Origin: Fibrobacter sp. UWB2 | GTDB taxonomy: Bacteria > Fibrobacterota > Fibrobacteria > Fibrobacterales > Fibrobacteraceae | Assembly: GCF_002210425.1 (NCBI RefSeq) | Contig: NZ_MWQK01000001.1 | Span: forward strand, 496,001 to 560,000 | Reading direction: 5' to 3' | DNA: 64,000 nt | Shown: piece by piece, positions 1-64,000 of the stretch | Layout of the letters: every line of letters begins with the position of its first letter | How positions within the stretch are numbered: position 1 is the first letter of the stretch | Notes under the pieces: model-generated | Database searches by the model: none | The model's input: only the letters and a program-made list of their open reading frames with translations | Told to the model about the DNA's origin: nothing | Program-made: the position numbers and the translations under genes

Positions 1-344
1 CGCTGGCCGAGAACCACGCCGTCCTTCCCTTCCATGAGCCAGGAATCTTCCATCTGGTTCACGTGGAAATCGCGAACATTCTTGATAGCCTGCTTGAGCG
101 CACGCTGCATTTCGGGCGGGCACTTGGCGGCAGACTTCTTGATTTCGGCTTCGGACACGCGGAGGTTCTTACCCTTGAGGCCATCGAACTTCTGAGCGTA
201 TTCAACAGCCTTGGCATAACCGCCGTTCTTGATGTCGGCGAGAATGTCCATGACCTTGTCGTGAATTTCCTTGCTCGGAGCAACTTCACGACCACAAATT
301 CTGTCAATCTCTTGAGACTTCGGAGTGACTTTTACGATTTTCAT
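1..344 (-). CDS. hisD: Histidinol dehydrogenase, N-terminal part (gene runs off the left edge)
   Basis: Reading the minus strand from an ATG at 342-344 gives an open frame of about 114 codons that is still open at base 1. It contains the N-terminal HisD pattern: a helical start, then the stretch 'IKNVRDFHVNQMEDSW' followed by 'GVVLGQR', which matches the family's conserved 'AxxNIxxFHxxQ...W...G..LGQR' block. HisD is a zinc enzyme that oxidises L-histidinol to L-histidine in two NAD-dependent steps in the cytoplasm. The catalytic and zinc ligands lie further downstream and are outside the window, so they cannot be checked. The gene follows cimA by 71 bases on the same strand. Confidence 0.85.
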   Translation of the reverse strand, partial: MKIVKVTPKSQEIDRICGREVAPSKEIHDKVMDILADIKNGGYAKAVEYAQKFDGLKGKNLRVSEAEIKKSAAKCPPEMQRALKQAIKNVRDFHVNQMEDSWLMEGKDGVVLGQ

Positions 345-415
345 TTTAACAGACCTTCTATTTTTTAAACTCTTAAAACCGGCGCGGTTTGGCAAATTGT
401 CGCGGTTCAGCGAAT

Positions 416-2023
416 TTACACGGACGCCACATCCAAATGCTTGTATGCATTCGGGATAACGTTGTCTTCAAGCAAAATCTTGTACGTAAGGCCATCGACA
501 AAAGCAGTCCAGCAGGCCTCAATGATGTTGCTCGAAACGCCGACCATGTTCCAGTAGCCGTGTTCATCGCCAAACGTCGTCCACACGCGAACCGTTGCAT
601 CGGATGCCACATTGGAACCGAGCACGCGAACCTTAAAGTCGTCCAGGCGCACACTTTCCATGCACGGGAAGAACGGCAATAGAGCCTTACGGAGTGCGGC
701 ATCGAGTGCGTTCACCGGACCATCGCCCTCGCTCACCTGGTGGCTAATCTTATCGCCCACCTGGAGCTTGACCGTAGCCTGCGACACAGAAACACCCTGC
801 GGAGTCTTGTCTTCAATCACGCGGTAGTTGAGCACCTTGAACGGTTCCTTGACCATTCCCAAGTGGCGATAGACCAAGAGCTTGAAGCTTGCTTCGGCAG
901 AGTCGAAATGCCAGCCCGCATTTTCACGTTCCTTGATTTCCTTGAGGAGGCTTGCCACCACCGGATCCTTCTTGTCGATGCCCGGCTTAATCGCCTTGAG
1001 CTTTTCGACAACGAGAGAACCACCGGCCTGGTCGCTTGTCACGAACACGCGGTCATTACCCACCGTATGCGGGTCGATATGTTCAAAGCTGCGAGAAACC
1101 TTCATGACGCCATCGATATGAGCACCGCCCTTATGGGCAAATGCGGCATCGCCCACGTACGGGGCATGCACGTCGCTCGGCAAGTTCACAATCTGGTCGA
1201 TATTGCTGCTCAACTGGCGTAGGTGAGAGAGCTTCTTTGCAGCTGTAAAATCGCAGTCCATCTTGAACTTCAAATCGGCAGCAATCGTCGTGAGGTTTGC
1301 GTTACCGCAGCGTTCGCCGTAGCCATTCACCACGCCCTGCACCATCACGCAGCCCGCCTTCACAGCGTAAATCGAGTTTGCCACGGCAAGTCCACTGTCA
1401 TTATGCACGTGGATGCCAAGCGGCGTAGAAATCTTTTCCTGAACCTTCTTTACGATTTCTTCGATTTCCCACGGCATCGTTCCGCCGTTCGTATCACAAA
1501 GCACGATGCAATCGGCATGGCCAAGTTCGGCCGCCTTGAGAGTTTCAAGCGCGTATTCCGGATTCGCCTTGTAGCCATCAAAGAAATGTTCCGCATCATA
1601 AATCACCTCTTCGGAATGTTCCTTGAGGTAAGCGACAGAAGACTCGATCATGTCGAGATTTTCTTCGAGAGTCGTGCGGATAACGTCCGTCACATGCAAA
1701 TCCCAGCTCTTGCCGAAAATCGTCTTGACCGGAGCTTCGGACTTGATGAGCGCCTGCAAAAGCGGGTCGTTCTCGGGCAAAATACCCGGACGGCGCGTAG
1801 AGCCAAATGCGGCAATCTTTGCATGCTTGAGCTTTACGTCCTTGATGAGCTTGAAAAATTCCTCATCGGTCGGATTGCTGGGGTTCGGCCAACCGCCTTC
1901 AATATAGTCAAATCCAAAGTGGTCCAAAATTCGAGCGATCTGGACTTTATCAGCTAAGGAGAGACTTATTTTACGGTCTTGGTTACCGTCACGGAGCGTT
2001 GTATCGTATAAAAGGACTTTCAT
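416..2023 (-). CDS. cimA: (R)-citramalate synthase
   Basis: 535 residues, of the alpha-isopropylmalate/homocitrate synthase superfamily. The TIM-barrel signature 'DTTLRDGNQ' is at residues 8-16, a second metal-site motif 'GIHVHNDSGLAVANS' lies near residue 200, and the C-terminal third is an allosteric LeuA-type dimer domain. The opening, the 'GFDYIEGGWPNPSNPTDEEFF' region and the length fit the citramalate synthase branch better than LeuA. The reaction condenses pyruvate and acetyl-CoA to (R)-citramalate, the first step of a threonine-independent route to 2-oxobutyrate and isoleucine. The acetolactate synthase genes ilvBN at 48890-51118 supply later steps. Feedback control through the C-terminal domain is expected for the family, not shown here. 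Confidence 0.88.
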   Translation of the reverse strand: MKVLLYDTTLRDGNQDRKISLSLADKVQIARILDHFGFDYIEGGWPNPSNPTDEEFFKLIKDVKLKHAKIAAFGSTRRPGILPENDPLLQALIKSEAPVKTIFGKSWDLHVTDVIRTTLEENLDMIESSVAYLKEHSEEVIYDAEHFFDGYKANPEYALETLKAAELGHADCIVLCDTNGGTMPWEIEEIVKKVQEKISTPLGIHVHNDSGLAVANSIYAVKAGCVMVQGVVNGYGERCGNANLTTIAADLKFKMDCDFTAAKKLSHLRQLSSNIDQIVNLPSDVHAPYVGDAAFAHKGGAHIDGVMKVSRSFEHIDPHTVGNDRVFVTSDQAGGSLVVEKLKAIKPGIDKKDPVVASLLKEIKERENAGWHFDSAEASFKLLVYRHLGMVKEPFKVLNYRVIEDKTPQGVSVSQATVKLQVGDKISHQVSEGDGPVNALDAALRKALLPFFPCMESVRLDDFKVRVLGSNVASDATVRVWTTFGDEHGYWNMVGVSSNIIEACWTAFVDGLTYKILLEDNVIPNAYKHLDVASV

Positions 2024-2147
2024 GTGGGTAAAAATAGAAATTTATAAAAATGGCGATGCCGGAATAAATCCGGCATGACAGCATAATGAGCTATGTCAGA
2101 ACAGATCCGGCGTGACAGCTTAATACGCGAAAAGCGACAAGTAGTCG
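2024..2147. repeat. REP-like palindrome pair between cimA and the upstream gene
   Basis: Positions 2057-2063 (TGCCGGA) and 2069-2075 (TCCGGCA) form a perfect 7-bp stem with loop ATAAA, followed by TGACAGC. A half copy (GATCCGGCGTGACAGC) lies at 2104-2119. The same form, a GC-rich palindrome followed by ATGACA, recurs at 41316, 48573, 53905 and 57227. Confidence 0.6.
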
Positions 2148-3263
2148 TTATTCGCGATCGTCGAGGGGTTCGGCGTCTTCGGGTTCTTCAACAGTCCATT
2201 CGCGGATGTGCTTTGCAAGTTCAGTTGCTCCAGCGCGTTCCACCTCATCCGAAATCGCATTCAGCTCAGACGCCTCAAGGCCCGGCAAATCGCGTTCGTA
2301 ATGATTGACGTAGCTTTCGAGCAATTCAAACTTCTTGAGATTTGCAAGGAGCATCATCAAGCTCGTATCGCACTTGCCGCTATCGCGGTACTTGATGTGA
2401 TCGAACAAAAGCTTGTCGACGCCAGCATCGTCCTTGAGCATGCAGAGTCTCGAAAGGTTCATGACCTTCGGATAGCATTCGTACAAACGCGTGGCGTACT
2501 TGAGGCAATCCGTCTTGCGGCCTTCGCGGTCAGCAATGGCGGCCTGCAAATCGAGGAACGCTTCTTCGTCTTCGGCACCCGGATCTTTCACATCACCGAG
2601 CCACTGCTTTGCCATGGAAATGTTGCCAGCAACAAAGTAAGAGTTTGCAATATCGATGAGCGTTGCATTGCTCTTGTCCGGGTCCTTGTAAAGCGAAGCC
2701 TTCGCAAAGTTTTCGGTATCCTTGATAGCATCGGCCATATCGCAAATGGCATCGAGAACGTCTTCGCGATTTTCAAGTTCCGTCGCATCAATCACGCCCA
2801 GAAGCTCTTCAATCAAGGCCTTGGCGCGCTGCACCGGCATCACGTCTTCAATCGAGAGGAACACGACTTCGCGGCCTTCCCCACCCACGTGGCGCACAGC
2901 CAAATCGTGAATCAGGTCCGCAATGTAATCCTTGTCGTCATAAGTCTTGGCAACTTCAATAAAGAACGTTCCGGCATCGTAGAACAAATCATTCCACGTA
3001 TCCATTTCTTCGTCATCAGCCTTGAACGCCAAGAAATCGCAACGAAGCGTCCAAGCCAAAAGTTCAAGCTGGAGCTTCACATCCTTGATTTTTTCAATAT
3101 CGTCAAGACCGTTCGCAATAGCCTCGTACAGTTCGTCCGGGCGGTGCAACAAACGGCTTTGTCCGTTCACAATTTCGCAAAGAGTCTTGCGAAGACGGTC
3201 TTCTTTACCACGAAAAGCCGCCTCTGCAGAAGGCGACTTCCAAAATTTTTTCTTTTTAGCCAT
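2148..3263 (-). CDS. Hypothetical helical-repeat protein
   Basis: 371 residues. It starts with a lysine-rich stretch (MAKKKKFWKS) and is then almost entirely predicted helical and acidic, ending with EPEDAEPLDDRE. There is no signal peptide and no clear membrane segment. The middle (residues about 180-300) has TPR/SEL1-like spacing of Ala, Leu and Tyr ('IANSYFVAGNISMAKQWL', 'LQAAIADREGRKTDCLKYATRLYECYP'), so a cytoplasmic helical scaffold is the best reading. I do not recognise a named family. It precedes cimA by about 125 bases on the same strand, separated by a REP-like palindrome, so co-transcription is uncertain. Confidence 0.75.
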   Translation of the reverse strand: MAKKKKFWKSPSAEAAFRGKEDRLRKTLCEIVNGQSRLLHRPDELYEAIANGLDDIEKIKDVKLQLELLAWTLRCDFLAFKADDEEMDTWNDLFYDAGTFFIEVAKTYDDKDYIADLIHDLAVRHVGGEGREVVFLSIEDVMPVQRAKALIEELLGVIDATELENREDVLDAICDMADAIKDTENFAKASLYKDPDKSNATLIDIANSYFVAGNISMAKQWLGDVKDPGAEDEEAFLDLQAAIADREGRKTDCLKYATRLYECYPKVMNLSRLCMLKDDAGVDKLLFDHIKYRDSGKCDTSLMMLLANLKKFELLESYVNHYERDLPGLEASELNAISDEVERAGATELAKHIREWTVEEPEDAEPLDDRE

Positions 3264-3279
3264 GTTCTAAATGTAGAAA

Positions 3280-4752
3280 TTACTCAGTCCAAGTAAAAGC
3301 CGGATAGCCACCAAACGTAGCCGAACCCGCCTTCCAAGCGCTGCCGGTTCCGTTCAAAGTGGCGATGAACGTTGCCGCCTTCATTTCATCAGTCGTAAAG
3401 CCTGTCGGGAGTTCCATGTTCATCTGGCTTGCTACAACGAGGCACGTTCCACCGACAGTCTTGTCATAATAGACATTCGACACGGTTACCGTCGAAGAAG
3501 CCTTACCTGCAACAGTACCCGAGACGTTGTTGTCCGGAACCTCGCCGGCATTGTAGCTTGATTGGAGCGTTGTTTCACCATCGATAAAGCCTACAAGTCC
3601 ACCCATATTGTTGGCAATGCCCGAGACTTTACCAAGGTTGAACATATTCGTACCGGTTACAGACTTCATGCTACCGATGACACCGCCAGCAATCATGACT
3701 CTCCTTACCGAGACCGTAGCGGTATTAAAGACTTCGTTGATAACGGACTTGCTCGAAGCAACGGCAATGACGCCACCGACATTGCTCATTTGGCTTGAAT
3801 CCGCAACCACGGCCCCGCTATTACCGGAACGTTCCAACTTGGTTGCAGAAAGCATTGCCACAACGCCAGCTACATCCTTCGTGCCCTTCACGGTGCCATA
3901 GTTCATAGCGGCACTAATCACGCCTTCGCTTGCCACACTGGCAAATGAACCGACAACACCAGCAACAGTCGTAGTACCTGTGACATTAGCCCTGTTCGTC
4001 ACATTTTCAAGAGAACCATCCTGCATACGGCCAACGACACCGCCCACAGAATTGACGCCCTCGACAGAACCCGTCACAGAGATATTCTTCGCCTGGACAT
4101 GGGTCGCTTCGCCCACCAAGCCACCGACGCGGTCGGCACCCTTGATTTCGACATCTTCAAACGAGCAATTTTCGATGGTAGTCGAATCCATCTTACCCGC
4201 AAGGACACCGGCATAAGAACCAACATCCAACTTTGCGCCCTTAATAACAACGTTACTGACCTGTGCGCCGCGGACAAGTCCAAACAGACCGGTATAGCTA
4301 GCCGTATCGGTAATGCTCAAACCAGTAATCGTCTTGAGACCACCGTCATAGATACCGCTAAAAGGTCTATTCCCATAGCCATAAACGTTCTTGCCAAAAA
4401 CGCCGATCGGGCTCCAAGTCCCAGAAAGTGCGATATCGGCAGTCTGCTTGAAATACGCACCTCTAAAAGTCATCGAGGAGTCGTTTACATAGAAAGCAAG
4501 CGAGGCAAGGTCCTGTTCGCTCGCAATCTGGTACGGATTTTCAGCAGTACCCTCGCCCTGCCAAACTAGCGAATAGTCTCTGGTGATGGGCTTAAATTCT
4601 TCATCGGGAATATTAGGAGGAGGTTCAACCTTCGACGTATCCTGCGGAGTTTCTCCTTCAGGATTATTGATTTTAAGCGAAGAATTGTCATCGCTACAAG
4701 CGACCATGAATATCGGCAATGCAGCTACAGATAGAACTTTTGCAAAACGCAT
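3280..4752 (-). CDS. GLUG-repeat surface lipoprotein
   Basis: 490 residues from the ATG at 4750-4752, chosen over one 27 bases upstream because AGAGG sits 6 bases before it and the signal peptide then starts directly (MRFAKVLSVAALPIFMVAC). The lipobox 'FMVAC' predicts a lipid-anchored protein. After a Pro/Thr linker the rest is a run of GLUG-type repeats ('GGLVGEATHVQAKNISVTG', 'GGVVGRMQDGSLENVTNRA', 'AGVVGSFAS'), which usually build a right-handed beta-helix in surface adhesins and peptidase-associated proteins. A role in surface adhesion is inference. A terminator (4802-4842) separates it from slyD, so it probably has its own promoter. Confidence 0.8.
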   Translation of the reverse strand: MRFAKVLSVAALPIFMVACSDDNSSLKINNPEGETPQDTSKVEPPPNIPDEEFKPITRDYSLVWQGEGTAENPYQIASEQDLASLAFYVNDSSMTFRGAYFKQTADIALSGTWSPIGVFGKNVYGYGNRPFSGIYDGGLKTITGLSITDTASYTGLFGLVRGAQVSNVVIKGAKLDVGSYAGVLAGKMDSTTIENCSFEDVEIKGADRVGGLVGEATHVQAKNISVTGSVEGVNSVGGVVGRMQDGSLENVTNRANVTGTTTVAGVVGSFASVASEGVISAAMNYGTVKGTKDVAGVVAMLSATKLERSGNSGAVVADSSQMSNVGGVIAVASSKSVINEVFNTATVSVRRVMIAGGVIGSMKSVTGTNMFNLGKVSGIANNMGGLVGFIDGETTLQSSYNAGEVPDNNVSGTVAGKASSTVTVSNVYYDKTVGGTCLVVASQMNMELPTGFTTDEMKAATFIATLNGTGSAWKAGSATFGGYPAFTWTE

Positions 4753-4801
4753 ATCCAACCTCTTTGGAAAATATTCCACACTCCTCCGTTCTAAATTAAA
4801 T

Positions 4802-4842
4802 AAAAAAAGACCGGAACGTACAACCGGTTCCAGTCTTTTTTC
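4802..4842 (-). terminator. Rho-independent terminator after slyD
   Basis: On the minus strand a stem AAAAAAGAC-x-GGAAC pairs with GTTCC-x-GTCTTTTTT across a short loop and runs straight into a T tract. It lies 40 bases past the slyD stop and upstream of the lipoprotein start. Confidence 0.8.
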
Positions 4843-4880
4843 AAATTTTTTGAGCGTTATCCGAGGACTTGACTCAAAGA

Positions 4881-5507
4881 TTACTTTCCATGGTGTTTGT
4901 CATGGTTGGGGCAGCCGCAACCGCCGTTACCATCGCAATTTTCCTTGTGGCCGTGATGACCTTCGCCATGACCGCCACATTCGCATTCGTGGCCTTCTTC
5001 ACCGCACTTGCATTCATGGTCCTCTCCGTCATGGCCACCGCAGCAGCAGTGGTGTTCAAACGGCTTGAGGTCTTCTTCGGTAGCTTCGCGAACGGAGACA
5101 ACTTCAATGGCGAAGTTGAGGTTCTTGCCAGCGAGTTCGTGGTTGGCATCGATGATCGCGGTCTTTTCGTCAACGGACTTGATGCGGATCGGCATCGGGC
5201 CATTCGGAGTCTGGGCATAGAACATCATGCCTGCTTCGACGTGATCAACACCCTGGAATACGTTCAGCGGAACTTCCTGGGTCATACGTTCGTCGTATTC
5301 GCCGTAGCCTTCAGCCGGGATAACGACAACGTCAAACTTGTCGCCAACATCGTGACCGACCATAGCCTTTTCGAGGCCCGGGACGATCATGTGCATGCCC
5401 TGGATGTACTGGAGCGGTTCGCGACCTGCGGAAGAATCGACGACGGCACCTTCATCAGAGGTCAGGGTGTAGTGCATCTGGACGACTGTTTTTTCTGCAA
5501 TTTTCAT
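4881..5507 (-). CDS. slyD: SlyD-type FKBP peptidyl-prolyl isomerase with metal-binding tail
   Basis: 208 residues. Residues 1-70 and 120-150 form the split FKBP domain ('VVQMHYTLTSDEGAVVDSS', 'PLQYIQGMHMIVPGLEKAMVGHDVGD'), with the insert-in-flap (IF) chaperone domain between them ('VVVIPAEGYGEYDE...VPLNVF'). From about residue 151 the tail is dense in His, Cys, Gly and Asp (HHCCCGGHDGEDHECKCGEE and onward), like the nickel-binding tail of E. coli SlyD but with more Cys. SlyD folds proline-limited proteins in the cytoplasm and hands Ni2+ to hydrogenase maturation. No hydrogenase genes are in view, so the metal client is unknown. Confidence 0.92.
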   Translation of the reverse strand: MKIAEKTVVQMHYTLTSDEGAVVDSSAGREPLQYIQGMHMIVPGLEKAMVGHDVGDKFDVVVIPAEGYGEYDERMTQEVPLNVFQGVDHVEAGMMFYAQTPNGPMPIRIKSVDEKTAIIDANHELAGKNLNFAIEVVSVREATEEDLKPFEHHCCCGGHDGEDHECKCGEEGHECECGGHGEGHHGHKENCDGNGGCGCPNHDKHHGK

Positions 5508-5569
5508 AAATATCCTTTAGAATCGCGAGCGAACCCGCGGTTGAATCTTGAAGCACAAATGTAGAAAAT

Positions 5570-5599
5570 AGTTACTAGTTCTAAGTTACTAGTTACTAG
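5570..5599. repeat. 7-bp tandem repeat (AGTTACT x4 + AG)
   Basis: Four heptamers AGTTACT/AGTTCTA/AGTTACT/AGTTACT followed by AG, 30 bases in all. The nadE stop codon (5596-5598, CTA on the plus strand) lies inside the repeat. The same 30-base layout occurs at 17063-17092 and 30892-30921. Confidence 0.85.
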
Positions 5600-7071
5600 C
5601 AACTCACCTGGCTTTCGCGGTATTCACCGCCAAAGGCGTGCCCACTTACAGAGAGTATCGGCGGGAACTGGATGCGCTTAGCCAAGGCAAGTCCCTTGAA
5701 CCTACGGTACCAGAAGCGCATATCCTCAAGAACAGCCTCAGTCGTCGGCAAATGAGCCTTAAAGTAGGCGGCATCCACACCGAGCGTTTCGCAGAGAGTC
5801 CCTTCCATCGCAAGCCTTTCGGTATGCGCAAGGCTCACGCCCTTCTCGACCCACATGGCAAAGAGTTTGTCGTGGTATGGGTAAAGGATCGGATCGCCCT
5901 TGCCTTCATCGACGTTCATCGCTTCGGAGAGTTCCGCACTCGCCGGGATGTCAATCGACGCCTTCGGGATAATCTCTTTATCGCGGTTGATGTAACGGGC
6001 AAGCGCATAGACCTGAGTTTTCCACAAGTCTCCAAGAGCGCACATCACGCCGCAAGTGTCGCCGTACAACGTGCAGTAACCGACCATCGCTTCGCTCTTG
6101 TTGCCGTTGCAAGTCACACCAGCGCCAACAACAGAAGCCACCGTCGAAAGAATCGAAGCCGAGCGCGTCCTCGCCTGCAAGTTCTCGTGATTGATACCAG
6201 CAACCTTCATCACCGTATCGTTACGCACAAAAGAGCAACGTTCCAGCGTATGGCAAACAGATTCGATAATATCCGAAATCGGGGCGACCATGTACGGCGT
6301 TCCAAGGTTCTCGGCCAAGTCACGAGCCGCATTCTTTGTCGTATCCGAATTGAAGCGCGTCGGCATGTTCACGAGATACACGTTCTGCGGTCCAATCGCT
6401 TCGGCATAAAGAGCGGCAGAAACGGCGCTATCGATACCGCCACTTGCCCCAATGACCATGCGCGAGATATGGAACATCTTCAAGTTCTCGCGAATCATGA
6501 ACACGAGCGCATCGTGAATCTCGGCAATTTCACTTGTGTAAGGCTTTGAGGATTCCGCATAGACCTGCACCTGGCCATCGACAAATTCAATAACGGCCTC
6601 CGCTTCGCTAAATAGCGGCATTTCAAAAACAATTTTTCCATCGCAGTCAAACACGCGGCTACCGCCCGAAAGCGCATAGATGTTCTTTCCGGTATTGTCA
6701 GTCCCGACGCCATTGAGGCAAACGACCGGCATGGCACAATCCTGTGCCAAGTGCGAAAGTTCCTTGTTTTCGACTTCGCGGCGACCGGCCACATAAAAAT
6801 CACTGCCATGAGTCACATGCGCCACATTCAAAAGCGGCGTGTCATCGAGCACGTCCCCGCACAAGAAGAACGGCATGTTGCCCGCATACTTGCGGATTTC
6901 GGCCCAGTCTACAGGGAGAGCCTTATTCGAAGGGCCCGTCAAAGCATTTCGTGGAAACACAACGCAATCTACATCGGCAGCCTTAGCGCGATCAAAAGCG
7001 GCCTTCATCGTTTGCATATTTGCCGAGACATTGCCCGGCAAAATTTTCATCTGTACCACATAAAGTTTCAT
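5596..7071 (-). CDS. nadE: NAD+ synthetase with degenerate amidase domain
   Basis: 491 residues. The C-terminal half is a normal NAD synthetase: the PP-loop 'SGGIDSA' is at residues 210-216, followed by 'NMPTRFNSDTTKNAARDLAENLG' and 'GNKSEAMVGYCTLYGDTCG'. It activates nicotinic acid adenine dinucleotide with ATP and amidates it to NAD+. The N-terminal 180 residues are homologous to the nitrilase-type glutaminase domain, but the usual 'FPELALTG' reads 'FPRNALTG' (residues 39-46), so the catalytic Glu is lost. The segment carrying the catalytic Lys and Cys is also missing, as the chain passes directly from 'LLNVAHVTHGSDFYVAGRR' to 'VVCLNGVG'. The total is shorter than the usual ~540-570 residues. 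It therefore probably uses ammonia directly; this is inference. The stop codon falls in a heptad repeat. Confidence 0.9.
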   Translation of the reverse strand: MKLYVVQMKILPGNVSANMQTMKAAFDRAKAADVDCVVFPRNALTGPSNKALPVDWAEIRKYAGNMPFFLCGDVLDDTPLLNVAHVTHGSDFYVAGRREVENKELSHLAQDCAMPVVCLNGVGTDNTGKNIYALSGGSRVFDCDGKIVFEMPLFSEAEAVIEFVDGQVQVYAESSKPYTSEIAEIHDALVFMIRENLKMFHISRMVIGASGGIDSAVSAALYAEAIGPQNVYLVNMPTRFNSDTTKNAARDLAENLGTPYMVAPISDIIESVCHTLERCSFVRNDTVMKVAGINHENLQARTRSASILSTVASVVGAGVTCNGNKSEAMVGYCTLYGDTCGVMCALGDLWKTQVYALARYINRDKEIIPKASIDIPASAELSEAMNVDEGKGDPILYPYHDKLFAMWVEKGVSLAHTERLAMEGTLCETLGVDAAYFKAHLPTTEAVLEDMRFWYRRFKGLALAKRIQFPPILSVSGHAFGGEYRESQVSC

Positions 7072-7097
7072 TTTATAATCCTCTGCGCTAGAAAATA

Positions 7098-7131
7098 AAA
7101 AAATGCACCGCCCACGAGCGATGCATTTTCT
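7098..7131 (-). terminator. Rho-independent terminator after the Ser-rich lipoprotein gene
   Basis: On the minus strand AAAATGCAtcGC pairs with GCggTGCATTTT across a short loop, followed by TTTATTTTC. It lies between the lipoprotein stop (7151) and the nadE start (7071), so nadE is likely transcribed separately. Confidence 0.75.
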
Positions 7132-7150
7132 TAAAGACGTGTCCTAAACC

Positions 7151-8521
7151 CTATTCGTACTGCGGAGCATCGAAAGAGGTCGGGATCTTCGGCGTATCCG
7201 GGTCACTATGGATGAAAGAGAAACCGCTAATCTTGTTGGTTGCTTTATCAATCGGTCCCGTCTGGAGCTGTCCATGGATGCTCGACGTACACTTGTCCGG
7301 ATGCAAGCATCCCTTATTGTGCATCATCAATTGATAACCATAGATTTCCCAGGAGCCACTCTTGCGCTCAACATTAGATCCGACATTATTATTGCCTTCG
7401 AAAGCGAGAAGTTCATAAGTACCATCAGCCTTGAGCGTAAATTTCCACTCAACGCCATCTTTCTGAGCTTGCCATTCACCGACGAAATCGCTAGCCTTTT
7501 CGTATTCATATTCGCTAGCTTCGACCTTGCAGTTCATCGTCGTTGTCGTTTCGCCATTAGAAGACGAAATAGTATTGTCCGAACCGACAGAATAGGCGTA
7601 CATCGAATAAACAGGCTTGTTATAGTATGCCGGGCGCATCAACAACGTGCTACGCTGGATGTCATAATGCCCGCCGATCCAGTAAGCCACCTTTCCGCCA
7701 GCTGCATTTTCAACGATATACGAATTGTCAAAGAACGTAAATGTTCTCGTCGTATCGCCATCGGTGCATTCGAAAATTTTGTTCTGAATGTCGGCAGCCT
7801 TGGAAATTTTGCCCTTTGTCACAGCGACGCTAGCCTTCACCGCTTCGCTATATTCCTTCGAGCCATTGACTGCGTACTTGACGACGTTATCCTTATCGAC
7901 AATGAACGAAAGCGTGAAACCATCCTTGGCCTTGAGCTGTTCCAGAATCTTTTTAACACCATCCGTTTCTGCATACTGCTTGCCAACATTGCCATCGACG
8001 AATTTCACTTCGCCATTTGCAAAATCCGTATAGGTCACAAGCCACAATTCATCCTGGATGCGGAGTGCCACAAGACCCTGCTTGCTGCCGGTAGAAAGGT
8101 AAACCGTCTGGTCAAAAATCTTGAGTTCATAGTTCTTTTCGAGGTCTGCAAGCTTTGCAGCATGAGCACCCGCAGGAACGTCAACAGAAGAAGAAGACTT
8201 CGGAGCGTCTGCACTCGAAGAGGACTTTGCCTCATCCTTAGTGGAAGAAGAGGAGTTCGATTCAGATTTAGAATCGGAAGACTTATTATCCTTGGAGTCC
8301 GAAGACTTCTTGTCGTCATCTTTTGAATCCGACGACTTCTTATCTTCTGTTTTGGAAGATGAAGACTTCACTTCGCATTCATCGGAATCGCAATCGTCTT
8401 CTTCGGAAGAAGACGAAATTTCAGTTTCGTTATTGTTTGGAGAAATCGGATCATCCTCATTGCATCCCACAAAAAGGAACGCCGAGGACACTAAAAAGGC
8501 TAGCAATTTTTTCTTATTCAT
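7151..8521 (-). CDS. Ser/Asp/Lys-rich lipoprotein, unknown function
   Basis: About 456 residues from the ATG at 8519-8521 (another ATG lies two codons upstream; neither has a clear Shine-Dalgarno). The signal peptide MNKKKLLAFLVSSAFLFVGC ends in a lipobox. Residues about 30-115 are a low-complexity linker of Ser, Asp and Lys (repeated 'KSSDSKDDD' and 'SSSS'), typical of secreted Fibrobacter proteins. The C-terminal ~330 residues look globular and beta-rich, with two lipocalin-like halves ('YVENAAGGKVAYWIGGHYDIQRS', 'FVGEWQAQKDGVEWKFTLKADGTYELL'). I do not recognise a named family. The protein is probably surface-exposed on the outer membrane. Confidence 0.8.
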   Translation of the reverse strand: MNKKKLLAFLVSSAFLFVGCNEDDPISPNNNETEISSSSEEDDCDSDECEVKSSSSKTEDKKSSDSKDDDKKSSDSKDNKSSDSKSESNSSSSTKDEAKSSSSADAPKSSSSVDVPAGAHAAKLADLEKNYELKIFDQTVYLSTGSKQGLVALRIQDELWLVTYTDFANGEVKFVDGNVGKQYAETDGVKKILEQLKAKDGFTLSFIVDKDNVVKYAVNGSKEYSEAVKASVAVTKGKISKAADIQNKIFECTDGDTTRTFTFFDNSYIVENAAGGKVAYWIGGHYDIQRSTLLMRPAYYNKPVYSMYAYSVGSDNTISSSNGETTTTMNCKVEASEYEYEKASDFVGEWQAQKDGVEWKFTLKADGTYELLAFEGNNNVGSNVERKSGSWEIYGYQLMMHNKGCLHPDKCTSSIHGQLQTGPIDKATNKISGFSFIHSDPDTPKIPTSFDAPQYE

Positions 8522-8620
8522 AATCATTAATATAATTTATTTAATCCAATTTAGACCAATATATATTTACTATTTACACGGGTAAAATGCCCAAAAGCGC
8601 CAAATTTTCGAGAAAATGTA

Positions 8621-9493
8621 TTATATAGAGAACGGGCAACCCGGATGGTAGTCGAGGTCTCGTTCGGCATCTTCGATGGACGGGGCGGCATCGTACAGAA
8701 AACCCGCCAAAGCCTGCTCGGCAGACACGCGCTTGCCACCAATCCAGTTTTTCAGGACGGCAAGGCGTTTCGAGATCCACCACGGGAGCGGAACCATCAA
8801 GTGGTGCATCCCCGCGTCGGTCAGCACATGCTTAGCCATTTCCGCCATCGTCATGACCGTCGAACCCGCAAGGGCGTAGGTCTTCCCCACCGCACTCGTC
8901 ATAAGCCCCGCCACAGCAATTCCCTTGACCAAGTCCACACTGCGGACCGGGCGTTTGAGGCATTTGCCAGCCCTCGGCATAAAATAGACCGGGAATCGCT
9001 TCACGTAATCGCGGAACATGTTGAACTCGACACCGCCCCCACCGCCAATCACAAGCGTCGGGCGCACAATCGTCCAGTCAAGTTCGGAGGCTTGTACAAG
9101 AGCCTCGCCCTTCTTTTTGCTTTCGCCATACGGCGTGAGTATCGGGTACGTCACCGAAATGCTTGAAACGTAGAGGAAACGGCGAACGCCTGCAAGCTTA
9201 CTTGCTTCGAGCACATTTCGCGTGCCGTCCGTATTCACGTGCTCAAAAGCACCGCGTTTTGTAGATAAAAGAATTGCCGCCAAGTGATAGACGACATCGA
9301 CGTTTTCAAACGCCCCTCGGATAGAATCAAAATCGGTGACATCGCCGTAACGGACATCCACCTCGCTCGGTAAGGACTTCGCCAAAGAATCGCCCGGAAG
9401 CGTCAAGACGCGGACACACACTCCCCGTGCTATTAGTTCCCGGCACAACGCCTTCCCTACGACGCCGGCGCCACCCGTTAAAAGAGCAATCAT
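8621..9493 (-). CDS. NAD-dependent epimerase/dehydratase (extended SDR)
   Basis: 290 residues from the ATG at 9491-9493, one base after the stop of the dnaA-like gene. An upstream in-frame start would run into that gene and place extra residues before the Rossmann strand. The dinucleotide motif 'TGGAGVVGKAL' is near residue 6, and the catalytic 'YVSSISV' Ser and 'YGESKKKGE' Tyr-Lys pair are present. It resembles NAD(P)-binding epimerases and 3-beta-HSD-like proteins with a shortened substrate domain. The substrate cannot be told from sequence. The 1-base spacing suggests translational coupling with the DnaA-like gene, though a functional link is not obvious. Confidence 0.85.
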   Translation of the reverse strand: MIALLTGGAGVVGKALCRELIARGVCVRVLTLPGDSLAKSLPSEVDVRYGDVTDFDSIRGAFENVDVVYHLAAILLSTKRGAFEHVNTDGTRNVLEASKLAGVRRFLYVSSISVTYPILTPYGESKKKGEALVQASELDWTIVRPTLVIGGGGGVEFNMFRDYVKRFPVYFMPRAGKCLKRPVRSVDLVKGIAVAGLMTSAVGKTYALAGSTVMTMAEMAKHVLTDAGMHHLMVPLPWWISKRLAVLKNWIGGKRVSAEQALAGFLYDAAPSIEDAERDLDYHPGCPFSI

Positions 9494-9494
9494 G

Positions 9495-10958
9495 CTAGGC
9501 TTCCAGCATATAACGGATATCTTGAACGCGCCTTGCGAGGGACGCATCCGTTTCCATCTGCTTTTTCAGGGAATTAATGGCGGCGATTACAGTGGCATAG
9601 TCCCTGCAGAACATCGCGCCGATATTCTGGAGAGAATCGGTCGTGAGTTCGCGACAAAGGAACATCGCCACCTTGCGGGGCATAGAAATCGCGGCTGCCT
9701 GGCGCTTGGACGAGAGTTCACAAACCTCGACACGGTAATCCATAGCGACCGCTTCAATAATGTTCTTGGCAGTGAGTTCCACATGGCCGCCATGTTCCGA
9801 CGGTGCCACAAGGCGCTTCACGCCATTCAAGTTCAAATCGGCCTTGCAGAACATGTTCATCGCACCGAGGAAGTTCAAGAGACCTTCAATCAGGCGCACG
9901 TTCTTGCGCGGCGGCATCGAAAGGTAACGGCAAATTTCTTCGCGGTCAGCCTTTGCAAACGGCAAATCTTCGGACTTCTTGCTAATCAAGTTCATACGGG
10001 TCGCAAGGTCCGGTTCATCAATGCCCACAGCCACACAGGAGGCGAGCGGAGCAAGGAGCTTCTTGGAAATGCTCGGGATCGAAGACCTCGAAGAACCACG
10101 GGATTCATTATCCGTATCGACAACCTTAAACAGGTTCGGATGGCGGTCGCAAGAAATCACGACCTGCTTGCCTTCGGCGCGCAAATGCTTAATCAAAATA
10201 GCAAGGCGGTCCTGCGTCCAGAGGCCTTTTTCCAAGAGCTGCACATCGTCGAGCAAAAGCACATCGCAAAGTTCATAGCGTTCGCGGAACTTCTGCGCAA
10301 GCTCGCGCACATTGCCCGTCTTGTTGTGGAGTGCAGACGCCATAGCCGTTGCATCACGCAAAAAGTCATAAGCGTGGCAATAGACAATGGATGCTTCCGG
10401 ACGGCTCTTCTGGATTTTAGCAGCAATGGACTGCAACAAGTGCGTCTTGCCAAGGCCGCTTTCGCCATAGACAAAAAGCGGATTCAAAGCCGGGTCACCC
10501 GGATTCTCGGCCACCGCCTGGCAAGCGCGGAAAGCCGTAGAATTGCACTCCCCTTCGACAAAGTTTTCAAAAGTATAGCGGGCATAAAGAGCCAAAGGCT
10601 GCTTCGGGCGCTTAACCTCGGCCTTCTTTTTCTCGGGACGCGGAATAACAGGCATCGTGAGCTTGATTTCGGGAATCGGGTCCGAAGGAGCAATCTGACG
10701 GATGCGATAATCAACAAATTCACTACCAAATACAGCCGTAAAGGACTTGCGCAACAAATCGCCATAATGGGAATTCACCCAGTTCTCGCGAAGCTCGTCA
10801 GGAACAGTAAGCAAGGCATAGCCATTGCACATTCCCTCATAACCAAGAGCGTCGAGAATCACGGCACCAAAAAAGTCCTTGCATTCCGAACGCACGCGGT
10901 CGAGCACCTGTTGCCAGGGCGACTCTGCAATATCCAACAAAGAAACAGTATTTTCCAC
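9495..10958 (-). CDS. dnaA: Divergent DnaA-family replication initiator
   Basis: 487 residues with the four-domain DnaA layout: an N-terminal interaction domain, a Lys/Pro linker (about 100-120), an AAA+ core and a helix-turn-helix C-terminal domain. Walker A 'GESGLGKT' is at 165-172, Walker B 'LLLDD' at 234-238, and the sensor-2 Arg in 'RKNVR' at 351-355. Two signatures are altered. The box VII arginine-finger block, normally 'RLxSRFxxGL', reads 'KKLLAPLASCVAV' at 299-311 after a Ser-rich insert. The DnaA-box motif, normally 'GGRDHTTV', reads 'CRDYATV' at 451-457. No dnaN, gyrB or recF neighbours are present. It may be a second, specialised DnaA or a lineage-specific form; whether another dnaA exists cannot be seen from this window. 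Confidence 0.85.
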   Translation of the reverse strand: MENTVSLLDIAESPWQQVLDRVRSECKDFFGAVILDALGYEGMCNGYALLTVPDELRENWVNSHYGDLLRKSFTAVFGSEFVDYRIRQIAPSDPIPEIKLTMPVIPRPEKKKAEVKRPKQPLALYARYTFENFVEGECNSTAFRACQAVAENPGDPALNPLFVYGESGLGKTHLLQSIAAKIQKSRPEASIVYCHAYDFLRDATAMASALHNKTGNVRELAQKFRERYELCDVLLLDDVQLLEKGLWTQDRLAILIKHLRAEGKQVVISCDRHPNLFKVVDTDNESRGSSRSSIPSISKKLLAPLASCVAVGIDEPDLATRMNLISKKSEDLPFAKADREEICRYLSMPPRKNVRLIEGLLNFLGAMNMFCKADLNLNGVKRLVAPSEHGGHVELTAKNIIEAVAMDYRVEVCELSSKRQAAAISMPRKVAMFLCRELTTDSLQNIGAMFCRDYATVIAAINSLKKQMETDASLARRVQDIRYMLEA

Positions 10959-11344
10959 GATCTAAAAAACCAATCCAAAGTATAAAAGAGCAAGCAAAAA
11001 ATAAGAAAGGAAATCCGAACCACAAGCACCCCAACTATTTTTTTTTCGAAATCCCTATTTTTCGCTCAAAAATGGCAAAAAATTTTTAGAAACATTTTTT
11101 ATCACGCTTTTTCCAGTTTACACCACCCTTACGAACGTATGTGTAACAAAATTATCACTTACTATTAGCACAAGTTATCAACAGGTATTTTTTCAAACAT
11201 CCCTTGACAAGATTTTTCTTATTTTAAGCATACAAAATATTATACAAATGGCGAAATTCGCTCAAAAACGCCACTTTTTTGTATTATAAAAAATGTAACT
11301 TGGTGAAAATCAACAAGTTACATACATCATTCGTTTGTGAAATT
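10959..11344. other. AT-rich intergenic region upstream of the DnaA-like gene
   Basis: 386 bases without a supported gene. It is very AT-rich and holds one near-consensus DnaA box, TTATCAACA at 11175-11183 (one mismatch to TTATCCACA), a 12-bp direct repeat TTCGCTCAAAAA at 11061-11072 and 11257-11268, and a terminator at its far end. It most likely holds the promoter of the DnaA-like gene and perhaps an autoregulatory site. A cluster of boxes, as expected for an origin, is not present. Confidence 0.5.
11287..11323 (-). terminator. Rho-independent terminator after the 157-residue hypothetical gene
   Basis: Perfect 10-bp inverted repeat ATGTAACTTG (11293-11302) and CAAGTTACAT (11314-11323) with an 11-base loop. 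On the minus strand it is followed by TTTTTATAAT, directly downstream of the stop at 11345. Confidence 0.85.
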
Positions 11345-11818
11345 TTAGGGATTTTGAGGCGGTGGCGGTTGGTTATTTTGTCCGCCATTTTCACCGAGCT
11401 TTTCTTGCAGGTGGTCAATCCTATTTTCGAGCAGCTTTTCGATTTCAGGGAGCAAGCGGTCCTTCACGCGATCAAGATACAAGCACTGCAGCTGGATCAT
11501 ACGATTGCGATGGCGACCGGCAAATTCCTGAATCCAGTGGCTCACGGCCTGCTGGCGGTCCTGAATCTTGTCATGCAAGGAACGCTGGATGAAAGTTCTC
11601 TGAACTTCCATATAGCGCTGCATATTGAACGGCATGCGGTAAGTACGAATAAACTGCTTTAGCAACACCAGCAAGCAAAGATGATCTTTGCATTGATGAT
11701 CGTGAATGAACTGCCGTAACTCTTCCAGATGTTTCTGGAAGAACGGAACAATAGCTTTATCATCAATCTGATAAAGTTCAAGTTCATCCTGTTCTTTTGT
11801 CGCTTTATCGACAGCCAT
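11345..11818 (-). CDS. Hypothetical cytoplasmic helical protein
   Basis: 157 residues, charged and predicted nearly all helical, rich in Gln, His and Leu, with no signal peptide. It ends in a flexible tail GGQNNQPPPPQNP. The middle 'RQFIHDHQCKDHLCLLVLLKQFIRTYRMPF' and 'HDKIQDRQQAVSHWIQEFAGRHRNRM' are amphipathic. I do not recognise a family. It follows the U32-family gene by 27 bases on the same strand and ends at a strong terminator, so it is likely the last gene of that transcript. Confidence 0.7.
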   Translation of the reverse strand: MAVDKATKEQDELELYQIDDKAIVPFFQKHLEELRQFIHDHQCKDHLCLLVLLKQFIRTYRMPFNMQRYMEVQRTFIQRSLHDKIQDRQQAVSHWIQEFAGRHRNRMIQLQCLYLDRVKDRLLPEIEKLLENRIDHLQEKLGENGGQNNQPPPPQNP

Positions 11819-11845
11819 ATTCCAAATCTATTTTTTTACCGTATC

Positions 11846-13135
11846 TTAAACTTTTGCTCGTTTCACAAGGAAGCCGAATTTGGCATTTTTTTCGCTATTT
11901 AAGGTACTTTTTCCTAGGAAGACGCGTCCTTCCGTTCCCGGATTCAACCGATCTGCGGCAGCGCCGCGGAAATCTAGCATTTCCTCGACTTCGCACTTCT
12001 GCATGCCATCGGGCGTCATCAGTTCCAGCGTATCGTCCATGGAGAACGGGTTCTTCACGTTCACAAGGCAGGCACCCGTAGCATCGTCGTAGTCCTTAAT
12101 CTGGGCGGCAACGCAGCCACCAGCGGCATCCACATGCGTCGCTTCGTAGTTCTGCGGTAACGGTCCGCGCAGGAATCCCGGCATAAAGCCTCGCCCATCG
12201 ACAAAGGTAATCGCGCGACGGCTTTCTTCGGGCACGGGATTACCTTCAGCCACTGCGTCAATCGCCATGCGGTAAGCGCGCACGACCTGACTCAAGTAGT
12301 ACACAGAGCGAGTGCGGCCTTCAATCTTGAAGGAATCAAGCCCACCCGCCACGAGTTCCGGAATCACGTCCAAGGCGCAAAGATCGCGGCTACTCATAAA
12401 GTAAGTGCCCCACGTATCTTCATCGAGCGCAATCGGGTCAAGTTCCGGGCGGTCGGTACGCTGGAGCGCAAACGAGCCCTCATGTTCGCGATAGTCCTCG
12501 ACCTGCGGACCGGAGTTCGCGTACAAGCGATACGGCATGCGGCAGCTGTTGTCGCAGGCGCCCTGGTTTGCATCGCGGTGCGTCACCCAGTTCGAAAGCA
12601 TGCAACGGCCAGACATGGCCATACAAACGGCGCCATGAACGAACACTTCAAGTTCAAGGTCTGGAACTTGTTTCTTTATCTCTAAAATTTCGGACAGGCG
12701 AAGTTCACGGCTCAAGATAATGCGGCGGACGCCCAAGTTCTTCCAGAACGAGGCTGCAAGATAGTTTGTCGTATTCGCCTGCACGGACAAGTGAACTTCC
12801 GTTTCGGGATGTTCCTTCAAAAGCCAGCCCACAAAGCCCGGATCCGCGACAATCAAGGCATCCGGCTTAAGTTCAAGTGCAGCATTCAAAGCCTTCTGGA
12901 ACGATTCCACCTTCACATTACGCGGAATCACGTTACTCGTGAGGTAGAACTTCTTGCCATGCTCATGCGCATACGCAATGCCTTCGGCAAGGTCATCGAG
13001 ATTCTTGAAACCGTTTTCGCGAGCGCGCAACGAGAACGCCGGCTGTCCGGCATAAACGGCATCTGCCCCATAGGCAAATGCATACTTCATTCGTACAAGG
13101 TCACCCGCAGGTGCTAAAAGTTCAGGCTTTTTCAT
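11846..13135 (-). CDS. U32 peptidase-family protein, tRNA hydroxylation (TrhP/YegQ-like)
   Basis: 429 residues from the ATG at 13133-13135; a GTG 12 bases upstream would overlap the preceding gene's end. The N-terminal 'MKKPELLAPAGD' and the core 'VHGAVCMAMSGRCMLSNW' followed by 'GACDNSCR' are the U32 signature with its Cys cluster, thought to hold an iron-sulfur site. YegQ/TrhP proteins are needed for 5-hydroxylation of uridine-34 in some tRNAs, using prephenate-linked chemistry. Older annotations call the family collagenase-like peptidases. The exact subgroup (TrhP versus another U32 branch) is not settled by reading. It starts 5 bases after the Wzi-like gene's stop. Confidence 0.85.
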   Translation of the reverse strand: MKKPELLAPAGDLVRMKYAFAYGADAVYAGQPAFSLRARENGFKNLDDLAEGIAYAHEHGKKFYLTSNVIPRNVKVESFQKALNAALELKPDALIVADPGFVGWLLKEHPETEVHLSVQANTTNYLAASFWKNLGVRRIILSRELRLSEILEIKKQVPDLELEVFVHGAVCMAMSGRCMLSNWVTHRDANQGACDNSCRMPYRLYANSGPQVEDYREHEGSFALQRTDRPELDPIALDEDTWGTYFMSSRDLCALDVIPELVAGGLDSFKIEGRTRSVYYLSQVVRAYRMAIDAVAEGNPVPEESRRAITFVDGRGFMPGFLRGPLPQNYEATHVDAAGGCVAAQIKDYDDATGACLVNVKNPFSMDDTLELMTPDGMQKCEVEEMLDFRGAAADRLNPGTEGRVFLGKSTLNSEKNAKFGFLVKRAKV

Positions 13136-13140
13136 ACATT

Positions 13141-14736
13141 CTACCACTTGAATCCCGCGCGGATATACGCTTTTTTATCATCAATTAACGTCAGTTCGCC
13201 CAAGAACGAGAAACGCTGGCCTTCGTAACTAATCGCAGGCGTAAGCATGTACTGAAGCTTAGCACCTTTCAAATAATGCTTAGGGAGTTTCATATGGTTC
13301 GATCCCGGAGTCGTATCGTTCACGGCACTACCGTAATCCGTCCCTTTCCAGAACCACGTCTGGCGAACAGAAGCAAAGATATGACCATCCAAGCGAGCAA
13401 AGACATTCCAGTCAATCGTACGGCTGTTCGGACCGCCCTGATTGCCCAACGGGAAACCAAGATGCGCTATCTGCGCCGTATTCTTTTCAAAGTGGGAATA
13501 AACGTACGGTTCTACACGGGCGTATTCAAAAATCGTACCCGCCTCAATCTTGTGACCCTTGTAATAAAAATCATGACCTGCCTGAAAACCCGCCATCCAA
13601 GCCCACTTGGCTTCGATATTGTCATTCTTGATTAGGCTAATCGGGGATTCCATATCGTCCAGGAAAAATTCCGTATAAAGACGAACCGTATTGAACAAGC
13701 GATAGTTAAAGTCAAAGGACAACGAACCGTTGTTACTGCTTTCGGAGTAATTCCCTTTTTCCATGAACAAAGGCGCCGTCGGCACAAAGAGCCAAGGTTT
13801 CATGTTCTTATAAAGAATCTGGAGTTCACTAATACCGAACGTTGCGTTCCCCACAGCCAGTTCATAACGGTGGCCAAAGAGGTTACGCGTTTCGTCCCTG
13901 TTCTTCATGTCAAAGCTACCATAGATGCGCAAGTCCCCATAAAAGCTCATCACGCGGAGGGGGCCAATCATCATGTCGAGGCTCAACATGTTGTATGGAA
14001 CCGCAAATTGGTTCAAGGACAAGTTATTGTAGTAGCCCGGGCCCCAGTGCATCACATCGCGACCAAAGTCTAAACGCAACCAGTCGTAGTTGAATGCAAA
14101 GTGTGTGCGATAACGGGCATAGCTTGTATATTCTACGCCAGAATTATTTTCTTCACGCTGGACTTCGAGGAATTCCCCATCATAAGATCTCGGATTCTTG
14201 GCAGAATGCCCCTCATCGTAAATGCGGGCGTCCAAGACAAAGTCCACAGAATCGATAAAGCCGCGCAAGTAAATACCGCCATCTATCCCCGGCCAAATGG
14301 TATCAGCAATCGACTTTTTCTCGTAACGATAATCGCGCCCTGTCCAAACCTGGTCCCCAACAGATTCACCACCGCGATAGTCAATGCCACCGATAATGCT
14401 AGCGGCAATACCAAAACGCGGATTTACAGAATCAGGAGAGCCAAGTCCATTCCCCAAAACGCCAGCGCCACGAACGTTATCGTAGTAAAGGAGGGCGTCA
14501 CCTTCCGTTTTTGCAAAGTTCTTGCGGAAAGTCGTGTCCCTGCGCGGGTAAGTAAAGTACTGGCGTTCATTGCCCGTCGTCTGGCGATGGTATTCAAACA
14601 GCATCGGAGCCGTTTCCAAAGTACGCAAATTGCGAGTCCGTTCAGGTTCAATAACCGGCGATGCGGCCAAAGATTCGCTTACGCCTGCAACCAGTAAAAA
14701 GGAAGACAAAAAGGGGAATATTTTCTTCAAAAGCAT
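13141..14736 (-). CDS. Wzi-like outer-membrane beta-barrel (capsule assembly family)
   Basis: 531 residues with a type I signal peptide (MLLKKIFPFLSSFLLVAGV...SLAA). The rest alternates hydrophobic and polar residues with many aromatic strand ends and finishes with the classic barrel end 'YIRAGFKW'. The motif 'LDFGRDVMHWGPGYYNNL' matches the conserved 'GRxxxHWGPG' core of Wzi, an outer-membrane lectin that anchors capsule or exopolysaccharide to the cell surface. No wza/wzc genes lie nearby, though glycosyltransferase genes are at 21511-24883. The next gene downstream is the unrelated U32 protein. Confidence 0.8.
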   Translation of the reverse strand: MLLKKIFPFLSSFLLVAGVSESLAASPVIEPERTRNLRTLETAPMLFEYHRQTTGNERQYFTYPRRDTTFRKNFAKTEGDALLYYDNVRGAGVLGNGLGSPDSVNPRFGIAASIIGGIDYRGGESVGDQVWTGRDYRYEKKSIADTIWPGIDGGIYLRGFIDSVDFVLDARIYDEGHSAKNPRSYDGEFLEVQREENNSGVEYTSYARYRTHFAFNYDWLRLDFGRDVMHWGPGYYNNLSLNQFAVPYNMLSLDMMIGPLRVMSFYGDLRIYGSFDMKNRDETRNLFGHRYELAVGNATFGISELQILYKNMKPWLFVPTAPLFMEKGNYSESSNNGSLSFDFNYRLFNTVRLYTEFFLDDMESPISLIKNDNIEAKWAWMAGFQAGHDFYYKGHKIEAGTIFEYARVEPYVYSHFEKNTAQIAHLGFPLGNQGGPNSRTIDWNVFARLDGHIFASVRQTWFWKGTDYGSAVNDTTPGSNHMKLPKHYLKGAKLQYMLTPAISYEGQRFSFLGELTLIDDKKAYIRAGFKW

Positions 14737-14922
14737 TTTCCAAATTTAGCATTTTCGTTCGCTGCATTCGCGAAAAATGGAAAATTTGAGCCCTTTCGTT
14801 CCGTACGGAACTTTTTGTTCCGCTTAAAATTTCAATGTCCGTAAAAAAGAACAATTCAACCATTTCAAACATATTTGAAGAAATATACGTTTTAAGAAAA
14901 TTGTTGAATGGGAGATATAATC
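14737..14922. promoter_or_regulatory. Divergent promoter region with two palindromes
   Basis: This lies between the Wzi-like gene (minus) and the carbohydrate-binding lipoprotein (plus). It holds a perfect 14-bp palindrome GTTCCGTACGGAAC at 14798-14811 and an inverted repeat TTCAAA-CATA-TTTGAA at 14864-14879, 44 bases before the plus-strand ATG. Either could be an operator. The regulator is unknown. Confidence 0.45.
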
Positions 14923-17049
14923 ATGAAAATAAAGCTTCTGACAATGAGTTGCATTTCTGGCCTTTCTTTGGCCATGCTCGCTGGCTGTTCGGATTCGAAC
15001 CCGGCCATGAGTGATTTTTACAACGCAGGCGAAGGAATCGCAAGCAGCGATAGCGAAAACCTAGCTATTCCGACATCAAATACATCGGGTTCTAGCGACT
15101 CGGGCTCCGTCGACTCGGGCTCCAGCATTTCTTCAAATTCGAATGTCGCCAATTCTAGCGATTCAGGCCTCAACGCATCCTCGAATTCCAACGTCTCCGT
15201 TTCGAGCAGCTCCGCCAACACTCCGGCAAGCAGCGCAGGCTATGGTACAAGCAGTGCAAGCAATGGCACGAGCAGCGCCGTTACCGCATCTTCAAGCAGC
15301 GTTGCCCCAATCGTCAATTCGAGCAGCTCGACGATACCGACCGTACAGAGTTCCTCCAGCGTTCCGGCCACACAGAGTTCTTCGAGCACTCCTACTCAGC
15401 AAGTGATCAGCAACGGCGAAACTCCGGTCATCACCTACGCTGCAAGCGGTGCAACTGTCGCAAACACCAACAACTGCGTCACCGTTACAGGCGGTACAGT
15501 TACCATTACTTGCGGTGGCGAATACGACTTTAACGGTTCTTACAGCGGTAGCGACGCCCAGATTCTCGTGAATACCGCCAAGACGGACACTTCCGTTTAC
15601 CTGAACATGAAGGGTCTCACGCTTACGAACACCGCTGACGCCCCGATTTACGTGCAGAAGGCAAGCAAGGCATTCGTCGTTGCTAAAAACGGCACGACAA
15701 ACACGTTCACGGACGGCGCATCGAGAACAAAGAAATACACTTACACAAACGACTCCGGCGAAGCCAAGACCGATACGACGGGCGCTTGCATTTACGCCAA
15801 GGACGACCTCACCATCAAGGGTGAAGGTACCCTCATCGTCAAGGCCAATTACAACAACGGTATCCATACCAGCAACGACTTGAAGGTGAAAAACGGCCTC
15901 ATCACCGTGAATGCCAAGAATAACGGTCTCAAGGGTAAAGGCTCCGTTGAAATCAGCGGCGGTACCATCAATATCACCACGACCGAAGGCGACGGCATCA
16001 AGAGCGATACCGAGGACGCAACTGATTTGGCAAACGGCAAGGGTTCTATCGAAATCACGGGCGGTACAATCACCGTAACGTCTGCATTTGACGGCATCAC
16101 GGCAGCAAACGCAGTTGTCGTTGCCAATGGCGAATCCAAGAGCCCGACCATCAAGATTACAACAGGCGGCGGACAATCCTGCCTCAGCTTAAACACCAGT
16201 AGCAGCGGCGGATTCGGCGGTGGCGGATTCCCAGGCGGCATGGGTGGCGGAAGCTCCTGCTCCCCGAGCGAAAGCATGAAGGGCATCAAGGGCGATTCAA
16301 GCATAACCATCAGCGGTGGCGTTATCGACATCAACAGCCGTGATGATGGTCTCCACAGCAGTGGCACGATTACTCTCAGCGACGGCACAATGACTATCGC
16401 AACAGACGATGACGGCGTCCACGCCGACAAGGCCCTCTACGTCAAGGAAAACGCCAACGTGAGCGTGACCATCGCCTACGAAGGTATGGAATCTCCGGAC
16501 ATGAACTTTGAAGGCGGCATCACAAGCGTCATCACTACAGACGATGGCTGGAATGCAGCTGGCGGCACAAGCACGACCTCCACAGGCAACACAGGTCGCG
16601 GCGGCTGGGGCGGAGCAGGCGGAGGCATGGGCGGTAGCACCGGGAATCTCAAGGTCTCTGGCGGTTACCACTACGTTTACGTGGGCACAGGCGACACAGA
16701 CGGCATTGACAGCAATGGCGGCATCAGCATCACCGGAGGCGTCATCATCGTGGAATGCCGCATGAACGGCGGTATGGGCGGCATGGTCGATTCCGACGGA
16801 ACAACCTCCATCTCCGGCAACGCAAAGCTCCTCGGATTCGGCACGAACAATTCCGAAGAAGGCACGCAGTACAGCGTAAGCTTCGACACCAACAGCTATT
16901 ACGGCACATCGGATATCGCATTCAAGCCGAGCTTCTCGGGTAGCAAGATGGTCTCTAGCGTAGGTAAGCCGGGCGTCGTGAGCAGCGTGAGCGGCATGAC
17001 CAAGACTTGCTTCGGGAACAGCACCGACCGCTGCGTTTATACGAAGTAG
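14923..17049 (+). CDS. Carbohydrate-binding (Cthe_2159-like) beta-helix lipoprotein
   Basis: 708 residues from the ATG at 14923, which has GGGAG 8 bases upstream; an ATG 15 bases earlier lacks one. The signal peptide MKIKLLTMSCISGLSLAMLAGC gives a lipoprotein. Residues about 20-170 are a long Ser/Asn/Thr linker. From about 175 on, short repeats 'ISGGTINITTTEGDGIKSD', 'ITGGTITVTSAFDGITA' and 'ISGGVIDINSRDDGLHSSG' form a parallel beta-helix like Clostridium thermocellum Cthe_2159, which binds cellulose and polygalacturonate with bound calcium. Gly-rich loops ('GGFGGGGFPGGMGGG') interrupt the helix. A role in plant cell-wall binding fits the organism and is inference. It is monocistronic, with a terminator downstream. 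Confidence 0.85.
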   Translation: MKIKLLTMSCISGLSLAMLAGCSDSNPAMSDFYNAGEGIASSDSENLAIPTSNTSGSSDSGSVDSGSSISSNSNVANSSDSGLNASSNSNVSVSSSSANTPASSAGYGTSSASNGTSSAVTASSSSVAPIVNSSSSTIPTVQSSSSVPATQSSSSTPTQQVISNGETPVITYAASGATVANTNNCVTVTGGTVTITCGGEYDFNGSYSGSDAQILVNTAKTDTSVYLNMKGLTLTNTADAPIYVQKASKAFVVAKNGTTNTFTDGASRTKKYTYTNDSGEAKTDTTGACIYAKDDLTIKGEGTLIVKANYNNGIHTSNDLKVKNGLITVNAKNNGLKGKGSVEISGGTINITTTEGDGIKSDTEDATDLANGKGSIEITGGTITVTSAFDGITAANAVVVANGESKSPTIKITTGGGQSCLSLNTSSSGGFGGGGFPGGMGGGSSCSPSESMKGIKGDSSITISGGVIDINSRDDGLHSSGTITLSDGTMTIATDDDGVHADKALYVKENANVSVTIAYEGMESPDMNFEGGITSVITTDDGWNAAGGTSTTSTGNTGRGGWGGAGGGMGGSTGNLKVSGGYHYVYVGTGDTDGIDSNGGISITGGVIIVECRMNGGMGGMVDSDGTTSISGNAKLLGFGTNNSEEGTQYSVSFDTNSYYGTSDIAFKPSFSGSKMVSSVGKPGVVSSVSGMTKTCFGNSTDRCVYTK

Positions 17050-17062
17050 TGCGGCAAGCCGC

Positions 17063-17092
17063 AGTTACTAGTTAATAGTCTTTAGTTACTAG
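17063..17092. repeat. 7-bp tandem repeat (AGTTACT-type x4 + AG)
   Basis: Heptamers AGTTACT/AGTTAAT/AGTCTTT/AGTTACT plus AG, 30 bases, 13 bases past the lipoprotein stop. It has the same length and phase as the repeats at 5570 and 30892. Confidence 0.8.
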
Positions 17093-17122
17093 AAAGGCGA
17101 GCATTTTTGCTCGCCTCTTTCT
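17091..17122. terminator. Bidirectional terminator between convergent genes
   Basis: Stem GGCGAGC (17096-17102) and GCTCGCC (17109-17115) with loop ATTTTT. Flanking AGAAA and TCTTTCT extend the pairing. It serves the plus-strand lipoprotein gene and probably pilT from the other side. Confidence 0.7.
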
Positions 17123-17142
17123 TATTCTTAATTTCGAATTAA

Positions 17143-18243
17143 TTACATCCAGCCACGATCAGATGTACCAGAAATACCACGAATCTTAAGGTCAAAGTCA
17201 TCGCGGTTCGTAGCAGCATTCATTGCCGTTTCAAGCGAAATCTGCTCATTCTGATAAAGTTCCAGAAGCGCCTGGTCGAACGTTTGGCTATGGTATTGGA
17301 TGTGGCCTTCGGCAACAGCCTGTTCCACCATGTCAATCTTGTTCTTGTCCTGGATGTATTCCTTGATGGCACCCGTATTCACGAGAATTTCGGCAGCAGG
17401 GACTCGACCCTTGCCATCCTTCGTCGGCAAAAGACGGAGCGAAATGATACCCACCAAGACTTCGGCAAGCAACAGACGAATTTCGTCATGCTGGTGCGGC
17501 GGATACATCGAAAGGATACGGTGGATCGTTTCTACGGCGTTCGTCGTATGGATAGTCGCAAAGACCATATGACCCGTATCGGCAGCGGTAAGCGCAATCT
17601 GCATCGTTTCAAGGTCACGAATTTCGCCCACGAGGAGCACGTCCGGGTCCTGACGGAGAGCGGCACGAAGCGCATTTGCATAAGAAAGCGTATCCACACC
17701 GATTTCACGCTGCGAGATAATTGCCACGTTATCGCGATAAAGGTATTCAATCGGGTCTTCGACTGTAATGACGTTCACAGATTCTTTCTGATTGATGTAG
17801 TCAATCATCGAAGCAAGCGTTGTCGACTTCCCCGAACCCGTCGTACCCGTCACAAGCACAAGACCGCGCCTGGTCAAAGCCAAATCACGAATGATTTCGG
17901 GCAAATGCAGTTCTTCGAACGGCGGAATCACAGCCTTGATATGACGAATCACGACGGCGATTGTACCACGCTGGCGAAACACGTTCACACGGAAACGGCC
18001 CATATCGCGGGCGCCCACAGCAAAGTCGCATTCCTTGTTTGCCTCAAAGCGCTGTTTCTGGTCGCGATTCATAATGTCATCCAAGAAGGAATCCATCATG
18101 GCGCTATCGATGCGCACGTCAAAAAGTCTTTGTAAGACGCCATTGATACGGTAAACCGGTGGAACGCCAACTCGTAAATGCAAGTCAGACGCCTTGCGGT
18201 TCACCATCTCACGCAAGAGCTGTTCGATGCGAAGTTCAGCCAT
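17143..18243 (-). CDS. pilT: Type IV pilus retraction ATPase (PilT/PilU family)
   Basis: 366 residues from the ATG at 18241-18243. GGAGAA at the end of the preceding gene serves as ribosome site, with the two reading frames 1 base apart. It carries the PilT hallmarks: Walker A 'GTTGSGKST' with the Asp box 'VITVEDPIEYLY', Walker B 'DPDVLLVGEIRD', and the His box 'GHMVFATIHTTNA'. PilT hexamers pull pilin subunits out of the pilus and drive twitching. The C-terminal 'AIKEYIQDKNKID' deviates from the canonical PilT 'AIRNLIRE', so PilU or a lineage-specific PilT is possible. Type IV pilus parts have been reported as adhesion factors in Fibrobacter. The coupled upstream TPR protein may be a partner. 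Confidence 0.9.
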   Translation of the reverse strand: MAELRIEQLLREMVNRKASDLHLRVGVPPVYRINGVLQRLFDVRIDSAMMDSFLDDIMNRDQKQRFEANKECDFAVGARDMGRFRVNVFRQRGTIAVVIRHIKAVIPPFEELHLPEIIRDLALTRRGLVLVTGTTGSGKSTTLASMIDYINQKESVNVITVEDPIEYLYRDNVAIISQREIGVDTLSYANALRAALRQDPDVLLVGEIRDLETMQIALTAADTGHMVFATIHTTNAVETIHRILSMYPPHQHDEIRLLLAEVLVGIISLRLLPTKDGKGRVPAAEILVNTGAIKEYIQDKNKIDMVEQAVAEGHIQYHSQTFDQALLELYQNEQISLETAMNAATNRDDFDLKIRGISGTSDRGWM

Positions 18244-18244
18244 A

Positions 18245-21190
18245 TTAGACTTCTCCAAACTTTTCGCGGTAGAGTTTCTTTACTTCTTCCAGACGGGATT
18301 TGATTTTTTCATTATCCGGATTCTTCTTTGCAAGATCCGTATAAATATCAAGAGCCTTGTCGTAAACACCCTGTTCCATATAAATGTCCGCAAGCGTACG
18401 CGTATTCAGGCTATCGTCCAAATCCGTAGCGCCACGGGAAAGCGGAGCATCTGCATTTTCAACGAGACTTGCAGCCACTTCGTCATCGGAATCGCCGGAC
18501 ATTAGGTAATCCACGCCGTTGTTGTTCGGTTCATCCGATTCCGGAAGGGAATCGTCTTCGTCAAAGAGGCCCTTGAATGCGTTAGAAACTTCGGAGTCGA
18601 TGGAATCGAGTTCTGCAGACGGAGCTTCTTCAGCGACCGGTTCAGCTGTTTCGGCAACAGGTTCTTCGAGCTGTTCTGTGGCGGGCTCTTCAAGAGTTAC
18701 ATCAGACGGTTCTTCAAGAGAATCAATCGGAGCAGAGAAAACGCTTGTCGGTTCTTCGGCAGGAGCTTCTTCGATCTTTTCAGCAGGAGCTTCGGCAACT
18801 TCGGATTTTTCTTCCGGAAGGTCGTCGGCATCTGCACCGAAGATGCTATCAAAGGATTCATCGACGCTCTTTTCAACGTCTTCTTTGACCGCTTCTTCTT
18901 CAAATTCTGCGCTTGTCGCTTCCTGGCTCAAAGGCTCTTCAACGCTTTCGGTAGTTTCGCTTGCCGGAGCGTCAACAGGAGCGGATTCAGTCGGCATGGA
19001 ATCATCTTCGCCGAACATGGAGGCAAACGCACCGCCCATTTCCTTCGCCAGGTCTTCATCCTTCGGAGATTCTTCGACAGGCTGTTCTTCAACATTCGAT
19101 TCAGCAACAGGCTGTTCAATAGCGGGCTGTTCTTCTACAGGAGTTTCAGCAGTAGCCTCTGCCGGAGCTTCATCATCGTCACCGAAGAGGGCGTCAAAGG
19201 CGCCATCGACTTCTTCAGCAGCAGATTCATCGTCAGCAGTTGCCACATTTTCTAAAGACTCCGCAGGAGCTTCGACAACTTCTTCGGCAACGTTTTCCGC
19301 AATTTCTTCAGCCGGCTTTTCAATGTCGGCAGGCTGTTCTTCCAAAGTTTCTTCAGCCGGTTCTTCAAGCGATTCCGAAACCTGCGTTTCGGCAGCATTT
19401 TCTGCAACCGGAGTTTCAGATTCCGTCGGAAGTTCTTCATCCAGGTTCAGAACAAAATCATCGTCTGCCTTTGGAATGTCTTCATCGTCCGAGAAATCCA
19501 TATGGGATGTCGGAACAAGACCTTCTGCCGGTGCGACATTTTCAGCAGATTCATTCGGAACAAATTCTGGAGCCTTTTCAAGAGCATCTACAGCAGGAGC
19601 ATCGTTGTCCAAGCTAAAGTCGGCATCGGCAGACTTTTCGAACAAGCTACTAAAGGAATCTTCAGCGGATTCTTCTTCGGGCTTTTCAACAGATTCTTCG
19701 AGAGGCTTTTCTGCGGTTTCTTCAGCGGCAGGAGCTTCGCTATCCAGGCTAAAATCAGCATCCGCAGACTTTTCGAACAAGCTACCGAAGGAATCTTCTA
19801 CGGATTCCTCGAGAGGCTTTTCAACGTCAGCCTGTTCTTCAGACTGTGTTTCAAGAGCGGGTTCTGCGACTTCCTCAGCAGATTCAGCAGCATTAACCGG
19901 TTCTTCGGACGGCGTTGAATCTTTTTCTTCCGGAAGTTCGTCATCTCCAAGGAGCGACGAGAAAGCATCATCGACATTCGTTTCAGCCTCTTCGGCTTTG
20001 CTTTCCGCCTTGGCCGGTTCGTCTAGGTCAAAGACATCATCTGCAACGCCAACGTCTTCATCGTCAGAGAAGTCCATGTGCATTGCAGGAACGTTATTCA
20101 TTCCGGCAAGATTTTCCGCATCAGTCGGTTCTTCTTCAGGAGCACCGAGATTTTCAGCAACAGGTTCAGTAGCCTGTTCTGCGGGCTGTTCTTCTGCGGA
20201 TTGTTCCACAGGCTGTTCTGCAGACGGAGCTTCTTCCGGGAGTTCATCATCGCCAAGGAGCGAAGAGAATGCGTCATCGACGTTGGTAGACTTTTCATCC
20301 GCATCTAGCGGTTCGTCCAAACTGTCGAGGCTAAATTCAGCGTCATCAGACTTTTCTTCCGTGACTTCTTCGGACTTCGGTTCTTCGATAGCATCAATCT
20401 TTTCTTCTTCATCCGAGAAGTGCGAGAAGAGCGAAGACGTTGCAGGTTCCTCTGCAGCAGGTTCATTCTTTTCCGAAGAATCCACCACTTCAAGATCGTC
20501 ATCGCCACCCAAAATGTCAGAAATTGCAGACGACACTTCGGAAGAATTCAAGGCATGACCTTCGAAGCTTGCATCCTGGGCCGCATCGCCATTCTGGGCA
20601 ATTTCATCCGATGCAAAGTTCAAGGAATTGCGCAAAGCCTCCATCGAGGTATTGTCTTCTTCGTCTGTATTCGGGAGTGATGCAGCCAAATTTGCAAAGA
20701 TATTGTCTTCGCCGGCTTCTGCATTTTCAGTATCGTCAGAAACATCCATGGTGAACGAGCTGTCGTCCATCACCGGAGGTACAAGAGTCTCTTCTTCTGG
20801 CAGAACATCGTATTCATCCTTCCAGAACGGGTCCAACGGGTCCATATCGTGGACACGGCGGAAACAGGCATTGCGCTCGGCTTCCTTGCCAAGCTTATCG
20901 TAAGATTCCCCCATCCGCTTATGGGCAGAAAGGCAGAACGGGTCTTTGGCGAGCACCTTCTTGTATTCCGTAATGCTACCGGCAAAATCCTGCTGGCCAG
21001 CCAAAATCTTTGCACGGACCAACATCGCCGGAACATCGGACGGAGATGCGGCAAGAGCGGCATCCACTGTTTTCAAGGCGGCTTCGTAATCACCCGCAGC
21101 ACGTTCCATATCGGCAAGCCAGGCCAAAGCCTGAGAACGCCCCTTATTCTTTTTTACAGCCTTTCTGAGAGAATCCAACGATACAGCCAT
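18245..21190 (-). CDS. TPR protein with very long acidic repeat region
   Basis: 981 residues from the second of two adjacent ATGs, which gives the better 5-base spacing from GGAG. Residues 1-130 are three to four TPR units ('ALAWLADMERAAGDYEAALKTVDAALAASP'). Residues about 140-920 are disordered and dominated by Glu, Ala, Pro, Asp and Ser. A short hydrophobic motif is repeated in it eight or nine times, for example 'VDDAFSSLLGDDELPEE' at about 305 and 407, 'EDSFSSLFEKSADADFSLD' at about 466 and 511, and variants near 662, 719, 777 and 869. A last TPR pair closes the protein (930-982). There is no signal peptide. The start overlaps the Trm112-like stop (TAATG) and the stop is 1 base from pilT. 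Function unknown; docking of several partners is inference. Confidence 0.8.
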   Translation of the reverse strand: MAVSLDSLRKAVKKNKGRSQALAWLADMERAAGDYEAALKTVDAALAASPSDVPAMLVRAKILAGQQDFAGSITEYKKVLAKDPFCLSAHKRMGESYDKLGKEAERNACFRRVHDMDPLDPFWKDEYDVLPEEETLVPPVMDDSSFTMDVSDDTENAEAGEDNIFANLAASLPNTDEEDNTSMEALRNSLNFASDEIAQNGDAAQDASFEGHALNSSEVSSAISDILGGDDDLEVVDSSEKNEPAAEEPATSSLFSHFSDEEEKIDAIEEPKSEEVTEEKSDDAEFSLDSLDEPLDADEKSTNVDDAFSSLLGDDELPEEAPSAEQPVEQSAEEQPAEQATEPVAENLGAPEEEPTDAENLAGMNNVPAMHMDFSDDEDVGVADDVFDLDEPAKAESKAEEAETNVDDAFSSLLGDDELPEEKDSTPSEEPVNAAESAEEVAEPALETQSEEQADVEKPLEESVEDSFGSLFEKSADADFSLDSEAPAAEETAEKPLEESVEKPEEESAEDSFSSLFEKSADADFSLDNDAPAVDALEKAPEFVPNESAENVAPAEGLVPTSHMDFSDDEDIPKADDDFVLNLDEELPTESETPVAENAAETQVSESLEEPAEETLEEQPADIEKPAEEIAENVAEEVVEAPAESLENVATADDESAAEEVDGAFDALFGDDDEAPAEATAETPVEEQPAIEQPVAESNVEEQPVEESPKDEDLAKEMGGAFASMFGEDDSMPTESAPVDAPASETTESVEEPLSQEATSAEFEEEAVKEDVEKSVDESFDSIFGADADDLPEEKSEVAEAPAEKIEEAPAEEPTSVFSAPIDSLEEPSDVTLEEPATEQLEEPVAETAEPVAEEAPSAELDSIDSEVSNAFKGLFDEDDSLPESDEPNNNGVDYLMSGDSDDEVAASLVENADAPLSRGATDLDDSLNTRTLADIYMEQGVYDKALDIYTDLAKKNPDNEKIKSRLEEVKKLYREKFGEV

Positions 21191-21192
21191 CA

Positions 21193-21447
21193 TTACTCCA
21201 ATGGAAGAAGAACAGCTTCATCCGCCAAAAGTACAGGTATACCGTCGCGAATCGGATAGACGCGAGAACCATCAGGTGTCGTAAGCGCTTCGGTCAGGGG
21301 TTCAGTAATAGCTTCGCCAGCAACATTCTTGAGCGTACCAGCCTTAATCGCATTGTTCAAAAGAGCGATGCAATCCTCGCCTGCCTGCGAAAGAGGTTGA
21401 CGAGTTTCCGGGCAGCAAAGAATACTTAACAATTTAGAATCGAGCAT
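21193..21447 (-). CDS. Trm112/UPF0434 (YcaR)-like small protein
   Basis: 84 residues from the ATG at 21445-21447 (AAGGT just upstream); the longer frame would start in an inverted repeat. It matches the Trm112-like family: 'LDSKLLSILCCPETRQPL' at the N-terminus and 'YPIRDGIPVLLADEAVLL' at the C-terminus. The zinc-finger 'CPVC' of many members is reduced to 'CCPET', and a helical insert sits in the middle. In eukaryotes Trm112 activates methyltransferases; bacterial members have no settled role. The gene is translationally coupled to the TPR gene. Confidence 0.8.
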   Translation of the reverse strand: MLDSKLLSILCCPETRQPLSQAGEDCIALLNNAIKAGTLKNVAGEAITEPLTEALTTPDGSRVYPIRDGIPVLLADEAVLLPLE

Positions 21448-21460
21448 AAGACCTTTTATA

Positions 21461-21488
21461 TGTGTTATTTCATCAAAAAAATAACACA
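21461..21488. repeat. 10-bp perfect inverted repeat upstream of the Trm112-like gene
   Basis: TGTGTTATTT (21461-21470) and AAATAACACA (21479-21488) with an 8-base spacer, between the GT2 stop and the Trm112-like start. On the minus strand no T tract follows, so it is either a weak terminator or a regulatory hairpin in the leader. Confidence 0.6.
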
Positions 21489-21510
21489 ATTTTTACAAAA
21501 AAGGGCGATT

Positions 21511-23163
21511 TTAACGAAGATATTTGAGGTTTACGAGGGCAAAATTGCCGTTTTTGCCATTTCCAATGAGCAAATACACGCACATGCCCAGTTTATCGAG
21601 CCAATTCATATTGAATTCTTCGCGGTAGCCCGAGAAATTTGAGACCACCAGGAGCTCGCGGCAGCCCGTGCGGTTGCGAATGGACTCCATATCCGAAAGC
21701 GGTCCAAGGAGATGCTTGCGGTTTTCTTCGCTCAACATTTCGGGTTCAGAGCTCACGCAACCGAGAATTTCAATGCCCGGAATCACGTTGTAGCTATCAA
21801 ACCAGTTGTTGAGGGAATCTTCGCGGCCACCCAGCAAGATGGAGCGGTGGCGCTTTTTCGCAAAGATGCGGTAGAAATAGTTTATCCAAAATGCAATACG
21901 ACGCCAAGCGAGGAGCGCAAGCGGAATAAAGAGGCTAGAAGCGACCGCCAGCGTAATCCAATGGGAATCGTATGGCAAATAGGTCGTTGCATCATTGATG
22001 ACTGGAGTCTGGGTGAAGTAGCGGAATGCAGAATACCCACCGACAATAAGCAAGTTCAGCGGAATCAAATAACGCAAGAACTTCTCGCCCTTGAGACTTG
22101 AAACCGTATATTCCCCACGGAACATGAGGAACACGATGTTCAAAACAATGGCTAAAATCGCAAGGATCCAGTCTTCTGAACCAGAATGGATGATGACATC
22201 GCCTTTTCCGGCACAATCAAAGCATGTCGAGAACACGCCTGTTTCATAGCAAAGAATGAAAAATGCCCAGATAGCAACTACGCCCAAATCGAGGAACATC
22301 TTCCAGAACTTCGGAATCAGGCGCGAGAACATACCCACGAATGCGGCAAACAAGATACCGAAGGACACGAGGAAGTTCGGGACAAAGTAGAGATCCTTGT
22401 GCTTTTTCACAAAGATAAGCATCGCCTTGTAGAAGTCTACATACGAGCCCCAACGGCGTGTACGGCAGCTCTGCCCCTTAAAGTGCAGAATGTTCGTGAC
22501 CGGCGTGTAATAGTTGTGGAGCCCCATTTTCTTGGTACGGAAACAGAGGTCCAGGTCTTCACCATACATGAAGAAGTCTTCGTCAAAGCCGTTCAGCTTT
22601 TCATAGACATCGCGACGGATGCAGAAGAACGAACCACTAATGGCATCGACTTCAATCATCTCGTCTGGGTCCGCATACGACATGTTGTAGCTTGCAAGCG
22701 TCTTATTCTTCGGGAAGAGAGCCGCAAGGCCAATCGTCTTGGAAACAGCAGAAACAATCGTCGGGAAAGAACGGCGGCAAGCCCACTGGAGCGTTCCATC
22801 TTCGTTCAGAATGCGGCAACCGACCGTGCCCGCTTCCGGGTGCTCTTCCATGAACTTGAGCATTTCGCGGAAGGCGTTCTTCGAGATAATCGTATCCGGG
22901 TTGATAAAAAACAGATACGGCTTGGTCGCATGCTTTTCGGCGAGGTTACAGCCCTTGCCAAAGCCCAGGTTTTCCTTGGAGTCAATCCATTCCACTTCCG
23001 GGAAGAAGTTCTTGATTTCGGGAATGATCGGTTCGGTGGAACCGTTATCCAAAACGATAATCTGCGAATCGATTCCTTCACAAGCATCGCGCACAGACTT
23101 GAGGCATGCCGGAATGAAGTCGCAAGAGTTATAAGCAATGATAATGACAGAACAAGAAAGCAT
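21511..23163 (-). CDS. GT2 glycosyltransferase fused to membrane and Rossmann domains
   Basis: 550 residues. Residues 1-230 are a GT-A family 2 transferase of the rhamnosyl type: 'SVIIIAYNSCDFIPACLKSV', 'IVLDNGS', 'NLGFGKGCNLA', 'FFINPDTI', and 'FFMYGEDLDLCFR' holding the catalytic ED. Residues about 265-440 contain five to six membrane segments. The last ~110 residues, starting 'KKRHRSILLGGREDSLNNWF', resemble the Rossmann (CoA-binding-like) domain found at the start of CapD/WbpM-type dehydratases and sugar transferases. Such a fusion is unusual. It is likely an inner-membrane enzyme of exopolysaccharide or glycolipid assembly; donor and acceptor are unknown. It is one of three adjacent GT2 genes. 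Confidence 0.85.
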   Translation of the reverse strand: MLSCSVIIIAYNSCDFIPACLKSVRDACEGIDSQIIVLDNGSTEPIIPEIKNFFPEVEWIDSKENLGFGKGCNLAEKHATKPYLFFINPDTIISKNAFREMLKFMEEHPEAGTVGCRILNEDGTLQWACRRSFPTIVSAVSKTIGLAALFPKNKTLASYNMSYADPDEMIEVDAISGSFFCIRRDVYEKLNGFDEDFFMYGEDLDLCFRTKKMGLHNYYTPVTNILHFKGQSCRTRRWGSYVDFYKAMLIFVKKHKDLYFVPNFLVSFGILFAAFVGMFSRLIPKFWKMFLDLGVVAIWAFFILCYETGVFSTCFDCAGKGDVIIHSGSEDWILAILAIVLNIVFLMFRGEYTVSSLKGEKFLRYLIPLNLLIVGGYSAFRYFTQTPVINDATTYLPYDSHWITLAVASSLFIPLALLAWRRIAFWINYFYRIFAKKRHRSILLGGREDSLNNWFDSYNVIPGIEILGCVSSEPEMLSEENRKHLLGPLSDMESIRNRTGCRELLVVSNFSGYREEFNMNWLDKLGMCVYLLIGNGKNGNFALVNLKYLR

Positions 23164-23197
23164 AGGCTAGTTGGTAAAACTTAGTAGGAAGAGTGCG

Positions 23198-23911
23198 TTA
23201 AGCCAAGCCCAAACGAAGCTTGAGCACGAGGAAGAACGCTTCGGAGATGATTCCGCCGCTCATCTTGGAGGTGCCACGGGTGCGGTCCGTAAAGATGATG
23301 GGGATTTCCTTCACGCGGAGGCCCTTCTTCCAAATTTTGAAAGTCGTTTCGATCTGGAAGCAGTAACCGTCACTCTTCATCTTGTCGAGGTTCAAAGCCT
23401 GCAGCGCTTCGCGGCGGAAGCACTTGAAGCCGCCCGTTGCATCGCTAATCGGGAGGCCCGTCACAATGCGGGTATAGACATTTGCACCATAGCTCAAAAT
23501 CAAGCGGCGCAAGTCCCAGTTCACCACGCTGATGCGGTGGTCCTGATAGCGGCTACCTAGCACGAGGTCGGCATCTTCGGCAGTTTCCAGGAAGCGGTTC
23601 AAGTCCGTCGGAGAATGGCTAAAGTCGGCATCCATTTCGAACACGCGTTCGTAATCGCGTTCAAGCGCCCACTTGAATCCAGTCACATAAGCGGAGCCAA
23701 GGCCCATTTTGCCCTTACGGCGAATCAAATGAATTCGAGAATTCTTGTCCGCTTCGGCCTGAACGAGATCGCCCGTACCGTCCGGAGAGCCATCGTCCAC
23801 CACCAAAATTTCAAGACATTCATTCTGTTCCAAAATTGCCGACATGATGAGGAGAATATTCTCCTTCTCATTGTAAGTCGGAATGATTACCAAACTCTTA
23901 GGAAACGCCAT
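23198..23911 (-). CDS. Polyprenol-phosphate mannose synthase-like GT2 (DPM1 family)
   Basis: 237 residues from the ATG at 23909-23911; an upstream TTG would add a poor extension. It carries the DPM1 pattern 'LVIIPTYNEKENI', 'ILVVDDGSPDGTG', 'GLGSAYVTGFKWAL', 'EMDADFSHSP' (metal-binding DAD) and 'GSRY'. It ends with 'DRTRGTSKMSGGIISEAF'. It lacks a C-terminal membrane domain, like bacterial Ppm catalytic domains. Such enzymes move a sugar, usually mannose, from GDP-sugar to a polyprenol phosphate at the membrane. That lipid-linked sugar is the donor for GT-C enzymes such as the DUF2723 protein two genes upstream. Confidence 0.87.
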   Translation of the reverse strand: MAFPKSLVIIPTYNEKENILLIMSAILEQNECLEILVVDDGSPDGTGDLVQAEADKNSRIHLIRRKGKMGLGSAYVTGFKWALERDYERVFEMDADFSHSPTDLNRFLETAEDADLVLGSRYQDHRISVVNWDLRRLILSYGANVYTRIVTGLPISDATGGFKCFRREALQALNLDKMKSDGYCFQIETTFKIWKKGLRVKEIPIIFTDRTRGTSKMSGGIISEAFFLVLKLRLGLA

Positions 23912-23944
23912 TAAATACCTCTCTAAACACAAATCTATACAAAA

Positions 23945-24883
23945 TTAAAGTTGGCCAATGACATCGGAAACCGGATAAGTGCGTTTTTTATTGCCATTCA
24001 TCATTTCGCCAAGGAGCCCAAGCGAGAAGAACTGGACGCTCATCACGAGTGAGAAGGCGCCAGCCAACAAGAGCGGGCGCACATGCATAGCCCCCGTCTG
24101 TATCCATTCATAGCCAAAATAACCGCAAATGCCAAGGCCAAAAACGAGCAACAACAGCCCGAAGAGACCAAAGAAATGAAGCGGCTTCGAAGAGAAACTA
24201 CGCATGAACATGAGGGAGACCAGGTCAAGGAACCCGCTCACCAGGCGAGAAACGCCGTACTTCGAGACACCATGAACACGGGCACGGTGAGCCACCGGCA
24301 TTTCGGTAATGCGGAAGCCCTGCCACTTGGCCATCACCGGAATAAAGCGGTGGTAGTCGCCATAAAGCTGGATAAAGCGCACCACGGAGCTGCGGTATGC
24401 CTTGATGCCGCAGTTGAAATCGTGAAGGCGCTTGCCGCAGACAATCGACACGGTCAAGTTGAAAAGCTTGGAAGGCATCGTCTTGTGCCACGGATCGAGG
24501 CGGCGAATCTTCCAGCCGGAGACGAGGTCGTAACCGGATTCGAGAATCTTGATCATCTTCGGGATTTCGAGCGGGTCATCCTGCAAGTCGCCATCGAGCG
24601 TTGCGACGTACTTGCCGCGAGCCTTGGAAAAACCAAGGGCGAGCGCCGCGGCCTTGCCGCAGTTGAACTGGAAACGGAATGCGCTTACCGAAGAACCCGG
24701 CATAGCGTTGTATTCCTTGGCCAAACCCTCCACCACTTCCCAGGTATTGTCTCGGCTACCGTCATCGATAACGATAACCTCGAATTCCATACCCGTCGGT
24801 TGAATGGCGGCCCAAATTTCCTTAAACAACTCAGGAAGGTTTTCACTTTCTTCCTTAACAGGGATAACCAAGCTCAAATCCAT
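23945..24883 (-). CDS. GtrB/ArnC-like undecaprenyl-phosphate glycosyltransferase
   Basis: 312 residues. The catalytic GT2 domain shows 'LSLVIPVKEESENLPELF', 'VIVIDDGSRDNT', 'NCGKAAALALGFSKARGKYVATLDGDLQDDP' (DxD plus QDDP) and 'HDFNCGIKAYRS'. Two C-terminal membrane helices (about 230-250 and 265-290) match the GtrB/ArnC topology. The family charges undecaprenyl phosphate with a single sugar on the cytoplasmic side. The gene lies 15 bases after the DUF2723 gene and 33 bases before the DPM1-like gene, so all three are probably co-transcribed. Confidence 0.87.
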   Translation of the reverse strand: MDLSLVIPVKEESENLPELFKEIWAAIQPTGMEFEVIVIDDGSRDNTWEVVEGLAKEYNAMPGSSVSAFRFQFNCGKAAALALGFSKARGKYVATLDGDLQDDPLEIPKMIKILESGYDLVSGWKIRRLDPWHKTMPSKLFNLTVSIVCGKRLHDFNCGIKAYRSSVVRFIQLYGDYHRFIPVMAKWQGFRITEMPVAHRARVHGVSKYGVSRLVSGFLDLVSLMFMRSFSSKPLHFFGLFGLLLLVFGLGICGYFGYEWIQTGAMHVRPLLLAGAFSLVMSVQFFSLGLLGEMMNGNKKRTYPVSDVIGQL

Positions 24884-24898
24884 GACAATACCTCGAAA

Positions 24899-27800
24899 CT
24901 ATTTTGCAGAGTCTGCAGCCGGCGTTACTGCCGGTACATCATCGACCTTAAGCGATTCATCGGAAAGCGCCTGCATCTGCTGGAGGCTTATAGCAAGGCG
25001 GCTCTGACCCGGAGCATCGTACGAAGGAATGTTCTTGAGACCGCGTTCGATAACTTCAATAGCCTTAGACTTCATGCCTGCAGAGGCATAAACATAAGAA
25101 GCAGCCCAGTAATTACGCCATTCTCTCGGGAACTGGTAGATGCCGAGTTCGAGGTACTTGGTCGCGCTATTGGCGATGTTTTCCACTTCGATCTTGTCAG
25201 CGAGAGTAAACGGCTTCTTGGTGATGAGGGCAGCAATCTTTTCGCGAGCGTCAAACGAAATCTGCAAGTAGAGCGAGACATAGCTGCTGAGCAAGCGTTC
25301 CGTTTCGGAATTGATGTATGCAGAACCGTCACCGAGACCGCGGAACTTGTAAACGGTGTCGATCATGGCGGCCGTAGCCTTGGCATCAAATGCGTTTTGC
25401 TTCGGCGTGAGGTCGCCCTTCACAAAGTTGTAGACCATGCCTTCCTGGACCATGTACTTTTCGAGGCCCATGAAGTTAGACGTTCCGACCGTCGTCGAGA
25501 TTTCAATCGGGCGGTCCATATTCTGGAGTGCAAGGTCGATTACGAGCTTATGCTGCGTGAGCATCATGCTGGAGCGGTTTCTCTTGGCCCAATCCAAGAA
25601 TGCATCCCAGACCTGGTAGTTCACCTTGAACTGGAGAAGCTTAGCGGAATCAGCGTCAGAAAGGTAACCCTTGGCTTCCAACTGTTCAATACGTTCCTTG
25701 AGCTTCGGCTTGAGCGTTTCGGCACGGCGAACCCAAGTAGACACCTGGTGGTTCGGGTTGTTGGCGCTGTTATTGTCAAGGACCATGTCGCTATCGATCG
25801 TTTCCTTGTTGTAAGAGAGCTTGAGAATCGGTTCGTTGACAAGCATCTGCTTGATGTACCAGTCGGTGTTACCCAAGGAAAGGTTCACCACGCGAACATC
25901 CTTACGGACACCGGCAACTTCCTGAGCAAACCACAGCGGGAACGTATCGTTATCGCCATTCGTGAAAAGAATAGCGTTCGGACGGCAGCTGTTGAGGAGG
26001 TTGTAGGCGTAATCCCAAGGAACCCAGAGGCCGGAACGGTCATGTTCCTTGTAGTTAGAGAAGCACGGAACGAGGAGCGAAACAAGCACGAGAGCGGCGG
26101 CAATCGGCGTAGCGAAGGCGGCCGTTGTTGTCGTTGTTGCGGCAAGGAGCACCAGGATACCCGCACCGATACCGTAAATCATGCTCATGAAGATGAATGC
26201 CGGCGTATAGAAGTAGTCACGTTCGCGGACTTCCATGTGGACCGCTTCCGGGAACGGAGCGCGCTGGCCAAAGCGGGCAAAGCTTTCTTCGATTTTCTGC
26301 CAATTTCTCCAGGCAGACGTATTTTCGGCATCGCTAATCTTCTTTTCGTATTCGGCAATTCGAGATGCCGGAGCGTTATTCAAGCGGAGGCGTTCAATCG
26401 CATACCTGGAATGTTCGATAGTCTGGCGAAGGTCGATGAGTTCGTTCGGGTCCGGGAGGGACGAGATGCCTGCACCGGCATTGTTCAAGTCGGCCACATT
26501 GCGGGTCATGGCGCTCACCCAGTAATCACGGTCGCGCTGTTCCATGCGGCTGCCATCGGCAAAGTTGATGTAGAACAGAAGGCCGAGAGAGCAAAGGGCA
26601 TAAAGCGTCGAAACAAAGATACCCACATGCTTATTGCGCTTGTAGACATACACGCACACCGCAATGAGCAACCCGTTAAAGATCAAGAAGTAGAAGAGCT
26701 GCCAGCCGATATTGTCGCCCATGAACGACATCTGGGTCGGGAACTTGAAGCCCAGTCGTTCGACCGGTTCATTTTCGGCAGCGTCAAAGACATAGACGCC
26801 ATTGGAGTAATTCACCCCACCCACCTTGAACGGCAGGTACTGGGCCATCTGGTAGCCACCATAGCTCATGCTCGGGAAGGAGAGCACCTGGTGAGCCAAG
26901 CGGGAACGGCGGTAGAAAGCACGGGTAATCATGCTTTCGGAACCATACTGCTTACGTTCAATGAACGCATTGAAGGCGTCCCAGTTCTTGGATTCGAAAA
27001 GGTTACCGAGCTGGAGGTTGCCCTGTTCGTCACGGATATTGAGTTCCGGGTCGTTTTCGTCAATCGTCGGGTTGAGTTCCGAACGGATCGGGATGTAAAG
27101 GTGCGTGCTGTAGCCGACCAATGCAAAGAACGCAAAAGCAAGAGAAAGAATGAAGCTACGCTTAAAGCCAGCTTCCCTAGTTCTGAAAACTTGCAAAGCA
27201 ATTGCGGCATAGCTTAAACCGCCCGCAATCAACGTACCAGCAATCGTAATAAACCAGCTATCCGTAATCATGGACAAGGCGACTGCGACCAAGAGAGTCA
27301 AGCCAGCCAAGGCCGTATGCAGGAACGGGAACTTTTTGCTGAGCAAAAGGACACCGCCCAAGACGAGAAGGCAAATCAGGGAAATTTCAATGAAAGCGGA
27401 CACCATGTAAATCACGGAGCAAAGGAGCGTACCCGTAATCCAGATAGGGATGCGTTCAACAATCTTTTTCGGCTGAGCCACGAGAAGCAAGGCAAACACA
27501 GCCGGGACAGTGAGCATCGTATAAAGGTGAGCGCCAACGCCAAGGAATGCGATATAGCAAATGAAGATGAGGATGCGGTCGCTACCCGATTCTTCGCGCT
27601 TGTTGTACCACACGAGACCGAGGTAAGAGACGAGCATCAAGATGAACATGGCAACGCCATAGACTTCGGCTTCGACCGCGTTGAACCAGAACGTATCGGA
27701 GAACGTGAGGAGGAAACCAGCGACGAGAGCGGCAGTGCCGAGCACAAATGTGCGCATTTTTGCAGAAATCTTTTCAGCAAGGGAGTCCGTCTTGAGGACC

Positions 27801-28111
27801 GTTGCCAAAAGTTCCCAGGCAAAGAGGGCTGTCACATAGACCGTTGCGGCAGAACTCACCACAGAGATGTAGTTCACGCGCTTTGCGATTTCACCCACGA
27901 ACGGCAAAAGGAGAATAACCGCACGGGCAAAGAACACGAAGAACGGCGTTCCAGGAGGATGCGGAATGCCAAGTGTGTTAGCGCAAGCGACGAATTCACC
28001 GCAGTCCCAGAAAGAGACCGTCGGGGCCATCGTCATCATGTAAACGATCAAAGCAATAAAGCCAGCGATACCGGCAAAAATGTGCTTATGCCACTTCTCG
28101 TTAATCTTCAT
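24899..28111 (-). CDS. DUF2723 (TMEM260-like) giant membrane protein, probable GT-C
   Basis: 1070 residues. The N-terminal 'YMMTMAPTVSFWDCGEFVACANTLGIPHPPGTPFF' region (residues about 23-58) is the DUF2723 hallmark. Its Asp-Cys-Gly-Glu sits in the first periplasmic loop, as the catalytic acidic pair does in GT-C enzymes. About 14 membrane segments in two blocks alternate with a long soluble region (about 690-1000), and a TPR-like C-terminus follows ('YLELGIYQFPREWRNYWAASYVYASAGMKSKAIEVIERGL'). The human homologue TMEM260 is a protein O-mannosyltransferase. With polyprenol-sugar synthases directly downstream, transfer of a lipid-linked sugar to exported proteins is a reasonable inference. It follows nusB by 5 bases. 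Confidence 0.85.
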   Translation of the reverse strand: MKINEKWHKHIFAGIAGFIALIVYMMTMAPTVSFWDCGEFVACANTLGIPHPPGTPFFVFFARAVILLLPFVGEIAKRVNYISVVSSAATVYVTALFAWELLATVLKTDSLAEKISAKMRTFVLGTAALVAGFLLTFSDTFWFNAVEAEVYGVAMFILMLVSYLGLVWYNKREESGSDRILIFICYIAFLGVGAHLYTMLTVPAVFALLLVAQPKKIVERIPIWITGTLLCSVIYMVSAFIEISLICLLVLGGVLLLSKKFPFLHTALAGLTLLVAVALSMITDSWFITIAGTLIAGGLSYAAIALQVFRTREAGFKRSFILSLAFAFFALVGYSTHLYIPIRSELNPTIDENDPELNIRDEQGNLQLGNLFESKNWDAFNAFIERKQYGSESMITRAFYRRSRLAHQVLSFPSMSYGGYQMAQYLPFKVGGVNYSNGVYVFDAAENEPVERLGFKFPTQMSFMGDNIGWQLFYFLIFNGLLIAVCVYVYKRNKHVGIFVSTLYALCSLGLLFYINFADGSRMEQRDRDYWVSAMTRNVADLNNAGAGISSLPDPNELIDLRQTIEHSRYAIERLRLNNAPASRIAEYEKKISDAENTSAWRNWQKIEESFARFGQRAPFPEAVHMEVRERDYFYTPAFIFMSMIYGIGAGILVLLAATTTTTAAFATPIAAALVLVSLLVPCFSNYKEHDRSGLWVPWDYAYNLLNSCRPNAILFTNGDNDTFPLWFAQEVAGVRKDVRVVNLSLGNTDWYIKQMLVNEPILKLSYNKETIDSDMVLDNNSANNPNHQVSTWVRRAETLKPKLKERIEQLEAKGYLSDADSAKLLQFKVNYQVWDAFLDWAKRNRSSMMLTQHKLVIDLALQNMDRPIEISTTVGTSNFMGLEKYMVQEGMVYNFVKGDLTPKQNAFDAKATAAMIDTVYKFRGLGDGSAYINSETERLLSSYVSLYLQISFDAREKIAALITKKPFTLADKIEVENIANSATKYLELGIYQFPREWRNYWAASYVYASAGMKSKAIEVIERGLKNIPSYDAPGQSRLAISLQQMQALSDESLKVDDVPAVTPAADSAK

Positions 28112-28116
28112 AAAAA

Positions 28117-28557
28117 TTAAGCATCCTTCTTAGTATTGTTTGCAACCATGCCACGCTTCTGCAAGAATCCAGCGAGGAGTCCGTTCACGAACGTGCCCGA
28201 AGAATCCGTGCTGAACTTGGCAGCTACCTGAACGGCTTCAGAGATGACCACCTTCATCGGGATTTCAGGAACATACAAAAGTTCGACCATCGCGATGCGC
28301 AGCACAATCCTGTCGAGAGTCGCCATGCGCTCAATTCCCCAATGAGCGGAGCAGGCTTCGATTTCGGAATCGAGTTCGGCCTTGTGAGCAAGGACCAAGT
28401 CGACAAGCTTCATGCCGTACTTTTTCATGTTGTCCTGGAGCGGCTGGGCTTCCAAAACGCCCGGGAGAGCATCTGCAACCGTACCGCCAGAAATTTCCAT
28501 TGCGTAAAGCAACTGCATCGCAAAGACGCGAGCAGGTCTAAAACTTACTTGTGCCAT
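28117..28557 (-). CDS. nusB: Transcription antitermination factor NusB
   Basis: 146 residues, all-helical. It has the family's Arg-rich start 'SFRPARVFAMQLLYAMEISG' and the core 'LDRIVLRIAMVELLYVPEIPMKVVISEAVQVAAKFSTDSSGTFVNGLL' with 'SGTFVNGLL' near the end, as in E. coli NusB. It binds boxA RNA with NusE (ribosomal protein S10) and supports rRNA transcription. It starts 2 bases after ribH, and the ribH-nusB order is common in bacteria. Confidence 0.93.
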   Translation of the reverse strand: MAQVSFRPARVFAMQLLYAMEISGGTVADALPGVLEAQPLQDNMKKYGMKLVDLVLAHKAELDSEIEACSAHWGIERMATLDRIVLRIAMVELLYVPEIPMKVVISEAVQVAAKFSTDSSGTFVNGLLAGFLQKRGMVANNTKKDA

Positions 28558-28559
28558 AA

Positions 28560-29027
28560 TTATTTTCCAATCTGCTTGTAAAGATTTACCATTTCAACGG
28601 CAGTTCTTGCCCAGTTGCAACCGAGGTTGCCGGCCTTGAGGCCTGCGCGGTTCATCGCCTGGTCGACCGTGTCGGTCGTCAAGATTCCGAGAATCACCGG
28701 AACCTTGCCTTCGGCAGCGAGCGATGCGATACCGCCCGTAGAATTGTTCACAACCACGTCGTAATGCCCTGTTTCGCCACGGATAACGGCACCGAGAGCA
28801 ATCACGGCATCGTACTTGCCAGAATCCACAAATCTGCGGCAGAGGCCCGGCAGTTCAAAAGCACCCGGCACATGAGCCACAGCGATATTATCGCTATCGA
28901 CGCCGAGCGTTTCGAGTTCGCGTACAGCGCCTTCGAGGAGGCGGTCAGTCACCACTTCATTGAAGCGGGCTACGGCAATCGCGACCTTCAAACCAGAACC
29001 ATTGAGGGAATTTTTGAATTCTTTCAT
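28560..29027 (-). CDS. ribH: 6,7-dimethyl-8-ribityllumazine synthase
   Basis: 155 residues from the ATG at 29025-29027, which has AAGGA 7 bases upstream inside the ribBA end and follows the ribBA stop by 1 base. Conserved parts are 'VAIAVARFNEVVTDRLLEGA', 'VPGAFELPG', 'ALGAVIRGETGHYDVV' (catalytic His in GH), and 'LTTDTVDQAMNRAG'. It condenses 5-amino-6-ribitylamino-uracil with 3,4-dihydroxy-2-butanone 4-phosphate to lumazine. It normally forms pentamers or 60-mer capsids. Confidence 0.95.
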   Translation of the reverse strand: MKEFKNSLNGSGLKVAIAVARFNEVVTDRLLEGAVRELETLGVDSDNIAVAHVPGAFELPGLCRRFVDSGKYDAVIALGAVIRGETGHYDVVVNNSTGGIASLAAEGKVPVILGILTTDTVDQAMNRAGLKAGNLGCNWARTAVEMVNLYKQIGK

Positions 29028-29028
29028 C

Positions 29029-30276
29029 TTATTTTCCTTCATCTAAAACTTCGGCTGCGCCATGATCTGCATTGTCGAGATGGAGCTCGTGGCCCATCTT
29101 TTCTTTCTTGGTGCGCAGGTAAAAACGGTTGATGTTGTTGGGCTTGATTTCGATAGGCACGCGTTCCACGATCTTGAGACCGTAGGCGGAAATACCAGAA
29201 ATCTTGCTCGGATTGTTCGTGAGGAGTCGCATTTCCTTCACGCCGAGGTCTGCCAAAATCTGGGCGCCCGTACCGTACTGACGCAAGTCGGACTTGAACC
29301 CAAGGTGGAGGTTCGCCTCGACCGTGTCCATCCCCTTTTCTTGCAATTCGTATGCACGGAGCTTATTGCAAAGACCAATGCCACGGCCTTCCTGACCGCG
29401 CATGTAGAGGAACACGCCGCCATGTTCGCCAATGAACTTCATAGCTGCGGCAAGCTGGTCGCCGCAATCGCAACGGAGGCTACCAAAGATATCGCCCGTG
29501 AGGCATTCGCTGTGGACGCGCACATAAACCGGCTTACTGAAGTCCGGATTACCGGCAACCCAGGCCACATGTTCGACGCCATCGGTCTTGCTGCGGTAGG
29601 CATAAGCCGTGAAATCGCCGTACTTGGTCGAAACGTGCGGAGCGGCCACGCGCTGCACAAGCTTTTCCGTTTTCAGGCGGTAGTCAATCAAGTCGCGGAT
29701 CGAGATAATCTTGAGGTCGAACTTCTTGGCGACTTCCTGAAGCTGCGGCATACGGGCCATCGTGCCGTCTTCGTTCATGATTTCGATGAGGGCGGCAGCC
29801 GGGCGGAGACCGGCGAGCTTGGCGAGGTCCACAGCGGCTTCGGTGTGGCCTGCACGGCGCAAAACGCCTTCTTCCTGGGCGTAAAGCGGAGAAATGTGAC
29901 CCGGACGGCCAAAGTCCGAAGGCTTGGAATTCGGGTCGGCTAATGCCTGAATCGTCGCTGCACGGTCGTGGGCGGAAACACCCGTGGTGCAGCCCTCAAG
30001 CTTATCGACCATAACGGTGAACGGAGTGCCAAGCATGGAAGTGTTTTCGGCAGTCTGACGCGTGAGATTCAATTCGCGGCAGCGAGAAATCGGAAGCGGG
30101 CAGCAAAGCACGCCACGCCCCTCGTGGAGCATGAAGTTCACCTTTTCCGGTGTAATCTTTTCGGCGGCGATAATGAAATCGCCCTCATTTTCACGGTCTT
30201 CGTCATCAACCACGACCAAGAACTTGCCGTTCTTGAAATCTTCAATGGCCTCTTCAATCGTATTAAGCAAGGTCAC
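29029..30276 (-). CDS. ribBA: Bifunctional DHBP synthase / GTP cyclohydrolase II
   Basis: 415 residues. The N-terminal RibB domain has '[15 protein letters not shown]', '[12 protein letters not shown]' and '[17 protein letters not shown]'. The C-terminal RibA domain has the zinc site '[18 protein letters not shown]' (Cys-x10-Cys-x-Cys), then '[16 protein letters not shown]' and '[15 protein letters not shown]'. It supplies both riboflavin precursors, from ribulose-5-phosphate and from GTP. Its start lies 14 bases inside the 3' end of ribE, pointing to translational coupling. No FMN riboswitch is visible upstream of the cluster. Confidence 0.95.
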
Positions 30277-30862
30277 GTTCCTTTAGATAGTTTTCAATAT
30301 ATTTGCCGAGCATATCGACTTCTACATTCACCACGGTGCCAGGCACCCAGTTTCTGAGATTCGTGCGGGCTAAGGTCTCGGGGATAATGCAGACGCGGAT
30401 GTAATCCTCCCCTTTTTCGGCCACCGTAAGGCTAATACCGTTCAAGGTGATGGATCCACGACGGATGACATAGCGACGCAAGTCAGCTGGCAGAGCCAAA
30501 TCGACTTCCACGCCCGTTTCGCGCGGAGTGACGCGCAAGACTTCGGTGGTACAGTCCACATGCCCCATCACAAAGTGACCGCCCATAAAGCTATCGGCGC
30601 GGCAAGGATACTCGAGATTCACGAGATCCCCGACTTTTGCCTGCTGGAAGGACGTATTCACGACAGTCTGGTGCATGAGACAGAACGTTGCTTCGTCATC
30701 GGTACAGTTTTCAACGGAGAGACACACGCCGTTATTGGCAATGCTGTCGCCCAGTTTGCTGTTTTTGAAGAATCCCGGCGACTTCATGCGCATGGTAAGC
30801 GCGTCTCCCCTGTTTTCGAGGGAAATGATTTCGCCGGTTGCTTGAATTATACCCGTAAACAT
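30263..30862 (-). CDS. ribE: Riboflavin synthase, alpha chain
   Basis: 199 residues made of two lumazine-binding barrels. The start '[12 protein letters not shown]' and '[13 protein letters not shown]' mark the first, and '[13 protein letters not shown]' and '[13 protein letters not shown]' the second. It dismutates two molecules of ribityllumazine into riboflavin and the pyrimidine precursor. It overlaps ribBA by 14 bases; ribD lies 84 bases upstream, across a heptad repeat. Confidence 0.95.
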
Positions 30863-30891
30863 ACGAGCATAAATGTAGAAAAAATGGAGTT

Positions 30892-30921
30892 AGTTATTAG
30901 TTATTAGTTACTAGTTACTAG
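30892..30921. repeat. 7-bp tandem repeat (AGTTATT/AGTTACT x4 + AG)
   Basis: AGTTATT twice, AGTTACT twice, then AG: 30 bases between ribD and ribE, matching the repeats at 5570 and 17063. Confidence 0.85.
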
Positions 30922-30946
30922 GGGGAAAAGGCGGATTAGTTTTCGC

Positions 30947-32218
30947 CTATCCCGGATAATACACCGTCAGGACATCGGGGCCGATGACAGCAGATTCTTT
31001 GGCGACGATGTTGGCAGGCAATTCGGGGTATTCGAGGCCCGCCTTGACGGCGCCAGACTCGATGAGATTTTCAAGGGATATATCGATAGAAGAATCGGTG
31101 GAACGCCAAAGATCGAGGCGGTTCCATAAAGGCTGCGCATTTTGCGTTTGCGAGAGATTGCGAGATTCGCCGTTGAACAGTTCGCGAGCAAGACGAGCAC
31201 CGGGTTCCACCATCAAGCGGTGCATTCCGCGAGCAGACAAATCATCAACCATCGCACGCCAGTTTTCGGCAAAAGAATCGTTTAAGAGTATAACGCACTC
31301 CGCAACGTTCAGCAATTTCGGTTGCGCCACGCACGAAAACACGATTGGCTTTGCATCGCTCGCACTGAAAATTTTCAAACGTGAAATTTCATCAGCGCTA
31401 AATTCGTGATGCCCCGCCCAAACAATTTTCACAGGATTGTTGCCTGCGGCATAACGCACGTCTAGGCTCGGGTTATCGGCAAGGAGCGTCCCTGCACCAA
31501 CGAGAATAGCATCGCTCATCGCACGGAGTTCATGATTCCAGCAATTAGCGCCTTGCTTTGTAATCGCAAGCGGCAAATGTTTGCCAGAAGCATCAACGCA
31601 ACCCATAAATCCGTCTTGTGAAATGGCAGACTTAATTTCTATAAAAGTACGCTTACTGCGCACAAAATAATCATACGCTTCAAAATAGCGTTCGACTTCG
31701 GCAAAGACCGCTCGACCTTCAGCTTCACGAGAAGCTTTATCCAACGGCAACGAGCTCGTAAATTCAAAGACGCGGCATTCCGTACAAGATTCACCGTTCG
31801 AGCAATCCTCGACGCAAGCAAGAGTGCAAGCTTCCTCGCCCTCATGGACTTCAATACCCGCTTCTTCGAGAATCTTACGAGATTTTCCATGCACCACAGG
31901 ATTCGGGTCGGAATGTGCAAAATAGACTTTCTGGATTCCGGCTTCAATAATTGCCTTGGTGCAAGGCGGCGTGCGCCCGTAATGGCAGCACGGCTCGAGC
32001 GTCACAAAAATAGAGGCTCCGCGAGCGAGTTCACCCGCATCGCGTAATGCCATGACTTCAGCATGAGCACTCCCGGGGCGCTGCGTACGCCCCTTCCCCA
32101 CGACAATCCCGTCCTTCACAACCACGGCACCAACCGCCGGATTTGGGCGGCTTTCGCCTATCGCAAAAAACGCCTGCTCTAAGGCAAACTGCATGAAGTT
32201 TGTGATTTCTTGGGGCAT
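30947..32218 (-). CDS. ribD: RibD: diaminohydroxyphosphoribosylaminopyrimidine deaminase/reductase
   Basis: 423 residues from the ATG at 32216-32218; longer frames extend into the rhodanese gene. The deaminase domain has 'SRPNPAVGAVVVKDG', the zinc ligands 'HAEV' (52-55) and 'PCCHYGRTPPC' (76-86). The reductase domain begins near 'FIEIKSAISQDGFMG' and includes 'AILVGAGTLLADNPSLDVR'. Between the two, at about residues 128-180, is an insert of roughly 50 residues not expected in RibD. It holds five Cys at 131, 135, 139, 145 and 148 (C-x3-C-x3-C-x5-C-x2-C). This explains the length of 423 against a usual ~360-370. The enzyme performs the second and third steps of the GTP branch of riboflavin synthesis. 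Confidence 0.92.
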   Translation of the reverse strand: MPQEITNFMQFALEQAFFAIGESRPNPAVGAVVVKDGIVVGKGRTQRPGSAHAEVMALRDAGELARGASIFVTLEPCCHYGRTPPCTKAIIEAGIQKVYFAHSDPNPVVHGKSRKILEEAGIEVHEGEEACTLACVEDCSNGESCTECRVFEFTSSLPLDKASREAEGRAVFAEVERYFEAYDYFVRSKRTFIEIKSAISQDGFMGCVDASGKHLPLAITKQGANCWNHELRAMSDAILVGAGTLLADNPSLDVRYAAGNNPVKIVWAGHHEFSADEISRLKIFSASDAKPIVFSCVAQPKLLNVAECVILLNDSFAENWRAMVDDLSARGMHRLMVEPGARLARELFNGESRNLSQTQNAQPLWNRLDLWRSTDSSIDISLENLIESGAVKAGLEYPELPANIVAKESAVIGPDVLTVYYPG

Positions 32219-32225
32219 TCCTAAA

Positions 32226-32666
32226 TTAGTTCTGCGGCGGGAAAGCGAGGATACCACCTTCAACGTTGAACACGCGGGTGAAACCCTTTTCAACGAGGAA
32301 CTTCGAAGCGGCCATACTGCGCTTGCCACTGCGGCAGTAAATCAGCAAGTCCTTATCCTTCGGGAATTCACCCAAACGCTGCGGCATTTCCTGAAGCGGA
32401 ATGTTGATGGCGGCAGCAGATGCCATGCCCTTAGCCACTTCAGCCGGGGTACGCACGTCAATAAGAACGGCACCAGCCTTGTTCATTTCAAAAGCCTTGT
32501 TCCAGTCAACCGTCGTAATCGTAGCCACATTCTGTTCAACAACAGCTGCGGCCGGCTGAACTGCCTCGACCTTTTTAGCAACAGCCTGCGGCTTCGGTTC
32601 TTCAGAAGAATTGCAAGCCGTCGCAAGCAACATTGCACAGAAAGAAATAGCCAATAACTTATTCAT
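32226..32666 (-). CDS. Rhodanese-domain lipoprotein
   Basis: 146 residues. The signal peptide MNKLLAISFCAMLLATAC ends in a lipobox. After an Ala/Pro/Val linker, a single rhodanese domain covers about 45-140: 'VLIDVRTPAEVAKG', the active-site loop 'CRSGKRS' with the catalytic Cys, and 'FTRVFNVEGGILAF'. Such domains carry sulfur as persulfide. The periplasmic, lipid-anchored location suggests sulfur handling outside the cytoplasm. It ends 7 bases before ribD starts; whether the two share a role is unknown. Confidence 0.88.
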   Translation of the reverse strand: MNKLLAISFCAMLLATACNSSEEPKPQAVAKKVEAVQPAAAVVEQNVATITTVDWNKAFEMNKAGAVLIDVRTPAEVAKGMASAAAINIPLQEMPQRLGEFPKDKDLLIYCRSGKRSMAASKFLVEKGFTRVFNVEGGILAFPPQN

Positions 32667-32702
32667 TTAAAAACTCCTTGAAAATACAAAGTAAAAGATA
32701 AC

Positions 32703-33866
32703 TTATTTCACGTGGGAATCGATAAAGCTAAACGTTTCTTGATATGCCTTGTCGCGAACATCCTTGCGAGAAAGGAACAAATCGTGCAGGCCATCGGGGA
32801 TTGTACGCGTTGTCACCTTTTCGCCCAAATTCGGTGCCCATTCCTGAATGTGATCCACATTTAACACACCATCGCAATGCGTGTAATCTTCGGACCATTC
32901 CTCGCCATCTGCAGAGCAATCGCCATGCATCACAAGCACCGGAGACTTAATATCAAGCTTGGAATGGACTCTCTTTTGACCATTCATAATCGCACGGAGC
33001 CAGCCCAAAAATTGTTCCGGGCGAGATTCACTTTTTAAATTTTCGTTGTATTCCCATTCGCCCTTTTCATGTTTCAAAAGGGAATAGGCATAATTCGGGT
33101 CGCCCGTCGAGCCCACCGAGAAGTCCGGCATGAATATCGACAAATCGGCAAGAATCGGAAGTCCAATCTTACGCAGGAACCAGTTGAAATTCATGTCCAG
33201 GAACGGGCTATTGAGCACTAGCGCTGCAAAATGTTCATCACTGCGGTCGTTCACGTAAAGCGACGAAATCAAGCCGCCCTGGGAATGAGCCACAATCACA
33301 AACGGAACACGTTCCGCTTCCTCATAATCGTCCACAGCAATTTTCTTGCTGAGTTCTACAGCGACATCAAGTTCGGCGTAAAACTCCTTGATATTACGCA
33401 TGTCACCACGCGGGTCGCCATCCACATACGAGCGTCCGCAATAATGCAAATCAATCGCAAAGAATGCAAAGCCCGCAGAATCCGCCTTTTCGGCCAGTTC
33501 CTTCTGGAAGAAGTAATCGTTGTATCCATGCACATACAAGATGATACCGCGCAAGCTCACGTTGTTCTGCGAATCCGCACGCGGAGAACTCCCAAATGGA
33601 TACTCAATCAACGTCGAGCGGAAAACTTCCTCGCTATCGGGGCTCGTCTCTATCGGGTAGACCTTGAAAGGCTCGCCGAGTTCCATGTCCACCTGCACTT
33701 TAGACAGGGACTTTTCAATAATATCGGGATCCACGTCAATCTTGGACGTGCTATCCAGCATCACATCGTGCAACGCTTCGGCATTCGCAAAATACACGTA
33801 AACCGCCGATGCAATAAAGAAAAGCACCAGCGGAATAATCATGACGATTATTTTAGCTTTTTTCAT
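32703..33866 (-). CDS. Membrane-anchored alpha/beta hydrolase (S33/monoacylglycerol lipase-like)
   Basis: 387 residues with an N-terminal membrane helix (about 6-27) and no lipobox. The fold is marked by 'GIILYVHGYNDYFF' (oxyanion strand), 'FFAIDLHYCGRS', the nucleophile elbow 'AHSQGG', an acid in 'VLVMHGDCSADGE', and the catalytic His in 'IPDGLHDLF'. It looks like lysophospholipase or monoacylglycerol-lipase relatives. The substrate is unknown, though an ester in the envelope or plant polymer debris is plausible. Confidence 0.82.
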   Translation of the reverse strand: MKKAKIIVMIIPLVLFFIASAVYVYFANAEALHDVMLDSTSKIDVDPDIIEKSLSKVQVDMELGEPFKVYPIETSPDSEEVFRSTLIEYPFGSSPRADSQNNVSLRGIILYVHGYNDYFFQKELAEKADSAGFAFFAIDLHYCGRSYVDGDPRGDMRNIKEFYAELDVAVELSKKIAVDDYEEAERVPFVIVAHSQGGLISSLYVNDRSDEHFAALVLNSPFLDMNFNWFLRKIGLPILADLSIFMPDFSVGSTGDPNYAYSLLKHEKGEWEYNENLKSESRPEQFLGWLRAIMNGQKRVHSKLDIKSPVLVMHGDCSADGEEWSEDYTHCDGVLNVDHIQEWAPNLGEKVTTRTIPDGLHDLFLSRKDVRDKAYQETFSFIDSHVK

Positions 33867-33902
33867 GAGCTACATAATACTAAAATTAGCGACGCTCGGT
33901 CA

Positions 33903-35651
33903 TTACGATAGGAGTTGCATCACGTCTTTTGCGACCTGCGACGGATTCAAGTGATTTTTCTCACAGAGATCCGCAAAGCTCACCTTGTCGTAGAACTCCT
34001 TGGAAAGTCCGCGCACGAGCACCTTCGCACTTGTATCGCCAAGAGAGGTCGCCACCTTCTGGCCAAAACCACCCTCGATCACGCCATTTTCGAGCGTGAC
34101 AAACACATCGTGAGTCTTTGCAAGTTCCAAAAGCAAGTCCTTATCGACCCCGCTTGCATATCGCGGGTTCACAAGCGTTGCATCAATGCCTTCGCGACGC
34201 AGTTCAAGCGCCACAGCCGCAGCACGCTGGTAGAAATCGCCAAGACCAATAAGCGCCACGCGTTCGCCACGATGCACAACCTTAAACTTGTTGAGATTGG
34301 AGTAATCCTTCTCGAAAATATCACTTCGATGATGCACTGCATTCGGAATGCGAATCGCCACCGGATGTTCCGTCTGGTCAATCGCCCAGTCCGCCATCGT
34401 CTTGAATTCCTCAACGCAGGTCGGGCAAAGATAAACCAAGTTCGGAATATTCGAAAGCATCGGGATATCGAAAATGCAAAGGTGCGTCGTATCGTTCATG
34501 CCATCGGCACCTGACATCGTCACCAAAATTGTCGCCGGATTGTTGTTTGCGCACAAGTCCTGAGATAGCTGATCGTAAGTGCGCTGGAGGAATGTTCCGT
34601 GCGTACTGTAAATCGGCTTCGCGCCACCCTTTGCAAGTCCGGATGCAAGAGCTACCGCATGCTCTTCGGCAATGCCTACGTCAATATACTGCTTACCCGC
34701 CTCTTTACGACGAGCTTCATAGAAGCCTATTCCCGCCGGAACGGCAGAATGGATCACGACAACCTTCGGATCGCTCTTGATTTTTGCCATCAAGTAGAGG
34801 CCGAGAATTTCACCGTAATTTTCGCCACTGCCCCAGTTGATTTCGCCCGTTTCGATGTTGAACGGAGCCGCCCAATGCCAGCCTTCGCGGTTCTGTTCGG
34901 CATAGGAATAGCCACGGCCTTTTTGCGTATGCAGATGCACCACGACCGGGCGCGTCGAATTTTTCACGGACTTGAAAATTTCAATGAGCGAAGCGATATC
35001 ATTACCTTGTTCAAGATACTTGTAATCAAAGCCAAGCGACTTAAAGTAATTGTTTTCAGACTTGCCCGCAGTCGCGCGAAGTTCTGCCAGGGACTTGTAA
35101 AGCCCGCCGTGGTTTTCGGCAATGGACATTTCGTTATCGTTCACCACAACAATAAAATTCGTAGCGTATTCGCCAGCATTATCAAGACCTTCAAACGCTT
35201 CGCCACCGCTCAAGGAACCGTCACCAATTACAGCAATCACATTGCCCGATTCACGCAGCACATCGCGAGCGGTCGCAAGGCCAAGCGCAAGGCTCACCGA
35301 CGTAGAGGTATGCCCCACCATAAAGAAATCGTGTTCGCTTTCGGTCGGTTCGCTATAGCCCGTCACATCGCCGTAATGCGATTCGTCCAAGAACGCCTGG
35401 GCGCGGCCCGTGAGCATCTTGTGGCTGTAGCTCTGGTGGCTCACGTCATAGACAATCTTGTCCCTCGGAGAATCAAAAACGTAGTGGAGCGCAATCGTCC
35501 CTTCTACAAATCCGAGGTTAGGCGCCACGTGACCGCCACGCTTAGAAAGCTTTTTAAGGAGTGCTGTGCGCATTTCGGCGGCAAGCTGTTCGAGACTCTT
35601 GATGTCCAACGCTTTCACGTCGGCAGGGGACTTGATTTTTTCTAGGAACAT
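33903..35651 (-). CDS. dxs: 1-deoxy-D-xylulose-5-phosphate synthase (divergent DXS subfamily)
   Basis: 582 residues, somewhat short for DXS (~620). The thiamine-diphosphate motif 'GDGSLSGGEAFEGLDNAG' with its closing 'NDNEMSI' is present. 'GRAQAFLDESHYGDVTGY', 'VGHTSTSVSLALGLA' and 'GIAEEHAVALASGLAKGG' fit the DXS/transketolase fold. The region usually reading 'DRAGLVGxDGPTH' is 'MSGADGMNDTTH', a variant I recall from a DXS branch common in Firmicutes. The reaction joins pyruvate and glyceraldehyde-3-phosphate into DXP for isoprenoids, thiamine and pyridoxal. Because of the altered loop, a related transketolase-like activity is not excluded. Confidence 0.82.
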   Translation of the reverse strand: MFLEKIKSPADVKALDIKSLEQLAAEMRTALLKKLSKRGGHVAPNLGFVEGTIALHYVFDSPRDKIVYDVSHQSYSHKMLTGRAQAFLDESHYGDVTGYSEPTESEHDFFMVGHTSTSVSLALGLATARDVLRESGNVIAVIGDGSLSGGEAFEGLDNAGEYATNFIVVVNDNEMSIAENHGGLYKSLAELRATAGKSENNYFKSLGFDYKYLEQGNDIASLIEIFKSVKNSTRPVVVHLHTQKGRGYSYAEQNREGWHWAAPFNIETGEINWGSGENYGEILGLYLMAKIKSDPKVVVIHSAVPAGIGFYEARRKEAGKQYIDVGIAEEHAVALASGLAKGGAKPIYSTHGTFLQRTYDQLSQDLCANNNPATILVTMSGADGMNDTTHLCIFDIPMLSNIPNLVYLCPTCVEEFKTMADWAIDQTEHPVAIRIPNAVHHRSDIFEKDYSNLNKFKVVHRGERVALIGLGDFYQRAAAVALELRREGIDATLVNPRYASGVDKDLLLELAKTHDVFVTLENGVIEGGFGQKVATSLGDTSAKVLVRGLSKEFYDKVSFADLCEKNHLNPSQVAKDVMQLLS

Positions 35652-35779
35652 GAAACCTCATGATGCCCGTCAAGCGGGGATAATACATTGCGGTAGAAAA
35701 ACTTTTAAAATAATATATACAAAAAACGCCCGCAAAAATTGAGATTTCCGCGGGATTTTGTTACATAAGTATACTGGAG

Positions 35780-36046
35780 CTACAGCACGTAAAGCGCAAG
35801 AACAACAACGAGTGCAATAAACGGGAGCGCAAAAAGCGAGAGGAATCGCAAGCAATAGAGCGCAACTTTCACATTCCAGAAGAAAAGCCGCCACCTTCCC
35901 TGCTTAGTCTTGCGGATTTCGGCCTGACAATCGGGGCAAATACTGCCGATTTTATTGCGATAACGGATGGCAAGGTTACTTTCCATCGGGGACATCCCCA
36001 CCTTGTCATTAAATTCCTTTTTGCAAATTGAACATGTACTTAGCAT
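35780..36046 (-). CDS. Small zinc-ribbon membrane protein
   Basis: 88 residues. Two Cys pairs, 'CSIC' near the start and 'CPDC' around residue 37, form a likely zinc ribbon, followed by a basic stretch (RKTKQGRW) and one or two membrane helices to the C-terminus. The Cys-rich part should face the cytoplasm by the positive-inside rule. I do not recognise a family. Confidence 0.65.
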   Translation of the reverse strand: MLSTCSICKKEFNDKVGMSPMESNLAIRYRNKIGSICPDCQAEIRKTKQGRWRLFFWNVKVALYCLRFLSLFALPFIALVVVLALYVL

Positions 36047-36063
36047 GTTGCTAATATAACAAT

Positions 36064-37134
36064 CTAAATTCCCTTAAAGAGCGTAGTTATTTCCAGGGAG
36101 CCACTATTTCCTTTAAAAGAATGTCCATTATAATAACTGTATTTCAATTTCCATGTAATCAAAGTGTCCTTTTCCAAAGGCGATTCAAGATTATTCCAAA
36201 GATAGAATGGCTTTTTGTTGTATAACGTGGGATAAGTCGTAAGCATTGATATTGGACGAAGTTCGATTTCTTTATAAATGCAAACACGTTTAGAATCTTC
36301 CGTCGTTGTGCACTTGGTAGTATTCGAAGCCCAGTCCGGCAATCCTTCCACAGAAACAGAATATCCTGTGAACAACGTATCCATTCCAAAAATTTCTTTT
36401 TGCGTATCAAGCGTATCCAGCGCATTGCGGAACGCAGCCGTATCAAATGCGGGCGCATTGATGGCAGGAACATAATCCGTCCAAGCATTTACACCATAAT
36501 TCAGGAACGTTGTGTCAAGAGCAATGGTTCGATATGTCGTATGGAAAGCATCATGGAAAACAGTATCACGCACACAGCGGAACCCCGGTTCAGAGCACAC
36601 AGACTTACTCACTACTATTACAGTTGAGTCATAATACATATCCGGCAAACTAACAACAACAGTCTTAGCAGAACTTGCATCAAGATCATACATATAACAA
36701 ACGCTAGCTTGTGTGCAACTAAAGGTCTTTTGCGTATCCGAGGAATCTAGATTACAATAAATAGGCACGCTACCGCACGGACCTGAATCGCCACTTTTTT
36801 CAGCTGTAGGTTGGGTAAGCGTATCATTTTTTTCTGTATACCGGTCAAAGTAAATAAAACTGGTGTACTTTTTATTGACTGTAATTACGGTATCATCGTA
36901 AACTGTGTCCTTATAAATATTCACGACACTACGGACAAAAATAGTATCGCAAAAAGCACGCAACGAGTCCAACTGTTCTTGCGTTTTAGTGTCCGACCAT
37001 CCAATCGTACATTTGCCATCCGGAGTGTAACTTATCGGTTCCCGAAATGATTCCGGACCAGATGTTGAGCTATTGCACGATGCGAACAACGCCGCCACCG
37101 AAGAAAACAAAAGAGTTTGGACTAAATTTTTCAT
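36064..37134 (-). CDS. Hypothetical lipoprotein
   Basis: 356 residues from the ATG at 37132-37134; the longer frame would put 14 residues before the signal peptide. MKNLVQTLLFSSVAALFASC is a lipoprotein signal. The mature part is rich in Thr, Asp and Tyr, with repeated 'DTVYDDTVITV' and 'DTVFHDAFHTTYRTIALDTTFL' strands and several Cys pairs. No family is recognised. The name-plus-linker style matches the many surface lipoproteins of this window. Confidence 0.72.
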   Translation of the reverse strand: MKNLVQTLLFSSVAALFASCNSSTSGPESFREPISYTPDGKCTIGWSDTKTQEQLDSLRAFCDTIFVRSVVNIYKDTVYDDTVITVNKKYTSFIYFDRYTEKNDTLTQPTAEKSGDSGPCGSVPIYCNLDSSDTQKTFSCTQASVCYMYDLDASSAKTVVVSLPDMYYDSTVIVVSKSVCSEPGFRCVRDTVFHDAFHTTYRTIALDTTFLNYGVNAWTDYVPAINAPAFDTAAFRNALDTLDTQKEIFGMDTLFTGYSVSVEGLPDWASNTTKCTTTEDSKRVCIYKEIELRPISMLTTYPTLYNKKPFYLWNNLESPLEKDTLITWKLKYSYYNGHSFKGNSGSLEITTLFKGI

Positions 37135-37252
37135 GTAAATAAAACTATAAATCTGTTTACAGAAAAACGAGAGCAAAAATGCAGGAAAAACGGGAGTGGA
37201 TGCGAGAAACCACGCAAAAAAAAAGTCAGAATGTATTATATAGAATATTCAG

Positions 37253-38122
37253 CTACTTCTTCACAGCTATGAGCACAACAGAGCCGAGGATCAAGATGAT
37301 CCCTGCGATGAGGCGGGTGGTGATCGTTTCGCCGAATACAGTCACGCCAATGGTCACGGCGGTCACGGGTTCAAGCGCCCCGAGAATTGCCGTAGGCGTA
37401 GAGCCAATAATTTTCACGGCCTTGACCATAAAAATAAGTGAAAGCACCGTCGGCACAAAGCCAAGCATAAAGCCCCAACCCCACGAACTTGCCTGCGTAA
37501 AGAGCGGCGGGAGGCCAGCGCCAAGTGTCACTGAATAAAGCAGCAAAAAACATAGGCAAAAACAGATGGCGTAAAAAGTCATTTTCACGGAGCCCATCTG
37601 TAGGTTGATGCGGTTTGCCATCACCATGTAAATCGCATAGCTTATGGATGACAAGAACACCAGCAGGCACCCCACTGAGCTTAGCGTCGAGCCATCGCCG
37701 CCGCGATACAAGAGCGCCACGCCCACCATCGAGACCGCGATAGAAGCGATTGTCCAAGCCTTTATACGTTCCTTGAAGAAAATGGCCATGAGCACCGAGA
37801 CTTCGAGCGGATAAAGGAACAATAGCGTGGATGCAAGCCCTGCGTCCATGTACTTGAAGGATGCGTAATACGTAAGCGAACTTACCGCAAAGAGGAATCC
37901 GAACGCGACAAGCGCAAGGAACTCGCGAAACGAGATTTTAAAATGCGAGCCTTTCGCGAGAATTACCGCAAAAAGGAGAATTGCCGCCGTAAAAAAGCGG
38001 TAAAACAGAACCGTTTCAGGCGAGTAATTCTGAGCGTACAAATGCAACGCACCCAGCGGATTCGTGCCGTAGCAAATGGCGGACGCAGCCGCGAGAGCGA
38101 AACCTAAACCTGTTTTTTTCAC
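37253..38122 (-). CDS. EamA/DMT-family transporter
   Basis: 289 residues with about ten membrane helices in two EamA repeats. The second repeat contains 'GSTPTAILGALEPVTAVTIGVTVFGETIT', the family's conserved stretch, and the first has 'ASTLLFLYPLEVSVLMAIFFKERI' at the matching place. It is probably an inner-membrane exporter of small metabolites such as amino acids. The substrate cannot be predicted. Confidence 0.88.
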   Translation of the reverse strand: MKKTGLGFALAAASAICYGTNPLGALHLYAQNYSPETVLFYRFFTAAILLFAVILAKGSHFKISFREFLALVAFGFLFAVSSLTYYASFKYMDAGLASTLLFLYPLEVSVLMAIFFKERIKAWTIASIAVSMVGVALLYRGGDGSTLSSVGCLLVFLSSISYAIYMVMANRINLQMGSVKMTFYAICFCLCFLLLYSVTLGAGLPPLFTQASSWGWGFMLGFVPTVLSLIFMVKAVKIIGSTPTAILGALEPVTAVTIGVTVFGETITTRLIAGIILILGSVVLIAVKK

Positions 38123-38142
38123 GCACGAAAATATAGGAAATC

Positions 38143-39351
38143 TTATTTAATCGTAGCCGGACTTTCAGTAAAACCGAATTTTTGGCGAGCCCAAGTTTCC
38201 ATATAGGGCAGAATTTCCTTGTAAGGTACCACAATCATCACACTACCGTGGGTATGCCAGCCGATGTCGAAAGACAAACCGTCAAAACCGATACCGTCCT
38301 TCAAAAAAGAAGGCTCTAGCTGGAAATCCATGCCGATGGCTTCGGCCCTGGCGTCGTATTTTTCCGCATATTTGCGAAGAAGCAATACAATCGCTTTCTT
38401 TTCATTTGGGTTGAAAATAGTGGAATCAACCAACGACCCGTCTTTCTTCGAGAAGGTCCGATGATACTCGTAATTGTATCCTCCGGCAGCACCGGCATCG
38501 TACCCGGCGTTCGAAATATAATAAGTCGTCCACAGCTGTGAATTGAACGCGACATCTATACTGTCCTGGCGTTCGTATTTGAGAGTGGCGGCGACTTCCG
38601 TCCGGGTGCTGTCATAGTACCAGTCATCGGGATAATTCCTGAGTTCGGATTCAATGGACCGCTTGTATGCTTCCACCTGACGGTAAAGGGCTCTTTTATG
38701 AATTTTTTCTAAATGTCTGGCGTCAAGGACCGTGTCGGCATCGGTCAAGTCATCGCCCAGCAGCCCCTTGATGATTTTCCGGTAGACCCATTTAGGATAA
38801 ACCTGGAATCTCGGCAACTCCCAGTGCAAGGAAACCCTGTAAAACCTGTTGCTGTCGCTCATCGTCCCATAATTGGAGAATTCCATACAGCCCTTCTCTT
38901 TTGTGGGGTCGCATTCAATCAATTCGTCGTCATGTATGGCGATCTCCGCCTTGACCCGTTCCAGATCGCTTTTTCCAATCAGGCTGTATTCCGTTTTCAT
39001 GTCGGTAAGCATGGAATAGACTTTATCCACCTTCTCTTCCAGAACGGACAAGTCCTTGTCATCCCGAGCCTGCAATGCAACTGTCGGTTCCTTTTTGAGG
39101 GCATCTTCCGGTTCTTTGGAACCGCTTTGGAAAAAAGTAAGCGAGCAGATAACTACCGCGACAAGGTATGCTACCGATAAAATCGAGCTTACGATTTTTT
39201 TTGCTTTGGAAACCGTTGGGCTCGGCCTGTTCATAATGGCGAGCACGAACGCCACTACAGCAAGCGGAAGCAAGAAAAGGTACATTCCTCCCCGCGACGT
39301 AAGACCCACGAGAATCCCGGTCAAGATAAAAAGCGTTTCAAAAACTGCCAT
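38143..39351 (-). CDS. Hypothetical membrane protein with RsiV/DUF3298-like C-terminus
   Basis: 402 residues. Two or three N-terminal membrane helices (about 5-75) are followed by a coiled stretch ('DLSVLEEKVDKVYSMLTDMKTEY') and a globular exported domain. The end, 'GGYNYEYHRTFSKKDGSLVDSTIF' then 'SVMIVVPYKEILPYM', resembles the C-terminal DUF3298 module of RsiV-type proteins; that assignment is tentative. GGAG lies 6 bases before the ATG. A decayed copy of the 3' end of this gene appears at 40588-40630. Confidence 0.7.
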   Translation of the reverse strand: MAVFETLFILTGILVGLTSRGGMYLFLLPLAVVAFVLAIMNRPSPTVSKAKKIVSSILSVAYLVAVVICSLTFFQSGSKEPEDALKKEPTVALQARDDKDLSVLEEKVDKVYSMLTDMKTEYSLIGKSDLERVKAEIAIHDDELIECDPTKEKGCMEFSNYGTMSDSNRFYRVSLHWELPRFQVYPKWVYRKIIKGLLGDDLTDADTVLDARHLEKIHKRALYRQVEAYKRSIESELRNYPDDWYYDSTRTEVAATLKYERQDSIDVAFNSQLWTTYYISNAGYDAGAAGGYNYEYHRTFSKKDGSLVDSTIFNPNEKKAIVLLLRKYAEKYDARAEAIGMDFQLEPSFLKDGIGFDGLSFDIGWHTHGSVMIVVPYKEILPYMETWARQKFGFTESPATIK

Positions 39352-39555
39352 ATTCTACTCCATAGTAGTGAAAAGAATTACACAAAAAATTAGATAAAAA
39401 TTTTCACACCTCATTTCAGTCTTATAACTCGTTCCGAGGGTGTTCGCGAGCCTGGGAGCAATTTAGGGCGGAGCCTTAGCCGTTATTTTTCAAGCAGAAC
39501 TTTCAACCAGGCACTATTTTGACACCGTCTTCTAGAACGCCATCGGTAAAATAAG

Positions 39556-40455
39556 CTAAGGATTCCGGAGACAATGAACATAACTCTTGTGATCCTTTTG
39601 GGAGTCCCAGAACGAACTGAAGCCCATATCATCCAAGAACATGTTGTAGGCTCTGTTGCCATCATTCTCTGTGGCAGTCCAGTAATCACAATCCACAGGA
39701 AGAACAGAAAAACCGTATCGGTCTTTGTCCCTAGCTAGGAAGTATCCCCCCCATCTTAGATCCAATTCATATTTTTCTTCTAGGTCCCTATATATTTTTT
39801 CTATTGTTTCTTTTTCTTGTTTTTCTACGTAGCCTAATAGGGTTTCATATTCTTCTTTGGCGGGAAGATGCCAACCAACTGGGCATGCATTCAATGCAGA
39901 TTCCCAAATGTAAAGCCGTCCGTACTTAGCGCATTTTTCTGGATCATCCTTATAGCAATAGCTGCCGTTTGTTTCATAATTCAGGTTTTCGGCCATCCAC
40001 ACTTGGTTGCCTAATTTCACGGTTTTGTAGGTTTTTCCATCGCGAGAATCCATGATGTAATTATGATTTCCCTGTGCGGATTGGTTGGGTTTGTACTCAC
40101 CCTCGTTTGTTTTCTGATAGGGTTCTTCTTGCGTTTCGCGGGTTGGCGTGTTTGTTTCGCTTGTGTTAAAATGAGTGCGCTTATTTTCGGGGAGAGATCG
40201 TTTGTATTCTGTAGTTACGGGAATATCATTACTAGGGGCATAGGATGAGTCTCTCGCAGATTTTTGGTTAATGATAAGTGCCAAAATGGCTACCACTATG
40301 AAGCACATGATTAGAAACAGCGATAAAGGACTCTTGATAGTGTCGATAATGGTGCGGGCAGTGAACATGGTGAATCGGACACCAATATTGACAAACAATA
40401 TTACGCCAACGACAATCAGTAAAATTACGAGAAAGATGATTAATACAGTGATCAT
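39556..40455 (-). CDS. FISUMP-domain membrane protein
   Basis: 299 residues. The N-terminal half has two membrane helices (about 3-27 and 43-63) and a polar linker rich in Thr, Glu and Asn. From about residue 137, 'DGKTYKTVKLGNQVWMAENLNYE' followed by 'CYKDDPEKCAKYGRLYIW', 'ACPVGWHLPAKEEYETLL' and 'GFSVLPV...YWTATE' is the FISUMP module, abundant in Fibrobacter. Most FISUMP proteins are secreted or lipid-anchored; here the module is held by membrane helices. Molecular role unknown. Confidence 0.85.
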   Translation of the reverse strand: MITVLIIFLVILLIVVGVILFVNIGVRFTMFTARTIIDTIKSPLSLFLIMCFIVVAILALIINQKSARDSSYAPSNDIPVTTEYKRSLPENKRTHFNTSETNTPTRETQEEPYQKTNEGEYKPNQSAQGNHNYIMDSRDGKTYKTVKLGNQVWMAENLNYETNGSYCYKDDPEKCAKYGRLYIWESALNACPVGWHLPAKEEYETLLGYVEKQEKETIEKIYRDLEEKYELDLRWGGYFLARDKDRYGFSVLPVDCDYWTATENDGNRAYNMFLDDMGFSSFWDSQKDHKSYVHCLRNP

Positions 40456-40587
40456 AAAGTATCCTTTTTCTATAGTACCCTGTCAAAATCCGTTAATTTA
40501 AATAGAACCTCAAATAATGATTTTCCCATCAAAAATGTAGCAAAAGCCACAACAAAGGTGTCCTTAAAGTTCGCATAATTAAAAAAT

Positions 40588-40630
40588 TTTCCATATTGGG
40601 CAAAATTTCCTTGTAAGGCGCCACAAGACA
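40588..40630 (-). pseudogene. Remnant of the 3' end of a paralogue of the gene at 38143
   Basis: The 43 bases at 40588-40630 align with 38196-38238 inside the RsiV/DUF3298-like gene with about eight mismatches, sharing the long identical block ATTTCCTTGTAAGG. The matched part encodes the 'VPYKEILPYM' region. Nothing else of the gene is left nearby, so this looks like the scar of a deletion or partial duplication around the FISUMP gene. Confidence 0.55.
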
Positions 40631-40648
40631 TTTTTCGGTATAATTTAA

Positions 40649-41281
40649 TTAAAATCCCTTGGCAACTTTTATTATTTGATACGCTTCCTGAATTTTAGCG
40701 AAACGCTCTTTTGCTGATTTTTTGTCCCATTTAGGAGAATCAGATTCCTTAATTATTTTTCCATAAGCAGACTGTATTTCTTTTTCAGAAGCATTAGGCG
40801 TGCAACCGAAAATAGCGTAATATTCGTCCATTAAACTTTCATCATCAAAACTGGATTCAAAGTTGTTATCTTCAGATTGTTGCTGCGAATCTGATATTGT
40901 CCCAGAATCCGTGATACGATATAATTCATTCTTCTTTTTATTTTTTACGCCCTCGTTGACCTTTCTCAAAAAATCTTCCGAATGCGCAGCAACATTCATA
41001 TCTAACTTAATTAATTTTTGAGCAAAGGGTTCCACGATGCAATAGTATTCATCTTTTGTCAAGTCGAACATCCCGGCAACTTTGGACAGAATCTTTTCAA
41101 TACCTGTATAGTCGTTTTGGTTTTTTATCGGTCGATGAATAGGTTCTATAAGTCGAAAAAGCGATGTTACAAAATTTATCGCATCTGCCTTGTCGTAACG
41201 CACAAGAGCTTCTTTCAAATACGACGAGGCTTGAACAATTGACACTCCATCGTCGATAGCGTCGTTACACCTATCAATCAT
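40649..41281 (-). CDS. J-domain-like protein lacking the HPD motif
   Basis: 210 residues from the ATG at 41279-41281, which has AGGG 4-5 bases upstream. The longer frame starts at a TTG inside the smc terminator hairpin and is unlikely. Residues about 20-120 are helical and unrecognised. After a Ser/Gln/Asp linker, the last ~60 residues match a J domain: 'DEYYAIFGCTPNASEKEIQSAYGKII' and 'KERFAKIQEAYQIIKVA'. The invariant His-Pro-Asp is replaced by 'ESDSPKW', so it should not stimulate DnaK ATPase. It could be an adaptor of the J-like type. Confidence 0.72.
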   Translation of the reverse strand: MIDRCNDAIDDGVSIVQASSYLKEALVRYDKADAINFVTSLFRLIEPIHRPIKNQNDYTGIEKILSKVAGMFDLTKDEYYCIVEPFAQKLIKLDMNVAAHSEDFLRKVNEGVKNKKKNELYRITDSGTISDSQQQSEDNNFESSFDDESLMDEYYAIFGCTPNASEKEIQSAYGKIIKESDSPKWDKKSAKERFAKIQEAYQIIKVAKGF

Positions 41282-41310
41282 CAAACCCTGCTTAAAGCCT
41301 TGACGCTCAT

Positions 41311-41338
41311 AAAAAAGGCGGGATGACAATCCCGCCTA
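41311..41338 (-). terminator. Rho-independent terminator after smc (REP-like)
   Basis: On the minus strand GGCGGGA-TTGTCA-TCCCGCC is followed by TTTTTT. It has the GC-palindrome/ATGACA form of the REP-like repeats seen elsewhere, here used as a terminator. Confidence 0.88.
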
Positions 41339-41358
41339 CAGTCTACTTTCTACTGCCT
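41335..41358. repeat. Heptad CTAC repeat on the 3' side of smc
   Basis: CTACAGT/CTACTTT/CTACTGC/CTA at period 7 immediately after the terminator. A matching inverted tract GTAGGAA/GTAGTCG/GTAGGCC lies at 44953-44973 on the other side of smc. Confidence 0.6.
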
Positions 41359-41368
41359 AAATGTTTAA

Positions 41369-44300
41369 TTAAATCGCGAACTTAGTTGCGTCGGCGAGCT
41401 GTACGCTAGCGATGCGGGAAATACCCTTGATTTCCTGCGTCACACCGTAGAGCATATCGGCTTCGGCCATGGTACGCTTGTTATGCGTCACGACGATGAA
41501 CAAGGTCTGCTTACTGAATTCACGGAGGAGCGCCATAAAGCGACCGACGTTAGCGTCATCAAGCGGACCATCAACTTCGTCCAGCACGCAGTACGGAGAC
41601 GGCTTTTCCATGTAAATAGCGAACAAAAGCGCCGTTGCCGTAAGCGCGTGTTCACCACCGGAAAGCGCCTTGATACCGCGCATTTTCTTACCGGTCGGGC
41701 GGACGTTGATTTCGATGTCGGCATCGAGAATGTCCATCGGCTTGCCCATTTCGTCCACGCGTTCCACGAGGTTCATCTTCGTTTCGCCATTGAGGAACAG
41801 CTTACTGAACACGAACTGGAAGTTCTTCTGGATGCGTGCAAACGTATCCAGGTAGCGCTGGCGGGCAATGTCGTCAAGCTTTGTGATGGTGCGGTCGAGC
41901 GATGCACGGGCGCGATCGAGGTCGTCGAACTGTTTTTCGACTTCTTCGAGGCGCTTCTTTTCGTCTTCGTAATCTTCCATCACGTTGATGTTAATCGGGC
42001 CAAGCTCTTTGATCTTGCCGCGGAGTTCACGAATCTCGCGGTCGGCTTCGGGCTGCGTGTATTCCACACGTTCAACGTTCTCGGGATTGTCCAAATCGAC
42101 AGTCCATTCGTTCGTGATGCGTTCGCGGAGGCGGTCGAGATTGTTCTGAAGGGATTCCTGACGACGGCCGACGTCATTCAGTTCCTTCATCTTTTCAATC
42201 ATGTCATCGCGGAGGCGGTTGACTTCATCACGCCATCCTTCAAGATCGCCGCTCACGAGGTCGTAGCGTTCACGTGCAAGGTCGCGGTTGCGTTCCAGTT
42301 CACGGAGCGCATTATCCTTCACTTGCGCTTCGTCAGCGAGCTTGTTGCAATCCGTCTCGAACTTTTCAATCGAAACCGTGTTCTTTTCGATTTCTTCACG
42401 GCGGTTGCGAATCGTATTGTCCAAAAATTCCATCTGGTCAGCAATGGCGACCACACGGTTCTGGTTCTGCTTGAGGCGAGAAGTCTTGTCTTGCGCACTG
42501 CGTTCGAGTTCGCGGACATCTTCTTCTTTTTCGCGGAGCATCGTCTCGTTTTCACCGAGTTGATCCGAAATCGTCTGGTAACGTTCTTCGACCTTTTCGA
42601 CTTCAGCTTCGGCTTCGGCAAGTTCAGCATCGCTGTTCTTGGACTGCGTCGCCGCATCAATTCTGTTCTGCGCGTTCGTCACTTCGCCATTCAACTGGTT
42701 CAAGCGACGGGTGCAGTTTTCAACCGTATTTCGGTGAATGCGGATAGAAGCATCGCCACCACGCAGAGAATCGCGCTTTTCACGGATTTCATCAACCAAA
42801 GACGAAAGCATCTGAGCATCTTCTTCAGTCAGTTCACGCAATCGGTCCACATTTTCTTCACCGGCAGAAATATCGCCAAGGACCTTTTCCAAAAGCGCTT
42901 CGGCATCTGCAATTTCGTTCTTGCGGGAGAGCGCTCCCGACGTCGAAACGCCAAACGACACAAGGCCACTTGTACGCACAATTGTATCGGCGGTGACAAA
43001 ATTCAAGTTTTCGCCACGGTATTCCTTCGCCAAATTCAGTGCGGTCTGCAAAGAATCTACAACAAAATAGCGAGAGAGAATTCCCGAGAGCCACGGAGAA
43101 ACTTCGTCATCCGTCTTGACAAAATCCTTGAGCGAACCTATGACACCCGGATTGTTCACCGGCTTGTCGTAAGCGGGAGCGGCACTCGAAACAAGCGACA
43201 TGAGCACCTTGCCCACGTTTTCGCTCTTGAGCGCATCCACAATTTCGTTCACGGCACTATCGCCATTCACGACTACAGAATCAAGAATTTCACCGAGAGC
43301 GGCTTCGACGCTCGATGCGTATTCCGGCGTAGCCTCGATGCGTTCCGAAACAAGACCTCCAATGAGGTTCGCCTTGTTTTCCTTGAGGTAACGGTTGGCA
43401 TCAGAGCCTTCGTTCATCACGCTTTGGAGCACATCAATTCTAGACTGCAAACGGGCTTCTTCATTCTTCAATCCCTGCAATTTCTGTTGCGCTTCGGTGA
43501 GTTCGGCACGTTCGGATTCCAAGCGTTCTTCACGCGTGGCACGCTGTTCTTCGAGATTTTCGATTTCGCGATTCGTGTCTTCGATACCCGCCTGGATTTC
43601 GGCGATGTTTGCTTCAGCATCGGACTTCTGCTTGTCGAGACCTTCAATTTCGGTCTGCCACTTCGCGATGTTCGACTGGAGCATGTTGACTTCGGCATCC
43701 ATGCGTTCGAAGCGGCCGCGAAGGGAGTTCACGCGGTTCGTCGCCTGCAAGCGTTCGTTCGAAAGTTCACGGGACTGCGTACGCAAGTCATCGACCTTGT
43801 CGCGCATGACCTGGAGCGTTTCACGTTCGCGTTCCAAAAGCGCATTCAGCTCGTCCATGTCGTTTTCGCTACCGAGAACGGCAATTTCTTCTTCGAGGCG
43901 AGCCTTTTCTTCGGAGAGTTCCTGCGACTTCTGTTCGCTGCGTTCAATTTCGCCCTGAGCCTTTTCGTTCGAAGATTCAAGAGCGGCCATGGAATCGCGC
44001 AAACGCATGATGTTGTTGTTCAGGTCGTTTAAGGCAATCGTTGCCGCCTGGACATTGCGTTCCAAATCGCGGTAAGTATTTTCGTCCTCGCTAATTGCAA
44101 GCTTCTTTTCTTCAATCTTAGCCTGCAATTCCGTCGCCTGCGTCTTAGAAGATTCCACTTCGTGGTTCATGCGCTTGGTCGTTGAATCTAGCGTGGCCAA
44201 ACCTTCTTTATAATCTTCAAACTTATCGAGACTTACAGACAAATCGAGTTCGCGGAGGCGTGTATTTAATTTCTTGTAAGCATTGACCTTTTCGGCCTGA

Positions 44301-44923
44301 GTTTCATAGAGACGGACAGAACGGCGCACACTGCGCAAGTTGTCTTCGACACGTTCCATGTCCATCTGCACACGTTCGAGCTGGCGGCGCGTTTCCTTGC
44401 GCTGCTGTTTGTACTTGCTCACGCCTGCGGCTTCTTCAAAGAGCACTCGGCGGTCATCTGCCTTATCCGAAAGAACCGCCTTGATCATGTCGGCGTTCAT
44501 CTGCGAATACGTGCTGGAACCAAGACCCGAGTCAAAGAGCAAGGCGTGAACGTCACGCAGACGGCATTCTTGGTTATTGATGAGGTATTCGCCCGAACCA
44601 TCGCGGTGCACACGGCGCGTCACAATGACTTCGGAATAATCAGAAGCAAGCGTACCATCGCTATTATCAATGACGATAGAAACTTCGGCAAGACTCATGG
44701 CGGCACGTTCTTCGGTACCGCTAAAGATAACGTCTTGCATTTTACCCATACGCAAAGCGGCGGCTTTCTGTTCGCCAAGCACCCAGCGGATGGCGTCCGT
44801 AATATTGGACTTGCCACAGCCGTTCGGCCCAACAACAGCCGTAAGACCCTTCGTCGGGAAGTTAATTTCCGTTCTCTGCGCGAAGGATTTAAAACCAAAA
44901 ATCTTTAACTTAGTTATCTGCAC
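41369..44923 (-). CDS. smc: Chromosome segregation ATPase SMC
   Basis: 1184 residues with the full SMC layout: an N-terminal head with Walker A 'GPNGCGKSN' (residues 33-41), a coiled coil, a hinge around 510-680, a returning coiled coil, and a C-terminal head with signature 'LSGGEHALTA' and Walker B 'YCVLDEVDGPLDDANV'. The Walker B context reads DGPLDD where DAALDD or DAPLDD is common. SMC with ScpAB organises and separates daughter chromosomes. scpA and scpB are not in the window. The gene is flanked by inverted heptad repeats and ends at a strong terminator. Confidence 0.96.
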   Translation of the reverse strand: MQITKLKIFGFKSFAQRTEINFPTKGLTAVVGPNGCGKSNITDAIRWVLGEQKAAALRMGKMQDVIFSGTEERAAMSLAEVSIVIDNSDGTLASDYSEVIVTRRVHRDGSGEYLINNQECRLRDVHALLFDSGLGSSTYSQMNADMIKAVLSDKADDRRVLFEEAAGVSKYKQQRKETRRQLERVQMDMERVEDNLRSVRRSVRLYETQAEKVNAYKKLNTRLRELDLSVSLDKFEDYKEGLATLDSTTKRMNHEVESSKTQATELQAKIEEKKLAISEDENTYRDLERNVQAATIALNDLNNNIMRLRDSMAALESSNEKAQGEIERSEQKSQELSEEKARLEEEIAVLGSENDMDELNALLERERETLQVMRDKVDDLRTQSRELSNERLQATNRVNSLRGRFERMDAEVNMLQSNIAKWQTEIEGLDKQKSDAEANIAEIQAGIEDTNREIENLEEQRATREERLESERAELTEAQQKLQGLKNEEARLQSRIDVLQSVMNEGSDANRYLKENKANLIGGLVSERIEATPEYASSVEAALGEILDSVVVNGDSAVNEIVDALKSENVGKVLMSLVSSAAPAYDKPVNNPGVIGSLKDFVKTDDEVSPWLSGILSRYFVVDSLQTALNLAKEYRGENLNFVTADTIVRTSGLVSFGVSTSGALSRKNEIADAEALLEKVLGDISAGEENVDRLRELTEEDAQMLSSLVDEIREKRDSLRGGDASIRIHRNTVENCTRRLNQLNGEVTNAQNRIDAATQSKNSDAELAEAEAEVEKVEERYQTISDQLGENETMLREKEEDVRELERSAQDKTSRLKQNQNRVVAIADQMEFLDNTIRNRREEIEKNTVSIEKFETDCNKLADEAQVKDNALRELERNRDLARERYDLVSGDLEGWRDEVNRLRDDMIEKMKELNDVGRRQESLQNNLDRLRERITNEWTVDLDNPENVERVEYTQPEADREIRELRGKIKELGPININVMEDYEDEKKRLEEVEKQFDDLDRARASLDRTITKLDDIARQRYLDTFARIQKNFQFVFSKLFLNGETKMNLVERVDEMGKPMDILDADIEINVRPTGKKMRGIKALSGGEHALTATALLFAIYMEKPSPYCVLDEVDGPLDDANVGRFMALLREFSKQTLFIVVTHNKRTMAEADMLYGVTQEIKGISRIASVQLADATKFAI

Positions 44924-44952
44924 TGTAGCAAAATGTAGTAAAAAAGTAGGAA

Positions 44953-44973
44953 GTAGTCGGTAGGCCCTACTTC
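44953..44973. repeat. Heptad GTAG repeat on the 5' side of smc
   Basis: GTAGGAA/GTAGTCG/GTAGGCC, period 7, ending at the stop of the upstream lipoprotein gene. It is in inverted orientation to the tract at 41335. Confidence 0.55.
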
Positions 44974-45467
44974 AACTTAAATGCCACGTTTCCGTCTTCG
45001 TCTTGCGAGACAATGAGGTGCAGGCTGCCGCCTTCAAAGTCAAGGGTTGTTTCAGAATATACCATATGAACATGCCCTTCCTGACTGCAACCATTATCAT
45101 CTATTTCAAATACGTTCGGTTCGCCTTGTTTGGCTAAAGCATACACTCTAACGGGAGTGCTATAAGTTGCACAAAACTTACCTACACTTGCAAGCAACTT
45201 AGCATTCCACTTGTCAAAGCGAACTCTAACCTTAAACGTTCCGACCCAGTCTTCTTCGACGACGCGGCTCTTTTCGCCCGGTTCAACCGCATCGCGAATC
45301 CATGTATACACAGACTTTCCATCTTCAGAAATAATATCGACTCCAAGAATCGTAACATCGGTCTTGTTTTCGACCTGGAGCCTCGTCGTCGTATCCGTAA
45401 ACACATGGCTCATGCAAGCCGTCAGAGAGATTGCAACCAGACAAAGGAATAAACGTAAATACTTCAT
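44967..45467 (-). CDS. Hypothetical lipoprotein of the AlgI operon
   Basis: 166 residues. MKYLRLFLCLVAISLTAC is a lipoprotein signal. The mature chain is a small beta-rich domain ('RLQVENKTDVTILGVDIISEDGKSVYTWIRDAVEPGEKS', 'EGGSLHLIVSQDEDGNVAFKLK') with one possible disulfide pair. No family recognised. Its ATG overlaps the previous stop by one base (TAATG), so it is translated together with the barrel-like protein upstream. It is the last gene of the MBOAT operon, 43 bases before smc. Confidence 0.75.
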   Translation of the reverse strand: MKYLRLFLCLVAISLTACMSHVFTDTTTRLQVENKTDVTILGVDIISEDGKSVYTWIRDAVEPGEKSRVVEEDWVGTFKVRVRFDKWNAKLLASVGKFCATYSTPVRVYALAKQGEPNVFEIDDNGCSQEGHVHMVYSETTLDFEGGSLHLIVSQDEDGNVAFKLK

Positions 45468-46696
45468 TAGTTGCCTCCCTGAGTTGCAGAACCATCGACC
45501 TTTTCGTAGCGAATACCCTTCGCCTCAATCACCTTATTGCCCTGAGCATCAATCGACGTGCTACCCAAATTTTGCTGTTCAGCACGAGCCTTCAAGATTT
45601 TTTTCAAATCAGGCTTGTGTTCAGTTGTTACCATCGGAGCAGGTTGAGAGGCTCCGCGCCCAAAATGGTCTCTACCGATTTTACCCATGCTCACCTTGAT
45701 TTCTGCAATTAACGTGCCCTTGGCATGGAACATGTTCTCGTAGTCAAACACGGTATTGTAGCCCAAGCGGAGGAAGAACAAATCTATAGCGCCACCCCAG
45801 AGCAAATCCTTGGCGCCAGAACGTTCTTGACGGCGCAAGCAAGAAGCCTCAATACCTAACAAACGAGATGGAACCGGATAAAATTTCAATGCTGCAGAAC
45901 GGAAACCATCATCCGGAAAATCGAACGACACATCCGCATACAAAACTTGTTCATAAAGATTTTGTTCCCAATTCAAACGTACAAAGTTATCGTCATCGCC
46001 ATTCGTCTTGCGTCTGTAAATTGTGGCGCTCAAATTCGGCAAGAAAGTCTTGTAACCGCTAGAAACACCGCCATAAAGCGAGCGAGATTCCAAGTCAAGC
46101 GAGAGGCGGATCGTCTGGAACGTATTGCGATAGAAGCTCGCCTGCAAGCTCACGTTTTTGTAACGCGCATGAGCCCAGTAGAACAGCAAGGAATCCGACT
46201 CGTTCGGATAAACTTTATGGCTCGCCAGTTCAAGATTCTGGTGCTGCAAGCCGAGCGCTGCCGTAACATCATATTTCGTATTCGTGTACGAAAAGCCCCA
46301 CGTAAATGATGATGAAATATGCGCGAAATCGCCATAATGCGGGAAGAAGAAAAAGTCCTGCGCATCCCAACCCACGCGGTCAAACCAAGTGAGGAATCCC
46401 AAATGAGATACAGAATCCAGCGCCCAGCTCCCGAAAATGCCATAATGATGCCTAAACGCAAAACCATCATGAACACCATACTTGCTCTTTAACTGCAACT
46501 GTTCGGACGAAGGCGTGTAGGTGTAGCCGATATCGACAAAGCCACCTCGCCCACCACGCATCACAAGACCGATATCACGAAGTTGACGGTCACGCATCAC
46601 AAGTCCACTCTGAGTCAGCGCCTCTGTCGGAATCGGATCTGCAAAGGCAACACCCGCCACCATAGCGAGCAAGAGAAGTATTTTACCGATTTTCAT
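45467..46696 (-). CDS. Exported beta-barrel-like protein of the AlgI operon
   Basis: 409 residues with a cleavable signal peptide (MKIGKILLLLAMVAGVAFA). Many alternating aromatic strands ('SFTWGFSYTNTKYDVTAALGLQHQNLEL', 'RSLYGGVSSGYKTFLPNLSATIYRRK') suggest an outer-membrane barrel of about 12-14 strands. A polar tail (about 345-409, with 'LKKILKARAEQQNLG') follows the last strands. No family recognised. It starts 2 bases after the AlgI stop and overlaps the next lipoprotein gene. Confidence 0.75.
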   Translation of the reverse strand: MKIGKILLLLAMVAGVAFADPIPTEALTQSGLVMRDRQLRDIGLVMRGGRGGFVDIGYTYTPSSEQLQLKSKYGVHDGFAFRHHYGIFGSWALDSVSHLGFLTWFDRVGWDAQDFFFFPHYGDFAHISSSFTWGFSYTNTKYDVTAALGLQHQNLELASHKVYPNESDSLLFYWAHARYKNVSLQASFYRNTFQTIRLSLDLESRSLYGGVSSGYKTFLPNLSATIYRRKTNGDDDNFVRLNWEQNLYEQVLYADVSFDFPDDGFRSAALKFYPVPSRLLGIEASCLRRQERSGAKDLLWGGAIDLFFLRLGYNTVFDYENMFHAKGTLIAEIKVSMGKIGRDHFGRGASQPAPMVTTEHKPDLKKILKARAEQQNLGSTSIDAQGNKVIEAKGIRYEKVDGSATQGGN

Positions 46697-46698
46697 AA

Positions 46699-48117
46699 CT
46701 AGAACTGGAAATAAAGGAACGGATTGTAGCTCTGGGTAAAGAGCGCAAGCGTTGCAAGGATGAAAAGCCCAAGCACGACAAGCGATTTTTTGAACGAGAC
46801 GTCAACGCACCAATCGTAGCTGCGGAACTTCCAGAACGAGAAGAGCCCTGCAAGCAGCATGAAAGTGACGCATGTCGGCGTGAAAATTTCAGTAGACAAA
46901 ATCACGTCGGAAGCAGCCGTTGCGCCAAGCCCAAGCATATTCTTCCACATGCGGACGGCATCGCCAATAGAATCCGCACGGAAAAGCACCCAGCCAAAGA
47001 GCACAATCACCTGAGTCAAAAGGATTTGCACCACGCGAGGAGCCTTGTAGTACCAAGCGTTCTTGTTGTTCGCACGTTCGACAATCATGAAGAAGGCGTG
47101 ATAAAGGCCCCAGCACACAAACGTCCAGTTTGCACCATGCCAAACGCCACTCACGAACATCACGAGGAAAAGGTTGAAGTACATGCGACCCGTCGGCACG
47201 CGGTTACCGCCCAGCGGAATGTACAGGTAATCGCGGAACCAGCTCGTGAGGGAAATGTGCCAGCGTTTCCAGAAGTCCGTAATGCTAATCGAGCGGTACG
47301 GGCCGTTGAAGTTGCGCGGGAAATGGAACCCGAGCATAAGGCCAAGACCAATCGCCATATTAGAATAGGCCGAGAAGTCAAAGTAAATCTGGAACATGTA
47401 GGCAAGCGAGCCCCACCAGCTATTGATGACGCCTGGAGCATCGGCCGCAAAAACGCGGTCAGCGATAATGCCCACTTGGTTTGCAAGGAAGATTTTTTCG
47501 GCAAAACCAAAGCAGAAGAACAAAATACCGCGCACAAAGTTTTCGAGCGTATGCGTGCGGGTTTCAAGTTCTTCGGCAACCGTATTGTAACGCACAATCG
47601 GGCCCGCCACAAGCTGCGGGAAAAGCGCCACGTAGCATGCGAATGTCGCAAAGTTCTTGACCGGAGGTGCCGTACCGCGCCACACGTCAATCGCGTAACT
47701 CATGGACTGGAACGAGTAGAACGAAATACCCACCGGCAAAAGGACCGTCATAATAGAGAACGGTTCACAGCCGAGCATGGTCGCAAAATCGTTCACGATT
47801 CCCATGCCGAACATGTAATACTTGAAGAATCCAAGTGCACCGAGATTTACCGCAATCGCCGTACCGAGCGCAAAATTCCGCTGGAACTTGCTTGCGTCAG
47901 GCGCCGAGATGAACCGCCCCGCCACGTACACCACGAGCGTACAGCCGAACATGAGGAACACGAGCCACGGTTCGAGCCAACCATAAAAGATATAGCTGAA
48001 GATGGTGATGAACAAATTCAAGAACGAGTGTTTGGCCCCGAGCTTGAAGAGAACAAAGTAGCCGACCAAGAACGTCGGCAAGAAATAGAAAAGGAAAATC
48101 TGGGAAGAGAAGACCAT
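46699..48117 (-). CDS. MBOAT O-acyltransferase (AlgI/DltB family)
   Basis: 472 residues with about ten membrane segments. The start 'MVFSSQIFLFYFLP' and the core 'FYSFQSMSYAIDVWRG', 'DFWKRWHISLTSWFRDYLYIPLGGNR' and 'MFVSGVWHGANWTFVCWGLYHA' are typical, with the catalytic His in 'GVWHGANW'. AlgI-like proteins move acetyl groups across the membrane for O-acetylation of alginate, cellulose or peptidoglycan. The usual partner (AlgJ/AlgX/PatB-like SGNH transferase) is not adjacent; the exported proteins on both sides may stand in its place. Confidence 0.9.
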   Translation of the reverse strand: MVFSSQIFLFYFLPTFLVGYFVLFKLGAKHSFLNLFITIFSYIFYGWLEPWLVFLMFGCTLVVYVAGRFISAPDASKFQRNFALGTAIAVNLGALGFFKYYMFGMGIVNDFATMLGCEPFSIMTVLLPVGISFYSFQSMSYAIDVWRGTAPPVKNFATFACYVALFPQLVAGPIVRYNTVAEELETRTHTLENFVRGILFFCFGFAEKIFLANQVGIIADRVFAADAPGVINSWWGSLAYMFQIYFDFSAYSNMAIGLGLMLGFHFPRNFNGPYRSISITDFWKRWHISLTSWFRDYLYIPLGGNRVPTGRMYFNLFLVMFVSGVWHGANWTFVCWGLYHAFFMIVERANNKNAWYYKAPRVVQILLTQVIVLFGWVLFRADSIGDAVRMWKNMLGLGATAASDVILSTEIFTPTCVTFMLLAGLFSFWKFRSYDWCVDVSFKKSLVVLGLFILATLALFTQSYNPFLYFQF

Positions 48118-48120
48118 TAA

Positions 48121-48522
48121 TTACTCATTCACTTCAATTGCGAGGTAGCGCGGAGATTCGTCGTCAAAGTATTCATCTTCAACAGCGCCGTCCCAGTTGC
48201 CTTCGAGCGGAATGAGCTTGAGCGTGTATTTGGACTTGGCCTTGAATTCGCCAACGTTGCCCTTGGACTTGTCGGCCATCTTGTCCTTGACCTTGCCACG
48301 GGCGATGAGCGGGTTATAAACGCCCACGAGAACTTCCTTGGCGTCGAGCTTGCCCGAAACGACCTTTTGGACCTTGTACTTAAATACGTAGACATAGCTG
48401 TACAGGTCATTGCTCGGCATTTTGCCCGGAATTTCGGTCAAACGCCCTTCAATGGTGATCGGGTCGGCGGCGAACACGAAGGCGGCCGCGAGGAACAGAG
48501 AAAGTATGATTTTCTTAAGCAT
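48121..48522 (-). CDS. Small secreted protein, first gene of the AlgI operon
   Basis: 133 residues from the ATG at 48520-48522. A longer frame reads through a REP-like palindrome ('SFPRKRES') and is not credible. The signal peptide MLKKIILSLFLAAAFVFA is followed by a compact domain ('ITIEGRLTEIPGKMPSNDLYSYVYVFKYKVQKVVSGKL', 'VGVYNPLIARGKVKD', 'SKYTLKLIPLEGNWDGAVEDEYFDDE'). The pattern is OB-fold-like. No family recognised. It ends 3 bases before the AlgI start, so it is very probably part of the same acylation pathway. Confidence 0.75.
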   Translation of the reverse strand: MLKKIILSLFLAAAFVFAADPITIEGRLTEIPGKMPSNDLYSYVYVFKYKVQKVVSGKLDAKEVLVGVYNPLIARGKVKDKMADKSKGNVGEFKAKSKYTLKLIPLEGNWDGAVEDEYFDDESPRYLAIEVNE

Positions 48523-48889
48523 AAGATTAAAATAGTAAAAAAAACGCGGGATGCCCACAAAACGAGAGGGAGATTCCCGCTTTCGCGGGAATGACAAAGC
48601 CAGCAAGTGCAATTAGGCAAATTACAAATATTTTCACAGCAACGTCTTACAAAAACCAATTTTACACCAAATTTTATTAGTTTTTACTTTATTCAAAGTG
48701 TAATTTTTCAAAATTTAACGAAAAATTTTCAATTTTCACACCAAAACAGGTCGTTTCAAAATAAAATTTCACTAAAAATTTCAAAAATTTTAGTAAAAGT
48801 CGGGTTTTACCTCTTGCCACCCTCAAAAATTACTCCTATATTTCAGCCCATCTAAATTTTCATCTACTCTTTAAAAGACAGGATAAATT
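48523..48889. other. Divergent intergenic region: REP-like palindrome and ilvB upstream DNA
   Basis: 367 bases. A perfect palindrome ATTCCCGC-TTTC-GCGGGAAT, followed by GACAAAGC, sits at 48573-48600. From 48600 to 48810 the DNA is extremely AT-rich with oligo-A and oligo-T runs, which fits an UP-element-like or bent region before the ilvB promoter. No leader peptide or attenuator was seen. Confidence 0.6.
48814..48842 (+). promoter_or_regulatory. Sigma70-type promoter of ilvBN
   Basis: TTGCCA (48814-48819), 17-base spacer, TATATT (48837-48842). The expected start would leave a leader of about 40 bases before the ilvB ATG at 48890, which has AGGA 7 bases upstream. Confidence 0.7.
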
Positions 48890-50608
48890 ATGGCAAATAA
48901 GACCTTAAGTGGTGCCGAAGTGATTATCGAATGCCTCAAGCGTGAAGGCGTTGATACAATTTTCGGCTATCCCGGTGGATCGGCCATTCCGATGTTCGAT
49001 GCCATCCTCGACTCCAGCATCAAAGTTGTGCTCAGCCGTCATGAACAGGGCGCAACCCACATGGCTGACGGTTATGCCCGCCAGACCGGTAAGGTCGGTG
49101 TAGCTCTTGTCACTAGCGGTCCGGGTGCAACGAACACGTTTACAGGTATTTATACAGCTCTCATGGATTCTAGCCCGATCGTCGTGCTCACGGCACAGAC
49201 GACGACTCCGAACTTGGGCAAGGACGCTTTCCAGGAATGCGATACTAGCGGTATGACTTTTGCAACCGTGAAGCATTCTTACTTGGTGAAGGACACGAAC
49301 GACCTCCCGCGCGTGATGAAGGAAGCTTTCCACATTGCACGTTCTGGCCGTCCGGGCCCGGTGCTTATCGACCTCCCGAAGGACGTGACTGCAGGCCCCT
49401 GCACCGCTCCGTTCACGGACCAGATGGACCTTCCGGGTTACAAGATCCCGACCTACGCTTCTACTGAAAGCGTCGAAAAGGCCGCGGAATACCTCAAGAA
49501 TTCTAAGAAGCCGCTTTTGCTCGTGGGCCATGGTGCCATGATTTCTGGCGCACACCGCCAGGTGAAGGAACTCGCCGAAAAGCTCGGCGCTCCGGTTTGC
49601 TGCACAATGCTTGGCCTCGGTGCATTCCCGACCGACCACGAACTTTCTCTCGGCATGCTCGGCATGCACGGTACAATTTACGCCAACAAGGCTGTCCTCG
49701 AATGCGACTTGATCCTTTCGATCGGTAGCCGTTGGGACGACCGCATTACCGGTAAGCTCAGCGAATTCTGCAAGAACGCCGTGAAGATGCACATCGACAT
49801 CGACCCTGCCGAAGAAGGCAAGGTGTTGCAGCCGGATGTGTTCATGTGCGGTGACGCGAAGCTCGTCCTGGAACAGCTCCTCCCGATGGTGAACAAGCTT
49901 GATACCGCTGACTGGATCAAGACTTGCCAGACTTGGAAGAAGCGCTACCCGCTTACCTACGCCAAGCAGGGCGGCCTCCGTATGCAGCACATCGTTGCTA
50001 CCGTGAGCGAACTTACGCAGGGCAAGGCTATTGTTACTACAGACGTGGGCCAGCACCAGATGTGGGTTGCTCAGTTCTTCCACATCAACTATCCGCGTCA
50101 GCTCCACTCCAGCGGTGGCGCAGGCACGATGGGCTTTGGCTTCCCGGCTGCTATCGGTGCCGCATTCGGCAACGAAACCGGCTGGCCGGTTTGCAGCTTC
50201 AGCGGTGACGGTGGTTTCCAGATGACCGAAGCAGAACTTGCAACGGCAGCCATCCACAAGCTCCCCATCAAGATTTTCGTGATGGACAACAAGTACCTCG
50301 GCATGGTGCGCCAGTGGCAGGAACTCTTCTATGACCACCGCTACTCCAGCGTTGACATGAGAGGCAACCCGGACTTCGTGAAGCTCGCTGAAGCTTACGG
50401 CATCCCGGGTCTGCGTATCAAGCGCCCGGCCGATGCTGAGCGCGTGATCCAGAAGGCTTTGGACTACAACGACGGCCCGATTCTCATCCACTGCGAATGC
50501 GAAAAGGAAGACAACGTGTTCCCGATGATTCCGGCAGGCGCTCCGATCACAAGCATGATCACCGAACAGCCGAAGACGCAGCTCGAAAAACCCACCGGAT
50601 CGACGTAA
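48890..50608 (+). CDS. ilvB: Acetolactate synthase, large (catalytic) subunit
   Basis: 572 residues. N-terminal domain with 'VDTIFGYPGGSAIPMFDAI' and the catalytic Glu in 'SRHEQGATHMADGYAR'. Central FAD-binding region 'GHGAMISGAHRQVKELAEKLGAPV'. C-terminal thiamine-diphosphate site 'FSGDGGFQMTEAELATAAIHKLPIKIFVMDNKYLGMVRQWQ' with the GDG...N metal motif. It makes acetolactate from two pyruvates, or acetohydroxybutyrate from pyruvate plus 2-oxobutyrate, for valine, leucine and isoleucine. Codon use is strongly biased (AAG, CTC, GGC), as in highly expressed genes. Confidence 0.96.
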   Translation: MANKTLSGAEVIIECLKREGVDTIFGYPGGSAIPMFDAILDSSIKVVLSRHEQGATHMADGYARQTGKVGVALVTSGPGATNTFTGIYTALMDSSPIVVLTAQTTTPNLGKDAFQECDTSGMTFATVKHSYLVKDTNDLPRVMKEAFHIARSGRPGPVLIDLPKDVTAGPCTAPFTDQMDLPGYKIPTYASTESVEKAAEYLKNSKKPLLLVGHGAMISGAHRQVKELAEKLGAPVCCTMLGLGAFPTDHELSLGMLGMHGTIYANKAVLECDLILSIGSRWDDRITGKLSEFCKNAVKMHIDIDPAEEGKVLQPDVFMCGDAKLVLEQLLPMVNKLDTADWIKTCQTWKKRYPLTYAKQGGLRMQHIVATVSELTQGKAIVTTDVGQHQMWVAQFFHINYPRQLHSSGGAGTMGFGFPAAIGAAFGNETGWPVCSFSGDGGFQMTEAELATAAIHKLPIKIFVMDNKYLGMVRQWQELFYDHRYSSVDMRGNPDFVKLAEAYGIPGLRIKRPADAERVIQKALDYNDGPILIHCECEKEDNVFPMIPAGAPITSMITEQPKTQLEKPTGST

Positions 50609-50623
50609 TAGGAGAATTTGAAA

Positions 50624-51118
50624 ATGAAAGATATTGCACATTCTATTAGCTTGTTAGTAGCAAACCGCCCGGGCGTGCTCGTGCGTATTGCACTCGTGTT
50701 CTCCCGCCGTGGCTACAACATCGATTCTCTCGTCGTCTCCCCCACGCTCGACCCGAACTTCAGCCGCATGAACATCATCGCTCACGGCAATCCCGAAATC
50801 TTGATGCAAATCATCAAGCAGCTCGAAAAGCTCGTGGACGTGGTTCAGGCAAAGGACCATACCGGTACGGACGCTGTGGAAAAGGAACTCGCCCTCATCA
50901 AGGTTCGTTGCACTGCAGAACAGCGCACCGAAATCTTGCAGCTTTGCGACCATTTCCATGCCAACACGGTAGATATGACGATGACTTCCATGATTATCCA
51001 GATTACGGGCAACAGCCAGAAGGTCGATACCCTCAAGAGCTTGTTGCAGAAGTTCGAAATCGTGGAATACATCCGCACGGGCAAGGTCATCATGCTCCGC
51101 GGTGAAGACAAGACCTAA
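50624..51118 (+). CDS. ilvN: Acetolactate synthase, small (regulatory) subunit
   Basis: 164 residues from the ATG at 50624, with GGAGAA 9 bases upstream; a TTG two codons earlier is less likely. The N-terminal ACT domain reads 'HSISLLVANRPGVLVRIALVFSRRGYNIDSLVV', followed by the IlvH-type C-terminal domain 'ELALIKVRCTAEQRTEILQL' and 'FEIVEYIRTGKVIMLRGE'. It stimulates IlvB and gives valine feedback inhibition. It lies 15 bases after ilvB. Confidence 0.95.
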   Translation: MKDIAHSISLLVANRPGVLVRIALVFSRRGYNIDSLVVSPTLDPNFSRMNIIAHGNPEILMQIIKQLEKLVDVVQAKDHTGTDAVEKELALIKVRCTAEQRTEILQLCDHFHANTVDMTMTSMIIQITGNSQKVDTLKSLLQKFEIVEYIRTGKVIMLRGEDKT

Positions 51119-51361
51119 GCGACCGCTCGGCTCTAAACGCAGAAATAAACCTCCGTCAGAGCCTCGCTCTCGCAAAAGCGTGCAAAACGAGTGTCGCAAA
51201 ATTATGCTTGCATAATTTTATGACCGAGTAAAGCCGCGGACGCCAAAGGCGTCAACCGCCCTCGGTTAATACCGAGGGCTTTGTTGCTCACGGACGAAAG
51301 CATTACATTCGCAGAAGTTAGTAGTTTAGCTTAAAGACGCTCGGGAAACCGGGCGTTTTTT
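51119..51361 (+). other. Structured region after ilvN with five hairpins, including core copy A of the two-hairpin element
   Basis: No gene is supported here. Copy A of the element seen at tmRNA runs from GAGTG (51189-51193), through stem AAAATTATG/CATAATTTT (51198-51219) and CCGAG (51224-51228), to stem GACGCC/GGCGTC (51239-51253). It is followed by a perfect 9-bp stem GCCCTCGGT/ACCGAGGGC (51258-51279, loop TAAT) and a terminator at 51337-51361. It could be an ilv 3' UTR or a separate small RNA. Confidence 0.55.
51337..51361 (+). terminator. Rho-independent terminator
   Basis: ACGCTCGG (51337-51344), loop GAAA, CCGGGCGT (51349-51356), then TTTTT. It closes the ilvBN transcript or a small RNA in front of it. 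Confidence 0.85.
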
Positions 51362-51430
51362 CGTTTGCCCCCTCTATATGCAACGGATGCAACAAAAACG
51401 TTCAGTGCCGATCACAAAAAAGGCCCCAAA

Positions 51431-51461
51431 TTACACTTTATATTCCAAAACAAACTATATT
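51431..51461 (+). promoter_or_regulatory. Possible promoter of the radical-SAM/lipoprotein operon
   Basis: TTACAC at 51431-51436 and TATATT at 51456-51461 are 19 bases apart, slightly long. TATATT is also the -10 box of the ilvB and tmRNA promoters in this window. A strong AGGAGG lies 9 bases before the ATG at 51496. Confidence 0.35.
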
Positions 51462-51495
51462 AAGATGGTGTAAGGATGTAAGGAGGAAAATTTTT

Positions 51496-52074
51496 ATGAA
51501 AATCGAGAAAAAGAAAGTTACCGGTAATTCACGTTTATCGAGCGCCACCAAAGCTGGGGTCGCCTCGTTGCTTGGCATGTCCGCCGTTTTGATGAGCGGT
51601 TGTTTAGGCGACGCCGAAAGCGGTCAAGTCATCGGCCCAGTTGAACCAGATAACAATAATCCGAACAGCAGCGACGCTTCCGAGACCCCGGAAATACAGT
51701 CTAGTTCTTCTATAGTCGATATTCCGCTGAGCCACGAACGCCTCAGCAGCGAAGCCGTCGAAACACTTTCGTCTTCATCTGTACAATCGCCGAGCAGTTC
51801 TTCTGTTGCGCCAATTCAAAGCAGTTCCTCAGAAAAGACGGTCAGCAGCTCGTCCGAAAGCTCCAGCAGCACATTTGTGGAAAAGCCCCGCAGTTCATCG
51901 AGTGTTAAGGAAGAATCCAGCAGCTCCACAGAAGTCGTCCCACCATGGGTCGGTCCAGGACGCAATTGCAATTATATTGACTCCATGGGCGTCAACGTCA
52001 TTATGTGCCATGACGACGATGATTTCCCGCTAGTGAGCATGGTTTCGACTTACGAGATGTTCGACAACGCATAA
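51496..52074 (+). CDS. Ser-rich lipoprotein, candidate precursor substrate 1 of the radical SAM system
   Basis: 192 residues. The N-terminus 'MKIEKKKVTGNSRLSSATKAG' leads into a lipoprotein signal ending 'VLMSGC'. The middle (about 45-155) is a Ser/Pro/Glu linker with many SSSS runs and the block 'ERLSSEAVETLSSSS'. The short end holds two Cys (C-x12-C) and finishes 'SMVSTYEMFDNA'. Leader, linker block and C-terminal motif are shared with the next gene, yet the linkers differ, which suggests selection on the two ends. The protein has no catalytic domain. A role as a peptide substrate displayed on the surface and modified by the SPASM enzyme is inference. It is the first gene of a three-gene operon. 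Confidence 0.8.
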   Translation: MKIEKKKVTGNSRLSSATKAGVASLLGMSAVLMSGCLGDAESGQVIGPVEPDNNNPNSSDASETPEIQSSSSIVDIPLSHERLSSEAVETLSSSSVQSPSSSSVAPIQSSSSEKTVSSSSESSSSTFVEKPRSSSSVKEESSSSTEVVPPWVGPGRNCNYIDSMGVNVIMCHDDDDFPLVSMVSTYEMFDNA

Positions 52075-52098
52075 AATTTGCAAGCGCTAGGTGTAACC

Positions 52099-52800
52099 AT
52101 GAAAATTGAGAAGAAGAAAGTCGTCAAGAACTCAAAATTGAGCCGTTTCACCAAAAGCGCGGTCGCGGCCGCACTCGGAATTGCGGCATCCTTCGGGACC
52201 ATAGCCTGCGATGACAGCGTTTCTGCAACGGGCGGAGACCACCCCAAGCAGCCGCCAGAAACCGAACCGACATGCGGACAGGCTGCATGCGGAGAACAAT
52301 ACAGCAGTTCAAGCTACACCGACATTTCTTCTAGCGGGGAGCGCCTCAGCAGCGAAGCCATCGAAGCACTTTCATCCGCAAAACAGCCGTTGAGCAGTAG
52401 TTCCATGGTGTTTCCACCACCGGAATCGGGCTCCCCGATGGCGGATTCGGAATCCTCGATGTCTTCCGAACGTCTCAGCAGTTCGTCTTACGAGCCACCT
52501 CCAGAAGCAGGCATTCTTCCGCCATACGAAGAATCCTCGTCAAGCGTAGCGCCATCAAGCAGCTCCATGGAAATACTCGAACCTCTCGCTGGCGATCCGA
52601 TTGTCACAGAAAGCAGCTCGAGCGAAAGTACGCCTGGAATACAGTCCAGTAGTAGCGATATCAAAGTCCCTGTCCCACAGATTACACCTGTCATAGACAC
52701 TCTCACCCCCCGTATCCACCTGTGCGAAGACCCAAACAATCCAGGTTGCCTTATAGAAAGCATGGTAACAACGTTTGAGCAGGACGACATTCAAGCATGA
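52099..52800 (+). CDS. Ser-rich lipoprotein, candidate precursor substrate 2 of the radical SAM system
   Basis: 233 residues from the ATG at 52099 (AGGTG 6 bases upstream); an ATG 21 bases earlier lacks a ribosome site and would break the shared leader. It is a paralogue of the gene just before: 'MKIEKKKVVKNSKLSRFTKSA', signal end 'FGTIAC', linker block 'ERLSSEAIEALSSA', and C-terminus 'CEDPNNPGCLIESMVTTFE' followed by QDDIQA. The common C-terminal motif is S-M-V-[ST]-T-[YF]-E. The linker has two Pro/Glu-rich parts. Its TGA overlaps the ATG of the radical SAM gene (ATGA), so translation is coupled. Confidence 0.8.
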   Translation: MKIEKKKVVKNSKLSRFTKSAVAAALGIAASFGTIACDDSVSATGGDHPKQPPETEPTCGQAACGEQYSSSSYTDISSSGERLSSEAIEALSSAKQPLSSSSMVFPPPESGSPMADSESSMSSERLSSSSYEPPPEAGILPPYEESSSSVAPSSSSMEILEPLAGDPIVTESSSSESTPGIQSSSSDIKVPVPQITPVIDTLTPRIHLCEDPNNPGCLIESMVTTFEQDDIQA

Positions 52801-53885
52801 ACTTAGTCCTTTGCCTTACAGAGCAATGTAATTTACGTTGTACCTACTGCTATTACAAGGAATCGCAAGCAGACCGCAAAACGGTCATGGACGATGCAAC
52901 CCTCGAGCAGGCCATCAAAATTGCACTTGACCGCACGATTTTCTTTAGGCAGTCGTACTTGAACATCACGTTCTTTGGAGGGGAGCCGCTTTTGCGAAGA
53001 GATGCCATTTATAAAGGTGTCGAATTCGCAAAGGCGATTGTCGATGACGCGATGGACAAAGGCAAAATTTCAAAAAATTTTAAGTTGCAATTTGCGGTCA
53101 ACACAAACGGCACGCTTTTTGACGATGAATTCTTTGATTTTTGCGAAAAGGAACATTTCCGCATTTATCTTTCCCTTGACGGGCCGGAACACCACCACGA
53201 CATCGCCCGACGCACCGTCAACAACACGGGAAGCTTCAAGGCCATCGAAAAGCATATTCCGCGATTCGTGAAACTCGGCGCAGTCGCGTTAAGCACAGTC
53301 ACACGAGCGCACGTCAGCACGCTTTTCGAAAGCGTCAAGTGGCTGCACGAACAGGGATTTCAAAGCCTCACCACAAGCGTCGATTTTGATGGCAAATGGA
53401 GCGGCGAAGACTTTGACAAGCTCGCCTTGCAATATCAGAAAATGGCAGATTACTGGAGAGAATGCCGCGAAAAAGGCGACAAGTTCTTCCTCGGCACAAT
53501 CCACGACAAAGTAAAAATAAGACTTATTAATTCGCGATACAGACTTTATTCGTGCCATGTGTACAATGGAGCAATCGGTGTTGCGACAAACGGGAATATG
53601 TTCCCTTGCACACGGTTTATTACTTCTAACCCAGACACCCACTATGTGCAGGGGAACGTCTTTACCGGCTTTGATGAAGCGGCATGCGACAAGATTCGTG
53701 AATTTTTGGACAACGACAAAAAAGAATGCGAGGGGTGCGACATCCGCTACCGTTGCTGCGCACACGAGTGCGCCTGCACGAGCTATTACACGACGGGGAC
53801 AATAGAAGGAGTGTCACCCGAAGTGTGCACACACGAAAGAATGCTCGCAGAAATCTGCGATACATTGCTTGAGAAAATGGCGTAA
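52797..53885 (+). CDS. Radical SAM/SPASM peptide-modifying enzyme
   Basis: 362 residues. The SAM cluster motif is C11-x3-C15-x2-C18 ('CNLRCTYC'), followed by 'FFGGEP' (59-64). The C-terminal SPASM region has Cys at 253, 271, 311, 314, 320, 321, 325, 327 and 344, including 'CEGCDIRYRCC' and 'CAC', enough for two extra [4Fe-4S] clusters. This layout is typical of sactionine/thioether, C-C crosslink and other RiPP maturases and of anaerobic sulfatase-maturing enzymes. There is no sulfatase nearby. Start overlap with the lipoprotein gene marks that lipoprotein as the likely substrate. There is no N-terminal RRE domain. The exact modification is unknown. Confidence 0.88.
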   Translation: MNLVLCLTEQCNLRCTYCYYKESQADRKTVMDDATLEQAIKIALDRTIFFRQSYLNITFFGGEPLLRRDAIYKGVEFAKAIVDDAMDKGKISKNFKLQFAVNTNGTLFDDEFFDFCEKEHFRIYLSLDGPEHHHDIARRTVNNTGSFKAIEKHIPRFVKLGAVALSTVTRAHVSTLFESVKWLHEQGFQSLTTSVDFDGKWSGEDFDKLALQYQKMADYWRECREKGDKFFLGTIHDKVKIRLINSRYRLYSCHVYNGAIGVATNGNMFPCTRFITSNPDTHYVQGNVFTGFDEAACDKIREFLDNDKKECEGCDIRYRCCAHECACTSYYTTGTIEGVSPEVCTHERMLAEICDTLLEKMA

Positions 53886-53949
53886 TATAGAAGGGAGATT
53901 CCCTCCCGGAACGGGGTCCGGGATGACAAAGGTGGCGGGAATGACAAGG
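53886..53949. repeat. REP-like palindromes
   Basis: CCCGGA-ACGGGG-TCCGGG-ATGACA at 53905-53928, then a half copy GGCGGGAATGACA at 53934-53946. It is nearly identical to the copy at 57227-57249. Confidence 0.7.
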
Positions 53950-54363
53950 CTAAAATCCGAGGACAGCTTCGGAGATTTCGTTCGCTTCGTCGGAACCGTC
54001 ATCGGCGCGGTCGGCATTGAACTCGCCCCAACCTTCGCTGGTACCGCAGCCTACCCCAACATCCATCGTAGACCACTTGAACACGGCATACACGCGCTCA
54101 AAGCGTTCTAGGATTTCGGTCAGGACATCCTCGGGAGGTTCGCCTTCGACTAGGAAAGTTCCATCGATTGCATACAGCTCGGACTCCGGCAATTCCTCGA
54201 AGCGACATTCGTATTCATCAGTCATATAATCTTCGACGGAATACCATTCTCCGGAATCGATGCTCGGCAGTTCAGCCTCCGGGAAATGTTCCATAAATGC
54301 GCTCCACAACGCATCAAGATCCTCTTGGACTCCAATGAAACGGACTAAGATTCTGCAATCCAT
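53950..54363 (-). CDS. Hypothetical acidic cytoplasmic protein
   Basis: 137 residues, very acidic, without a signal peptide. AAGGAGG lies 4 bases before the ATG. Pattern: 'ILVRFIGVQEDLDALWSAFMEHFPEAELPS', 'SVEDYMTDEYECRFEELPESELYAIDGTFLV', and 'VLTEILERFERVYAVFKWSTMDVGVGCG', a ferredoxin-like alpha/beta order. No family recognised. It is convergent with the radical SAM gene, separated by REP-like palindromes. Confidence 0.7.
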   Translation of the reverse strand: MDCRILVRFIGVQEDLDALWSAFMEHFPEAELPSIDSGEWYSVEDYMTDEYECRFEELPESELYAIDGTFLVEGEPPEDVLTEILERFERVYAVFKWSTMDVGVGCGTSEGWGEFNADRADDGSDEANEISEAVLGF

Positions 54364-54399
54364 ACAACCTCCTTTTGAATTTAATTTAGAAAGATTTTT

Positions 54400-54475
54400 T
54401 GAAATTTACTTCTGTGAGCGATAAGCGACCCGTATTAACGGGTCGTGTTCGCGAAAGCGAGGCGAAGATGGATTT
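54400..54475 (-). repeat. Hairpin unit related to the region after ilvN (copy D)
   Basis: On the minus strand the order is GCCTCGCTTTCGC, then the stem CGACCCGT-TAAT-ACGGGTCG (54426-54445), then CTTATCGCTCAC. The region after ilvN has GCCTCGCTCTCGC, a different stem with the same TAAT loop, and CTTTGTTGCTCAC. Conserved flanks with changed but paired stems suggest a related element lacking the GAGTG/CCGAG core. Confidence 0.45.
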
Positions 54476-54510
54476 TTCCAATTGCACAAGAGCCGAGCGG
54501 TTCTTATAAA

Positions 54511-54552
54511 ACAGAAAAGAAAAGGGCTCTCCATGAGAGCCCTTTTCTTTTC
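54511..54552 (-). terminator. Terminator of the tmRNA gene
   Basis: A perfect 18-bp inverted repeat, AGAAAAGAAAAGGGCTCT (54513-54530) and its complement (54536-54553), with a 5-base loop. On the minus strand it starts at the tmRNA 3' end and ends in TTTTCTTTTCTG. Confidence 0.9.
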
Positions 54553-54910
54553 TGGAGGTGAGGGGAGTCGAACCCCTGTCCAAAATCACGTCCATGTACG
54601 TTCCTACAAGTGTTCCCTTCGTATTTAAGATCTCGTCTTATCCACGCCCAAGAAGGTCGGCGCGGAGTTTGACCAGCCTAGTAAATCTCGGGAGATGCCC
54701 CCAGGCATGACACTACCCTATCCCATATTGCGTCCGGACGTACACCCCGATGGGAGCGGAATGAGGCCCGGCGTTGCCGTTAATTAGGCAGCGAGTGCGT
54801 AGTTTTCGTCAGCACTTATTTTTTTTCAGACTTTTTAACGAGTTGCCCTCGTCTGAGACCTCGACTTGCAACTAACACTTCGGTAACCCTGTCGAAACCA
54901 AAGCACCCCC
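54553..54910 (-). ncRNA. ssrA: tmRNA (transfer-messenger RNA)
   Basis: About 358 nt. The 5' end GGGGGTGCTTTGG runs into TTTCGACAGGG, and the 3' end reads GGACAGGGGTTCGACTCCCC then TCACCTCCA. The 7-bp acceptor stem pairs GGGGGTG with CACCTCC, with discriminator A; CCA is not encoded. The tag reading frame lies mid-gene: GCT GAC GAA AAC TAC GCA CTC GCT GCC TAA, giving ADENYALAA. tmRNA with SmpB rescues stalled ribosomes and marks the product for proteolysis. It is a one-piece, non-permuted type. The 5' side is odd: the terminal 14 bases are duplicated upstream around an inserted element. Confidence 0.95.
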
Positions 54911-54993
54911 GGTGAGTGTCGCGACGGCAAGCTTGCTTGCCGGCATGACCGAGCCGGAGTGATTCTGCTCGAAGAGCAGAAAGCACCCCCGGT
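54900..54993 (-). mobile_element. Two-hairpin element copy B inserted at the tmRNA 5' end, with 14-bp duplication
   Basis: Perfect direct repeats AAAGCACCCCCGGT (plus-strand form) at 54900-54913 and 54980-54993 flank 66 bases. The insert reads, on the plus strand, GAGTGTCGC (54914-54922), an 8-bp stem CGGCAAGC/GCTTGCCG (54925-54942), ATGACCGAG (54945-54953), and stem TTCTGCTC-GAA-GAGCAGAA (54963-54981). The repeat is the tmRNA 5' terminus itself. Without the insert, the promoter would lie 20 bases from the tmRNA 5' end. The insert must be transcribed as leader and removed, presumably by RNase P. Confidence 0.7.
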
Positions 54994-55416
54994 TAACTGA
55001 GGTATGTGCAAATATATAAAGTTCAAAGGAATTTGTAAAGTAACCCGCGAACTTACACATCCCCACAGCAATCAAAAACGAACCGTTCTTTTAGGATTCT
55101 AATCAAAAGGTCCTGAAGCCAAAGGCCTCAGAACCCATTTGAGGTGTATAGGATAGCCTTTTTCGGCTCATTGAGCCAAACAAATCCATTCGCTTTTTTA
55201 AGCATTACACGAGTCAAGAATATAGTTAATATTCTACAAATTAAGTATGAAAAAATCTATTTTATAGTAATTTTTATGATTAACACACGCACTAGCATCC
55301 GAACAAAATTACTTTTTTCTCACAAGTTTTCGATTAACTTGACAACACTTTAAAGCAATTTTATATTTAATGAAATTGATATAGACAAATTAACAAAATT
55401 TATTTTTTAAGTAATT
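54994..55416. other. Intergenic region upstream of tmRNA
   Basis: Besides the tmRNA promoter, it holds an imperfect 12-bp hairpin at 55110-55136 (GGTCCTGAAGCC-AAA-GGCCTCAGAACC). From 55180 to 55416 it is AT-rich DNA with no credible reading frame, tRNA or clear terminator for the gene at 55417. Nothing else was recognised. Confidence 0.5.
55011..55039 (-). promoter_or_regulatory. Promoter of the tmRNA gene
   Basis: On the minus strand TTTACA (55039-55034), a 17-base spacer, then TATATT (55016-55011). The expected start near 55004 gives a leader of about 94 nt before the mature tmRNA 5' end at 54910, all of it explained by the inserted element. Confidence 0.75.
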
Positions 55417-56160
55417 CTAAAACTTGACTTTATAGATTTGCGGCCAGAGTTTCCCGGTAATCCAGAAGTTTTTGCCATCGTAGGCGATACCGTTCAAGAC
55501 ATCGACACCGGGGAATTTTTCGCGAATCTCCCCCGCTTTTTTCGCAAAGTCAATATAGCGGAGCACCTTACCGCTTGGGAGTTCAATTTCGGCAATCAAG
55601 TCGGTCTGCCAGATATTTGCGTATAAAATATTCCCGACAACTTCAAGTTCGTTCAAAAGCTTTATGGAATAGCGACCATCAGTTACTTTAATGATTCCCG
55701 ATATACCAAAGCCGCCCGGCGCAATTTGCAGAAGTTCATCGGAGCCGTTGCTCATCAAAAGCTGGTCGCGCCAAAGCGTAAGGCCCCAGCCTTCCGTCGG
55801 AATACGGAACTCATCCTTCTTTTTAAACGGCTTGCGCGAGTAGATAAAGGCCTTGTGCGATTTCCAAGTGAGGTAATAAACTTCATCGCCAAGCACTACG
55901 GAACCTTCGCCAAAATAGCGCTCCTCGATGCGGGCAGAATCCAAAATTTTTCCGTCGAGCGTTCGGCGGTACAGTCCAGATTTTCCGTACAGCCCTGTCG
56001 TTTCAATCATGTCCTTGCCGTCAAACGAGAGTCCCTGCGTAAAATGCGACTGTTCATGCGGAACAGAATCGAGAATCGTAGGCTCAACGCGAGGAGCTTC
56101 GGCGTAAGCAGACGAGAGAACAAAGACGAGAAAAGCACAAAAAGATAAACTTCTAAACAT
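55417..56160 (-). CDS. Glutaminyl-peptide cyclotransferase (glutamine cyclotransferase family)
   Basis: 247 residues with a signal peptide (MFRSLSFCAFLVFVLSSAYA). The plant/bacterial QC-type five-bladed propeller is marked by 'HEQSHFTQGLSFDGKDMIETTGLYGKSGL', 'EGWGLTLWRDQLLMSNGSDEL', 'LNELEVVGNILYANIWQTDLIAEIE' and 'LNGIAYDGKNFWITGKLWPQIYKV'. It converts N-terminal Gln to pyroglutamate, here on exported proteins. This would fit T9SS cargo, since pyroglutamate N-termini are known on exported proteins of Bacteroidota; that link is inference. Confidence 0.88.
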   Translation of the reverse strand: MFRSLSFCAFLVFVLSSAYAEAPRVEPTILDSVPHEQSHFTQGLSFDGKDMIETTGLYGKSGLYRRTLDGKILDSARIEERYFGEGSVVLGDEVYYLTWKSHKAFIYSRKPFKKKDEFRIPTEGWGLTLWRDQLLMSNGSDELLQIAPGGFGISGIIKVTDGRYSIKLLNELEVVGNILYANIWQTDLIAEIELPSGKVLRYIDFAKKAGEIREKFPGVDVLNGIAYDGKNFWITGKLWPQIYKVKF

Positions 56161-56169
56161 ATCGTAAAA

Positions 56170-56265
56170 TTACTAAATTTGCGTCCTTCGGACGCATTTA
56201 GTACGGCTCGGCCATGTCAAAACATAAATGTTTTGCCGCGTCACTCGCCTTTTACTAAATTTGCG
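56170..56265 (-). mobile_element. Two-hairpin element copy C with 14-bp direct repeats
   Basis: Perfect direct repeats TTACTAAATTTGCG at 56170-56183 and 56252-56265 flank 68 bases, between divergent genes. Read on the minus strand the insert has GAGTGACGC (CACTC at 56242-56246), stem CAAAACAT/ATGTTTTG (56218-56235), CATGGCCGAG (CTCGG at 56207-56211), and stem GCGTCC-GAA-GGACGC (56181-56195). The order and core words match copies A and B, while the stem sequences differ. Confidence 0.68.
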
Positions 56266-56268
56266 CGC

Positions 56269-56835
56269 ATGGGTGAAATCAGAACTCCTGCCAAAGTGAA
56301 AATCATCGTCGGCATTCTTGCCAAAGATGCCAAGTCCGTAGAGGCGGTCCGCGGAGTGCTCAAGTCGCGTTTCGGCGAAGAAGACCTGAACCTGGAACCG
56401 TTCCCGTTCACGTTCACCAACTACTACAAAGAAGAAATTGGCGAAACACCGGTACGCGCGTTCTTTAGCTACGAGAATCTCGTGGACCGCGAAACGATTG
56501 TCGACATCAAGCTTTGGACAAACGATATTGAACTCGAAATTGCAAAGGAAAACGGGACTCCGGGGCTGCGCCCTGTAAATCTCGATCCGGGCTACATGAC
56601 GCTTGGGCAGTTCTTTTTGGCAACGACCAAGGACCAGCGCCAGCGCGTTTATATGCAGCGCGGGATTTTCGTGGAGCCAACGTTATACTTCCAGGATGGG
56701 CATTTCCACGCTTTTGACTGGACGTATCGCGACTACCAGAGTGAAAATTACATCAAGTATCTCGAAGGGGTGCGCAAGCGCCTCGCCTACCAAATGACGA
56801 CGGGAAAACCGTATAGTCAAAGAAACAAGAAATAA
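56269..56835 (+). CDS. DUF4416 family protein
   Basis: 188 residues from the ATG at 56269; longer frames run through element copy C. It matches DUF4416: 'KVKIIVGILAKDAKS', 'PFPFTFTNYYKEEIGETPVRAFFSYENLV', 'DIKLWTNDIE', 'RPVNLDPGYMTLGQFFLATTKDQRQRVYMQRGIFVEPTL' and 'FDWTYRDYQS'. Cytoplasmic; biochemical role unknown. It precedes the DUF486 gene by 3 bases, so the two are co-transcribed. Its promoter probably lies around or within the direct repeats of element copy C. Confidence 0.88.
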   Translation: MGEIRTPAKVKIIVGILAKDAKSVEAVRGVLKSRFGEEDLNLEPFPFTFTNYYKEEIGETPVRAFFSYENLVDRETIVDIKLWTNDIELEIAKENGTPGLRPVNLDPGYMTLGQFFLATTKDQRQRVYMQRGIFVEPTLYFQDGHFHAFDWTYRDYQSENYIKYLEGVRKRLAYQMTTGKPYSQRNKK

Positions 56836-56838
56836 ATT

Positions 56839-57210
56839 ATGAAAGCTGGTATTTTTACAATTCTTCTTCTCTGCTGTTCCAATATCTTTATGACGTTCGC
56901 TTGGTACGGCAACCTCAAGCTCAAAGAAATGCACATCAGCACCGACTGGCCGCTGATTCTCGTGATTCTCGCCTCGTGGGGCATTGCGCTCCTAGAGTAC
57001 AGTTTCATGATTCCCGCGAACAACATCGGGAGCCGCATCAACGGCGGGCCATTCAGCCTGATGCAGTTGAAAATCATCCAGGAAGCGATTTCCTTGACGG
57101 TGTTCACGACGATTGCAGTGACCGTATTCCACACGGAAACGCTCCAGTGGAATCACATTGTCGCGTTCTTGCTCATTATCGCGGCTGTATTTTTTGCGTT
57201 TCTGAAATAA
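56839..57210 (+). CDS. DUF486 small DMT-superfamily membrane protein
   Basis: 123 residues with four membrane helices. The DUF486 pattern is clear: 'ILLLCCSNIFMTFAWYGNLK', 'SWGIALLEYSFMIPANNIG' and 'LMQLKIIQEAISLTVFTTIAV'. Such proteins belong to the drug/metabolite transporter superfamily and probably work as dimers. Substrate unknown. It is second in the DUF4416 operon. Confidence 0.88.
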   Translation: MKAGIFTILLLCCSNIFMTFAWYGNLKLKEMHISTDWPLILVILASWGIALLEYSFMIPANNIGSRINGGPFSLMQLKIIQEAISLTVFTTIAVTVFHTETLQWNHIVAFLLIIAAVFFAFLK

Positions 57211-57226
57211 AAAAAGGAGATGCCCT

Positions 57227-57249
57227 CCCGGAACGGGTCCGGGATGACA
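57227..57249. repeat. REP-like palindrome
   Basis: CCCGGA-ACGGG-TCCGGG-ATGACAG, nearly identical to the copy at 53905. Confidence 0.7.
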
Positions 57250-57268
57250 GCTTAGCATGTATGATAAG

Positions 57269-57306
57269 AAAAAAGTCCGCGCATCTCGAAGATGGCGGAC
57301 TTTTTT
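57269..57306. terminator. Bidirectional terminator between convergent genes
   Basis: AAAAAAGTCCGC (57269-57280) pairs with GCGGACTTTTTT (57295-57306), with an inner CATC/GATG pairing. A and T tracts on both sides serve the DUF486 gene and the Fn3-like lipoprotein gene. Confidence 0.88.
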
Positions 57307-57325
57307 GTGTTCTTTGTAGAGTTCT

Positions 57326-58867
57326 TTATTCAGCGGAGCTGGAAGAAGATTCGTCCTTGTAGACGTACGGGCAGAGACCTTCCTGATCAGTCAAGCCAGA
57401 GCTATACGCCGTTCGCGTACCCTTACGCACAGACCAATCCGTTTCATCAGAGCTTCCGTAGTTGTCCGTCCAAATAACCTTCACACGGCCATAAGAGTTG
57501 CAGAGAGCTTCGACACTCTTAAACTTCATCACCACGGAAGATTCCTGATAAGCGTCAATGATAGTGTCCTTGACATCACCCGTGCCATAGGCAAGCTGGA
57601 ATGCAAAATCCACCGCCTTGGTGTCACCCGAATTCAACACGTTTTTATTCGGAGTATCCGTAGTCACAGTAAGCTGCATTTCATAACCATCAGGTGCTGA
57701 ATAGACACGTGCAGAAATTTCCGGCTTTGTGAAATTATATACAGACTCGTACGAAATATGCGAGCTCACCTTGATTTGGTCCGTCCAATCCGATTTCTTA
57801 TCGCCGTTGAGAGCGGCAACACGGTAGAACTTTTCACGGAACTTATCGCCCTTCAACTTATAGTTAACCACGTCTTCAGCCGTTTTTGCGACATCCTTCC
57901 ATGTAGGATTATCGGCATCAATATCAAGCGACTGCACGATAAACCCTGTTTCAGCACAGTTACTAGCTTCCTTGTACGTCCATCCAAGCTGCCATACACT
58001 AGGCGCGATTCGAGTCACAGTAATTGCCGTCGGAGCGGCAGGCTTGCAACTGCTCTTGGAGGCTGTCGAAGTTGTACCCGTAGAAGTCGACTTCACGACG
58101 GCATCCGGCATCTTGATTTTATCGGAATACGTAGAGACCTTACCTTCGTAAACGGCGGCCACGCGAATGTACTTGCCCGCAGCGGCAGTATCAATAACCG
58201 TTTCGAGAGCGGTTCTATCGTCGATGGTCAAGAACTTTTCCCAAGCGTTCTTGGATTCGATAAAGCGCTGCAACACATAGCTGTCCTTATCGCCAGAATA
58301 GGTCCAAGAGACAAGCCAGAGGTTTTCGCCAAGCGTATCGGTGATGGCGAAGTTGGTCGGAACGCCGAGATCTGCATCAGTAGCCGTAGACACGGACGTC
58401 GAACCGTTCTCGTTAATCTGCAAACGGTTGCTGCCGTCAGACTTGCCACAGTCGTCAATTGCGACCACGCGATAATACTTACCGACCTTGCTCTTGCCCT
58501 GGAGCTTGTACAAAGTCACTTCGGCATTTGTAGTACCTTCGCTCTTCCAGTCCGTATTCGTTGCATCAAGATCCAAGTATTCAATCCTAAAGCCCGTTTC
58601 AGGACGATCAGAATTTCGGGTATATTCCCACGAGAAAGTCCAAGACGAATCGCTATCGTTAGCGACGTTAAACTTTGTCGGGGTTGCAAGCGATTCCTTC
58701 ACCGTTTTGCAAGCACTGACATCCACGGACGAAGACGAACTATCCCCTTTCGATGAACTCGTGAATTCAAAAAAATCATCTTCCGGCGAGGAAGAATTGG
58801 TGCAAGCGCCCATAGTTGCGGCAAGCGCCATCGATGCTGTCAATTTGAAAAGTCTCACATTTTTCAT
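57326..58867 (-). CDS. Lipoprotein with Fn3-like repeats
   Basis: 513 residues from the ATG at 58865-58867 (GGAG upstream). MKNVRLFKLTASMALAATMGAC is a lipoprotein signal, followed by a short poly-Ser linker. Three related beta-sandwich units follow. Each has a 'PTKFNVANDSDSSWTFSWEY...ETGFRIEYLDLDATNTDWKS' type pattern and the close 'GKYYRVVAIDDCGKSDGSN', 'GKYIRVAAVYEGKVSTYSD' or 'EKFYRVAALNGDKKSDWTD', as in fibronectin type III domains. The first and third are closest to each other. The C-terminal 130 residues differ and end DESSSSSAE. It is probably a surface binding or spacer protein next to the GH43 genes; ligand unknown. Confidence 0.8.
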   Translation of the reverse strand: MKNVRLFKLTASMALAATMGACTNSSSPEDDFFEFTSSSKGDSSSSSVDVSACKTVKESLATPTKFNVANDSDSSWTFSWEYTRNSDRPETGFRIEYLDLDATNTDWKSEGTTNAEVTLYKLQGKSKVGKYYRVVAIDDCGKSDGSNRLQINENGSTSVSTATDADLGVPTNFAITDTLGENLWLVSWTYSGDKDSYVLQRFIESKNAWEKFLTIDDRTALETVIDTAAAGKYIRVAAVYEGKVSTYSDKIKMPDAVVKSTSTGTTSTASKSSCKPAAPTAITVTRIAPSVWQLGWTYKEASNCAETGFIVQSLDIDADNPTWKDVAKTAEDVVNYKLKGDKFREKFYRVAALNGDKKSDWTDQIKVSSHISYESVYNFTKPEISARVYSAPDGYEMQLTVTTDTPNKNVLNSGDTKAVDFAFQLAYGTGDVKDTIIDAYQESSVVMKFKSVEALCNSYGRVKVIWTDNYGSSDETDWSVRKGTRTAYSSGLTDQEGLCPYVYKDESSSSSAE

Positions 58868-59029
58868 AAGACACTCCATCTGGAAAATTTCTTTTTACAT
58901 ATAAATATATTTAATTTCTGTCGAAAAGCATACGAAAACCGCATTTTTATGTAAAATGCGGCATGAAATGTGCGAAAAAACACGCAAAAAAAGGGGATTT
59001 TTAGAGGTGTCGGCTCTAAGCCGCGCCCC

Positions 59030-60931
59030 TTAGAACATCACGCGATACGGAATCTGCTTGTTGAAACGGCGACCCTTAAGGTCGTGATAGCCCTTTTGGG
59101 GCATTTCACCACTGCGAAGAATGCGATTTGCGCCGGAATTCGGCCGAAGGACACCGGGAATCGACACCTTCGTCGTGTCCGCAACCTCGCCAAATTTGAT
59201 GTTCCCGATAAGCGTTTCGCCACCGAGGCCTTCTGCCGTGAGGTAAAAGTCCTGAACGCCCTTCAGTTTCGGCAAGTTCGAACATTGCACGTCAGTCCAC
59301 TTGGAATCGCCTGCAGTGGGCAATTCGCATTTAGAAATCACATCGCCTTTTTTGCTTTCGGTGCGGAGCGATAGAGTACCACCGGCGCTGTTTTTCACCT
59401 GAACGGTTACGCCTACGCCAACAATGGAGTCGGTAATCACATTCTCGAAAATCGCATAGCCACCGTCCTTGATGACAAATTCATCGTTATCCGTGAGGCG
59501 CACGCGGATGCCGTTATCAAAGCCATTTGCCGGAATCGTATCGCGGATGATGCGCAAGAAATCGAGACGGTCGAGTTCTGCGTAATGTTTGCCCTTCGTG
59601 ATTTCAATGAAGTTTGAGCCGCGCTTGAGCTTTGTCGGGATGTACACCACCGACTTTTCAGGGAATTCACTCCAGGCACCAGTCAACGGCAACTGCACTT
59701 CTTGCGTTTTGCCGTTGATGTCCACAAAATGCGAGCTGCCGTTTGCGCCGTTATCGGTCCAATTATTGTCGTAACGATAACGGATAAGGTAATCACCCGC
59801 CTGCGGGATAATCATCGGCAAGCGAATCTTGCTGTCATCGTAGTTGATGTAAGCGACAAATTCACCGTTCGAAGCCTTGGAACTGCTCGAGATATCCACA
59901 TGCGTGAGGATGCCGTGTTCCGCCTCGGCACTCAGATAACGTCCCATAAACGGTTGACCAAGTTCGGGCCAGTTATCTTCGGTCCACACGATATCACGCA
60001 CTTGTATGTAAGAATTACCGCCATCATTTTTATCGTAATAGTGATTCACAAAGCGTTGACGGTTCACGTCTTCGAATGCTTCACCGCCCGCGGGCCCGTA
60101 GTAGCGTCCGTAACGGCTGAGGAGAATCGTACCACCGCCATTCAAGAGAGCCTTGCCGCTGCGGTCTACATAGCCGCCATCAATGCGGTTAGAACGCCCG
60201 ACCGTCGTCTTGTAAGAGTTGTTTTCGAGATCAGCGCCTTTTTTGCAGCAGTTGTCCCAAGCGGTAAAGAGGAAGTACTTTCCGTTGTGTTCAATGAGGC
60301 TTGCGCCTTCGACGCCAGCGCCACCGCGGTTCGCGATGTTCTGCATTTTTGCGCCGTCTTTCACCTTGCCCGTTTTTTCGTCCAGTTCGAGAATGTGGAT
60401 GCCCGTCCCCCACGAACCAAACGCCATCCAGACTTTTCCGTCAAGATCTTTGAGCACCGCCGCGTCAATCGCGTTGTACGAATCACTCTTGACCGTGTGA
60501 ATCACTTCGCCTTGGTCCGTCCAACCGTAGCCTGGCTTTGTCGGGTCGATTTCCTTACTCGACATGAAGCCCATGCCCGATGAGCGGATACCCATCTCGG
60601 AACCGCAATAGTACATGCGGTATTCCCCGCCGATATAGTGAATGTCGGGCGCCCAAATGTCAATCATGTTCGGGGCGTATTTATAAAGCCACTTCGAAAA
60701 TTCAGGCATGGCGGGCTCGCCATTTTTCCAGTTCAGCGCGTCCTCGGAAAACTGCATGAGCATGTGGTTGTCCGTTGTCGCAAGCGCATAGCCATCCTCG
60801 TAGCGGATAATGTCGGGATCATGGCCCGCCCAACGGTGTTCTTTGGCGTACCAATCGGCAGCAAAAGCAGTCTCAATCGAGAGGCCAACGAGAACAAATG
60901 CAATGGTGGAAATTTTAGAACAACGAATCAT
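59030..60931 (-). CDS. GH43 arabinanase-like enzyme with CBM6-type module
   Basis: 633 residues with a signal peptide (to about residue 24, ...TAFA). The GH43 five-bladed propeller shows the general base in 'GHDPD' (36-40), the pKa-tuning Asp in 'NAID' (153-156) and the general acid in 'VEGAS' (207-211). 'IWAPDIHYIGGEYRMYYCGSE' and the 'CC' pair after 'FTAWDN' point to endo-1,5-alpha-L-arabinanases. The 'GPGH' motif near the end of the propeller reads 'GPAGGEAF'. Residues about 350-480 form a CBM6/35-like sandwich and another beta domain follows (500-600). The short end 'GYHDLKGRRFNKQIPY' resembles Fibrobacter C-terminal export motifs. Likely secreted and active on arabinan or arabinoxylan side chains. 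Confidence 0.87.
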   Translation of the reverse strand: MIRCSKISTIAFVLVGLSIETAFAADWYAKEHRWAGHDPDIIRYEDGYALATTDNHMLMQFSEDALNWKNGEPAMPEFSKWLYKYAPNMIDIWAPDIHYIGGEYRMYYCGSEMGIRSSGMGFMSSKEIDPTKPGYGWTDQGEVIHTVKSDSYNAIDAAVLKDLDGKVWMAFGSWGTGIHILELDEKTGKVKDGAKMQNIANRGGAGVEGASLIEHNGKYFLFTAWDNCCKKGADLENNSYKTTVGRSNRIDGGYVDRSGKALLNGGGTILLSRYGRYYGPAGGEAFEDVNRQRFVNHYYDKNDGGNSYIQVRDIVWTEDNWPELGQPFMGRYLSAEAEHGILTHVDISSSSKASNGEFVAYINYDDSKIRLPMIIPQAGDYLIRYRYDNNWTDNGANGSSHFVDINGKTQEVQLPLTGAWSEFPEKSVVYIPTKLKRGSNFIEITKGKHYAELDRLDFLRIIRDTIPANGFDNGIRVRLTDNDEFVIKDGGYAIFENVITDSIVGVGVTVQVKNSAGGTLSLRTESKKGDVISKCELPTAGDSKWTDVQCSNLPKLKGVQDFYLTAEGLGGETLIGNIKFGEVADTTKVSIPGVLRPNSGANRILRSGEMPQKGYHDLKGRRFNKQIPYRVMF

Positions 60932-61014
60932 ACGACTCCTTTAACCACACACCAGCATACACTATTTAATTTAAATTCCGAAAGGATTTTTCGGTACAAT
61001 TTATTTGCAAAAAA

Positions 61015-63096
61015 TCACTTCACTTTTACAACGTATCGGCCTTTGGGAAGGTTATTAAATTCGATATCGGTACCGTAAGTTTTTTTATGGGAGACAATTT
61101 GTCCCATCGGATTCAAGAGGTAAGCTTGATGAACGCCAGCATTATCGAAGTGTACGCGGTAACCGTTAGGAATTTGTGTCACCGAGTAGTTCAATGTCGG
61201 ACGGACAGCCGGGAGCGCCACGGAGGATTCGCTCGAACTGCTCACGACAATTTCGCTGGAGCTCGATTCCGCAACAGCACTGCTAGAACTTGATTCCGGC
61301 AAGGGGGCACTCTTGAAGAGAATGTTTCCGACAATCGCTTCGCCAGAGACGCCCGAAGCAGTCAAATAAAAGTCCTTGATGCCCGTTTTGCTTTTGAGAG
61401 TTCCGCAGTTTGCCTCAGACCAGCCGTTTGCAGCAGCCTTAGCCGTTGAAAGGTCGCACTCAGCAAGGACGGTTCCGTTCTTTGCACCATCACGAATGGC
61501 GAGCTTGCCTGCGGTTGCATTTTTCACTTGGATAGAAACTTCGTCACTCTTGATGGAATCGGCAACAACGTTTTCGAAGATCGCGTAGCCGCCATCCTTG
61601 ATAGCAAATTCATCCTTGTCCGTGAGGCGCACGCGGATACCATTATCAAAGCCGTTTGCCGGAATCGTATCGCGAATCACACGCAAAAAATCGATGCGGT
61701 CGAGTTCCGAGAAGAATCCGTTCGGTTGCGGTTCAATTTCGATGAAGTTGCCACCGCGTTTGAGCGTTGCCGGAATCATCACGATAGACTTCTCCGGGAA
61801 CGTGCCCCAAGAACCTGTCGGCGGGAGCGTCACGGTTTGCGACTTGCCATTGACGGTGACTTTGTGTGTAGCATCGCCTTCGCCGCCGTTTGCATAGCGG
61901 TAACGCAACAGATATTCGCCCGCTTGCATGATGTTCATTGGCAAACGAATCTTGGAGCCGGCCGTGTTGATGTAAGCAAGGTATTCACCGTTCGAAGCGG
62001 TATTGCTACGAGTAATCGCAAGGTCGCCCGACACCGCGCGCGTCAAGACACCGTGTTCAACTTCGGCACTCAAATAACGTCCGAGGAAGGGCTGTCCCAT
62101 CTCAGCCCAGTTATCCTCGGTAAACACAACATCGCGAATATGAATATGATTGAACTTGTCGCCGTTAAGATCGTAATAGTGATGCACAAAACGCACGCGG
62201 TTCAAGTCTTGGAAAGCTTCGCCGCCGCCCGGGCCGACGTATCGACCATAGCGTTCCATAAGGATTGTGCCACCGCCATTCGCCATATCGTAGCCTGCAC
62301 GATCTTTGTACGGACCGGTTACTTTATCAGCACGACCATAAGCAGTTTTGTAAGTTGTCTTTTCAATATCGTTGCCCTGCTGGCAGCAGATATCCCATGC
62401 GGTAAACAAGAAATACTGACCGCCATGTTCAATCAAGCTCGGACCTTCTTCGGCACCGTTACTTGCCTTACTCGTGCGGCGAGCAATGTTATAGACAGTC
62501 TTGTCGTCACTGGCCTGATAGCCCGTCTTTGCATCCAACTTAATCAACTGGATTCCAAGACCGAACGAACCAAACGCCATCCAATAATTGCCTTCGGTAT
62601 CACGAACGACATCGGCATCAATCGCATTGTACTTGTCCGATGCCACCGTATGGAAAACGTGGCCATGATCCGTCCAGCCGTAGCCCGTTGTGCCAGGCAT
62701 AATCGACTTTGTGGACTGATAGCCAATCGCAGATGTGCGCTTGCCAAAAACAGAGACGCAGTAATACACGCGATATTCGCCGTTCATGTAATAAATGTCA
62801 GGCGCCCAGATACCTTCGGTTGTAGGCGCATACGTGTAAGCCCACTGCGGGATTTTGCTCACCGTTGACTTGTGGTTTTGCCATGTGTAAGCATCTTCGG
62901 ATGTCCACAGTTGCAAATTATTGTTCGTGCTCATGAGGGCGTAACCGTCTTCAAAGCGCACCATGCTCGGGTCATGACCCGGCTGCAAGTTGTCCTTGGC
63001 GTACCAACCGGCAGCCGACACAGCGGAGACGCCAAAAGCGCCAATCGTTGCGAGAGTCGCGCTGTTCACAAGATTCGCAAAATTCAAAACCTTCAT
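61015..63096 (-). CDS. GH43 arabinanase-like enzyme with CBM6-type module, Ser linker and C-terminal secretion-type domain
   Basis: 693 residues from the second ATG (63094-63096), which has GGAG 7 bases upstream. It is a close paralogue of the next gene over its whole catalytic and binding region: 'GHDPS', 'IWAPDIYYMNGEYRVYYC', 'NAIDADV', 'EEGPSLIEH', and 'GPGGGEAF' where 'GPGH' is usual. The later segment 'RDTIPANGFDNGIRVRLTD' is shared almost word for word. After a poly-Ser linker it ends in an ~70-residue domain ('HQAYLLNPMGQIVSHKKTYG...LPKGRYVVKVK') like type A sorting domains of the type IX secretion system. The gene starts 17 bases after the previous GH43 stop. Confidence 0.87.
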   Translation of the reverse strand: MKVLNFANLVNSATLATIGAFGVSAVSAAGWYAKDNLQPGHDPSMVRFEDGYALMSTNNNLQLWTSEDAYTWQNHKSTVSKIPQWAYTYAPTTEGIWAPDIYYMNGEYRVYYCVSVFGKRTSAIGYQSTKSIMPGTTGYGWTDHGHVFHTVASDKYNAIDADVVRDTEGNYWMAFGSFGLGIQLIKLDAKTGYQASDDKTVYNIARRTSKASNGAEEGPSLIEHGGQYFLFTAWDICCQQGNDIEKTTYKTAYGRADKVTGPYKDRAGYDMANGGGTILMERYGRYVGPGGGEAFQDLNRVRFVHHYYDLNGDKFNHIHIRDVVFTEDNWAEMGQPFLGRYLSAEVEHGVLTRAVSGDLAITRSNTASNGEYLAYINTAGSKIRLPMNIMQAGEYLLRYRYANGGEGDATHKVTVNGKSQTVTLPPTGSWGTFPEKSIVMIPATLKRGGNFIEIEPQPNGFFSELDRIDFLRVIRDTIPANGFDNGIRVRLTDKDEFAIKDGGYAIFENVVADSIKSDEVSIQVKNATAGKLAIRDGAKNGTVLAECDLSTAKAAANGWSEANCGTLKSKTGIKDFYLTASGVSGEAIVGNILFKSAPLPESSSSSAVAESSSSEIVVSSSSESSVALPAVRPTLNYSVTQIPNGYRVHFDNAGVHQAYLLNPMGQIVSHKKTYGTDIEFNNLPKGRYVVKVK

Positions 63097-63113
63097 TTCC
63101 ATACTCCTTAAAA

Positions 63114-64000
63114 TTATTTCACCAAAACCTTTGCTGTAGTACGGACTGCGCGAACAAAGTACATTCCCGAACGAACGAAACGCACTTGGATTTCACGACC
63201 ATAGCCACGACGCACAACAACACCATTCACATCAAGCAAAGCCCAAGACGCTTCTATGCCCAAACGAATCACGCGAGCACTCGCATCGTAGTGAACCTGT
63301 TGCAAAGTAGGCGCATTCAAAGTACCGCGTGCAATCCCCGTCGTCCCACCATTGCCGGAGTCCGTCGGCGGTTCAACTTTCGGCAATTCAGCTTTTGCAA
63401 ATTGCACTTTTTGATTATCCGTTCCTGTGCGAACCCATGTGATGACCGGCATCCCGACTTCCTTCGAAATGTTCAGCACATCGCCGAGGTAATCGCTATC
63501 GTAATCCGCAAACAAGAAGTAACCCTTCTTTGCAGATGCATTTTCAATGCGGATTTCACAAGATGTTTCAGAAGTTTTCACCGTATCCAACAACGTCTTG
63601 GGCGGGCAATAGTAGCGGCCCGTTGCAAAATTCTTGAGCGTGTAATAACGCGCCGAATCGCCATGCGCAAGCACCCAAAGTTGCGCTTCGTTCTTTTCAT
63701 CCGCAGCTTGCTGCACCACAATGCCATCGCTATCTTCAAGAGCCAAATTGCTATGCGAAACCGTCAAGCGGTAACCGCCCTCTTCGATAAGCGCATTGTT
63801 GACTGGATCCACGCCATCCGTATGCTTGATTTTCTGGATTAAGCCATCGCGGTCGTAATAGAGGTAATCGATATTCACGGAACGGCGGTACGTCCAACCA
63901 CCCGGAGAATTCGCTCCGTGGTACATGAAATACCAATGTCCGAGATACTTGAAAATCGCCTGATGGTTCGTCTCGGAATTGTCCATTTTATCGTTGATGA
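63114..64000 (-). CDS. GH43 enzyme, C-terminal part, with beta-trefoil and secretion-type domains (5' end outside the window)
   Basis: The frame is open at base 64000, so about 295 C-terminal residues are visible. The first part, 'ETNHQAIFKYLGHWYFMYHGANSPGG' then 'RRSVNIDYLYYDRDGLIQKI', is the end of a GH43 xylosidase/arabinofuranosidase propeller. Residues matching a ricin-type beta-trefoil follow ('YRLTVSHSNLALEDSDGIVVQQAADEKNEAQLWVL'), where a CBM6 is more usual. The end 'ALLDVNGVVVRRGYGREIQV' and 'MYFVRAVRTTAKVLVK' looks like a type IX sorting domain. It leads a three-gene GH43 operon. Confidence 0.82.
   Translation of the reverse strand, partial: INDKMDNSETNHQAIFKYLGHWYFMYHGANSPGGWTYRRSVNIDYLYYDRDGLIQKIKHTDGVDPVNNALIEEGGYRLTVSHSNLALEDSDGIVVQQAADEKNEAQLWVLAHGDSARYYTLKNFATGRYYCPPKTLLDTVKTSETSCEIRIENASAKKGYFLFADYDSDYLGDVLNISKEVGMPVITWVRTGTDNQKVQFAKAELPKVEPPTDSGNGGTTGIARGTLNAPTLQQVHYDASARVIRLGIEASWALLDVNGVVVRRGYGREIQVRFVRSGMYFVRAVRTTAKVLVK

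Follow-up and report, generated by a model that had tools for sequence, protein, structure and literature searches.

Among the described systems that come closest to the locus considered here, one pairs radical SAM enzymes with lipoproteins and is represented by the profiles TIGR04133 (rSAM_w_lipo) and TIGR04134 (lipo_with_rSAM), in which a SPASM-type enzyme is encoded directly 3' of at least one Ser-rich lipoprotein. The others are maturases: the anaerobic sulfatase maturases (anSME, TIGR03942; PDB 4k37), the SCIFF maturase CteB (TIGR03974; PDB 5why, 5wgg), which is of the thioether type, and the radical SAM/SPASM ranthipeptide maturase PapB (NF047865). The chemistry of ranthipeptides is the formation of a thioether from Cys to a non-alpha carbon. 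PapB joins Cys to Asp or Glu, and the PapA-like peptides that are its partners carry six CX3D/E motifs (PMC9413430). In the literature searched, no characterised member of the radical SAM/lipoprotein families was found, nor anything relevant to such precedents in Fibrobacter; radical SAM goes unmentioned in the main text of a study (PMC6851124) on the cell-envelope proteome of F. succinogenes S85.

The locus lies in a window of 64,000 nucleotides (the whole stretch of DNA that was analysed) from Fibrobacter sp. UWB2, where two lipoprotein genes are followed by the gene of a radical SAM/SPASM enzyme, with the following features in window coordinates:

51496..52074, + strand: lipoprotein LP1, 192 aa, with leader, Ser-rich linker, G-motif SGQVIGPVEP, and Cys + SMVSTYE tail
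51496..51555, + strand: LP1 leader, residues 1-20 (MKIEKKKVTGNSRLSSATKA), recognised by its gapless conservation and overlapping the n-region of the signal peptide
51574..51603, + strand: hydrophobic end and lipobox of the predicted LP1 signal peptide (...MSAVLMSGC), from the sequence
51616..51651, + strand: LP1 G-motif region (ESGQVIGPVEPD), directly after the lipobox
51967..52071, + strand: LP1 C-terminal tail, CNYID...IMCHDDDDFPLVSMVSTYEMFDNA
52102..52800, + strand: lipoprotein LP2, 232 aa, a paralogue of LP1, overlapped by the enzyme gene as ATGA
52102..52161, + strand: LP2 leader (MKIEKKKVVKNSKLSRFTKS)
52507..52536, + strand: LP2 G-motif EAGILPPYEE
52585..52614, + strand: LP2 G-motif, PLAGDPIVT region
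52723..52797, + strand: LP2 C-terminal tail, CEDPNNPGCLIESMVTTFEQDDIQA
52797..53885, + strand: radical SAM/SPASM peptide maturase (putative), 362 aa, without an N-terminal RRE domain

LP1 begins with MKIEKKKVTGNSRLSSATKAGVASLLGMSAVLMSGC and ends in ...CNYIDSMGVNVIMCHDDDDFPLVSMVSTYEMFDNA, LP2 begins with MKIEKKKVVKNSKLSRFTKSAVAAALGIAASFGTIAC and ends in ...CEDPNNPGCLIESMVTTFEQDDIQA, as read from the sequence, and each has a long basic N-terminus followed by a hydrophobic stretch and a lipobox-like Cys. The two proteins are paired by BLASTP (E=1e-6), their C-terminal segments aligning too, albeit weakly, and in profile searches neither was described by any NCBIfam or Pfam family. The preliminary description of this DNA had reported two Ser-rich lipoproteins with a common leader, linker block (here ERLSSEAVETLSS and ERLSSEAIEALSS) and tail, together with the ATGA overlap between LP2 and the enzyme gene, a C-x3-C-x2-C motif and a Cys-rich SPASM domain, all of which can be read directly from the sequence. 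Genes resembling the large and small subunits of acetolactate synthase lie just upstream (window 48890-51118); such genes precede the locus in several species and other genes do so in others. A tmRNA gene with the tag ADENYALAA is found at 54553-54910 on the minus strand.

The cluster motif of the enzyme, CNLRCTYC, comprises C11, C15 and C18, and these three residues, plus the SPASM cysteines C253, C271, C311, C314, C320, C325, C327 and C344, are invariant among 37 diverse members, so that both the CX3CX2C motif and the auxiliary-cluster Cys of the radical SAM/SPASM superfamily are present. Against Pfam the enzyme scores 63.3 bits for Radical_SAM and 17.8 bits for SPASM, the latter under its cut-off of 21.5. 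Its nearest NCBIfam is PapB, with 215.7 bits and thus well below the cut-off of 340; nif11-type, quinohemoprotein and SCIFF maturases come next. PapB is likewise the best NCBIfam match of all five members tested (180-216 bits; the four others 180-215). The AlphaFold model (pLDDT 89.8) matches CteB best (TM 0.76), besides anSME (TM about 0.73) and ChlB. Since the match starts only at about residue 99 of CteB, the enzyme lacks the N-terminal RRE region.

The enzyme family was present in 46 of 61 genomes of the genus Fibrobacter in a first search (own genome counted). Four genomes from further genera of Fibrobacteraceae also have it, and a spirochaete MAG encodes a homologue of 38% identity; phage records yielded only distant SPASM proteins, at most 28% identical. 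On a tree of 79 enzymes, four types of partner map to four well-supported groups with three changes of type, the minimum, compared with a mean of 36.7 after shuffling. Upstream of the enzymes of clades A (that of the window enzyme), B and C stand between one and four Ser-rich lipoproteins, which fall into three types. At the 54 loci where an upstream lipoprotein was detected automatically, never more than 34 nt separate the end of the nearest one from the start of the enzyme, and at 31 of them the two genes overlap as ATGA; one clade-A locus (L072) has a lipoprotein that the automatic search missed, and a truncated clade-C copy was left out. Where lipoproteins occur in tandem, up to four per locus, the linkers diverge and leader and tail are kept, and at four loci (L059, L065, L066 and L070) four such lipoproteins stand 5' of a single enzyme. 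In the spirochaete genome (Spirochaetes bacterium GWF1_51_8, L188:1337-4559), four tandem paralogous exported proteins are encoded directly 5' of the enzyme. Clade D, in contrast, has no upstream lipoprotein; an ATG-initiated ORF of 69-183 aa without a lipobox follows 14-38 nt downstream, and the partners tested from this clade are described by no known family. Two further paralogues of the window enzyme in its own genome belong to clade D (L107, G000:C5:248881-249963; L108, G000:C1:579657-580739), and the gene after each encodes a short, Cys-free, Lys-rich protein (of 74 aa and 102 aa, respectively). GG[KVPEM]xx sites are found in the group of L107, often in two copies.

The dedicated pairing of enzyme and lipoproteins that had been proposed from the window thus holds in clades A, B and C, all of whose homologues with available upstream sequence have such lipoproteins, and fails in clade D, where the partners are downstream and of another kind. 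Clade D, the only lineage without an upstream exported partner, falls together with clade C at moderate support. Trees that include the spirochaete and other outgroups do not place the root, their outgroup branches being very long; read most simply, the exported partners would be ancestral and clade D would have switched. Given the perfect co-segregation of clade and partner type, the neighbouring proteins are very probably dedicated substrates of the enzyme, which very probably alters its lipid-anchored partners ahead of export. Alternatively, the real substrate of the enzyme could be encoded elsewhere in the genome, with the lipoproteins working alongside the enzyme or downstream of it, as the missing RRE might suggest; this is quite improbable in view of the clade-wise co-segregation, the coupled genes, the repeated duplication of tandem partners with conserved ends, and the fact that LP2 has no other strong match among the proteins of its own genome.

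The leader is gap-free and conserved in nearly all lipoproteins of clades A, B and C. In clade A, IEK occupies positions 3-5 in 49 of 49 unique leaders and position 15 is mostly Ser, and in clades B and C Ile3 and Lys5 are found throughout, mostly with Trp14-Ser15. The pattern is MNIx...[YF]14, then Ser or Pro at position 15, in the other genera of Fibrobacteraceae, and M[NDK]F...Y14[ST]15 in three of the four partners of the spirochaete enzyme. Such position-by-position conservation in front of differing bodies is the pattern expected of an enzyme recognition element; leader binding can be read only from this conservation, as the enzyme has no RRE domain, a point against it. Some of the conservation may also be due to a role in export, given the overlap of leader and signal peptide. 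As candidates for the leader-guided modification of a precursor by which RiPPs are defined, these lipoproteins have conserved leader and end sequences.

The gene pairing, the leader, the tail, the G-motif and the full set of radical SAM and SPASM cysteines can all be read in the sequence; from them we infer a two-part maturation system, with a probability of roughly 0.6, in which the SPASM enzyme, guided by the leader, would modify Ser-rich lipoproteins in the cytoplasm before their export. The enzyme would recognise the leader of about 20 residues at the N-terminus of the co-translated lipoproteins, in the stretch before the signal peptide and at its beginning, and would then modify short target sites downstream of it while the lipoproteins are still cytoplasmic. 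Sec export and lipidation at the lipobox Cys would follow, bringing the proteins presumably to the cell surface, and the leader would be lost along with the signal peptide, so that no RiPP protease or exporter would be needed. The absence of an adjacent protease or peptide exporter from the window had been pointed out before, and indeed none is seen to be conserved in the operons; nor was a RiPP leader protease or exporter, which is usual and not obligatory, recognised among the flanking ORFs of the listed loci. As for the target, in clade A it would most likely be the tail, [IVLF]x[ILMFT]C...SMx[STI]T[FYL][ED]xx[DE], and in the other clades most likely a repeated motif, [LIT][ASG]G[DEIVM][PIV].

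For a search across the genus, the tail SMV[ST]T[FY]E was written as a degenerate DNA pattern and run over 80 Fibrobacter genomes, the reversed pattern giving no match in the same set. Each of the 80 matches, which come from 45 genomes, has a clade-A enzyme downstream of it on its contig, no more than 2965 nt away, which rules out chance adjacency. A match is found in 45 of the 46 genomes with a clade-A enzyme and in none of the 34 without, and in the only exception (G010) the lipoprotein reads SMATTFE; the co-occurrence anticipated in the preliminary description is thereby borne out. The tail is present in 58/58 clade-A lipoproteins, whereas shuffling these sequences gives about 1.9, and it is present in none of 12 control Ser-rich lipoproteins from the genome of the window (drawn from 400 kb, the window and two loci). 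The 53 unique clade-A tails all share S, M and T (S+4), have an acidic residue (E or D) at both S+6 and S+9 without exception, and reach the C-terminus 12 or 13 residues from Ser; Cys always precedes Ser, at a spacing varying from 4 to 15 residues. Clade B has a variant that keeps SM[PA][ST] and ends in GH[IV]x[IV]P[LM], with no conserved Cys or acids. The proposal that the tail is the modification target therefore holds for clade A, where the tail is universal, and for its sister clade B with the variant form, and does not extend to the family as a whole. Between LP2 orthologues, identity amounts to 0.87 in the leader/signal region, 0.66 in the linker and 0.75 in the tail. Blocks related to ERLSSEA were found in 31 of 58 clade-A proteins by a loose regular expression, an undercount since LP1 of the window itself is missed, and in none of clades B and C, for which reason this block was discarded as a general element.

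A Gly-centred motif such as PL[AS]G[DIV]P recurs in the Ser-rich linkers of most lineages, including the spirochaete homologue. Clade-C lipoproteins, which have no tail, carry many sites like PLAGIPEL, TSGEVIPP and PLPGDPIE. Counts with a strict regular expression, to be taken as descriptive and not as independent tests because the expressions were partly derived from the same data, are 57 observed versus 1.2 in shuffled sequences for clade C, 11 versus 0.5 for the other Fibrobacteraceae genera, 33 versus 1.9 for clade A (in 22 of 58 proteins), and 2 versus 1.1 for the 12 controls, none within their first 200 residues. As the controls, of which there were only 12, lack the tail and show the strict G-motif at chance, neither element is taken for a general feature of Ser-rich lipoproteins in Fibrobacter. 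It is possible, if unlikely, that the enzyme acts mainly on the Gly motif in the whole family, even in clade A, and that the SM tail is left unmodified as a separate functional end that serves, for instance, in binding or sorting. The counts in clade C and the other genera point in that direction, as do the four tandem spirochaete partners, whose bodies are unrelated and which each have one site after the signal peptide (PPLAGKPAIPG, KTAGVPYDP, PLGGDIAYF and PLLGEPVAM), and several clade-D partners with similar Gly sites, where a Gly-centred motif is over-represented (EM log-likelihood 141 versus 89 +/- 3 shuffled, a value somewhat inflated by related sequences). LP1 and LP2 of the window also have such sites. 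However, even a loose expression finds the motif in just 33 of 58 clade-A lipoproteins, where the tail is universal and sits at a fixed distance from the C-terminus, and the comparison includes proteins that are related to each other. For clade A, we regard the tail as the strongest candidate target.

The affinity to PapB and the invariant Cys and acids of the tail suggest a thioether of the PapB kind, from Cys to Asp or Glu, which is our best guess for clade A and a doubtful one: the Cys position varies, CX3[DE] occurs in only 22 of 58 tails with a spacing that is not conserved, unlike the repeated motif of PapB-type precursors, and the enzyme scores below the PapB cut-off. CX3[DE] was accordingly rejected as a precursor motif. 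Since a conserved Cys-acid pair is absent in clades B and C and in most clade-D partners, a thioether is not the family-wide reaction.

Tentatively, and at just short of even odds, we propose that these proteins are radical-SAM-modified lipoproteins of a class not described before, which is found in Fibrobacteraceae and in a spirochaete relative. In this class, the leader would overlap the signal peptide, Sec export and signal-peptide processing would replace RiPP proteolysis and export, and modified Gly motifs would be repeated like beads on Ser-rich stalks, with a modified C-terminal tip in the clade of the window; a single family of enzymes would have shifted between partners that are exported and partners that stay in the cytoplasm. 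The 79 natural enzyme/partner loci, with a defined leader and two candidate target motifs, constitute an unusually clean set with built-in comparisons between clades that have or lack the tail, Cys or lipobox. Fibrobacter is a major rumen cellulose degrader and, if confirmed, the system would add a new layer of decoration to its envelope and show that a peptide maturase is able to work on export-bound lipoproteins.

When compared with known systems, the enzyme shares the SPASM architecture of anSME and, like members of TIGR04133, stands next to Ser-rich lipoproteins, so that it could be regarded as a sulfatase maturase or as a member of that lipoprotein-associated family. Both assignments can practically be dismissed: it obtains 94.2 bits for TIGR03942 (cut-off 349), placing it outside the sulfatase-maturase clade, an outcome on which the preliminary description had made its reading depend, and no sulfatase gene is found among the ORFs around the locus. 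For TIGR04133 it reaches 27.5 bits (cut-off 425), while two other enzymes of the same genome are genuine members with 626.7 and 598.2 bits; TIGR04134 gave just one weak match, elsewhere in the genome (20.5 bits). Upstream of these two enzymes (L118, G000:C2:414596-415645; L119, G000:C1:663248-664297), a precedent that had been overlooked, are Ser-rich lipoproteins in which YG[VAP] motifs are repeated. XYG sites are where spliceases act, and these repeats may resemble them.

CteB, the best structural match, differs in its RRE-holding N-terminus, missing here, and in its six-Cys SCIFF-type peptide, of which there is none nearby. PapB, although the top NCBIfam match, has a PapA-like peptide as partner, in contrast to the long signal-peptide lipoproteins or Cys-poor small proteins of the present family. 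In the profile libraries and literature searched, this enzyme family, its leader, tail and Gly motif, and the clade-D partners are undescribed. TIGR04133 systems share the gene order and the Ser-rich partners and differ in their separate enzyme family, in a leader of the type MYKHWKK..., in YG[VAP] motifs in place of the SM tail and G-motif, and in a short intergenic gap where the window locus has its ATGA overlap. Nevertheless, because TIGR04133 and TIGR04134 already catalogue radical SAM/lipoprotein pairs, the kind of system to which this locus belongs is a known one.
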